38,920 nt of DNA from Flavobacteriaceae bacterium (GTDB lineage: Bacteria; Bacteroidota; Bacteroidia; Flavobacteriales; Flavobacteriaceae): NCBI GenBank assembly GCA_027065775.1, contig JAMONN010000137.1, forward strand, positions 1-38,920, written 5' to 3'. Within the stretch, counting starts at the first letter, position 1. Each line of letters begins with the position of its first letter. The notes beneath the pieces are model-generated. The model had not been told where the DNA came from. It ran no database searches and was given only the letters and a program-made list of their open reading frames with translations. Shown piece by piece: positions 1 through 38,920 of this stretch. The position numbers were made by a program, and so were the translations under genes.

Positions 1-111
1 AATTTACCGCAATATGTAAAAGATCCGTACAAACGTTTTATCGAAAACAAAATGCGAGAAATTTATGATTTTTCTGGTGTACCTATTACTATTTATTTTA
101 GGAAGAAGTAG
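1..111 (+). CDS. der: Der (EngA) GTPase, C-terminal end only
   Basis: The window opens inside an ORF of 36 codons before a TAG stop. The peptide ends in [13 protein letters not shown], preceded by [16 protein letters not shown]. This matches the C-terminus of the KH-like domain of Der, the double-GTPase needed for 50S ribosome assembly. Both GTPase domains lie outside the window, so nothing can be said about their motifs. The assignment rests on about 35 residues of a very conserved tail. Confidence 0.85.
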
Positions 112-201
112 TAGTTAATCAATTACTTAATTTAGTCAACTATTTTTACTTTCATTAACTAAGTTATATTTGAAAAACTAAATTTTTTACCAAAGTCGAT
201 A

Positions 202-717
202 ATGAAAAATATTTTACTCATTTTAATACTAATATCATGCGTTTCTTGCTTTAAAGCTTCATACTTTAAAATAGAGGATAATAAATTCATAAAAAAATAT
301 AAAGTTGGTGATATTTTAGTTTTTAAAAATGTTCAAAGTAATAAAGTTAAACAATATAAAATCTCCAAAATTAATAAGTACCATACTCGTGTAGAATTGA
401 TGGCTGGATCAAAGAGTTTTCATACTGTTGATATCTTTATTAATAATGGGAAAGAGTTTATGACATTTACAAAAATTGATAAAGAAATTATATTGTTTTT
501 TCAAGGTTCAAGATTTCATGAATTGAATAATTATAAGTTATATGATAAAAAATTAAATCTAAGTTTATCTAATAATAAATTTGAAAATATCATAGAAATT
601 AAAAGTTCGTATAATACAGACGACACTTCACCAATTATAATATATTGGGATAAAGAGTTTGGAATTATTAAATACGAGACTAAAAATGGAGAAATTTGGG
701 AGAGAACCAATTTTTAA
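202..717 (+). CDS. Small predicted lipoprotein of unknown function
   Basis: A 171-residue protein with a lysine after the start, a hydrophobic stretch at residues 4-14, and cysteines at 13 and 16 in a lipobox-like setting (LISC, CVSC). This suggests export and lipidation. The mature part is rich in Lys, Asn, Ile and Phe and has no recognisable domain. It contains alternating hydrophobic stretches compatible with a small beta-rich fold. It stands alone, 91 bases after the der stop, and is followed by repeat-containing DNA. I do not recognise the family. The start is the only ATG that includes the signal peptide. Confidence 0.6.
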   Translation: MKNILLILILISCVSCFKASYFKIEDNKFIKKYKVGDILVFKNVQSNKVKQYKISKINKYHTRVELMAGSKSFHTVDIFINNGKEFMTFTKIDKEIILFFQGSRFHELNNYKLYDKKLNLSLSNNKFENIIEIKSSYNTDDTSPIIIYWDKEFGIIKYETKNGEIWERTNF

Positions 718-719
718 TA

Positions 720-935
720 ATGAAATAAAACCTTTACAGGTTGGAACAGGTTTGACTTAGTGGACTGAAAGTCTACTTCGTGAAATACACAGTAATGAAT
801 TCGTGTAAATTTGTGTTAAAATTTTTAGAAACCAAACAAGATACACACTAAAGTGGATAGTCTTAATATATTTAACACCAAAATATTCCGTGATTATCTG
901 TAAAAATCCGTGTCATCCGTGTTCCAAGATTCCAA
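720..935. repeat. Intergenic DNA with CCGTG-type degenerate words
   Basis: No gene is supported between the lipoprotein and the glycosylase. The right part (about 886-925) contains ATTCCGTGATTATCTG, AATCCGTG and CATCCGTG in close succession. The left part (about 782-813) holds looser versions such as TTCGTGTAAATTTGTG. The same words recur at about 1659-1695, and related CGCAGATT words occur at 31528-31640 and 36592-36620. The function is unknown. Confidence 0.5.
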
Positions 936-1541
936 TTATTTCATAAAACCCCAAACATACTTACAAGCTAAAGTTTTATAAGGCGACCAACTTTCAGCAA
1001 TTTTAGTCATTTCTTCTTTTAAAATTTTCTTTTCAGAAGTCAACCCATAAATCGCTTTCATATTATTTTGAATACCTAAATCATCTACAGGAAAAACATC
1101 TGGTCGATCCATCGGAAACATTAATATCATTTGTATCGTCCATTTTCCGACACCTTTAATATCAATTAGATAATCAATAAATTCTTGATCAGTTTTGGAT
1201 TGTAATAATTCAAAATCCATATTATTTATTAAAGAAAATTCAGCAACATTTTTTAAGTAAGATGCTTTTCTATACGATAATCCTGCTGCTCTCAAAATAT
1301 CGTCTTCAATAATTATTAAAGTTTTTGCAGTTGGATAACGATCTGGAAATAAATCTAAAAATCGTGCAAAAATTATATCGGCAACTTTAACCGATAATTG
1401 CTGTGACACAATAGATTCCAATAAAAAATGATAAATATCAAATTCTAATGATGGTTTAATTTCCTTAGTTGCATTTTTAATTACCTCTTTTAAAATCACA
1501 TCTTTTTTAAGATGAACGATTGCTTTTTTATATGGATTCAT
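936..1541 (-). CDS. DNA-3-methyladenine glycosylase II-like (AlkA/HhH-GPD)
   Basis: A 201-residue helix-hairpin-helix GPD glycosylase that would excise alkylated bases in base-excision repair. The N-terminal helix block (residues 38-60) contains the ESIVSQQLS signature of the family. The hairpin motif IKGVGKWTIQMILMF spans 128-142. The catalytic aspartate is most likely D154 in FPVDDLGI, matching the second Asp of AlkA. The length is close to short AlkA proteins that lack the N-terminal domain of the E. coli enzyme. It is monocistronic on the minus strand and diverges from the formate dehydrogenase genes. The ATG start is followed at once by a plausible N-terminus. Confidence 0.88.
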   Translation of the reverse strand: MNPYKKAIVHLKKDVILKEVIKNATKEIKPSLEFDIYHFLLESIVSQQLSVKVADIIFARFLDLFPDRYPTAKTLIIIEDDILRAAGLSYRKASYLKNVAEFSLINNMDFELLQSKTDQEFIDYLIDIKGVGKWTIQMILMFPMDRPDVFPVDDLGIQNNMKAIYGLTSEKKILKEEMTKIAESWSPYKTLACKYVWGFMK

Positions 1542-1554
1542 GTTTCAAAAATAG

Positions 1555-1695
1555 AAAAAATGTTTCACAACAACACTAAGCACTCTTTGCAAACTTTGCG
1601 TGAAACATTTTTTATTCCACGCAAAGTTCACAAAGTTAAGCGACAAAAAAACAACTCCAAAATCCGTGACAATCTGTGAAATCCGTGTCAACATT
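1555..1695. repeat. Inverted CTTTGCG-type repeat plus CCGTG-type repeat
   Basis: An exact 14-bp inverted pair (1555-1568 with 1600-1613, core AATGTTTCAC) is followed by a second, overlapping inverted arrangement. In this one, CTTTGCAAACTTTGCGTG (left) faces CACGCAAAGTTCACAAAG (right, from 1618). At 1659-1693 come AATCCGTGACAATCTGTG and AATCCGTGTC, a copy of the family at 886-925. The block fills the gap between two divergent genes. Confidence 0.6.
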
Positions 1696-1742
1696 GTTCT
1701 ATTAATCATCCAAAATAACCTTCAATTTTAAATATAAAAAAT

Positions 1743-1750
1743 TATATTTG
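1743..1750 (+). promoter_or_regulatory. Candidate -7 element for the formate dehydrogenase operon
   Basis: TATATTTG matches the Bacteroidota -7 consensus TAnnTTTG and lies 16 bases before the ATG at 1767. No clear TTTG is found at the matching -33 distance. The short leader makes it plausible but unproven. Confidence 0.4.
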
Positions 1751-1766
1751 TAACAAATATTACCAA

Positions 1767-3386
1767 ATGGCAAATAAAAGCACACGATCGCTTTCCGCAA
1801 GAAAAGGAATTGAAAAAAATTTATTCGAGGAAATTGCAAATAATACCAAAACTACAAACCCAAACGAAGCTTTAAAAAAAACAGCCCTTAATTTTCAAGT
1901 TGGTGAAGCAACGGTTGCTGGAACAGCTTCTTTTTACGATTTTACTCGCGAAGAAAACCGAAATCACAAGGTTTTTGTCTGTAATGGTACTGCTTGTATG
2001 TGTGCAAATACACAAGAAAATGTCATTAAAAATCTAAAAGAACATTTTGATGCTACCGAGATTGGTCACGCCGCGTGTATTGGCCATTGCCATAGTAACG
2101 CTGCTTTTATGTGGAACGACAAAACATATACCGCAACAAATTCTAAGGACATCAGTAATATCATTAAAAACGAAATTAAAAGTAATAATACCTATAAAGT
2201 TGCTGCCAACACAACGCCTATTTTAACTGGTGATATTGATGATATTAATACTTTTTTCGCTTTAGCGGAAGAATTTAAAGAGAATACAAATTTAGTTATC
2301 CAAGAATTAAAATCGTCTAATTTGCGTGGTCGTGGTGGCGCAGGATTTCCTTTTTGGTTTAAATTAGATGCTGTAATAAAAGAAGAAAACGAACAAAAAT
2401 ACATCGTTTGTAATGCAGACGAAGGCGATCCTGGAGCATTTTCGGATATGTATTTGTTAGAAAAACAACCTTACAAAGTATTATTCGGAATGTACCTTTC
2501 TGGTTTAACAGTTGGTGCAAATGCAGGAGTTTTATATGTTCGTGGTGAATATCCTAATTCCATAAAAATCATTAATGAAAGTATTGAGTATTTAAATAAA
2601 AATAACTTAACACCAAATTTCACTTGGAAAGTTATTAGAGGCCAAGGTTCGTATGTTTGTGGTGAAGAAACCGCTTTACTAAGTTCTATTGAAGGATTGC
2701 GACCAGAAGTTCGTGTTCGCCCGCCATATCCAGCACAATATGGTTTATATGGTAAACCAACCGTTTTAAGCAATGTAGAAACCTTTGCTAATATTCATTG
2801 GACTCTCAAAAATAGTGGAAATACCTACGCAAATATTGGTACAAAACAATCTACAGGAACTAAATTAGTTTCGCTAGATAGTTTCTTTAACCAACCAGGA
2901 ATGTATGAAATCGAAATGGGAACTCCTGTTTCTGAAATTATTTCTGATTACGGAAAAGGATTTAAAGAAACCATAAAAGCAATTCAAATTGGCGGACCTT
3001 TAGGAGGAATCGTACCTATAGAAAAACTAAACGATTTAACTTTAGATTTTGAATCGTTTAATAATAACGGTTTTCTATTAGGTCATGCAAGTTTTGTTTC
3101 TATTCCTACAAATTTTTCGATGTTAACCTATTTAGAACATTTATTAAAATTTACTGCAGATGAAAGTTGCGGAAAATGTTATCCGTGTAGAATTGGTTCT
3201 TTTAGAGGATTTGAAATGGTTAAAAAAGCAGGGAATTCCGATTATAAAATAGACAGAAAATTATTTGATGATTTATTAGAAACTTTAGAAATTGGTTCGC
3301 TTTGTGCTCTTGGTGGCGGTGTTCCTTTACCTATTAAGAATGCTTTGACTTATTTTGATGCGGAGTTGAAGGAGTATTTTTCTTAA
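1767..3386 (+). CDS. NAD-dependent formate dehydrogenase, fused NuoE/NuoF-like diaphorase subunit
   Basis: A 539-residue flavoprotein expected to pass electrons from the formate-oxidising subunit to NAD+ in the cytoplasm. The N-terminal region (about 66-120) is a NuoE-type [2Fe-2S] domain with C72, C77, C104 and C108 as likely ligands. Residues 150-539 are a NuoF-type module: GRGGAGFP (188-195) and CNADEGDPG (215-223) for FMN/NAD, GEETALLSSIEG (299-310), then a [4Fe-4S] site with C468, C471, C474 and C513. In Rhodobacter-type FdsGBA the two modules are separate genes, and here they are one polypeptide. The next gene is the catalytic subunit, 140 bases downstream. A NuoF of complex I is unlikely, because the partner is a formate dehydrogenase. 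Confidence 0.85.
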   Translation: MANKSTRSLSARKGIEKNLFEEIANNTKTTNPNEALKKTALNFQVGEATVAGTASFYDFTREENRNHKVFVCNGTACMCANTQENVIKNLKEHFDATEIGHAACIGHCHSNAAFMWNDKTYTATNSKDISNIIKNEIKSNNTYKVAANTTPILTGDIDDINTFFALAEEFKENTNLVIQELKSSNLRGRGGAGFPFWFKLDAVIKEENEQKYIVCNADEGDPGAFSDMYLLEKQPYKVLFGMYLSGLTVGANAGVLYVRGEYPNSIKIINESIEYLNKNNLTPNFTWKVIRGQGSYVCGEETALLSSIEGLRPEVRVRPPYPAQYGLYGKPTVLSNVETFANIHWTLKNSGNTYANIGTKQSTGTKLVSLDSFFNQPGMYEIEMGTPVSEIISDYGKGFKETIKAIQIGGPLGGIVPIEKLNDLTLDFESFNNNGFLLGHASFVSIPTNFSMLTYLEHLLKFTADESCGKCYPCRIGSFRGFEMVKKAGNSDYKIDRKLFDDLLETLEIGSLCALGGGVPLPIKNALTYFDAELKEYFS

Positions 3387-3518
3387 CCACAAGGTCCGCA
3401 AAGTGATCGCAAGGTTCGCAAAGAAAATTAAATCTAATTTTGATTAAATAATTTAAAGTAAAAGAAAAATATAAACTTAGCGATCTTTGCGTAAATCTTT
3501 GCGCTCTTTGCGGTTAAA
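3384..3518. repeat. 135-bp imperfect inverted repeat between the two formate dehydrogenase genes
   Basis: The left arm starts at the stop codon of the upstream gene with TTAACCACAAGGTCCGCAAAG and continues with CGCAAGGTTCGCAAAG. The right arm reads CTTTGCGTAAATCTTTGCG and ends in CTCTTTGCGGTTAA. Reverse-complemented, the right arm aligns with the left over about 42 bp at roughly three matches in four. The central spacer is about 50 bp of AT-rich DNA. The element ends about 10 bases before the next ATG. Confidence 0.65.
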
Positions 3519-3526
3519 ACAAGATT

Positions 3527-6232
3527 ATGAAAGCATACATAAACAACAAACAACACCAGTTCAACAAAAACGAAACCATCCTAGAATTCGTTCGAAGAAT
3601 AGAATCCGAAGAAATACCAACCATGTGTCAAGACAATCGATTAGAAAATTTCGGATCTTGTCGTGTTTGTTCTGTAGAGATTTCCAGAGAAAAAGATGGC
3701 GAAACTAAGGTTGTAGCTTCATGTCATACACCAGTTTCTGAAAACCTATATATTTATCCACAAACTGCTAAAATAAAACGATTACGTAAAAATATAGTGG
3801 AATTGGTTTTAACCGATTATCCTTCCGAAAAAGTATTTCCTTCCGAAGGTAAAAAAGCAACACCTTTTCAAAAAACTATTGCCGAAATTGGTATTCCAGA
3901 TGTTCGTTATCCGAAAGGAGAAACACATGAAGCTTTAGAAAAAGACGATTCTCATCCGTATATAAAATCCGATTTATCGCAATGTATTTCTTGTTTTAGA
4001 TGTGTTAGAGCATGTGAAGAAATTCAAGGAGAATTGGTTTTAAATATGACAGGAAGAGGATTTGCAACCAATATTATAAAAGGATTTGATACTAATTTCG
4101 ATTTATCCGCTTGTGTTTCTTGTGGCGCATGTGTACAAACTTGTCCGACAGAAGCATTAACCGATAAATTTGAAACCAAAACCTTAATTGCAGATGAAGT
4201 GATAAGAACAACTTGTACCTATTGTGGTGTTGGTTGTCAATTAGAAGTTTCAAAAATAAATGGAGAAATCAAAGGAATTCAAGCACCAGAAACAGCAGAA
4301 GTTAATTTAGGTCATACTTGTTTAAAAGGACGATTTGCGTTTCAGTTTTACAATCATCCAGATCGTTTAAAAGAACCATTAATCAAGAAAAACGGTAAAT
4401 TCGAAGAAGTTTCTTGGGATGAAGCTTATGATTTTATTGCCGAAAAATTAATCGAAACAAAAACCAAATATGGTGCAAATGCCATTGGCGCAATTTCTTC
4501 TTCAAGAGCAACTAACGAAGAGAATTATTTAATGCAAAAAATGATTCGTGCTGCTATCGGAACTAATAATATTGATGGTTGCGCAAGAGTTTGCCACGCT
4601 CCTACTGCTTACGGAATGCAACAAGCATTTGGTACAGGCGCTGCAACAAATTCGGTTAATGATTTAGAACAAACCGATGCAATTTTCTTATTTGGTGCAA
4701 ATCCAACCGAAGCACATCCTGTTACTGGAGCAAAAATCAAGCAATTATTTATGCGAGGTATTACTAGTATTGTAGTAGATCCCGTAAGAACAAAATTAGC
4801 CGATTTAGCAACTTATCATTTACAATTGCGACCAGGAACTAATGTGGCAATTTTAAATATGATTGCTCATTATATTGTAAAAGAGAATTTAGTAGACGAA
4901 GCGTTTATTTCTAAATATACCGAACATTTCAACGATTTTAAAAACCATGTACTCACTTTAGATATGGATGAGCTAGAAAAACTTACAACAGTTTCTAAAG
5001 ATTTGGTTCGAAAAGCGGCGATTGCTTATGCTAGTGCAAATAATGCAATGGAATTTCATGGCTTAGGAGTTACCGAACATTTTCAAGGTAGTAAAACCGT
5101 TATGTTGTTATCTAATATTGCTATGATGACTGGCAATATTGGTAGAAATGGTGTTGGATTAAATCCGTTAAGAGGTCAAAATAATGTGCAAGGCGCAGCA
5201 GATATGGGCGTTCAACCACATCAAGGTGCTGGTTATATGGATGTAAATGACAAAGAAGTACAATTGTATTACGCTAAAAAATATGGCGTACCAATGCCTG
5301 AAAAAGAAGGTTTAAAAATTCCAGAAATGATTAACGCAACTATCGAAGGTGATTTTAAAGCACTTTGGATTATGGGTGAAGATACTTTAATGACAGATCC
5401 GAACTCAAATCATATACGCAAATCTTTTGAAATGTTAGATTTATTGGTTGTGCAAGAATTATTTATGAGCGCTACCGCAGAAATGGCTGATGTTGTTTTA
5501 CCAGCATCTTCCTATTTTGAAAAAAATGGAACATTTACCAATGGCGAACGAAGAGTACAACGTGTTAACAAAGTAGTTGAACCAATTGGTAATACAAAAC
5601 CAGATGGGCAAATTATCATTGATATGATGTATAAATTAGGTTACGAACAACCAACAGGAAGAGTTTACGATGCTGAAAAATTATTAGAAGAAATTTCGGA
5701 TGTTATTCCGTTTTTTAAAGGAATTACTTGGGATAGATTAGGTGAAAATGGTTTACAATGGCCAGTTTCCGAAGATGGAATCGGCACACAAATGTTACAT
5801 ATAGATGGTGCTTTTAAAAGAGGGAAAGGGAAATTTCATAATTTTGCTTTTGAAGAATCTCCTGAATTGGTAGAACATCGAGAAAAATATCCGTTTATAT
5901 TAACAACTGCAAGACAATTAGAACATTACAATGCAGGAACGATGACAAGAAGAACAGACAATCAGATTCTTTCACCAAAAGATTATTTAGAAATCAACCC
6001 ATTAGATGCTGGAGAAAAAGGAATTTCTGAAGGCGATAAAGTTCGCATTTTTTCCGATAGAGGTTCAGTTAATATTGATGTGAAATTAAATTATACCGTA
6101 AAACCTGGCGTAGTAAGAACAACTTTTCATCAACCTGAAGTATTTATAAATATTATTACTGGTGATGTTGGCGATAAAGAAACTATGACTCCTGAATATA
6201 AAGTTGTTGCGGTTGATTTTGAGAAAATATAA
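3527..6232 (+). CDS. fdhF: Formate dehydrogenase catalytic (alpha) subunit, Mo/W-bis-MGD, Cys type
   Basis: A 901-residue molybdopterin oxidoreductase that oxidises formate to CO2. In order: a [2Fe-2S] domain (C34, C45, C48, C66); two ferredoxin-type [4Fe-4S] clusters (C153/156/159/163 and C196/199/202/206); the bis-MGD domain cluster (C230, C233, C237, C265, then LKGRF); and the active-site motif CARVCHAPT with C356-H357. The codon is Cys rather than UGA, so this is a selenium-independent enzyme. The C-terminal dinucleotide-binding region (about 790-901) ends normally. Between the [2Fe-2S] and ferredoxin domains, the His/Cys motif of NuoG/FdsA (DHPxxCxxCxxxGxC) is replaced by a stretch without cysteines (residues 97-115). 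There is no signal peptide, so it is cytoplasmic. No fdhD or cofactor gene is nearby. Confidence 0.9.
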   Translation: MKAYINNKQHQFNKNETILEFVRRIESEEIPTMCQDNRLENFGSCRVCSVEISREKDGETKVVASCHTPVSENLYIYPQTAKIKRLRKNIVELVLTDYPSEKVFPSEGKKATPFQKTIAEIGIPDVRYPKGETHEALEKDDSHPYIKSDLSQCISCFRCVRACEEIQGELVLNMTGRGFATNIIKGFDTNFDLSACVSCGACVQTCPTEALTDKFETKTLIADEVIRTTCTYCGVGCQLEVSKINGEIKGIQAPETAEVNLGHTCLKGRFAFQFYNHPDRLKEPLIKKNGKFEEVSWDEAYDFIAEKLIETKTKYGANAIGAISSSRATNEENYLMQKMIRAAIGTNNIDGCARVCHAPTAYGMQQAFGTGAATNSVNDLEQTDAIFLFGANPTEAHPVTGAKIKQLFMRGITSIVVDPVRTKLADLATYHLQLRPGTNVAILNMIAHYIVKENLVDEAFISKYTEHFNDFKNHVLTLDMDELEKLTTVSKDLVRKAAIAYASANNAMEFHGLGVTEHFQGSKTVMLLSNIAMMTGNIGRNGVGLNPLRGQNNVQGAADMGVQPHQGAGYMDVNDKEVQLYYAKKYGVPMPEKEGLKIPEMINATIEGDFKALWIMGEDTLMTDPNSNHIRKSFEMLDLLVVQELFMSATAEMADVVLPASSYFEKNGTFTNGERRVQRVNKVVEPIGNTKPDGQIIIDMMYKLGYEQPTGRVYDAEKLLEEISDVIPFFKGITWDRLGENGLQWPVSEDGIGTQMLHIDGAFKRGKGKFHNFAFEESPELVEHREKYPFILTTARQLEHYNAGTMTRRTDNQILSPKDYLEINPLDAGEKGISEGDKVRIFSDRGSVNIDVKLNYTVKPGVVRTTFHQPEVFINIITGDVGDKETMTPEYKVVAVDFEKI

Positions 6233-6241
6233 AGTTGATTT

Positions 6242-6276
6242 TACTCACAGCGTGATTTTAAGTCACGCTGTGAGTA
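6242..6276. repeat. Perfect 14-bp hairpin after fdhF
   Basis: TACTCACAGCGTGA (6242-6255) is the exact reverse complement of TCACGCTGTGAGTA (6263-6276), with a 7-base loop. No T-run follows on the plus strand. It could still halt or stabilise the fdhF transcript, but it looks more like a dispersed palindromic repeat than a standard terminator. Confidence 0.65.
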
Positions 6277-6283
6277 CCAAAGT

Positions 6284-6318
6284 TAAACCTTCAAGATTTC
6301 AAAAACCTTGAAGGTTTA
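6284..6318. repeat. AACCTTCAAG palindrome (copy 1)
   Basis: A 12-bp perfect stem, TAAACCTTCAAG (6284-6295) with CTTGAAGGTTTA (6307-6318), and an 11-base loop. A related hairpin with the same CCTTCA/TGAAGG core lies at 23730-23775. Confidence 0.65.
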
Positions 6319-6423
6319 GGTCGATAAACTTCTAGAGTACATTTTAAAATCCGTAAAATAAAAACAGACGTTAAGTAAACTTTTATCCGCCCTTGTACAT
6401 ATAAAAAAATAAATTAACAACAA

Positions 6424-6460
6424 TAAAAAAATCGTCTAAAATTTCTTCTAGACGATTTTA
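6424..6460 (-). terminator. Rho-independent terminator of the DUF1573 gene
   Basis: On the minus strand an 11-bp stem (6449-6459 with 6428-6438, arm AAAATCGTCTA) with a 10-base loop is followed by a run of seven T. It lies 20 bases past the stop at 6480. Confidence 0.85.
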
Positions 6461-6479
6461 CAAAGTGTTTTTTTAAAGG

Positions 6480-7406
6480 CTATAATTTTCTTTTTAATTT
6501 AATCAACTTTTGTTTTTCTTTATAAAGTTTATTTTCAGCGCTCTTAATTTGTTTTTCTTTTTTAGTTATACTTACAGGCGATAATTTTCCTTTCTCTTTT
6601 TTCAACTTTAATTTACGCTTTAATTTAGTAATCCTAAATTCATTTTTATTTATACTCTTTTCTTTGGCAGTTATTTTAGATTGTAATTTTGATAATTTCT
6701 TAGATGCTTTCTCTAATTTCTTTGCTTTATTCTTTGCCTTTTTAGCATTTTTTTCAATTTTATTTAATTTCTTTTTTTCTTTCTTTTCTATTTTATCTTC
6801 ACGTTTTTTGCTTTCTTCTACTAATGATTTTTTAGGCGTTTTTTTAATTTCTTTTTTTACAATAGTCACATCAGGTTTAACTTCCTTTTTTGTAATAGAT
6901 TTCTCATCTATTCTGTTTTTTTCAAGTCTTTTTTTAGCGTATTCTTTTTTTCTTTCTTCTCTTAATTTTGCAAATTCTGGATTAGGCACAACAAATGTCT
7001 TAATTTTTACACTTTCACGACCTTTTACTGTATTACAAGTAACATAAACCGTTTTTAGTTGGTTATTTGGTTTATTTTTAGAATTAAATTTTACATGAAA
7101 AGAACTTGATTCTCCTGGCATAATAGGTTCTTTAGACCAATTACTTGGCACTGTACAGCCACAACTACCTTTTATTTTAGTAATAATTAAAGGTGACTTA
7201 CCTGTGTTTGTAAATTTAAAATCTGTCTCTACAATATCACCTTCATTTATTTTTCCCCAATCATGAATGTTTTTTTCAAAAGTCATTATTGGTGCATCAC
7301 TATTATTTACAATAGTATTTGCAATTGAATTTGGACTGTTTTGAGCTTGAATATTTAGTGTAACTATTGCAATTAATAAACAGAATGCTAATTTAATTTT
7401 TTTCAT
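6480..7406 (-). CDS. Exported DUF1573 protein with long lysine-rich coiled-coil tail
   Basis: A 308-residue protein. Residues 1-22 form a Sec signal peptide (hydrophobic core LAFCLLIAIVTL, then NIQAQ). Residues 40-141 are a DUF1573 domain, an immunoglobulin-like beta fold common in Bacteroidota, with HDWGKINEGD, FTNTGKSPL and the typical GSCGCT motif at 80-85. The rest (about 145-308) is mostly Lys and Glu in heptad-like order (KKEKK, KKAKNKAKK, KLKRKL) and should form a highly basic coiled coil. The DUF1573 domain is usually found alone or in tandem, so the tail is unusual. The role is unknown, with binding to an envelope polymer or another acidic partner as an inference. It has its own terminator and a candidate promoter. 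Confidence 0.75.
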   Translation of the reverse strand: MKKIKLAFCLLIAIVTLNIQAQNSPNSIANTIVNNSDAPIMTFEKNIHDWGKINEGDIVETDFKFTNTGKSPLIITKIKGSCGCTVPSNWSKEPIMPGESSSFHVKFNSKNKPNNQLKTVYVTCNTVKGRESVKIKTFVVPNPEFAKLREERKKEYAKKRLEKNRIDEKSITKKEVKPDVTIVKKEIKKTPKKSLVEESKKREDKIEKKEKKKLNKIEKNAKKAKNKAKKLEKASKKLSKLQSKITAKEKSINKNEFRITKLKRKLKLKKEKGKLSPVSITKKEKQIKSAENKLYKEKQKLIKLKRKL

Positions 7407-7465
7407 TTCTTTTTAATTTAATTTTTGATTTATAATTGTTATTTTTGATTTTACAATAATGACAC

Positions 7466-7473
7466 CAAAAGTA
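7466..7473 (-). promoter_or_regulatory. Candidate -7 element for the DUF1573 gene
   Basis: On the minus strand TACTTTTG matches TAnnTTTG and lies about 60 bases before the ATG at 7406. A TTTG occurs 15 bases further upstream, which is shorter than the usual 19-21 spacing. Confidence 0.35.
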
Positions 7474-7529
7474 TTTTTATTGCAAATACAAAATTAGTAA
7501 ATAAAATTTAATAATTACAACCTAACTAA

Positions 7530-7961
7530 ATGTTTTCCAAAGAAGAATCTACAAAGTTAAAACAGTTATTTTGGACTAGTTTCGGAAAATCTTTTCCTAA
7601 AAAATGGTTATTATACAATACAAAAATTAAAGGTTTCGTTTTCAAATTTGTAGCAGATACCAAAACTGCAATGGTTTGTCTTGATATAGAAATGAATAAT
7701 ATTGAAATTAAAAACAGTTACTTTGAAAAAATTCTATCTTTAAAAAACATTCTTTTAAATGAATACATTTCAAATTTAATTTTTGATAAAGATTATCATT
7801 TAGAAAACGGTAAATCAATTTGTAGAATATATACAGAATTACCTCAAAAATTTAGTGTACATAATAAAGACACTTGGCATGACGCTTTTCAGTTTTTCAT
7901 ACAGAATATGAAGCAATTCGAATTATTTTTTCACGAATATGAAGATGTTATAAAGGCATAA
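7530..7961 (+). CDS. DUF4268 domain protein
   Basis: A 143-residue soluble protein without a signal peptide. The start MFSKEESTKLKQLFWTSFGK, the central ICRIYTELP and the C-terminal NMKQFELFFHEYED match the compact DUF4268 family of Bacteroidota. Its function is unknown, though the fold recalls restriction-endonuclease-like proteins. It diverges from the DUF1573 gene and converges with the DUF4870 gene, with which it shares a bidirectional hairpin. The family assignment comes from recall of similar proteins, and no catalytic motif could be confirmed. Confidence 0.7.
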   Translation: MFSKEESTKLKQLFWTSFGKSFPKKWLLYNTKIKGFVFKFVADTKTAMVCLDIEMNNIEIKNSYFEKILSLKNILLNEYISNLIFDKDYHLENGKSICRIYTELPQKFSVHNKDTWHDAFQFFIQNMKQFELFFHEYEDVIKA

Positions 7962-7998
7962 AATGTAAAGGCGTTTTGGCAAAAACGACTTTACATTT
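7961..7998. terminator. Bidirectional hairpin, GTAAAG-CGTTTTG palindrome (copy 1)
   Basis: AAATGTAAAG (7961-7970) pairs with CTTTACATTT (7989-7998). After one mismatch, CGTTTT (7972-7977) pairs with AAAACG (7982-7987), leaving a 4-base loop. It lies between convergent genes and closely resembles the palindrome at 38601-38630. Confidence 0.7.
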
Positions 7999-8028
7999 AA
8001 ACGATTGTAATTATATTATTTTTTAGTA

Positions 8029-8391
8029 TTATTTAATAAATTCAATACTAAACGGATAATTTGGTTCTTTACCATTACTAACTTTAATTGCATTGCTTAT
8101 CGGGAAAATTAAGTAACAGAATCCGATAATAAAAAAGCCTACAAAACCTATTAAAATTAACATTAATGGTATGCAAATTATCGCATAAATAAACATCGAA
8201 ATTCTAAAATTTAAAATTGCTTTACCTTGCTCATTCATACCTATTATTTCATCTTTTTTAGTTAACCATAATACTAACGGAACGATAAAACCGCCAATAC
8301 CTGTAACAAAATCTAATAATTGACTTAAATGTGTTAAGACTAATAATTGTTTATCTTCTTTCATAGTTGCTGTAGTTGTGATTGTTGTCAT
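8029..8391 (-). CDS. DUF4870 small membrane protein
   Basis: A 120-residue inner-membrane protein of the DUF4870 (Tic20-like) family. The family pattern is visible: THLSQLLDFVTGIGGFIVPLVLWL (transmembrane 1, about 20-43), the NEQGKAILNFRIS motif, then two closely spaced hydrophobic segments (about 70-85 and 88-104). It is about the usual length. The first ten residues are Thr-rich, so translation may instead begin at the second Met (8364), which gives the typical MKEDKQLLVL start. The function is unknown. Confidence 0.8.
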   Translation of the reverse strand: MTTITTTATMKEDKQLLVLTHLSQLLDFVTGIGGFIVPLVLWLTKKDEIIGMNEQGKAILNFRISMFIYAIICIPLMLILIGFVGFFIIGFCYLIFPISNAIKVSNGKEPNYPFSIEFIK

Positions 8392-8464
8392 AGTTGTTTT
8401 TATTTATATGACGTATAATTTATTGTTTTGTTACAGATTATATTTTTTACTATTCACAAACTTG

Positions 8465-8472
8465 TATATTTG
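8465..8472 (+). promoter_or_regulatory. Candidate -7 element for the J-domain gene
   Basis: TATATTTG lies 20 bases before the TTG start at 8493 and matches TAnnTTTG. No TTTG is found at the expected -33 position. Confidence 0.4.
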
Positions 8473-8492
8473 CATTACATTTTAAAAAAACA

Positions 8493-8933
8493 TTGAAAGA
8501 TTATTACAAAATATTAAATGTAGAGAAAACTGCAAAATTGATCGCCATCAAGAAAGCATTTAGAAAACTTGTAAAAGAAAAGCATCCTGATGTTAATAAA
8601 TCAAAAAATGCACATATTAATTTTGTAGAAATCAATGAAGCATATCAAGTACTTAGTAATCCTATAAAAAGAATTCAATATGATCGGTTATATGATTTTA
8701 AGATTTTAAATAAACGTCCTGAAAATCAAAAAAAATATCATCGAAAACATGAAAAATGGGAACGTAATGTAGAAAAAACAGCCAGAAAAGGTCAAAACAA
8801 AAGCAGTAAACAAAATAAGATAAAAGAAAAATCATTTTTTAAATTATTTATAGAATGGGTTTTTGAGCAAATTTTTGGAGGAATATTAGAAGGCATATTT
8901 AGAGTAATATTAGAAATCATTTTTTCAATTTAA
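8493..8933 (+). CDS. J-domain (DnaJ-like) co-chaperone with hydrophobic tail
   Basis: A 146-residue protein. Residues 1-62 are a J domain: DYYKILNVEKTA, the KKAFRKLVKEKHPD helix with the HPD motif at about 32-34, and EINEAYQVLSNPIKRIQYDRL. This module stimulates the ATPase of DnaK-type Hsp70. There is no Gly/Phe region, zinc-finger or C-terminal substrate domain, so it is not DnaJ itself. After a basic linker (65-115), the last 30 residues are hydrophobic with few charges (FFKLFIEWVFEQIFGG, then GIFRVILEIIFSI), suggesting membrane association. The start is TTG at 8493, because the J domain begins there and no ATG is available. mnmE follows within about 20 bases. Confidence 0.85.
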   Translation: MKDYYKILNVEKTAKLIAIKKAFRKLVKEKHPDVNKSKNAHINFVEINEAYQVLSNPIKRIQYDRLYDFKILNKRPENQKKYHRKHEKWERNVEKTARKGQNKSSKQNKIKEKSFFKLFIEWVFEQIFGGILEGIFRVILEIIFSI

Positions 8934-8955
8934 AAACAGAATCATCAAAAAAACA

Positions 8956-10347
8956 ATAGACAACAAGACAATCATAGCATTAGCGACTTCATCTGGAGTT
9001 GGAGCAATTGCAATTATCCGTATTTCTGGTGATAATGCCATAAATATTGTTAACACACATTTTAAATCAAAATTTGGTAATAAAGATTTAACCAAAGTAA
9101 AATCGCATACTATCCATTTAGGCAATATTATAGAAAATAACATTATTATTGATGAAGTTTTGGTTTCTATTTTCAAAACGCCTCACTCCTACACTGGCGA
9201 AAATATTGTAGAAATAAATTGTCATGGATCGGTTTATATTCAACAAGAAATTATTCAGTTATTTTTAAGGAATGGAGTGAGAAATGCAAATGCAGGCGAA
9301 TTTACCTTGCGTGCTTTTCTTAACGGAAAAATGGATTTAAGTCAAGCTGAAGCAGTTGCCGATTTAATAGAAAGTGATAGTAAAGCATCACATCAAATTG
9401 CATTACAACAAATGCGTGGTGGTTTTGCAACCGAAATACAAAATTTAAGACAAGAGTTATTAAATTTTGCAAGTCTTATTGAATTAGAATTAGATTTTGC
9501 AGAAGAAGATGTTGAATTTGCTGACAGAACTCAATTTACTAATTTAGTAACTAAAATAGCAACAGTTTTAAAACAACTAATAGATAGTTTTGCTATTGGA
9601 AATGTAATGAAAAACGGAATACCAATAGCAATTGTAGGCGAACCAAATGTTGGTAAATCCACACTTTTAAACGCATTATTAAACGAAGAAAGAGCAATTG
9701 TAAGCGATATTGCTGGCACAACCAGAGATGCTATTGAAGATGAATTAATTATTAACGGAATTAATTTTAGGTTCATAGACACCGCAGGAATAAGAGAAAC
9801 TAGTGACATTATTGAAAATATTGGTATTAAAAAGACCTATGAAAATATTGAGAAAGCACAGTTGGTTTTGTTACTTTTAGATGGTTCTTTATTAGATTTA
9901 AGACTCTTAGACGAAAGACATAAAACTGTTTTGTCGTTGCAAGAAAAATATCCAAATAAAAAAATACTTACCATTATTAATAAGGTCGATTTGTTAACAG
10001 AAGAGCAAATTCAACATTTAAAATTAAACATTCAACATTCCATCCTTATTTCCTCTAAAGAAAAAACAGGCATCAATCAATTAAAAGAAGAGTTAACCAA
10101 ATTAGCAAACATCGGTTCATTAAGTAACAATCAAACTATTGTGAGTAATTCAAGACATTTTGAAGCGTTAAACAATGCCTTAATTTCTATAAAAGAAGTG
10201 CAAATAGGTATTGAAAATAATATTTCTTCCGATTTATTCGCAACCGATATTAGAAATGCTCTACATCATTTAGGACTGATTTCTGGTGAAGTTACTACGG
10301 AAGATCTTTTGGGAAATATTTTTGCTAATTTCTGTATTGGAAAATAG
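8956..10347 (+). CDS. mnmE: tRNA modification GTPase MnmE with non-canonical start
   Basis: MnmE works with MnmG to place cmnm5U at the wobble position of tRNAs. The reading frame is open from 8914 and encodes the full folate-binding N-terminal domain (TIIALATSSGVGAIAIIRIS), a central helical domain, a G domain (GEPNVGKST; DIAGTTRD; DTAG; NKVD), and the C-terminal FCIGK with its reactive Cys. From the ATA at 8956 the product is 463 residues, the usual length. No ATG, GTG or TTG occurs in frame before 9160, and starting there would delete about 68 essential residues. Translation therefore probably begins at ATA 8956 or at ATC 8941/8944, just after the upstream stop at 8933. A sequencing or assembly error is the alternative. 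Confidence 0.85.
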   Translation: MDNKTIIALATSSGVGAIAIIRISGDNAINIVNTHFKSKFGNKDLTKVKSHTIHLGNIIENNIIIDEVLVSIFKTPHSYTGENIVEINCHGSVYIQQEIIQLFLRNGVRNANAGEFTLRAFLNGKMDLSQAEAVADLIESDSKASHQIALQQMRGGFATEIQNLRQELLNFASLIELELDFAEEDVEFADRTQFTNLVTKIATVLKQLIDSFAIGNVMKNGIPIAIVGEPNVGKSTLLNALLNEERAIVSDIAGTTRDAIEDELIINGINFRFIDTAGIRETSDIIENIGIKKTYENIEKAQLVLLLLDGSLLDLRLLDERHKTVLSLQEKYPNKKILTIINKVDLLTEEQIQHLKLNIQHSILISSKEKTGINQLKEELTKLANIGSLSNNQTIVSNSRHFEALNNALISIKEVQIGIENNISSDLFATDIRNALHHLGLISGEVTTEDLLGNIFANFCIGK

Positions 10348-10779
10348 ATTTTGACTTAATATAGGTGGCAGAAGTAATAATAGTTTTGTAATTATATAAA
10401 TAAAGACGATAAAACATCTAGAGTAAACCGAAATCAAATTATTTTTTCACATACAATTTTCCAATGCCATTATCTCTCTTTTAAAACACTATTTTTGTAA
10501 CACATTTATTCCATATTTGTTACAAAATAAAACCCAAAATGAAAAGTGTTGAAAAGAAATTAAAAGTAAAATATCACGTAAAGTACATGAGCATTGATTT
10601 TTACAAATGATTAAAAAAAAGGAACACAAGAAATCATTTAAGTTGCATTACATCGTTTAAATAAAAGTGGTTATATAAAAGAGTAGACGACCATAAATCT
10701 CTTTTCTCTAAATTAAGTAGTTTAATTATAAAATAAACTTATTCTAGTTTTCTGTCAATATAAATAGTGTTTTAAATTG
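10348..10779. other. Intergenic stretch without a supported gene
   Basis: About 430 bases of AT-rich DNA between mnmE and the hip operon. The longest ATG-initiated frame I looked at (10539-10610, 23 residues, Lys-rich) has no recognisable product. No terminator with a convincing stem follows mnmE. It may be decayed sequence. Confidence 0.5.
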
Positions 10780-10856
10780 CACTATTAATAGTGATTGGTA
10801 TTCATAAAACATAAAATCACACTATTAGTGCTATTTAAAGCACTAATAGTGTGATT
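10780..10856. promoter_or_regulatory. Operator-like palindromes upstream of hipBST
   Basis: Three copies of a CACTA-TAGTG palindrome: CACTATTAATAGTG (10780-10793), CACTATTAGTG (10820-10830) and CACTAATAGTG (10841-10851). The last two are centred 21 bp apart, two helical turns, and lie inside a perfect 18-bp inverted repeat (10815-10832 with 10839-10856, 6-base spacer). Their place just upstream of the -7 element suggests binding sites for HipB and autorepression. Confidence 0.7.
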
Positions 10857-10872
10857 AATCAATAAAACCATC

Positions 10873-10880
10873 TATATTTG
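10873..10880 (+). promoter_or_regulatory. -7 element of the hipBST promoter
   Basis: TATATTTG fits the TAnnTTTG consensus 18 bases before the hipB ATG. The matching -33 region (about 10850-10853) overlaps the right operator-like palindrome, so an occupied operator would block RNA polymerase. Confidence 0.55.
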
Positions 10881-10898
10881 CACTAAAAGAGCCATATA

Positions 10899-11114
10899 AT
10901 GCACTCACAACATTTAATAGATATTATAAAAAAAAGAAGAGACAATCTAGATGTAACACAAGATATGCTTGCAGATATCTCTGATGTTGGCTTACGTACT
11001 CTTAAACAATTTGAAAGTGGTAAAGGAAATCCAACTTTAGAAACCTTAAATAAGTTAGGCAATGCATTAGGTATGGAATTAATATTTAGAGTTAAAAATG
11101 TAACTATTAAATAA
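10899..11114 (+). CDS. hipB: HipB-like XRE antitoxin/repressor
   Basis: A 71-residue XRE-family DNA-binding protein. The helix-turn-helix covers about residues 8-60 (TQDMLADISDVGLRTLKQFESGKGNPTLETLNKL in segments), typical of HipB-like antitoxins. The final residues (MELIFRVKNV) form the usual dimerising beta strand. It is the first gene of a three-gene operon, and its TAA stop overlaps the next ATG by one base (TAATG), implying translational coupling. It would bind the palindromes at 10780-10856 and repress the operon, probably more tightly in complex with the toxin. Confidence 0.85.
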   Translation: MHSQHLIDIIKKRRDNLDVTQDMLADISDVGLRTLKQFESGKGNPTLETLNKLGNALGMELIFRVKNVTIK

Positions 11115-11440
11115 TGAGACAAGCAGCCATTTTATACAAAAAAGAGACTGCAGGTCTATTAACTCAATTAGATGATGGTAGTTTTATATTTAGATACAAT
11201 GATCATTGGTTTAGTGATGTAAGCAAACCTGCAATTAGTTTAACTTTATCTAAAAAAAAACAAGAATATCAATCTGAATCTTTCTTTCCTTTTTTTTATA
11301 ACATGCTGCCAGAAGGGTCAAATAAACAAACTGTTTGTTTTGAGAATAGAATCGATACAAAAGATTATTTTGGTATTTTAATAACAACAGCAAAACAAGA
11401 TACCATTGGAGCGATTACAATTAAAAAAATAACATTATAA
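11114..11440 (+). CDS. hipS: HipS-like small protein (HipA N-terminal subdomain 1)
   Basis: A 108-residue protein equal to the N-terminal subdomain of HipA kinases, encoded as a separate gene. The family signature FFPFFYNMLPEGSNKQ is at about 57-72, preceded by the strand-rich GSFIFRYNDHWF and followed by DYFGILITTAKQDTIGAI. In the tripartite HipBST system of enteropathogenic E. coli the matching protein HipS acts as the antitoxin against HipT, and the same role is inferred here. Both of its junctions use TAATG overlaps. It is not a truncated HipA, because frame, stop and the following start are intact and the kinase gene begins with its own N-terminus. Confidence 0.8.
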   Translation: MRQAAILYKKETAGLLTQLDDGSFIFRYNDHWFSDVSKPAISLTLSKKKQEYQSESFFPFFYNMLPEGSNKQTVCFENRIDTKDYFGILITTAKQDTIGAITIKKITL

Positions 11441-12426
11441 TGACCTTACCTAAAATAATTGTTTGTCCAGGTACACTAGCAAAAGATAATGATACTTATA
11501 GCTGTACTGCTTTAAAACATGTGTTTTATGGTAAAAAAGTAAGTGTTATTTTGAATTATGATTCACCTACTAGTAATGAAAGCACGGATGCTTTGTTTAC
11601 AGAAAACAGAAAGCGAATGTCTATTTCTGGTGTGCAAGAAAAATTTTCAGTTTTATTAGAAAAAAATAAATTACGATTAATACAAGAAGGCGGGCAAGGA
11701 CAATACATTTTAAAACCAATACCAAATGTCGGAAAAAACGCAAGTCAAATACCTGCAAACGAACATGTAACCATGCAAATCGCAAAACAGGTTTTCAATA
11801 TTGAAACTGCTGAAAATGCTCTTATATTTTTTAAAAATGGAGATCCAGCGTATATTACCAAACGTTTTGATATTAAAGAAGATGGGAGCAAATGGGCACA
11901 AGAAGATTTTGCATCTTTAGCAGAAAGAACTCCTCAAACTCATGGTGAAGATTTTAAATATGTAGGCAATTATTTAGATGTTTTTAATGTATTAAAAAAA
12001 TACACACCTGCATATGCTATTGAATCTGTTAAATTATTTAAATTAATCCTTTTTAATTACTTGTTTTCTAATGGAGATGCTCATTTTAAAAATTTCTCGT
12101 TAATAGAGACACCTTTGGGTGATTTTAAATTAAGTCCTGCTTATGATTTATTAAATAGTAGAATGCATATAGATGATAAAGATTTTGCCCTAGAAGAAGA
12201 TTTGCTACCACCTAATTTAGCAAAAGGGAAAATCACAGTTCAATTTTATAGTTTAGGAGAACTTGCTGGTATTTCAAAAAAACAAATGGATAAAGTCTTT
12301 AAAGATTTAACCTCAAATAAGGAGGAAGTCTTAGTGCTTATTGGAGCGTCTTTTTTAAACGAAAAAATTAAGTTAAATTATACGAAAGGTTATCTAACTA
12401 GACTTAAAAAATTATTACGCTCATAA
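11440..12426 (+). CDS. hipT: HipT-like serine/threonine kinase toxin
   Basis: A 328-residue HipA-family kinase lacking the N-terminal subdomain supplied by hipS. The Gly-rich loop SISGVQEK is at 61-68, with two serines (S61, S63) in the position of the autophosphorylated pair of E. coli HipT. Other motifs are the ATP-binding lysine in YILKP (K92), the catalytic loop NGDAHFKN at 211-218 (D213, N218), and the metal-binding aspartate in SPAYDLLN (D236). All key residues are present, so it should be active. Known relatives phosphorylate aminoacyl-tRNA synthetases (GltX for HipA, TrpS for HipT), and the target here cannot be read from sequence. It is the last gene of the operon and converges on a bidirectional terminator. 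Confidence 0.85.
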   Translation: MTLPKIIVCPGTLAKDNDTYSCTALKHVFYGKKVSVILNYDSPTSNESTDALFTENRKRMSISGVQEKFSVLLEKNKLRLIQEGGQGQYILKPIPNVGKNASQIPANEHVTMQIAKQVFNIETAENALIFFKNGDPAYITKRFDIKEDGSKWAQEDFASLAERTPQTHGEDFKYVGNYLDVFNVLKKYTPAYAIESVKLFKLILFNYLFSNGDAHFKNFSLIETPLGDFKLSPAYDLLNSRMHIDDKDFALEEDLLPPNLAKGKITVQFYSLGELAGISKKQMDKVFKDLTSNKEEVLVLIGASFLNEKIKLNYTKGYLTRLKKLLRS

Positions 12427-12563
12427 AAATAAGGTTTTAAATCGCTAATTCATTTCTGCAAAGACATAATTTATATTTCGCATTATATTAACACCTCATT
12501 TCTAAAAAAATCTCCAACTTAATAATTCTCAAATTATCTTATTTATAATTTTATTGAATTTAA

Positions 12564-12603
12564 TAAAAAAATCCTGAGGTTTTACAAACCTCAGGATTTT
12601 AAA
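12564..12603. terminator. Bidirectional terminator between hipT and the HhH gene
   Basis: A 15-bp perfect stem, AAAATCCTGAGGTTT (12568-12582) with its complement at 12586-12600, and a 3-base loop. It is flanked by A-runs on the left and T-runs on the right, so it can serve both converging genes. Confidence 0.85.
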
Positions 12604-12636
12604 TTTCACACACTTAAGTGTTTGGTTAATTAACTT

Positions 12637-13170
12637 TTATGCTCTACCACCTTTATGTTCATCTTGCCATGTTTTTAGTTTATCCCATTCGCCATTAGCA
12701 CACATTCCTGCTTGCATTGGCCATGTTTCTGGGTTATGTATTCTATATCTAGGACCTGCATTATCAAGTATTTCTTGTAATCTACTTACTTTTGCGTTTG
12801 ATAATTGTTTCCAAGACCAAATACCACCATTATTAAAATGCTCTTGAATTTTAGGACCTATTCCTTCTACTTTAGTTAAATTATCTTTAACCGAGTCATC
12901 TACTTTAGCAACTAAAGATGCTGCTGCAATAGTTTCTGTAGTTGTTTTGGCTGTTATCTTAGATGAATTATCTTTAAGTAATTTTGCATTTGCTCTACAA
13001 GCATCTAACTCTGCTTGTATTCCAGCACAGTTTTCACAAGTAGCATCTTTGCTTCCAAATAATTTGCTCAGTAACCAACCTAATAAAAGACCAAGTAAAA
13101 AAGCAAGAATTAATGGCCAAGGCCATGCCCAAAATCCGTCACAATTGTTTTGTAATATTATTAATAACAT
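12637..13170 (-). CDS. Membrane-anchored helix-hairpin-helix protein
   Basis: A 177-residue protein with one transmembrane segment near the N-terminus (WPLILAFLLGLLLGWLLSKL, about 18-37), then a C-x2-C pair (CENC, 45-48) and a short coiled region. The C-terminal domain (from about 100) has DNLTKVEGIGPKIQEHF, a helix-hairpin-helix typical of the family annotated as flap-endonuclease-like 5' nuclease (COG3743-like). WSWKQL and ETWPMQAGMC also fit that family. The name is by homology only, with no nuclease active site visible. It lies 26 bases after the OmpA gene and is probably its operon partner, although an envelope role is unclear. Confidence 0.75.
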   Translation of the reverse strand: MLLIILQNNCDGFWAWPWPLILAFLLGLLLGWLLSKLFGSKDATCENCAGIQAELDACRANAKLLKDNSSKITAKTTTETIAAASLVAKVDDSVKDNLTKVEGIGPKIQEHFNNGGIWSWKQLSNAKVSRLQEILDNAGPRYRIHNPETWPMQAGMCANGEWDKLKTWQDEHKGGRA

Positions 13171-13196
13171 AATTTATATTTTTTAAAGTTTATATT

Positions 13197-13988
13197 TTAT
13201 TTAATTTCTAATTCTACTCTTCTATTTTTTTGCTGACCTATTTTTGTTTTGTTGTCGGCAATTGGTTTTTCTTCACCATATGAAATAGCAGAAATTCTAT
13301 TTGCAGGAACTCCTAAACGAACTAATTCATTTTTGATAGAATTTGATCTGCCTAATGCTAATTTTTTGTTTTTTACAGCGTTTCCTCTACTATCTGAATG
13401 TCCAGAAAGAAAGATTTTTTTATTATTACCTTGTAAACTTTTAGCAACATCTTTTAGATAATTAATAATGTTGGCATTACTTATTTTTTTAGTAGAATTT
13501 GTCGGAAAATAAATAAGTGTCTTGCTATCAATCTGTTGAATATTCTTATTTCTAATCAACCAATTAAAACCTGTTCCTGAAAAGTGCTCTGTTTTTGCAC
13601 CTTCGTGAAATTTAATAAGTTTAGAACCGAATTCTACTTTTTCAAAATCAGGAATACCTAATTTAGCAAAAGCTGCTTTTGCTCTTGTAATACCAATTTC
13701 GGGACCTTCTTCTTTAAAATATGGACCAGAAATCTGTAAAACTTTACCATCCATTTTACCTGATAAAATTTCTTCTCTCTTAGAATTCCATAAGTCATTA
13801 GTAATTGCTTCTCCAGAATTCCATTTATAAACTAATGGACCATCTTTTTTAACTTTAATTTCTGGTACTTTTTTTACTACTTTATTGTTTGTCGAGTTCC
13901 CCTCACAACATTCTTTATACTTATCTTTAGTACACCAAAGAAGTAAAAAGAATAATAACAAAGTAATAATTGCTAAAATTTTCTTCAT
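13197..13988 (-). CDS. OmpA-family peptidoglycan-associated protein
   Basis: A 263-residue protein. Residues 1-19 are hydrophobic (ILAIITLLLFFLLLW) and end at Cys19, so it is either lipidated or held by a membrane anchor. Trp before the Cys is unusual for a lipobox. The C-terminal 115 residues are an OmpA-like peptidoglycan-binding domain: LIYFPTNSTK, LSGHSDSRGNAVKNKKLALG, NRISAISYGEEKPIADN and the final QQKNRRVELEIK. The middle part (55-140) has no recognised domain. It would tie the outer envelope to the cell wall. It is the first gene of a two-gene unit with the HhH protein downstream. Confidence 0.85.
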   Translation of the reverse strand: MKKILAIITLLLFFLLLWCTKDKYKECCEGNSTNNKVVKKVPEIKVKKDGPLVYKWNSGEAITNDLWNSKREEILSGKMDGKVLQISGPYFKEEGPEIGITRAKAAFAKLGIPDFEKVEFGSKLIKFHEGAKTEHFSGTGFNWLIRNKNIQQIDSKTLIYFPTNSTKKISNANIINYLKDVAKSLQGNNKKIFLSGHSDSRGNAVKNKKLALGRSNSIKNELVRLGVPANRISAISYGEEKPIADNKTKIGQQKNRRVELEIK

Positions 13989-14020
13989 TTAGTAAATATT
14001 TAAGTTAATATTAATTTCCT

Positions 14021-14028
14021 CAAATATA
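14021..14028 (-). promoter_or_regulatory. Candidate -7 element for the OmpA gene
   Basis: On the minus strand TATATTTG lies 33 bases before the ATG at 13988 and matches TAnnTTTG. A -33 TTTG is not evident at the usual distance. Confidence 0.4.
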
Positions 14029-14115
14029 CTAAAATTTTAACAAATATTAAAAAACTAAAAATCTCAACATATTAATTATTAAGATTTTAGTTAAATTACA
14101 GTGTGAGAAATGGCA

Positions 14116-15510
14116 TCACAAACCAATAGTTAATGTAGCGGTAATACGATCATTTATTGTATTTATATCCGAAGAAATATTTAAATTAACTGGAACTTCT
14201 GGTGCTTCAAAATTATAAAAATTATAAACATTTTGAGAAGTAGTATGATCGTAAGAAAAATCTAATTTAGTAGTGTTCGAAAATTTAAAACCAAGACCAA
14301 ATGAATAACCATCGGTATTATTAGTTATACTTTTCATTGGGTTTTCTTCTGTATGATATCCTGCTCTAAAACTTACATGTTTATACCTATATTCTCCTCC
14401 AATTCTTAATTCAGAAGTGTTTTTAAGGTTTTCTAAATTATTATTTTCATCTGAAAAATCTGAATTAGATTTCAATTTCGAATTACTATAATCTTTTAAA
14501 GTATAATCTAAACTAATTAAACCCGCTTTGTTAAATATGTATGCTAAACTACCTGTTAATCTACTAGGAGTTCTTATTTGATATTCAAAAAAACTATCAT
14601 GACTTTCAAAATAATTAGAATCATTATCATTTGTATTTGAGTAAATTTTTAAATCATCAGAAAATTCCTCTGTCAAATTATGCCAAGTTGGTGTTTGATA
14701 TGCTAAACCTACTCTTAAATTTTGAATTGGTTTAGAAATTACTCCAAAACCAAAACTGATACCATTACCATAAACAAATAATCGTTGATCTAAAGTTGTT
14801 TGAAGTGTATTGCTATTTCCGTCATTACTGCTTTCTAAAGAGATAACTTGCTGTCCATAATCTAGACTATACGAGTTTATAGAAAACCCAAAGTATGTTT
14901 TTGCATTATATTGACCCGCAATTGAAAAGGTGATTTTATCATTAGAACCACTTGTATTAGTAATAAATTTTTGAGAAACTACATTTTCAAAAAATATATC
15001 ATTTGTGTCATTACTATCAAAATTCAAAAAAGGATCTTCGTTAAAATTTGTAATAGAACTCACGCCGTTTGTAATATAGTTATTGCTAAAGTCATTTAAT
15101 ACAGTAAAATTTATTCCTAAGGCAAATTTATTCCAAATATCGGAATCGTATTCAAAAACCAATACAGAACCTGCTTGACTTACATTAAAATTATCATCCG
15201 ATGAATTGGTAACTGTATTAAAAAAATTAGAATTAGTATCTATACTATTATTCCCTAAGGTTATCGTTGCTTCGGAATTGTTAAATACTGCTAAACCAGC
15301 AGAATTCACTTCTACGGCAGACAAATCGCCACCTAATGCTCCAAAAGCACCGCTCATACTTGTAAATCTTGCAGTACCTTTAATGTTTTCAGTAGAAAAT
15401 AGCAAAGTACTAGCGTCGTAATCGATTACTGAATTTTTGTAAAAATAACCTTGAGAAAAGGTATTTAATGTAACCGATAATATAATAAATAAAGTAATTA
15501 TTTTTTTCAT
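14116..15510 (-). CDS. OmpP1/FadL-family outer-membrane transport protein
   Basis: A 464-residue outer-membrane beta-barrel protein. A signal peptide (1-19, ending FSQG) is followed by a FadL-type N-terminus: STENIKGTARFTSMSGAFGALGGDLSAVEVNSAG in segments, which corresponds to the plugging hatch of the family. Later segments show alternating beta strands (FGFGVISKPIQNLRVGLAYQ; LRIGGEYRYKHVSFRAGYHTEENP), ending in ITATLTIGL. FadL-like proteins pass hydrophobic compounds, and the substrate here is unknown. It is a single-gene unit, apart from the neighbouring OmpA and repeat-lipoprotein genes by 75-130 bases. Confidence 0.8.
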   Translation of the reverse strand: MKKIITLFIILSVTLNTFSQGYFYKNSVIDYDASTLLFSTENIKGTARFTSMSGAFGALGGDLSAVEVNSAGLAVFNNSEATITLGNNSIDTNSNFFNTVTNSSDDNFNVSQAGSVLVFEYDSDIWNKFALGINFTVLNDFSNNYITNGVSSITNFNEDPFLNFDSNDTNDIFFENVVSQKFITNTSGSNDKITFSIAGQYNAKTYFGFSINSYSLDYGQQVISLESSNDGNSNTLQTTLDQRLFVYGNGISFGFGVISKPIQNLRVGLAYQTPTWHNLTEEFSDDLKIYSNTNDNDSNYFESHDSFFEYQIRTPSRLTGSLAYIFNKAGLISLDYTLKDYSNSKLKSNSDFSDENNNLENLKNTSELRIGGEYRYKHVSFRAGYHTEENPMKSITNNTDGYSFGLGFKFSNTTKLDFSYDHTTSQNVYNFYNFEAPEVPVNLNISSDINTINDRITATLTIGL

Positions 15511-15586
15511 TTTATGCGTGTTTAATAACGCAACACTTATTAAATAATAAATATTGAGCGTTTTAATATCTTATAAAGTCATTGTT

Positions 15587-16567
15587 TTAGTGTCTTCTAG
15601 AAGTGGTTCTAGAACCTGTACTTCCTCTAGATGAACTACTGCGACGAGTAGAACTCGAACGTACTCTACTTGAAGAACCACTTCGAGATGTTGGTCTGTT
15701 TCTTATAACTGGTTTGCTACGAGATGAACTAGGTCTTACTCTTGGCTTTGCACTCGAAGGTCTAGAATTTGGTCGAACTCTCGGTTTAACATTTGATGGT
15801 CTTGAACTTGGACGAGTAGTAGGTCTGACTCTACTATTTACATTTGATCTAGCGTTAGAATTTCTTGTAGTTGTATTACCTCTAACACGGGAATTGTTTC
15901 TAGAATCATATCTACTTGCAAAGTTACTAGTTGCTCTGGCAGACCTTCTTCCGTATGCATAATCATTATGTCCGCCATAATAATTTCCATTTCCGTAAAA
16001 AGGTCTATTAAAAGGTGCGCATCCAAAACCATTGTTCCATCCAAAACCATTGTTCCATCCAAAACCATTGTTCCATCCAAAACCATTGTTCCATCCAAAA
16101 CCATTGTTCCATCCAAAACCATTATTCCATCCAAAACCATTGTTCCATCCAAAACCATTATTCCATCCAAAACCGCCATAATTATAGACATTTACTACAG
16201 TCTCTCCACTGTCTTCCCACGCATAATTTTCATAAGGATAATCTTTATCTTCTTCTCTATCTAATATTTCTAAATCTTCACCAACTGCTTGTTCTGATTT
16301 ATAAGTGTCTATATCTGTAAATATTTCTTCTTCAGAAGCATCATATTTATCAGCATTTTTTTGAAAATAGTTTTCATATCTAGTACCTCTTTTATTTTCG
16401 GTTTTTGAAGTTTCTTCATTTTTGGCCACATGCCTATCTGAAGATTCATAAATACCATCATTGTCAGTAGTATTTTGATAAGAACTGCAGGATGATAATG
16501 CAACAAAAATTAAACTTAATAAAAAGTATAATTTTGTTTTCGGAAGAAGTAATTTTAAATTTTTCAT
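15587..16567 (-). CDS. Repeat-rich lipoprotein (GFGWNN repeats, Arg/Ser-rich tail)
   Basis: A 326-residue predicted lipoprotein. Its signal peptide ends in the lipobox ALSSC (Cys28). The region to about 125 is acidic and tyrosine-containing. Then come eight exact GFGWNN hexapeptides, followed by a Gly/Tyr/Asn region and a C-terminal half dominated by Arg, Ser, Pro and Thr (RPSSRPSNVKPRVRPNSRPS). The charge is strongly split, acidic first and very basic at the end. No catalytic domain is seen. Such low-complexity lipoproteins occur in flavobacteria with varied names and unknown function. A surface-exposed adhesive or matrix role is only an inference. It diverges from proS. Confidence 0.7.
   Translation of the reverse strand: MKNLKLLLPKTKLYFLLSLIFVALSSCSSYQNTTDNDGIYESSDRHVAKNEETSKTENKRGTRYENYFQKNADKYDASEEEIFTDIDTYKSEQAVGEDLEILDREEDKDYPYENYAWEDSGETVVNVYNYGGFGWNNGFGWNNGFGWNNGFGWNNGFGWNNGFGWNNGFGWNNGFGWNNGFGCAPFNRPFYGNGNYYGGHNDYAYGRRSARATSNFASRYDSRNNSRVRGNTTTRNSNARSNVNSRVRPTTRPSSRPSNVKPRVRPNSRPSSAKPRVRPSSSRSKPVIRNRPTSRSGSSSRVRSSSTRRSSSSRGSTGSRTTSRRH
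16023..16174. repeat. 18-bp tandem repeat, eight copies
   Basis: The unit CCAAAACCATTGTTCCAT is repeated eight times from 16023 to 16166, followed by a partial ninth. Copies six and eight differ by one base (TTATT for TTGTT), a synonymous Asn change on the coding strand. It encodes GFGWNN in the minus-strand lipoprotein gene. The near-identity implies recent expansion and likely length variation between strains. Confidence 0.95.
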
Positions 16568-16595
16568 AATCGTGTGATATTATTGTTGAAAGTTA

Positions 16596-16603
16596 CAAAA
16601 ATA
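16596..16603 (-). promoter_or_regulatory. Candidate -7 element for the repeat lipoprotein gene
   Basis: On the minus strand TATTTTTG matches TAnnTTTG 28 bases before the ATG at 16567. The 100-base gap is shared with the divergent proS gene. Confidence 0.4.
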
Positions 16604-16668
16604 AATTAGTTTTGTAACAGAAAATTAATTATTTATTTAATCACAAATTTTGTGCCAAATCACTAATA

Positions 16669-18141
16669 ATGAGCAAGAAATTAACAAAAAGAAGCGAAGA
16701 TTATTCAAAATGGTATAATGAATTGGTAGTTAAAGCCGATTTAGCCGAAAATTCAGGCGTTAGAGGTATGATGGTCATCAAACCTTACGGTTATGCAATT
16801 TGGGAAAAAGTACAGGCAGAACTAGACAGAAAGTTTAAAGAAACTGGTCATGAAAATGCTTATTTTCCGTTATTGATACCTAAATCCTATTTTACTAAAG
16901 AAGCAAATCATGTAAAAGGTTTTGCAAAAGAATGTGCTGTTGTTACACATTATAGATTAAAAACTGCAGATGATGGTAGTATTATAGTTGATGAAAAAGC
17001 AAAATTAGAAGAAGAATTAATTATAAGACCAACATCAGAAACTATTATTTGGGATTCTTATAGAAAATGGATTCAATCTTATAGAGACTTACCAATTAAA
17101 ATTAATCAATGGGCAAATGTGATGCGTTGGGAAATGCGTACTAGATTATTTTTAAGAACTGCTGAGTTTTTATGGCAAGAAGGTCATACAGCACATGCTA
17201 CAAAAAACGAAGCAATAGAGGAAGCACAATTAATGCATGGTATTTATGCTGATTTTCTAAAAGATTTTATGGCAATACCAGTCATTAAAGGTGAAAAAAC
17301 AGAAAATGAACGCTTTGGCGGTGCATTAAATACCTATACTATAGAAGCTTTAATGCAAGATGGAAAAGCATTACAAGCAGGAACATCACATTTTTTAGGA
17401 CAAAACTTTGCAAAAGCATTTGATGTTAAATTTACAACTAATGAAGGCAAACAAGATTATGTTTGGGCAACATCTTGGGGAGTTACTACTCGTTTAATTG
17501 GCGCATTGGTAATGACACATTCTGATGATCAAGGCTTAGTCTTACCACCAAATTTAGCACCAATACAAGTGGTAATTGTACCTATTTATAGAAATGACGA
17601 ACAGTTAGACGCAATTTCTGAAGTCGCTAATAAATTAATGACGCAATTTAAAGATAAAGGTATTTCAGTTAAATTTGACAATAGAACAACACACAAACCA
17701 GGGTTTAAATTTGCAGAATATGAATTAAAAGGTGTTCCTCTAAGAATAGCAATTGGTCCAAGAGATTTAGAAAATGGTACTGTAGAATTAGCAAGACGTG
17801 ACACATTAACTAAAGAATTTGTGAAGCAAGAGGATTTATTGACTAAAATTCCCGTTTTATTGGCTACAATTCAAGATGAACTATACCAAAAGGCATTAAA
17901 CTATAGAAATGAGCACATTACAGAGGTAAATTCTATGGATGAGTTTAAAAATGTGCTAGAAAACAAAGGTGGATTTATTTCTGCTCACTGGGATGGCACA
18001 GTAAAAACAGAAAAAGAAATAAAAAAAATAACAAAAGCAACAATTAGATGTATTCCGTTAGGCGCTGAAAATGAAGAAGGTAAATGCATATTAACTGGTA
18101 ATAAGTCTAAATTTAGAGTATTATTTGCAAAAGCATATTAA
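16669..18141 (+). CDS. proS: Prolyl-tRNA synthetase (archaeal/eukaryote-like type)
   Basis: A 490-residue class II synthetase that charges tRNA-Pro. It is the short, archaeal-like ProRS without the bacterial editing insertion: [18 protein letters not shown] at the N-terminus, motif 2 with [25 protein letters not shown] (about 143-167), motif 3 with [21 protein letters not shown] (about 269-289), then an anticodon-binding domain ([11 protein letters not shown] onward). The C-terminal zinc-binding-like domain ends in [14 protein letters not shown], with CIP and GKCIL carrying cysteines. The length and the terminal Tyr are normal for this subtype. It lies upstream of tRNA-Glu and rpsT but probably has its own promoter. 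Confidence 0.95.
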
Positions 18142-18157
18142 ATTTTTTCAAAAAGTG

Positions 18158-18188
18158 TTTGCGTGTTAAAAAAAATGGATTACTTTTG
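18158..18188 (+). promoter_or_regulatory. Promoter of tRNA-Glu / rpsT (TTTG-N19-TACTTTTG)
   Basis: TTTG at 18158-18161 and TACTTTTG at 18181-18188 are separated by exactly 19 bases, a full match to the Bacteroidota promoter consensus. The tRNA begins about 30 bases downstream. Confidence 0.8.
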
Positions 18189-18218
18189 CAACCGATTTAA
18201 TAATCAGTATTAGAAAAT

Positions 18219-18290
18219 GGCCCGTTCGTCTATCGGTTAGGACCTCAGGTTTTCATCCTGGAAAGAGGGGTTCGATTCCCCTACGGGCTA
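18219..18290 (+). tRNA. tRNA-Glu (UUC)
   Basis: A 72-nt cloverleaf. The acceptor stem GGCCCGT pairs with ACGGGCT (first pair G-T wobble) and the discriminator is A. The anticodon stem TCAGG/CCTGG encloses the loop TTTTCAT with anticodon TTC. The T arm is GGGG-TTCGATT-CCCC. CCA is not encoded. It precedes rpsT by 20 bases, so the two may be transcribed together. Confidence 0.96.
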
Positions 18291-18310
18291 CAATATAAAA
18301 AATAGTTAAA

Positions 18311-18562
18311 ATGGCAAATCACAAATCTGCAATTAAGAGAATTAGAAGTAACGATGTAAAAAGATTACGTAATAAATTACAGCACAAAACTGCTCGTAAT
18401 GCAATTCGTGACTTACGTGTAGAATCTGACAAAAAGAAAGCAGAAAAATCACTTAACAATGTTTTATCTTTAGTTGATAAATTAGCAAAGAAAAACATCA
18501 TTCACAGAAACAAAGCAAGTAACTTAAAATCTAAGTTAGTTAAAATGGTTGCTGCGATGTAA
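18311..18562 (+). CDS. rpsT: 30S ribosomal protein S20
   Basis: An 83-residue, very basic, helical protein that binds 16S rRNA early in 30S assembly. MANHKSAIKRIRSNDVKRLRNK at the N-terminus (read in two parts) and KNIIHRNKASNLKSKLVK at the C-terminus are diagnostic of S20. The length is normal. It follows tRNA-Glu directly and is ended by a strong terminator. Confidence 0.97.
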   Translation: MANHKSAIKRIRSNDVKRLRNKLQHKTARNAIRDLRVESDKKKAEKSLNNVLSLVDKLAKKNIIHRNKASNLKSKLVKMVAAM

Positions 18563-18583
18563 TTAAGAGATCAGACTAAATTT

Positions 18584-18613
18584 AAAAAAACCATCTTTTT
18601 AGATGGTTTTTTT
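18584..18613 (+). terminator. Terminator of rpsT
   Basis: A 13-bp perfect stem, AAAAAAACCATCT (18584-18596) with AGATGGTTTTTTT (18601-18613), a TTTT loop, and a T-run on the plus strand. Confidence 0.92.
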
Positions 18614-19227
18614 GTTTGTAATATATTTAACGATATATGTTAGCATATAGGTCGACACTCTTTCTAATTAATTAATTCTAAAAGAGTATCTACTTAAAAA
18701 AACTTATCCGTAATAAATTCATCCTTTATAAGAATCTCTTTTAGAGGCTCTTTATTATACCATTAACTACTATTAACAAACTTAACAGTCCAAATATTAG
18801 TAATTCTCTTTCAGTTAGTTTTTGACTAATAAAATCAAATATTTTATTTTCAAAATACAAAGCACTTATAGACCACCAAAGTTCGAAAAGATTATGTCGA
18901 TTTTTTTTTGACACGGAGCACAGATTGATTTTATTAATATCTAATTAGACTAAATTCTTAATAAAAACTCGAGATAGAGATCGCAGATTACCAAATAAGA
19001 ATTCCCTTTTTCCAATCAACAACAAAAGTTTCAGTAAACCAGAAAAACGATTAAAACATTGTTTTCTTCGCCTATATGAATTTTATTATAAACGCATTGT
19101 TTTATAATTATCAGACTAATTTTTTCAGAATAGTTAGACAAAAGAATTCAATTAGACTGTCAAACATAAACTTCAAAAGTTCTTATTGGCTTTTTCTGAC
19201 TATTAAACCGAAAAAAAATCACAAAAT
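18614..19227. other. Long intergenic stretch without a supported gene
   Basis: About 610 bases of AT-rich DNA between the rpsT and rpsA terminators. A 64-codon frame at 19076-19270 runs through the rpsA terminator and shows no recognisable protein, so I do not call it. At 18908-18922 there is GACACGGAGCACAGATT, a reverse copy of the CCGTGTC/ATCTGTG words, and ATCGCAGATT occurs near 18981. The rest shows no clear structure. Confidence 0.5.
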
Positions 19228-19255
19228 AAAACCTCTAAATAAATTTAGAGGTTTT
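19228..19255 (-). terminator. Terminator of rpsA
   Basis: AAAACCTCTAAA (19228-19239) pairs with TTTAGAGGTTTT (19244-19255) over a 4-base loop. It lies 23 bases past the rpsA stop. On the minus strand the stem ends in a T-rich tract. Confidence 0.85.
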
Positions 19256-19277
19256 ATAAAATTAAAATAGTTGGTTA

Positions 19278-21575
19278 TTATTTACCTTCCATTTTCTTTT
19301 TTAAATCAGCTAAAGCAGAGTTTGCTTCACCAATGGTAGTTTTTTCTACAGTATCCTGCTTTTTCATGGCAGTTTTAATATTCTTAGTCTCTTGAGCTCT
19401 AAATATTGATGTATGAGAAACTACTAGTCTACGGTATTCTTTGTTAAATTCTAATACTTTAAAATCAACAGTATCACCTTTAACTATCTTAGAACCATCT
19501 TCTTTTTCCATATGACGAGAAGGCACAAAACCATCTACGTTTTCTTCAAAGTTTACGATAGCACCTTTTTCGTTTTTCTCTTTTACTGTTCCTTCATGAA
19601 CACTATCAATAGTATAAGAAGACTCAATTGCATCCCAAGGATTTTCTTGAGTTTGTTTATGACCAATGTTTAGTTTTCTGTCTTCAACATTTAATTCTAA
19701 AACAACTACTTCTAATTTATCACCAACAGAGCAAAAATCAGATGGATGTTTTACTTTTTTAGTCCAAGATAAGTCAGAAATATATACTAAACCATCAATA
19801 CCTTCTTCTAATTCTACAAACACACCAAAGTTAGTATAATTTCTAACTGTACCTGTATGCGTAGAACCGATTGGGTATTTTGTAGTAATATCTGTCCAAG
19901 GATCTACATGTAATTGTTTGATACCTAATGACATTTTACGATCTTCTCTATCTAAAGATAAAATCTCTGCTTCTACTTCATCACCAACTTTTACAAAATC
20001 TTGTGCAGATCTTAAGTGTGTTGACCAAGACATTTCAGAAACGTGAATTAAACCTTCAACACCTGGAGCAACTTCAATAAATGCACCATAATCAGCAATA
20101 ATGGTAATTTTACCTTTAATTTTATCACCAACTTTAAGTTCTGTATCTAAAGCTTCCCAAGGATGTTTAGTTAATTGTTTTAAACCTAATTGAATTCTAG
20201 ACTTACCTTCATCAAAATCAAGAATTACCACATTTAAAGCCTGGTCTAATTCTACAATTTCGTTTGGATGATTAATTCTAGACCAAGATAAATCGGTAAT
20301 ATGAACTAAACCATCTACTCCACCAAGATCAACAAAGACACCATAAGAAGTAATATTTTTAACAACACCTTCTAATACTTGTCCTTTTTCTAATTGACCA
20401 ATGATTTCTTTTTTCTGTAATGCAATATCTGCTTCAATTAAAGCTTTATGAGAAACTACAATGTTTTTAAATTCGTGGTTTACTTTTACCACTTTAAATT
20501 CCATATTTTTATCTACATATTGATCGTAATCTCTAATTGGTTTTACGTCAATTTGCGAACCTGGTAAGAATGCTTCAATTCCGAAAACATCTACAATCAT
20601 ACCACCTTTAGTTCTACATTTTACATGACCCATAACGATTTCGCCAGTATCATGTGCTGCATTAACTCTTTCCCAAGCCTTAATAACTCTAGCTTTACGA
20701 TGAGATAATACTAATTGACCTGTTGAATCTTCTAATTTATCAACTAAAACTTCAACTTTATCGCCAACTGCTAAATTTGGATTATATCTAAATTCGTTTA
20801 AAGAAATAACACCTTCAGATTTAGAACTGATATCGATAATTGCTTCACGTTCTGTCATTCTCATTACAGTTCCGTCAATTACTTGTCTTTCTTCAACAAA
20901 ACCTTCAATACCTTCTAATGCTTTATCGAAAGCAGCAATTTTTTCTTCATCAACTGCCTCAATACCTTCTTCGTATTTATGCCAATCGAAATCTGCTAAA
21001 AATTGTACTGGATCTACTTTAGGTTCTTCTGGTCTAGTTTTTACAACTTCTTCTTCTGTAACCTCTTCTTTAGTTTCAACAATTTCTTCTTTTACTACCT
21101 CAACTTTTTCTGTAGTTTTTTCTTCTTCCTTAACAGCAACTTCTTCTTTTGCTTTAGGAGTAGTTTTTTCTGCTTTTTTAGTTTCCTTTTTTGCTTCAGC
21201 TTTAGGTTCTTCTGCTACAACTTCTTTTTCAGTAGTTGCTTCGTAGTTTCCTGCCAAACCTAAATCTTCGGTTAATAAGTAATAAAAGATTGCACGGTAT
21301 TTGTTTTTGTTTGATTTCCCCATTTTTTCACACACTGCATTAATTGCAGTATCTAATTTTTCAGAGTCTTCTAAACCATGTTTTTTCATTAAGAAATTTT
21401 TCTTAACAGTTGCTAATTCAGATGGATCTCCACAAGAAACAACTTCTGCGTCTTTTCTGAATAATGCTGGTCCTAAACCTTTTGCTACCGATGTAAATAA
21501 GTCTTTCTCGAAACTTATTTTTAATTTGTCCATCTCAGCGATGTACTTTTCAATTTTTTCTTCTGTTTTAGTCAT
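19278..21575 (-). CDS. rpsA: 30S ribosomal protein S1 with N-terminal DUF2853 domain
   Basis: A 765-residue protein. Residues 231-720 hold six S1 OB-fold domains (about 231-293, 310-376, 398-467, 483-553, 570-640, 657-720) with typical YGVFVDLGGVDGLVHITDLSW-like cores. These make it ribosomal S1, which binds mRNA on the 30S. It is about 150-170 residues longer than usual Bacteroidota S1. Residues 1-107 resemble the stand-alone DUF2853 family: KGLGPALFRKDAEVVS, KKNFLMKKHGL and KSNKNKYRAIFYYLL. Residues 112-188 are a Glu/Lys/Val/Thr-rich linker. The frame is continuous and the ATG lies at the start of DUF2853, so the extra domain is part of the gene. No internal start favours a shorter protein, though one cannot be excluded. 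Confidence 0.9.
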   Translation of the reverse strand: MTKTEEKIEKYIAEMDKLKISFEKDLFTSVAKGLGPALFRKDAEVVSCGDPSELATVKKNFLMKKHGLEDSEKLDTAINAVCEKMGKSNKNKYRAIFYYLLTEDLGLAGNYEATTEKEVVAEEPKAEAKKETKKAEKTTPKAKEEVAVKEEEKTTEKVEVVKEEIVETKEEVTEEEVVKTRPEEPKVDPVQFLADFDWHKYEEGIEAVDEEKIAAFDKALEGIEGFVEERQVIDGTVMRMTEREAIIDISSKSEGVISLNEFRYNPNLAVGDKVEVLVDKLEDSTGQLVLSHRKARVIKAWERVNAAHDTGEIVMGHVKCRTKGGMIVDVFGIEAFLPGSQIDVKPIRDYDQYVDKNMEFKVVKVNHEFKNIVVSHKALIEADIALQKKEIIGQLEKGQVLEGVVKNITSYGVFVDLGGVDGLVHITDLSWSRINHPNEIVELDQALNVVILDFDEGKSRIQLGLKQLTKHPWEALDTELKVGDKIKGKITIIADYGAFIEVAPGVEGLIHVSEMSWSTHLRSAQDFVKVGDEVEAEILSLDREDRKMSLGIKQLHVDPWTDITTKYPIGSTHTGTVRNYTNFGVFVELEEGIDGLVYISDLSWTKKVKHPSDFCSVGDKLEVVVLELNVEDRKLNIGHKQTQENPWDAIESSYTIDSVHEGTVKEKNEKGAIVNFEENVDGFVPSRHMEKEDGSKIVKGDTVDFKVLEFNKEYRRLVVSHTSIFRAQETKNIKTAMKKQDTVEKTTIGEANSALADLKKKMEGK

Positions 21576-21991
21576 ATGACTTTAACTTTGTATCTTATTA
21601 TTAATCAGATTTTTAACGATATAATAATAAAAGATTTTTATGTTTTTTAAATCTATAGTCCCTTTTTCAAATCTGTACTCGTAAAAAGGTTTGCAAAATT
21701 AGTTAAAATTATGGTTTTGAGCAAGATGAATTAGGTTTTTGTTTGCGATATTTGTATCAATTTAGTCCTTTAAAATATTAAGATGTAAATTTTATATATT
21801 GCGCTGATTATTAGATGACTAAATTATAGTGTTGAGATTTGTATAACAAATCAATAATCGATGAAATATTTAAGTAGTCAAATTTAATGTAATCTGGGAT
21901 AGGTCTTAAATCTAATTAATTGAAAATGATTTTGATTTAATAATATTTTATCTTAAAAAAATGTATCTTTCATTTATATAAAAACTCATTC
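21576..21991. other. Divergent intergenic region between rpsA and ggt
   Basis: About 415 bases without a gene. On the minus strand TAATTTTG (21694-21701), with TTG about 20 bases upstream (21722-21724), is a fair rpsA promoter and would give a leader of about 110 bases. CCTTTTT and AAAAAGG (about 21660-21689) could pair in that leader. Toward ggt only TATCTTTC, one mismatch from TAnnTTTG, is seen near 21964. Confidence 0.45.
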
Positions 21992-23671
21992 ATGAAAAAA
22001 TTAATTTTTTTATTATCTATTCTTTTTTTAATTCAATGTAAAAAAGAAAAGCAACCAATAAAAGGCGTTATTACAGATAAAGCAATGGTTGTTTGTGCGA
22101 GACAAGAAGCTTCACAAATTGGAATAAATATTATGAAAAAAGGTGGAAATGCTTTTGACGCTATGATAGCAACCGACTTGGCATTAGCAGTTTCTTACCC
22201 GTTTGCAGGAAATATTGGTGGTGGCGGATTTTTAGTTTACCGAACAAAAGATGGTGAAGTTGGCGCATTAGATTATCGTGAAAAAGCACCATTAGCAGCA
22301 ACAAGAAATATGTATGTTGATGAAAAAGGAAATGTCATTGAGAACAAAAGTACTTTAGGCACAAATGCTATTGGTGTACCAGGCACAATTGCTGGACTTT
22401 TTAAAGTACATGAAAAATTTGGAACCATTCCGTTTAAAGAATTAATTCAACCTGCAATTGATTTAGCTAAAAAAGGAGTTCTTGTCACAAAAAAACAAGC
22501 TAGTTCACTTAAAAAATATAAGAAGAATTTTCAAAAAGCAAATAAACGTATTATCTTTTTAGACAAAGTTTGGAATGAAAATGATACTATTAAATATTTA
22601 AAATTAGCAGAAACTCTAGAAAGAATTCGCGATAACGGAAGAGATGAATTTTACAAAGGAAAAACTGCCGACATTCTAGTTAGTTACTTACAAGATTTAG
22701 GCGGAATTATAACTAAAGAAGATTTAGTGAAATACCAAGCAAAATGGCGTAAACCAATTGTTTTTAATTATAAAGATGCTAAAATAATTTCGATGTCTCC
22801 ACCAAGTAGCGGTGGTATTTGTATAGCACAAATTTTAAAAAGTATCGAACCATATAATATTAGTAAATACAAACATAATTCTGAAAAATATGTACAATTA
22901 ATAACCGAAGCTGCACGAAGAGCTTATGCTGACAGATCTCATTTCTTAGGCGATAACGATTTTGTTCACATAAATATTGATAGTTTAATTTCAAGCGAAT
23001 ATTTAGATCAAAGAATGCAATCATTTTCATTTAATAAAGCAAATAATTCCGATGAAATTGGTCATGGAATTTTAGGACTGAAAGAAAGTAACGAAACAAC
23101 GCATTATTCTATTATAGATCAATTCGGAAATGCCGTTGCGGTAACTACAACTTTAAATTCTGCATACGGTTCAAAGGTTTATGTAAAAGAAGGCGGTTTT
23201 TTTCTAAATAACGAAATGGATGATTTCAGCATAAAACCTGGTTTTGCAAATTCTTACGGTTTAGTTGGTGCTGAAGCCAATAAGATTGAACCTGAAAAGC
23301 GAATGTTGAGTTCTATGAGTCCGACAATTGTTGAACAAAATGGTAAATTAAAAATGGTTTTAGGTTCGCCTGGCGGATCAACTATTATCACATCTGTAAT
23401 GCAGAATATTTTAAATGTATTGGAATATAATATGGGAATGCAAGAGGCAGTTTCTAAACCTAGGTTTCATCATCAATGGTTGCCAGACAATATAAAGTTT
23501 GAACCTAGTTTTGATAAAACAATTTTTCCTAAACTTGAAAAAATAGGTTACACAATAGACCAAAGTAACGCTCCTGTTATTGGTAAAGTAGATGCTATTT
23601 TAGTTTTACCTAACGGAAAATTAGAAGGTGGCGCAGATCCTAGAGGTGATGATAAAGCGATTGGTTTTTGA
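21992..23671 (+). CDS. ggt: Gamma-glutamyltransferase (glutathione hydrolase)
   Basis: A 559-residue N-terminal-nucleophile hydrolase that cleaves the gamma-glutamyl bond of glutathione. A signal peptide (1-16) ends in a lipobox-like LIQC, so the enzyme is probably a lipoprotein in the periplasm or outer membrane. Family motifs are SYPFAGNIGGGGF (68-80), DYREKAP (94-100), and the autocleavage site ETTHYS with T369 as the expected nucleophile, dividing the precursor into large and small subunits. GSPGGSTIITSVMQ and the end ADPRGDDKAIG follow. All catalytic landmarks are present. It is monocistronic, and transcription ends at the hairpin at 23730-23775. Confidence 0.93.
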   Translation: MKKLIFLLSILFLIQCKKEKQPIKGVITDKAMVVCARQEASQIGINIMKKGGNAFDAMIATDLALAVSYPFAGNIGGGGFLVYRTKDGEVGALDYREKAPLAATRNMYVDEKGNVIENKSTLGTNAIGVPGTIAGLFKVHEKFGTIPFKELIQPAIDLAKKGVLVTKKQASSLKKYKKNFQKANKRIIFLDKVWNENDTIKYLKLAETLERIRDNGRDEFYKGKTADILVSYLQDLGGIITKEDLVKYQAKWRKPIVFNYKDAKIISMSPPSSGGICIAQILKSIEPYNISKYKHNSEKYVQLITEAARRAYADRSHFLGDNDFVHINIDSLISSEYLDQRMQSFSFNKANNSDEIGHGILGLKESNETTHYSIIDQFGNAVAVTTTLNSAYGSKVYVKEGGFFLNNEMDDFSIKPGFANSYGLVGAEANKIEPEKRMLSSMSPTIVEQNGKLKMVLGSPGGSTIITSVMQNILNVLEYNMGMQEAVSKPRFHHQWLPDNIKFEPSFDKTIFPKLEKIGYTIDQSNAPVIGKVDAILVLPNGKLEGGADPRGDDKAIGF

Positions 23672-23675
23672 ATTA

Positions 23676-23822
23676 GACAAGACCTTAGACGTAAGACCGC
23701 TTCGCTTTATGACTTTGCAGTTGCTAAAAACAACAAAACCTTCAGGATTTTTAAAAATTTTGAAGGTTTTGTTGTACAAACATTATGTCTTGAGTCTAAC
23801 GTCTAAAAGTCTTATATCTTAT
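23676..23822. repeat. GACGTAAGAC-type words flanking a hairpin
   Basis: Left of the central hairpin is AGACAAGACCTTAGACGTAAG, read in parts (23676-23693). Right of it is GTCTTGAGTCTAACGTCT (about 23787-23804), followed by AAAAGTCTTATATCTT. The two sides are approximate reverse complements, so the hairpin is nested in a larger degenerate inverted repeat. Confidence 0.5.
23730..23775. terminator. Bidirectional hairpin with AACCTTCA palindrome (copy 2)
   Basis: ACAACAAAACCTTCA (23730-23744) is the exact reverse complement of 23761-23775. The stem continues through two G-T positions and four more pairs to a 4-base loop. It separates the converging ggt and rocD genes. The core matches the hairpin at 6284-6318. 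Confidence 0.8.
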
Positions 23823-23826
23823 TTTA

Positions 23827-25047
23827 CTAAAATTCTAAAATTGTCTTTTTAATAATAGAAACACAATCTAACAACTGTTCTTCATTCATAACTAATGGTG
23901 GTGCAAAACGTATAATATTACCATGTGTTGGTTTTGCTAACAAACCGTTATCACGTAATTTCATACAAATATCCCACGCAGTAGAACTATCTTCGGTATC
24001 ATTTATAATAATTGCATTTAACAAACCTTTACCTCTTACTAGTTTAACTAAATCGTTTTCATTAGCAAATTCTGCTAATTCTTTACGGAAAATCTGACCT
24101 AAACGCTCTGCGTTTTCGGCTAATTTTTCATCTTTTACTACTTCTAAAGCAGCAATTGCAACTGCAGCAGCAATTGGGTTACCTCCAAAAGTAGAACCAT
24201 GTTGCCCTGGTTTTATCACATTCATTATATGATTATTAGCCAAAACTGCAGAAACTGGATATGCGCCACCAGAAAGTGCTTTACCTAATATTAATATATC
24301 TGGTTTAACATTTTCATGATCTACTGCTAATAATTGACCTGTTCTTGCGATTCCTGTTTGTACTTCATCTGCAATAAACAATACATTATATTTTTCGCAA
24401 AGTGCTTTTGCTTTAGCTAAATAACCTTCGGTTGGTACGTAAACACCTGCTTCACCTTGTATTGGTTCTACTAAAAAACCTGCTATATTTTTAGTGTTTT
24501 TTAAAGTGTTTTCTAGTGCTTCTAAATTATCATATTCAATTTTTATAAATCCTGGTGTGTATGGACCGAAACTTTTTCTTGCATCTTCATCATTTGAAAA
24601 TGAAATTATCGTAGTTGTTCTACCGTGAAAATTATTTTCGCAAACTATTATTTTTGCTTCGTTTTGATCAATTCCGTTAACTTCATAAGCGAATTTACGG
24701 CATAATTTTATAGCAGTTTCTACTGCTTCTGCACCAGTATTCATTGGTAACAATTTATCAAAACCAAAATACTCGGTTGCAAATTTTTCATATTTACCTA
24801 ACATATCATTGTGAAAAGCACGAGAAGTTAAACTTAAAGTCTTTGCTTGCTCTGTCATTGCATTTACAATTTTCGGATGACAATGCCCTTGATTTACAGC
24901 AGAATAAGCCGATAAAAAATCGTAATATTTCTTTCCTTCTACATCCCAAACAAAAACGCCTTCGCCTTTATTTAAAACTACTGGTAATGGGTGATAGTTA
25001 TGTGCGCCATGTTTATCTTCTAACGCTATTAATTCTTTTGATGTCAT
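23827..25047 (-). CDS. rocD: Ornithine aminotransferase
   Basis: A 406-residue class III PLP enzyme that converts ornithine and 2-oxoglutarate to glutamate semialdehyde and glutamate in arginine/proline catabolism. Motifs are [12 protein letters not shown] (103-114), NNFHGRTTT (138-146), FIADEVQTG with D227 (224-232), and [15 protein letters not shown] with the PLP lysine K256. The start [25 protein letters not shown] (in parts) and the length are typical of bacterial OAT rather than acetylornithine aminotransferase, which lacks the [10 protein letters not shown] segment. It is monocistronic. Confidence 0.93.
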
Positions 25048-25064
25048 GATTTATAAATTTTGAG

Positions 25065-25072
25065 CAAATTTA
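25065..25072 (-). promoter_or_regulatory. Candidate -7 element for rocD
   Basis: On the minus strand TAAATTTG matches TAnnTTTG 18 bases before the rocD ATG. No -33 TTTG is visible at the standard spacing. Confidence 0.4.
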
Positions 25073-25086
25073 AGTAAATTATAGGT

Positions 25087-25118
25087 AATAAAAAAGGCTG
25101 CCGAATGGCAGCCTTTTA
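25087..25118 (-). terminator. Terminator of the TonB-dependent receptor gene
   Basis: The GC-rich stem AAAAGGCTGCC (25092-25102) pairs with GGCAGCCTTTT (25107-25117) over a GAAT loop, with a T-run on the minus strand. It is 20 bases past the receptor stop. Confidence 0.92.
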
Positions 25119-25136
25119 AAAATAAATTAAATATTT

Positions 25137-28136
25137 TTATTTAAGGTTAAAAGATAGTCTTGCAAATACAAAACGACCGTTATTTCCATATTGAGAAATA
25201 CGTCTCGAATATACAAATTGATTACTTGAAGATAAATAACTAGGTAACTCATCTGGATAGATGTCTAATAAATTATTTGCTCCAACACTAACTTTTAAAG
25301 TTTTAGAAAATTTATAACCAACAGTTAAATCTGTAATAACAGCACCTCCAATTTCTGGATGCTCTGTATTACCATCGCTATCTAAATAAGTAGTACTACT
25401 ATCGTCTGGATCTAATCTTAAACTACCAGTATCTTCAACTCCACCAAAATATGCATTTCTTAAAAAGAAATTCCATTTTCCCATTTCTAAGTTATGAGAT
25501 AAATTTGCTTTAACTCTTGGCACAGCTAACTCTAAGTAAACTCTAGAACCTTCATCAAAATAATTACTAGTTAAACCTGCACTTTCTAATAAAGCACTTC
25601 CTTTTGTAGCGCCGTCTTTTTCTGTTTTCGAATACGTAGCAGCTAAATTATTAGATAATTTTCCGTTACCAATATTCATTTTATGTGTTATTACTAAATC
25701 TACACCTACAGTTTTTGTGTCAATAGCATTTGAGAAAAAAGCCGCTTTACCAATACCTAAATTATCAAATATATTATTTATTGTTTGTTGAGAATTATCA
25801 GCTGGCGTGCTAAAAGGAGAAAAATTACCTGTATATGTAATTCTGTCATCTATTTTAATATAATAACCATCAACTGTAAATGTTAAATTAGCGCTAGGTG
25901 CTTTAGCAACAACTCCCAAACTTGCATTAAACGATGTCTCTTCTTTTAATTTTGGAATACCAAATAATTTTGCAATTTGCGAGTTATTTGTGAAAGTTCC
26001 AACTTCCGAAGCAACACCATTATCATCAAATAACGTATTTGATTTACTGTAAAATTGTTGGTGTAAAGATGGTGCTCTAAAACCTGTGCTTAAGGCACCT
26101 CTAATATTAACATTTTCCCCAGCTTTTAATCTTGCCGCTAATTTTCCGTTAAAAGAATCTCCAAAATCGCTAAAGTCTTCATATCTAACTGCGGCACTTA
26201 ATAAAAAACTTTCTGTTAAGTCCGCTTCTACATCTGCATAAAATGCATAACTATTACGTTTAGCATCAACAGCATTATCTGGTGTGAAACCAGAAAAAAC
26301 TTGCGCCCCAGCACTTGCTTGATTGCCGAAGAAATCAACAACTTGTAATGAAGGATCTTGTGCGCTTGCAGCAGTTTCTACTTCTCCGTTAATATCATAT
26401 TTAGCATACGAAGATTCTTCACCTGCTTCAATAAAATAATTATCAATTCTATATTCTGATCCAAATGCAATATTTAAACCTGAAAAAGTATCTTCAAAGT
26501 ATTTAGATATATCAAAATTTACTGTGTTTTGTTGAAAACCATTTAAACCAGCATAAAATTCTGAAGGAGAAGAAGATTGTAAATAAAAATTTGTTGTATT
26601 AGTAATATTATACTCAAATTCATTTTTTCCCCAAGTATGTGATAAATCAAGATTCCAACCATCAATTTTACCTCTAATACCGAAACCTAAAGATTTATCA
26701 ACAATATCAGATTCAATATTTGGTAAAAAACCATTAATATTTACTAATGTATTACCTCTACCACTACCATGACCTGCTGTTCTGTAAAATCCAGAAGCAT
26801 CACCATGTCTATAAGAAACACCACCAAAAGCATAAATTTCAGATCCATTATCATCTAAAGGAATCTCCATGTTACCCATAAATTGTCCTTGTTCTAAACC
26901 TGATTGCCCAACACTCATATTATAATCACTTCTTGTTTGGCCTCTACGCGCTAATTCATTGTCTGAAACATTATTTCCTTCCCATCCAGTAAAAACACCA
27001 TCATCATTGAATTGTTCAGTTCCTAAAATACTTCTTAACTCGTCAATAGTAGTTGCATTTGCAATGTCAGATTGCAAATTTGCATCAAAATATGACACTT
27101 GTGATGCATAATTCTGTATTGCTACAACATCCGTTTTTAAATCGGTTAAATTAAAACCATCTTGAGAAGCACCCCATTCAATAGCATTGTATGCATGAAA
27201 TATTCCACCTGTTCTATCTCTAGCTCTTGAAGTTCTTTCTCTACTTGTTAACGAACCTGTTAAGTTAATAAAACCACCATTTTCACCAATAGGTAAACCA
27301 TAATTTAAATCAACTTGGAATTTTTCACCATCCGTTCCACCATCATGATCGTTTCCATTTTTAGACATATTTGCACCAGAAGTTACATTTACAGCTAATT
27401 TGTTTGTAGCTTCTTTTAATACAATATTTATCACACCAGCAATAGCATCAGAACCGTATTGAGCTGCTGCTCCGTCACGTAAGACTTCAATTCTTTTAAT
27501 AGCTGCAGTTGGTATTGTATTTAAATCAGTACCTACACTACCTCTACCTGGAGTACCGTTAACATTTACTAAAGAAGAAGTATGTCTTCTTTTTCCATTA
27601 ACTAATACTAATACTTGATCTGGACCTAAACCTCTTAATTGTGCAGGGTCAATATGATCTGTACCATCAGAAACTGTTTGTGTATTAGAACTAAAAGAAG
27701 GTGCTACATAATTTAATATTTGTGTTACCGAAACTTGAGCTCCTAAGCTAGCTATTTCCGTTACATCAATAACATCTACTGGCACTGCCGTGTCTGTTGC
27801 AACCCTATTAGGATTACGTGTACCAACAAGTACTATTTCATCTAAAGTTAAACCTTCCGCCATAGAAACATCTAATTTTGCAGAACCGTCCATTGTTTTT
27901 ACAATTGTTTCAAAACCTACAGATGTAAATTCTAAAACATCGCCTTTATTTACTTTTAATGAGTATTTACCGTTAAAATCGGTTGATGTTCCGTTGTCGG
28001 AACCGTCTACTTTTACAGAAACTCCTGGTAATGGTTGCCCATCACTATCGCTTACTGTACCTTTTACTTCATATTGTGCCATCATAGTAAATGACAATAA
28101 TAGAAATGCGAATAAAAATGTAATTTTTAATTTCAT
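25137..28136 (-). CDS. TonB-dependent outer-membrane receptor with carboxypeptidase-like domain
   Basis: A 999-residue receptor for TonB/ExbBD-powered uptake. The signal peptide spans 1-20 ([13 protein letters not shown]). Residues 21-100 are a CarboxypepD_reg-like beta-sandwich ([19 protein letters not shown]). The plug is at about 115-250, with the typical [20 protein letters not shown] and [20 protein letters not shown]. The rest is a 22-strand-type barrel ending in [11 protein letters not shown]. No SusD partner or degradation genes are adjacent, so it is not part of a visible polysaccharide locus and the substrate is unknown. Iron complexes, peptides or small organics are all possible. 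It has its own terminator and a candidate promoter. Confidence 0.92.
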
Positions 28137-28175
28137 AAATAATAAATTTGGTTAATATTGATTTTTGTTAATTGC

Positions 28176-28183
28176 CAAATATA
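28176..28183 (-). promoter_or_regulatory. Candidate -7 element for the TonB receptor gene
   Basis: TATATTTG on the minus strand lies 40 bases before the ATG at 28136. It fits TAnnTTTG, but the -33 element is not clear. Confidence 0.4.
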
Positions 28184-28256
28184 AATAAATGAAATACAAT
28201 TTCAGCAATATTTGTTACAAAAATGATTTTGATTAATTAAACTTAGTTCTTTAAAA

Positions 28257-29642
28257 TCAATCAAAAATCATATTCATACCAAATTGTATAGATTGGTTTT
28301 GGCTTTTAGACAGGTCTGCATAACCTAATAAATTATCTGCAGTTGCATAAAAATTAAATTTATTAAAGTGTGTTGTTAAACCAATACCTATATTAGCAAA
28401 ACTATAACTATTTGCTGTATAGGTTGTTTTGAATCTTAGTTGCTTTGACAAACGTCTATAATAATATAAGGTTGCTGCTACTTGTGGTTGCTTTGGTCTA
28501 AAAATAGAATATAATTGCACACCTACTTCGTTGGCTAATTTATTTTTAGATTCGGATCGTAAACAGTTATTTCTGTTTTTTTTACCGAATTTATAAGCAA
28601 CACTACCATTAAATTTTAGAGACCTCAGCGTGGTATATTTAACATTTAAAGTGTCTAAACCTATATTTTCGGTAACATCATCTTCAAAATTTTGCCAATA
28701 ATCTATACCATCTAGTGTGCTTGGAAATTGAAATTCTAAACCTTCAAAGTCAAAATTACCTTCTATTTTATAATTTGTTACATTTTTTCGATGATGAATA
28801 AATCCTAAATCTTGCATACTTGCTGTGATTTCAATATTTTCTTTAGGTTTATATGTTAGGCCAAAATCTAAACCAAGCCCCATATTTCCGCTTACTAAGA
28901 ACTTACCTATTACACCATCTTGAGCAACCACTTCATTATTTTCATCTGTAATACCTGAAGTTTTCACTTCCATATTAACATCAATAAATTGATGTGAATA
29001 AATATTATTTTGACCTTCGCGTGTTACAAATAAACCAGTATTAACTCTCGATGTTGCATTAAAAACACTTGAGTATAATTTTGCTCGCAAACCAACAGTT
29101 AATTTATTATTTATTTTTCTCGAAATACCAGCATGAAAAACACCCAGCAACTCTGCTTTAAAACTTAAATCGGATGCATCAAATAAGCGATCTATATCCT
29201 TATTACCATCTAAAACTACAGCAATATAATCTTTTGGATGATACGCTATTACATCTAATTCTTCGTAAAAACCAAAACTAAAATAATCTCTTTTGTTATT
29301 TAATCTATAACCAGCATTAAAAATTTCTAATTGTTGATTAACTGTGTAAAAATCATTGCTACTTGTCTGACTTAATAAATCTCTTAATTTAGAATTTATA
29401 TCAATACCATCATCTTCAAATAAATCGGAAATATTAAAACCTGAAATCCCTGCATGTACATAAACACCCGATAATAATGGTATGCCGAAATGCGCGTTAT
29501 AATTTACATCTAAACCTGGGTTGACTAATAAACTTTGTGGCACTTCATCAAAACCAAATAATATATTTTTATTTTGTGAAAATGTTGTTACTATACAAAA
29601 TAGTAACCCAATAAAAACTTGTTTTTTAATTATCATTAGCAC
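28257..29642 (-). CDS. Outer-membrane beta-barrel protein, DUF5723-like
   Basis: A 461-residue protein with a signal peptide (1-22, ending TTFSQ), then NILFGFDEVPQSLLVNPG, which resembles the start of DUF5723 and, more distantly, PorP/SprF proteins. The body is a series of amphipathic strands (YFSFGFYEELDV; MGLGLDFGLTYKP; GIGLTTHFNKFNFYATADNLLG) ending in SIQFGMNMIF. This fits an outer-membrane barrel. Its function is unknown, and a type IX secretion accessory role cannot be claimed. The start overlaps the 3' end of the upstream lipoprotein gene by 17 bases. A second ATG at 29636 is equally possible. The overlap shows that the two genes form an operon. Confidence 0.75.
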   Translation of the reverse strand: MLMIIKKQVFIGLLFCIVTTFSQNKNILFGFDEVPQSLLVNPGLDVNYNAHFGIPLLSGVYVHAGISGFNISDLFEDDGIDINSKLRDLLSQTSSNDFYTVNQQLEIFNAGYRLNNKRDYFSFGFYEELDVIAYHPKDYIAVVLDGNKDIDRLFDASDLSFKAELLGVFHAGISRKINNKLTVGLRAKLYSSVFNATSRVNTGLFVTREGQNNIYSHQFIDVNMEVKTSGITDENNEVVAQDGVIGKFLVSGNMGLGLDFGLTYKPKENIEITASMQDLGFIHHRKNVTNYKIEGNFDFEGLEFQFPSTLDGIDYWQNFEDDVTENIGLDTLNVKYTTLRSLKFNGSVAYKFGKKNRNNCLRSESKNKLANEVGVQLYSIFRPKQPQVAATLYYYRRLSKQLRFKTTYTANSYSFANIGIGLTTHFNKFNFYATADNLLGYADLSKSQNQSIQFGMNMIFD

Positions 29643-30165
29643 TTATTCTTAAAAAAACATCTGCTACAGACTTGTAATCTAAAAACATATCTTGAGTTAT
29701 TGGTGCAGTATCTGATTCCATTTCGGCAAATACAACAATTCCTTTAGAACTTAAGAATAGTTGTAATTCATCATTTGTTATTTCTCTTGTTTCTTGCAAT
29801 AAACCACTATTTTGAGGAATATTAAATGTAATCGTATAGGTTATTTGATTTAGATTATTGAGAAACTGATATTCTAAATTAAATGCTTTATTAAATGTGT
29901 TTTCTATTTCAAATAACAATTCAATTTTAGTAATACTTTCTTGTGCCGTACCACTATCAAAATGATGTATTTCGGTTATATCAGAAATAAAACTTAAACC
30001 TCCATTTGTTACAAAATCATCTGGATTCGCCCTAAAATGCACCAAAGCAACTTTAAATTCTGGTTCAAGAACAATATCGTCTACTTGGTCAAAATCTACA
30101 TTACCGACACAAGTACTAAAAACAATACCTAAGCATATGAAAATAAGCATCTTATACGACCTCAT
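29626..30165 (-). CDS. Predicted lipoprotein of unknown function
   Basis: A 179-residue protein. Residues 6-19 are hydrophobic and end in the lipobox FSTC (Cys19), so it is likely lipidated. The mature part reads as a single beta-rich domain (FKVALVHFRANPDDFVTNGG; TKIELLFEIENTFNKAF; ITYTITFNIPQNSGLL) with no family I recognise. It overlaps the start of the DUF5723-like barrel gene and is probably an accessory to that barrel protein. The upstream YjjG gene ends 36 bases away and may belong to the same transcript. Confidence 0.65.
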   Translation of the reverse strand: MRSYKMLIFICLGIVFSTCVGNVDFDQVDDIVLEPEFKVALVHFRANPDDFVTNGGLSFISDITEIHHFDSGTAQESITKIELLFEIENTFNKAFNLEYQFLNNLNQITYTITFNIPQNSGLLQETREITNDELQLFLSSKGIVVFAEMESDTAPITQDMFLDYKSVADVFLRISANDN

Positions 30166-30201
30166 AACTAGTTAAAATTAGGAATTAATAACGATTTTGA
30201 T

Positions 30202-30906
30202 TTATAAATATTGCTTGATTTCTAATAATTCATTAATCAAAATGAATGTATCTCCCTTATTATTTGCATTATTTATATCTGCAAAATTAACATAAAAACT
30301 TTTAATTCCAACATTTTTCGCTCCATAAATATCTGCTTCTAAACTATCACCTATCATTACACTTTCATAAGTTTCGGCTGTTGCTTGTTTTAATGCGTGA
30401 AAAAATATTTTAGGATTTGGTTTTTTAACTCCAACACATTCCGAAGTAACAATCACATCAAAATAATTTAACAAACCCGACTTTTCCAATTTTTGAAATT
30501 GTGTTTCTTTAAATCCGTTTGTTATTATATGCAATTTATATTTTGGTTTTAAATAGTCCAACAACTCTATCGTACCATCAAATAATTGATTGTAATTAGA
30601 TAGATTTTCTAAATATTCATCTGCTAATTTATAGATCAACTCATCTTTAATAGTATAATTTAATAAGTCGAATGTTTCTTTTAATCTTCCGTAGCGTAAT
30701 TTTTCTTTGGTAACTTGTTCTTCTCTGAATAGTTTCCAATATTTAAAATTAATAGGAATGTAATGTTGTAGAAATAAATCAATTTCAATTTCTAAATCAT
30801 TCTGTTTAAAGATGAATTCATATGACTTTTTTGAGTTTGTTTCAAAATCCCATAGAGTGTGATCTAAATCGAAGAAAATGTGTTTTATGGTTGATTGATT
30901 TTTCAT
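30202..30906 (-). CDS. YjjG-type HAD nucleotidase
   Basis: A 234-residue HAD phosphatase with all motifs: FFDLDHTLWDF (D13 nucleophile, D15), ITNGFKETQ (motif II), K in KKPNPKIFFHAL (motif III), and MIGDSLEADIYGA (motif IV). The C1 helical cap and overall pattern match the YjjG family, which removes phosphate from pyrimidine nucleotides, including non-canonical ones. With dut just upstream, the pair would clean up dUMP-related and damaged nucleotides, though the genes are about 170 bases apart. The start MKNQSTIKHIFFDLD is unambiguous. Confidence 0.87.
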   Translation of the reverse strand: MKNQSTIKHIFFDLDHTLWDFETNSKKSYEFIFKQNDLEIEIDLFLQHYIPINFKYWKLFREEQVTKEKLRYGRLKETFDLLNYTIKDELIYKLADEYLENLSNYNQLFDGTIELLDYLKPKYKLHIITNGFKETQFQKLEKSGLLNYFDVIVTSECVGVKKPNPKIFFHALKQATAETYESVMIGDSLEADIYGAKNVGIKSFYVNFADINNANNKGDTFILINELLEIKQYL

Positions 30907-31078
30907 CTTTATTTTTTGTTATCTACTGATTTCGAATTCAATTTCATTTTCGAATTCTTTAAATTTTTCTCCCGATGATTTCGCTGATTTTCGTAGAATT
31001 GAACGTTTTAGATTTGAATTACTTTGATTTTAGTTTTATTTTCTAGTTCAACTTCGAATTCATTTTCAATCTTTTATT

Positions 31079-31510
31079 TTAAACTCCTGTACTTCCAAAA
31101 CCGCCTTCACCTCTACTTGTTTCTTCTAAAACTTCTACTTGTTGCCATTCTGCTTGACTATATTCTGCGATTACTAATTGTGCAACACGATCGCCATCTT
31201 TAATTACAAAATCATCCGTAGATAAGTTTATTAAAATGATTCCTATTTCGCCTCTATAATCTGCATCTATTGTTCCTGGAGCATTTAAAACAGTAATTCC
31301 TTTTTTAATTGCTAAACCACTTCTAGGTCTAACTTGCGCTTCATAACCTTGTGGTAACGCAATAAATAAACCTGTTTTTATTATGGTTCTTTCTAATGGT
31401 TTTAGCATTACTTCTTCGGTTAGATTTGCTTTCAAATCCATACCTGCGGAAGATTTAGTTTCGTAATGTGGTAAATCGTGGTTAGATTTATTTATTATTT
31501 TTATTTGCAT
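31079..31510 (-). CDS. dut: Deoxyuridine 5'-triphosphate nucleotidohydrolase
   Basis: A 143-residue trimeric dUTPase that hydrolyses dUTP to dUMP and pyrophosphate. It keeps uracil out of DNA and feeds thymidylate synthesis. All five motifs are present: [27 protein letters not shown] with the catalytic Asp, GDRVAQLVI, and the flexible C-terminal [10 protein letters not shown]. The ATG at 31510 lies in a segment that is duplicated 86 bases upstream, where a decoy ATG with four similar codons runs into a stop. Confidence 0.95.
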
Positions 31511-31640
31511 ATTGTAAAATGTTTTCTCGCAGATTTTGCAGATTCCGCAGATTTTTTAAGGTTTTAATATTTTTTAAAATTGATTTTTATTTGCATATTG
31601 TTTGTTCACGCAGATATTCACAGATTCCGCAGATTTTAAT
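31497..31640. repeat. Tandem duplication of the dut leader with CGCAGATT words
   Basis: ATTTTTATTTGCATATTGT occurs at 31497-31515, covering the dut start, and again at 31583-31601. Each copy is followed by the same pattern: TCGCAGATTTTGCAGATTCC (31529 on) and ACGCAGATATTCACAGATTC (31609 on), both leading into CGCAGATTTT. The period is 86 bases. Confidence 0.75.
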
Positions 31641-33084
31641 TTGAGTTTGTAATTTGTTTGATTGTTTTTTTTTCTTTTAAATAGATTATTCCTATAAATA
31701 GAAATAACAATAAGGTTGAAATGTAATAATTTTCTCTGAAATCAGTATAAAATGATATTGCAGAAAAAACGACACTTAATAATAAATAAAAACCAACTTT
31801 TAAAACTTGATATGGTATTTTATAATACTTTTTTCCATAAATATATGAAGTAACTGTCATAATAAAATAGACAATTAAAGTCGTCCAAGCTGCAGCAATA
31901 TAACCATAAATAGGTATAAATATAATATTTAAACTAATAGTTATAATTGCTCCAATTATTGAAAAATACATACCGTATTTAGTTTTATCTGTTAGTTTAT
32001 ACCAAATAGACAAATTGTTATAAATTCCTAAAAACAGATTTGCCAATAATATTATTGGAACAATATTTAAAGCTTCTAAAAAAGCTTCTTTTCCAATTAA
32101 AACAGTGAAAATATTGATATACGCTACAATAATAAACATAAAAAGAGACCCGAAAATGGTAAACCAATTTAATATCGTTGCGTATTTTTCTTTAGCATCT
32201 TTATCTTCCGCAATTTTAAAGAAAAAAGGTTCTGCTCCAAGTCGAAATGCCATAATAAAAATGGTCATAAACACACCTAATTTATAGCATGCAGCATAAA
32301 TTCCCATTTGTTCTTTTCCGTTAATTTTTTCTATTAGAATTTTATCAAAATTCTCGTTGGTTACAAATGCTAAACCACCAATCATAATTGGTAAACCATA
32401 AACTAATAATTTTTTAAAAATCACTTTGTCAAAAGTGAATTTAAATTTAAAAATAATTGGTAACATTGTTAAAAAAGTAAATAAACTTGCTATTACACCT
32501 GCTAAAAAAATATAAATAACTTGTGGTGATTTTCCAAGGTTAGAAATAAATATTTTTGGTAATTCCAATTTATATTTAGGTACAAACCACAAGAAAAAAT
32601 AAGCTAACCCAACATAAATAATAATATTGCTGACTTTAAAAAAAGTGAATTTTATTGGTCTGTTTGTCACTCTTAAATAAGCATAAGGTATCACTACTAA
32701 AGTATCCAAAACCAAAGTAATAATAAGTAATTTAACAAATAAAGGGTTACTAAAACCAACAAATTCACTAATTGCATCCGAAAAAAATAATGCGATAAAC
32801 AAAAAAGTTAATGTTGTAATACTTATACTTATAAATGATGTAGAAATCACTTTACCTTTCTCTTTTTCTTTGGTGAAAAATCTAAAAAATGCAGTTTCTA
32901 ATCCATAAGTTAGTAAGACATTAAAATAAGCTGCATATATATAGTATTTTGTATCTTCTGAATATTTATCTGGTTCAAAAGTATTCGTTTTTAAATGTAC
33001 CAATATAATATTTAAGGCTCTTGGCAAAACTGCTGCCAAACCATAAATTACAGTATCTTTAAAAAAACGTTTTAGTGTGCTCAT
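31636..33084 (-). CDS. Polysaccharide/lipid-linked oligosaccharide flippase (Wzx/MOP superfamily)
   Basis: A 482-residue polytopic membrane protein with about 14 hydrophobic segments. The N-terminus MSTLKRFFKDTVIYGLAAVL and the KTNTFEP region match flavobacterial MOP-superfamily exporters. These flip undecaprenyl-linked sugars or other lipid intermediates across the inner membrane. I choose the ATG at 33084, because the in-frame TTG twelve bases earlier gives an extension atypical of the family. No glycosyltransferase genes are adjacent, so the substrate (lipopolysaccharide, capsule or glycan for protein O-glycosylation) is open. dut is downstream on the same strand. Confidence 0.85.
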   Translation of the reverse strand: MSTLKRFFKDTVIYGLAAVLPRALNIILVHLKTNTFEPDKYSEDTKYYIYAAYFNVLLTYGLETAFFRFFTKEKEKGKVISTSFISISITTLTFLFIALFFSDAISEFVGFSNPLFVKLLIITLVLDTLVVIPYAYLRVTNRPIKFTFFKVSNIIIYVGLAYFFLWFVPKYKLELPKIFISNLGKSPQVIYIFLAGVIASLFTFLTMLPIIFKFKFTFDKVIFKKLLVYGLPIMIGGLAFVTNENFDKILIEKINGKEQMGIYAACYKLGVFMTIFIMAFRLGAEPFFFKIAEDKDAKEKYATILNWFTIFGSLFMFIIVAYINIFTVLIGKEAFLEALNIVPIILLANLFLGIYNNLSIWYKLTDKTKYGMYFSIIGAIITISLNIIFIPIYGYIAAAWTTLIVYFIMTVTSYIYGKKYYKIPYQVLKVGFYLLLSVVFSAISFYTDFRENYYISTLLLFLFIGIIYLKEKKTIKQITNSN

Positions 33085-33123
33085 AAGATTTAGCAAATAT
33101 AATGTTATTGCAATTAACTTTTG

Positions 33124-33165
33124 AGTAAAAAAAAATCCTTTTAATTTTAATTAAAAGGATTTTGA
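33124..33165 (-). terminator. Terminator of the DEAD-box helicase gene
   Basis: AAAATCCTTTTAA (33132-33144) pairs with TTAAAAGGATTTT (33151-33163). A run of T follows on the minus strand (complement of 33127-33135). It lies 9 bases past the helicase stop. Confidence 0.88.
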
Positions 33166-33171
33166 AATTAT

Positions 33172-34995
33172 TTAATCTCTAGTTCTACGTCTTCTGCTAC
33201 TTTTTTCAGTTTTACGGTTAAAACCTTCTTTATTATCTCTTGCTCCTCTAAAACCAGAACCACTTTTGTTTCTATCGTTACCACCTTTTCTGTGTCCACT
33301 TCCGCCACCACCACTACGTTTTCTATCTCCGCCGCCACGATTTCTGTCTCTTCCGCCGCCGCTTCCTCCACGACCTCTATCACGATTACGACTTCTTGTT
33401 TTAGGTTTTTCCGTTTTTTCTACGCTTATTCTTCTTCCGTTTCTATTTGCACCTTCAAATGCTTTTAAAATTTCTTCGGTAAATGATTTATCTGCTTCGA
33501 AAAAAGAAAAACTTTTTAGAATTTCAATTTGACCTATATCAATTTTTTTATCCAAATGGTCATTAATCATACCAATCATTCTGGCAGGATTCAATTCATC
33601 CATCTGACCTAAATTCACAAAGAAACGCTGCATATTTTCATCAGCAACTCTATCATGTGATTTTGAATTATCTGCTAAAATATCACCTGCTTTTTGATAA
33701 TAATTAAGTAAGGTTTCAAACTCATTATAAACAAAACGCTTGATTAATTCGTCTTTAGTTAATTTTTTTAATTGCTTGGTAACTTCTTCTAAATTATCAG
33801 GTACTTTATCTTCAGCTACTTCTAAAGATTTAATTTTATCAACGTATTGCATTAATTTTACGCTACAAATATCTTTACCTGTTGGTACTTCTTTTGGCGT
33901 AAATTTCTTTTTAATCATACGTTCAATCTGACCGATTCTACGTTTTTCTTTACTCGAAATAATTACAATAGAAGTTCCTTCTTTACCTGCACGACCTGTT
34001 CTACCACTTCTGTGCGTATAAGATTCTAACTGATCTGGTAATTTATGATTTATAACGTGTGTTAAATCGGTTACGTCAATTCCACGAGCAGCAACATCCG
34101 TCGCTACCAAAAAGTTTAATTTTTTCTTACGAAATTTATTCATCACAAAATCACGTTGTCCTTGCGACAAATCACCATGTAATGAATCTGCACTATAACC
34201 GTCTTGAATTAATTTATCTGCAATTTCTTGTGTTTCTCTTCGTGTTCTACAGAAAATTACACCGTACATGCCAACATTCATATCAACAATACGTTTTAAT
34301 GTAGCGTAACGATTTCTTTCAGAAACTAAATAATATTCATGCTCAACAGTATCTGCACCTTTATTTTTAGTTCCTGCAGTAATTTCAATGGGATTATCCA
34401 TATAATTCCTAGCAATTCTTTCCACTTCTTGTGGGAAAGTAGCTGAAAACAACAATGTTTGCTTATCTGCTGGCGTAACACTTAATACTTTATCTAGATC
34501 TTCTTTAAAACCCATATTAAGCATTTCATCGGCCTCATCTAAAACAACCCATTGAATATCTTCTAATTTTAATGCTTTTCTCTTTATTAAATCAACCGTT
34601 CTCCCTGGTGTACCAACTACGATATGCGCACCACGTTTTAATGATTTAATTTGATTGGTAATATTTGATCCACCATATACACAAAGTGAAGATAACCCTT
34701 TTATGTTTTTAGAGAATTCTTTTATATTTCTTTCAATCTGAATAGCTAACTCACGAGTTGGCGACAAAATTATTGCCTGCGTAGCTCTTGAGTCTGTTTT
34801 GATTTGCTCTATAATAGGCAAACTAAAAGCTGCAGTTTTACCTGTACCAGTTTGTGCAAATGCTTTTAAATCTGCTACAGAATTTATTATTTGTGGGATT
34901 GCTTTTTCTTGAATTTCAGAAGGTGTTTCATAACCTATATCTGCAAGTGCATCTGTGATCTCTTTACAAAGACCTAACTCTTTAAATTTTGACAT
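33172..34995 (-). CDS. DEAD-box ATP-dependent RNA helicase (DeaD/CsdA-like)
   Basis: A 607-residue RNA helicase. The Q motif is at 21-34 (GYETPSEIQEKAIP), Walker A at AQTGTGKT (47-54), PTRELA (79-84), DEAD (153-156), SAT (184-186), ATDVAARGID (298-307) and HRSGRTGRAG (328-337). All are complete. Residues about 455-527 form a DbpA-type RNA-binding domain (MQRFFVNLGQMDELNPARMIG). The last 75 residues are Arg/Gly/Ser-rich (RGRGGSGGGRDRNRGGG) and should bind RNA non-specifically. These features suit ribosome assembly, mRNA turnover or cold adaptation. The gene is monocistronic with a long leader. Confidence 0.93.
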   Translation of the reverse strand: MSKFKELGLCKEITDALADIGYETPSEIQEKAIPQIINSVADLKAFAQTGTGKTAAFSLPIIEQIKTDSRATQAIILSPTRELAIQIERNIKEFSKNIKGLSSLCVYGGSNITNQIKSLKRGAHIVVGTPGRTVDLIKRKALKLEDIQWVVLDEADEMLNMGFKEDLDKVLSVTPADKQTLLFSATFPQEVERIARNYMDNPIEITAGTKNKGADTVEHEYYLVSERNRYATLKRIVDMNVGMYGVIFCRTRRETQEIADKLIQDGYSADSLHGDLSQGQRDFVMNKFRKKKLNFLVATDVAARGIDVTDLTHVINHKLPDQLESYTHRSGRTGRAGKEGTSIVIISSKEKRRIGQIERMIKKKFTPKEVPTGKDICSVKLMQYVDKIKSLEVAEDKVPDNLEEVTKQLKKLTKDELIKRFVYNEFETLLNYYQKAGDILADNSKSHDRVADENMQRFFVNLGQMDELNPARMIGMINDHLDKKIDIGQIEILKSFSFFEADKSFTEEILKAFEGANRNGRRISVEKTEKPKTRSRNRDRGRGGSGGGRDRNRGGGDRKRSGGGGSGHRKGGNDRNKSGSGFRGARDNKEGFNRKTEKSSRRRRTRD

Positions 34996-35073
34996 TATAT
35001 TTTACTTTTTAACCAAGTTAAGTGTAAAATATAGGGACGCTACAAACTTAAATTGATTGATTCTTAGAAGTTG

Positions 35074-35081
35074 CAAAAGTA
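35074..35081 (-). promoter_or_regulatory. Candidate -7 element for the helicase gene
   Basis: TACTTTTG on the minus strand matches TAnnTTTG and would start a transcript with a leader of roughly 70 bases before the ATG at 34995. Long leaders are common for cold-regulated helicases, but nothing specific is recognisable here. Confidence 0.4.
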
Positions 35082-35106
35082 AACTAATTATTTAGAAAGT
35101 AGCGTT

Positions 35107-36501
35107 TTATTTATACTTTTCAATTTTAGCAAGTATTTTTTCAAAATTATGATGTGATAAATAAGAAAAATCATTTTGAATAATACCTTTCTTATTTAAA
35201 ATAATTGCTCTTGGAAATTGGTTCGTAAACCATTTGTTTTTAGTGGTATCCACCAATTGAAATTGATTTTTTTTATTAAAATTATATTTCTTAATATACT
35301 TTTTCCATTTATATTTTTTTAACTGATTATCCAACCCAATAAATCTGAAATTTGGATACTCTTTTGCTAAATAATTAACTCTTTTAGCCAAATACTGAAT
35401 TCTGTTTGCTTCTTTTGGCCAAAAATAGAGTACCATTTTTTTATCTGATTTTAAATCGTCTAATTCAATTTTTTTATTCTGATAATCTATAGCATCTAAA
35501 CTAGGAAAACGAGAATACTTTTTTAATTGTGCTAAACTTTTAACAATTTTATTTACATCAGCAACCTTTTCTTTATCTGTACAGTTTGTATAAAAAATAT
35601 TTTTAACTTCTTTTTTATCTTTATCACAACATTTTTTATCTAAAAGGCAATTAATTATTGCGTGATGCAACATATTATTCTTAAGTTTTTCATTTTTAAT
35701 TTTACTATTTATTTGTTTTAAAATTATAGTAGACAATTGTTTAGATGTGTCTTTTTCATGAATTTCATCAGATATATTAAGTAAATAATCACCTACATAT
35801 CTATTAAATGCATAATAATTTAAAAATTGGATATCATTTATGTCTGTATTTTGTCGATAAGCATAAAAATAATCACTTAATTTTTTTGATTTTTCTAATC
35901 TATGATAAACCTTATAATTATGAGCATATTTTTCTTTAATGGAATAAATAGGATAATAAATTGCCGTTTGTACTAAACTTTCAAATTTTGAAGAAACTAC
36001 TATATTTTCTTTAAATTTTTTATAATGATTTAGTTTTATTGTAATTAAAGAGTCTATTTTTCGAGAAAAATCTACCTCTTCTAACTTATAGTAACTATGA
36101 AACAATTTTTTTTCTTTTTCATTTTTAAGAAATAATTGAATTAAAAAATTATTCTTTGCTGCTCCTCTTCCGCTAAAGACCAAAGATTCATCAAAATCCC
36201 AAGTATTTAATCGCATTACAACACTATCATTTGGTTCTAAAAATAAATATTGATATTCTACGCCATGCTTAAATGTATATAATCCTTCGGTTAGACTATC
36301 TAATTTGAACTCAAAATTATTATTTCTGTTTAATTTACTAGTACTTATAGATCTTTCATTTTGAAAAATTTCTAAACTTTTTTCTTTCGGATTCACAATT
36401 TGCCCAGCAAAATATATCGATTTATATTCAACTGATTGTGAGCAACTCATTACCAATAGTAATGGCAAAATAAATAGTAAGGTATTATATTTTAATTTCA
36501 T
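35107..36501 (-). CDS. Thioredoxin-fold lipoprotein without CXXC (TlpA/DUF4369-like)
   Basis: A 464-residue predicted lipoprotein. The signal peptide ends in VMSC (Cys20 from the chosen start). The N-terminal part (about 30-130) is beta-rich and resembles DUF4369 domains. A long helical middle follows, and the C-terminal 125 residues have a thioredoxin-like layout (KKMVLYFWPKEANRIQYLAK, FRFIGLDNQ, FPRAIILNKKGII). The catalytic WCxxC is replaced by WPKEAN, so it cannot act as a classical disulfide reductase. A pair of adjacent cysteines lies mid-protein (DKKCCDKD). The ATG at 36501 is chosen over the TTG at 36528 because that codon sits inside the -7 element. The function is unknown. Confidence 0.72.
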   Translation of the reverse strand: MKLKYNTLLFILPLLLVMSCSQSVEYKSIYFAGQIVNPKEKSLEIFQNERSISTSKLNRNNNFEFKLDSLTEGLYTFKHGVEYQYLFLEPNDSVVMRLNTWDFDESLVFSGRGAAKNNFLIQLFLKNEKEKKLFHSYYKLEEVDFSRKIDSLITIKLNHYKKFKENIVVSSKFESLVQTAIYYPIYSIKEKYAHNYKVYHRLEKSKKLSDYFYAYRQNTDINDIQFLNYYAFNRYVGDYLLNISDEIHEKDTSKQLSTIILKQINSKIKNEKLKNNMLHHAIINCLLDKKCCDKDKKEVKNIFYTNCTDKEKVADVNKIVKSLAQLKKYSRFPSLDAIDYQNKKIELDDLKSDKKMVLYFWPKEANRIQYLAKRVNYLAKEYPNFRFIGLDNQLKKYKWKKYIKKYNFNKKNQFQLVDTTKNKWFTNQFPRAIILNKKGIIQNDFSYLSHHNFEKILAKIEKYK

Positions 36502-36525
36502 ACAAAATCCCCATAAATTGAAAAA

Positions 36526-36533
36526 CAAATGTA
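36526..36533 (-). promoter_or_regulatory. Candidate -7 element for the thioredoxin-fold lipoprotein gene
   Basis: TACATTTG on the minus strand matches TAnnTTTG, 24 bases before the ATG at 36501. It overlaps the alternative TTG start at 36528, which supports the shorter protein. Confidence 0.45.
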
Positions 36534-36591
36534 TACATTATAATTAGTTGTGCTGTTAAAAAGGTGTTAATTGTTGGTTGATTTATTGTTT

Positions 36592-36660
36592 TCCGCAGAT
36601 TTCGCAAATTTTTGCAGACTTAACTGTTTTTTTCTCGCAAAGGCGCTAAGACGCAAAGTG
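36592..36660. repeat. CGCAGATT and CGCAAAG words in one block
   Basis: TTCCGCAGATTTCGCAAATT (36591 on) and TTGCAGACTT belong to the CGCAGATT family. They are followed at 36631-36657 by CTCGCAAAGGCGCTAAG and ACGCAAAG, which belong to the CGCAAAG family in reverse orientation. There is no gene here. Confidence 0.55.
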
Positions 36661-36742
36661 TTTAAAATGTTTTTAGTTACCAAATATTTGCAAAGCAAAC
36701 ATAATAACGACTTAATCTTATTAAAAGGTATCACTAAACTTA

Positions 36743-36814
36743 ACTTAGCGACTTAGTGACTTAGTGACTTAGTGACTTAGTGACTTAGTGACTTAGTGAC
36801 TTAGTGACTTAGTG
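36743..36814. repeat. Exact 8-bp tandem array (ACTTAGTG x8)
   Basis: One variant unit ACTTAGCG (36743-36750) is followed by eight perfect ACTTAGTG units (36751-36814). It is not in a gene. The unit is one of the words of the CTTTGCG/CTTAGTG intergenic repeat family, so the array looks like a local expansion of that element. Confidence 0.95.
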
Positions 36815-36896
36815 AGAAAATAAATATTTACCTACTATAAACAACATAGAGCCATAATTTTATACTATTTTCGCCAAAAAATTAAAGTATATAGTA

Positions 36897-36948
36897 ATCC
36901 TTGCGAACTTTGCGAATCCCGAAACTTCGGGAGCGAACTTTGCGGTTA
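36897..36948 (+). repeat. CTTTGCG element with nested CCCGAA palindrome before the ABC-F gene
   Basis: GCGAACTTTGCG appears twice (36904-36915 and 36933-36944). Between the copies is TCCCGAAACTTCGGGA (36917-36932), a hairpin with a 6-bp stem and 4-base loop. The block ends TTTGCGGTTAAA about 11 bases before the ATG, just as the element at 3475-3518 does. Confidence 0.7.
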
Positions 36949-36953
36949 AATAA

Positions 36954-38585
<1,632 letters not shown>

Positions 38586-38600
38586 AATATTATAAATTTA

Positions 38601-38630
38601 AGTAAAGACGTTTTGCAAAACGTCTTTACT
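38601..38630. terminator. Bidirectional perfect palindrome, GTAAAG-CGTTTTG family (copy 2)
   Basis: Thirty bases with perfect self-complementarity: AGTAAAGACGTTTTG and its reverse complement. Converging genes lie on both sides and a T-rich tract follows. It shares its sequence with the hairpin at 7961-7998. Confidence 0.8.
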
Positions 38631-38638
38631 ATTTTTCT

Positions 38639-38920
38639 CTAATCTTTCAACAAAGTCAAAACTACTTTAGTGCCAGTTTCATCACTATGCAAATCACTAA
38701 TTAAAACATCTACTTTATCTTTGTACATTTCGTTAAGAATGGCAACGCGTTGTTTGATATTCTGCATGCCTTTAGACTTTTGTTTTAACTGATTTTTAGA
38801 TTTTAAGGTCTTTGATTTTTTTCGACCAATACCATTATCGGTAATTTCAATTTGTAAGGTTTCGGTGTTTGTTTGCGATACATTTATCTGTAACAAACCT
38901 TTTTCTTTTTTGTAACGTAA
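38639..38920 (-). CDS. LytS-type sensor histidine kinase, C-terminal part (truncated by window)
   Basis: The frame is open to the window edge, giving the last 93 residues. LRYKKEKGLLQINV is followed by IEITDNGIGRKKS (the N/G1 region of the ATP-binding domain), KGMQNIKQRVAILNEMYKDK, and GTKVVLTLL at the end. This layout is typical of HATPase domains of the LytS/YehU family with an HisKA_7TM-like or tetratricopeptide sensor in Bacteroidota. Partner regulators of the LytTR class are usually adjacent, which would lie outside this window. The N-terminus and sensor domain are not visible, so no signal can be named. Confidence 0.85.
   Translation of the reverse strand, partial: LRYKKEKGLLQINVSQTNTETLQIEITDNGIGRKKSKTLKSKNQLKQKSKGMQNIKQRVAILNEMYKDKVDVLISDLHSDETGTKVVLTLLKD

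Follow-up and report, generated by a model that had tools for sequence, protein, structure and literature searches.

What separates the two subunit genes of a formate dehydrogenase in a member of the Flavobacteriaceae, and how did it come to be there? In the window, that is, the whole 38,920-nt stretch of DNA analysed here, an fdsB-type beta gene (positions 1767-3386, forward strand; thioredoxin-like 2Fe-2S, Nuo51 FMN and NADH 4Fe-4S domains) is followed by an fdsA-type alpha gene (3527-6232, forward strand; molybdopterin oxidoreductase), both types being assigned by reading of the domains. Counted from the last sense codon, the spacer between the two genes is 143 nt long. A preliminary description placed a degenerate inverted repeat here and suggested that, as RNA, it might set the ratio of the two subunits.

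The spacer element and its relatives in the same genome

The inverted repeat is indeed present at this place. The arm model described below maps a left arm to 3383-3423 on the forward strand, with a TTAACC head facing outward and four CGCAAAG-type words, and a right arm to 3476-3517 on the reverse strand, with the GGTTAA head likewise outward. The stop codon TAA of fdsB (3384-3386) lies within the left head, and the ATG of fdsA, at 3527, comes 9 nt beyond the right arm. Thus, the inverted arrangement holds, but the element at 3383-3517 is not a single degenerate palindrome; it consists of two copies of an arm unit of about 41 nt with four words each, set head-out around an AT-rich inner part of 52 nt (3424-3475). 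The Smith-Waterman score of the two halves is 28, compared to a shuffle mean of 14.9, and was reached in 2 of 2000 shuffles; however, 14 of 2261 other windows of the same AT-rich sequence scored as high or higher, so that the palindrome by itself is just moderately unusual. The significance of the repeat comes from its dispersed family rather than from the palindrome alone.

A blastn search with the element yielded 44 matches at E<=1e-3 in the 2.77-Mb draft genome, itself included. A sequence-only arm model, R1, built from 30 arms of this genome, among them both window arms, detected at least 93 arms at E<=0.01, mostly intergenic; this count includes the 30 and is a lower bound because 150 of the 2076 first-look candidates were scored. 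The consensus of the 30 oriented arms is TTAACC-GCAAAG-N3-GCAAAG-N4/5-GCAARG-N3-GCAAAG, 41 nt that begin with TTAACCGCAAAG. On the fetched segments of the genome, a profile found 95 arms at E<=0.05, which form 70 elements, namely, 48 single arms, 16 simple head-out pairs, three larger groups, two head-in pairs and one tandem pair. Each of the larger groups contains a head-out pair, so that head-out groupings make up 19 of the 70 elements, the one in the window included, and the inverted arrangement is recurrent, as the genome-wide profile search proposed in the preliminary description was meant to find out. The fetched segments contain 80 arms at E<1e-3, and 69 of these do not overlap any open reading frame of at least 90 aa by more than 20 nt; of the 11 that do, C187:599 is some 600 nt away from either end of the frame, C27:8298 is 139 nt inside it, and the remaining nine are within 45 nt of an end. 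The genes beside or between arms are ordinary ones, such as a VWA gene on contig C193 and, next to arms, genes for MoaC and a RidA-like protein; the notion that arms mark special cargo was rejected after a scan of ten proteins.

The window also holds a single arm of the same family at 36899-36949 (reverse strand), with its head 10 nt before the reading frame 36960-38585. About 85 nt from this arm lie nine head-to-tail copies of ACTTAGTG (36743-36815, 98% match), which is related to the CACTAAG/CGCTAAG words; word arrays, to judge from this one, seem to be able to grow by tandem expansion. Upstream of fdsB, a degenerate inverted pair of GCAAAG words (1585-1635), recognised by pattern match only and absent from the list of the model, adjoins an array of another word family, AATCCGTG (1661-1691). 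Elsewhere in the window, an 18-bp tandem repeat (16020-16174, 8.6 copies, 97% match) lies within the reading frame 15587-16567 on the reverse strand, and three copies of GCAGATTTT between genes (31529-31555) are possibly a further remnant of a word array.

Empty sites and gene-bearing forms

For the fds junction, 20 loci gave 12 alignable fdsB-fdsA pairs, our own included; four loci were left out because the homologues show 29-34% identity and long gaps (L069-L072), and four more because they do not contain both genes (L073-L076). The two genes are normally tightly spaced, as the preliminary description had assumed, with a spacer of just 10-17 nt in 7 of the 11 relatives' pairs. Arms were not found in 10 of the 11 junctions, the exception being one relative (G004) with a 67-nt spacer and one weak arm (E 0.006). 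No relative has the same spacer devoid of arms, save that one congener (G003) has a 60-nt spacer in which no arm was found. The spacer of G037 measures 61 nt and lacks a recognisable arm of the window family, despite two such arms (E 3e-9 and 4e-4) upstream of the fdsB homologue in this genome of another family (L064, 38-136, on G037:C92). In one more genome of a different family (G052, L061), the spacer is 135 nt long and, by eye, consists of unrelated short-word arrays, GTTTAACTGTTGAACT and AGCCAAAGGCTAAA; it seems that this gap in the operon was filled independently.

We queried 16 further element sites in five congeners. At 10 of these, both flanks are present in at least one congener, which gives 19 comparisons, and in none of them was an arm found in the congener's spacer. 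The congener spacers are long (115-206 nt) at two of the 10 sites, C84:3652 and C276, yet also without arms; at the other 8, they measure -1 to 60 nt. Arm-like words at C276 in G004 (arm E 0.04) were not counted, the upstream gene being unmatched. Neither a target-site duplication nor an insertion point could be made out exactly in these comparisons, given the great divergence of the congeners and the way in which the ends of the elements run into stop codons. The TTAA at the element ends is self-complementary; as a target duplication it would presumably be of the piggyBac/IS1380 kind. This interpretation was dropped: where the ends are not self-complementary (TGAA in L157, TCACC in L161, GCCAC in L172), they are inverted, not direct, so TTAA is not established as a target duplication. 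The window element has the traits of a MITE in being short, non-coding and multicopy, with inverted ends and presence or absence at orthologous sites; hence, of the suggested likeness to MITE or REP-type elements, the part that stands, given the 19 head-out groupings and the empty orthologous sites, is that of a dispersed MITE-like insertion, and REP in the RAYT sense does not.

Which gene, if any, belongs with such arms? That GxxExxY and four-helix-bundle genes accompany such repeats was an assumption of ours, which we then tested. Matches to PF13366 (GxxExxY) occur in 101, and those to PF05635 (four-helix-bundle) in 157, of 198 Bacteroidota genomes. Our genome contains 10 and 13 such matches, respectively, some being fragments of one gene, and the genes are mostly flanked by inverted or direct short-word arrays. 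The GxxExxY gene on C193 lies between arms whose words are the same as those of the window element. In congener G005, a GxxExxY gene (C38:198-548), apparently orthologous to it, as the start of the neighbouring gene is the same by eye, sits between R1 arms at 124-163 (forward) and 577-617 (reverse). Contig C56 of G004 carries, next to the syntenic VWA gene, a GxxExxY remnant (residues 2-41, at 33175-33294) between two arms (L321, 2603-2644 and 2842-2877), which indicates that the gene can decay while the arms remain.

R1 arms lie head-out on both sides within 200 nt of the gene in 10 of 80 named GxxExxY loci at E<=1e-3 (17 of 80 at E<=0.1), five of these ten being one orthologous Flavobacterium site; beyond the named loci, R1 arms bracket GxxExxY at L151, and the count among the phylum loci is 1 of 28. 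In a set of 99 genomes, with 65 first-look candidates scored per genome under stricter filters, GxxExxY is found in 10 of 12 arm-positive compared to 18 of 87 arm-negative genomes (Fisher p 4e-5, phylogeny uncontrolled); the two arm-positive genomes without it are G002, which is 70% complete, and G036. Our own genome has about 90 arms, yet just a single GxxExxY gene of which it is clear that the arms on both sides are of exactly that type. The arms of the window copy are inverted and head-out, with phased C-R-C-N-R-A-K words, and belong to the kind found on both sides of GxxExxY genes. However, whereas members of this family (TIGR04256/PF13366) are encoded between same-model arms here and in other genomes, the 52-nt inner part of the window copy has no room for the gene, so that this copy is classed as a gene-less derivative only.

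Gene-bearing and gene-less forms are found at one and the same junction in genus g80 of the Flavobacteriaceae, which we take to be Flavobacterium because 188 of its 199 genomes were matched by a query made from the joined flanks of a named Flavobacterium. The upstream gene of this junction is, we assume, hemW-like and the downstream one a cyclase. The 35 loci compared, which are the 30 best of the 188 matching genomes, not a random sample, and five named ones, include four with spacers of 25-32 nt, one of which by eye keeps a 12-nt arm remnant; one with 62 nt; 15 with a short gene-less word element (67-96 nt), made of ATCCGCG/GCTGAT words in five and of GCCACGAAG/CTTTGCGGC words in ten; 14 with a full element (476-596 nt), in which GxxExxY lies between arms of the R1 type and, at one locus, the gene match is in two pieces; and one of 1105 nt. 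Thus, gene-less and gene-bearing forms alternate at a single stop-start gap. In the 14 full elements, arm identity is slightly higher within an element (0.889) than between elements (0.868).

The arrangement extends beyond the particular words of the R1 arms. We compared the left 220 nt of each gene's flanks with the reverse complement of the right 220 nt against dinucleotide shuffles, taking an inverted z>3 as positive; dropped from the counts were L154 (cut contig), L225 and L269 (short flank) and a GxxExxY fragment on C272. Positive were 62 of 78 named GxxExxY loci, compared to 2 of 74 and 2 of 72 controls, and 23 of 28 GxxExxY phylum loci but just 18 of 30 four-helix-bundle phylum loci, with 1 of 58 and 0 of 58 phylum-set controls. 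The like pattern around four-helix-bundle genes implies that word arrays are not specific to GxxExxY. In our own genome, 15 of 20 such genes pass (5 of 9 GxxExxY and 10 of 11 four-helix) compared to 6 of 142 control genes, the two strongest of which adjoin arms. Three or more oriented C-R-C-N-R-A-K words are found close to the gene at 67 of the 78 named loci, compared to 2 of 67 far control pairs, and word spacing peaks at 9-10 nt. Among 12 GxxExxY loci labelled other than Bacteroidota, several of which are FCB relatives and one, a Rhizobium MAG contig, may be misbinned, 10 pass (L262 and L265 fail); those that pass include single loci from Tolypothrix (Cyanobacteria), Anaerolineae and Planctomycetota, as well as one of the two from Acidobacteria. 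Word composition tracks protein distance (Mantel rho 0.32, p 0.001; 84 of 108 loci, those with at least four words), a correlation that may reflect co-evolution of protein and words and also fits plain co-inheritance. The PF05635 genes of our genome at C241:3397-3705, C207:2529-2840 and C142:1059-1364 and eight others (L039-L051) have word arrays of their own, inverted or direct, and the flanks of four-helix (S23/Avd-like) genes, for example GTCTTTGGTC and AATGTAACAAT, parallel the GxxExxY pattern.

Alternative explanations and known repeats

A transcribed hairpin, cut by RNase III or stabilising one cistron and so setting the fdsB:fdsA ratio, in the manner of a 23S rRNA intervening sequence (IVS) or an operon REP, appears unlikely to us. 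The element does sit between co-directional genes, its predicted RNA fold is strong (-41.8 kcal/mol, z -6.5, reached by none of 200 shuffles), and the Coxiella IVS is described as excised by RNase III (PMC4990558). Selection on RNA pairing, by contrast, has left no excess of G-U among the mismatches: the co-directional arm pairs of our genome have 14 G-U compared to 19 A-C, and the phylum loci judged usable for inverted flanks have 47 compared to 38 around GxxExxY (25 of 28 loci, p 0.39) and 23 compared to 44 around four-helix genes (22 of 30 loci, p 0.01, the opposite direction). Nor are the arms of one element matched to each other, identity being 0.765 within elements (13 pairs) and 0.80 between them (2198 pairs); 48 of the 70 elements are single arms, the neighbouring genes are unrelated, and in the relatives' fds junctions, the weak arm of G004 apart, no arm was found. 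The suggested control of the subunit ratio by a hairpin is thus not supported; mRNA processing by RNase III at the element is possible.

Quite improbable, too, is a classical MITE of an insertion sequence whose DNA transposase parent lies outside the draft assembly, with GxxExxY a mere passenger. Shortness, inverted ends, many copies and empty sites would all agree with such an origin, and the assembly is 87% complete. GxxExxY, however, is surrounded by the same word grammar across phyla; in a transposase search that covered the Y1 family, arms are absent from the fetched flanks (up to 1500 nt) of the five Y1 transposase stretches of our genome, and the inverted end tetranucleotides of L157, L161 and L172 argue against it as well. 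As a candidate parent with the same ends, GxxExxY alone was found between matching arms. Among bacterial MITEs, which include BrickBuilt of Porphyromonas gingivalis with its minisatellite (PMC5771137), MITECca01 of Cardinium is like the window element in being short, non-autonomous, dispersed and mostly intergenic, with inverted ends, and it occurs beside gene-bearing parents; according to PMC9769881, the parent is an IS982 transposase element, whereas here the gene between the arms is GxxExxY, with a predicted PD-(D/E)XK fold, and the ends are word arrays.

Very unlikely, in our view, is the reading in which the arms are arrays of binding sites for a protein of the host, a regulator or a nucleoid protein that binds DNA or RNA, and in which selection maintains them while gene conversion or recombination, not transposition, spreads them. 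The four words are phased at 9/11-12/9 nt, and among 33 single arms the head is closer than the tail to a gene end in 23 and a start codon is faced in 20; in PMC4679880, intergenic heptamer direct repeats near start codons are interpreted as regulator sites. Those TAACTGA repeats, reported there from Beggiatoaceae, Cyanobacteria and some Bacteroidetes, resemble the arms as 7-nt word arrays between genes, near start codons and sometimes right after a stop codon, sporadic across phyla; they differ in being direct, with one inverted case in that genome, and GxxExxY is not named in the text of PMC4679880. Against binding arrays speak the unrelated genes flanked by arms, the orthologous sites without conserved arms and the filling of the same sites by other word families.

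Two further known systems do not fit. REPs and REPINs share with the arms many intergenic copies, single or in pairs of opposite orientation, but, as characterised in PMC3733652, are 20-40 bp palindromes, mostly with GTAG or CGTC tags, whereas the arms are 41 nt long and not self-palindromic, with TTAACC heads; there is no tagged palindrome of this kind here and, in the fetched flanks (up to 1500 nt), no RAYT gene flanked by the repeat. The 23S rRNA IVS with an S23/four-helix-bundle frame (Coxiella, PMC4990558) is alike in its small reading frame between complementary ends and its sporadic occurrence; it resides in rRNA, whereas here the elements lie between protein genes, the related frame is GxxExxY and the RNA-structure signature is lacking. 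The location between fdsB and fdsA excludes such an identity, and the Rfam search of the window gave a tRNA only.

A putative small mobile element and its GxxExxY protein

We conclude that the fds spacer is probably a gene-less, non-autonomous, MITE-like member of a mobile-looking family associated with GxxExxY, mostly near-neutral here. The dispersal of the arms, the empty sites, the same-model arms that bracket GxxExxY, the co-occurrence of the two and the alleles with and without the gene are established; what we add by inference is recognition of the arms, at the DNA level, by GxxExxY, which would promote copying in trans. The structural model of the GxxExxY protein (pLDDT 94.7) has a PD-(D/E)XK (PDDEXK_3) fold, and D63, E73 and K75 are invariant in 14 GxxExxY sequences. 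Its best match in a second-look structure comparison is 4ic1 (SSO0001; Z 10.1), and the archaeal Holliday junction resolvase 1gef scores Z 7.5; all but two of the matches listed have Z below 8, which possibly signifies a mere common arrangement. Foldseek matches are weak (best E 3.6e-3), and a profile search against PDB sequences gave no match. Going by the predicted model, the nuclease fold match is generic. The fold and the invariant residues lead us to suggest that the element works at the DNA level and is driven by the nuclease, with the gene-less copies as its derivatives.

Each end of this small element would be an array of phased 7-nt words (here CGCAAAG, with the head TTAACC), the two ends being set head-out, and gene-bearing copies would carry one reading frame, GxxExxY. 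The putative nuclease would recognise the arms as DNA and mobilise copies in trans, conceivably through a cut that is then repaired by copying, or through action on a cruciform that the arms might form. Copies would settle in gaps between stop and start codons, where they may do little harm, and the copy in the fds operon would most likely be a near-neutral spacer.

Our searches of openly licensed PMC papers turned up neither a report of word arrays surrounding GxxExxY genes nor a described role for GxxExxY, which is mentioned in passing in PMC8934634 and occurs by name in PMC12085832; the portion of the RepRanger study (PMC12306157) that tabulates two Flavobacterium species does not describe such elements, and the corresponding part of PMC5524665 merely lists four-helix-bundle genes. 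The family of gene-bearing and gene-less forms is, apparently, an undescribed kind of small mobile element, and we take the window element to be a variant of the MITE kind, with a fair chance that its parent family is a new class. More tentatively, and with somewhat less than even confidence, we suggest that GxxExxY together with phased-word arrays represents an undescribed minimal mobile element found across phyla. Here, a lone PD-(D/E)XK nuclease would copy gene-bearing and gene-less elements into stop-start junctions without a transposase, recombinase or reverse transcriptase, the words would be lineage-specific and co-evolving, the four-helix (S23/Avd-like) genes would form a parallel class with words of their own, and the fds spacer would be a gene-less copy. 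The flank rule gives the GxxExxY and four-helix families a testable context, as components of small elements that lie between genes and have ends matching each other, and would account for a large share of the short-word repeats that clutter these genomes, operon-splitting spacers such as that of fds among them.
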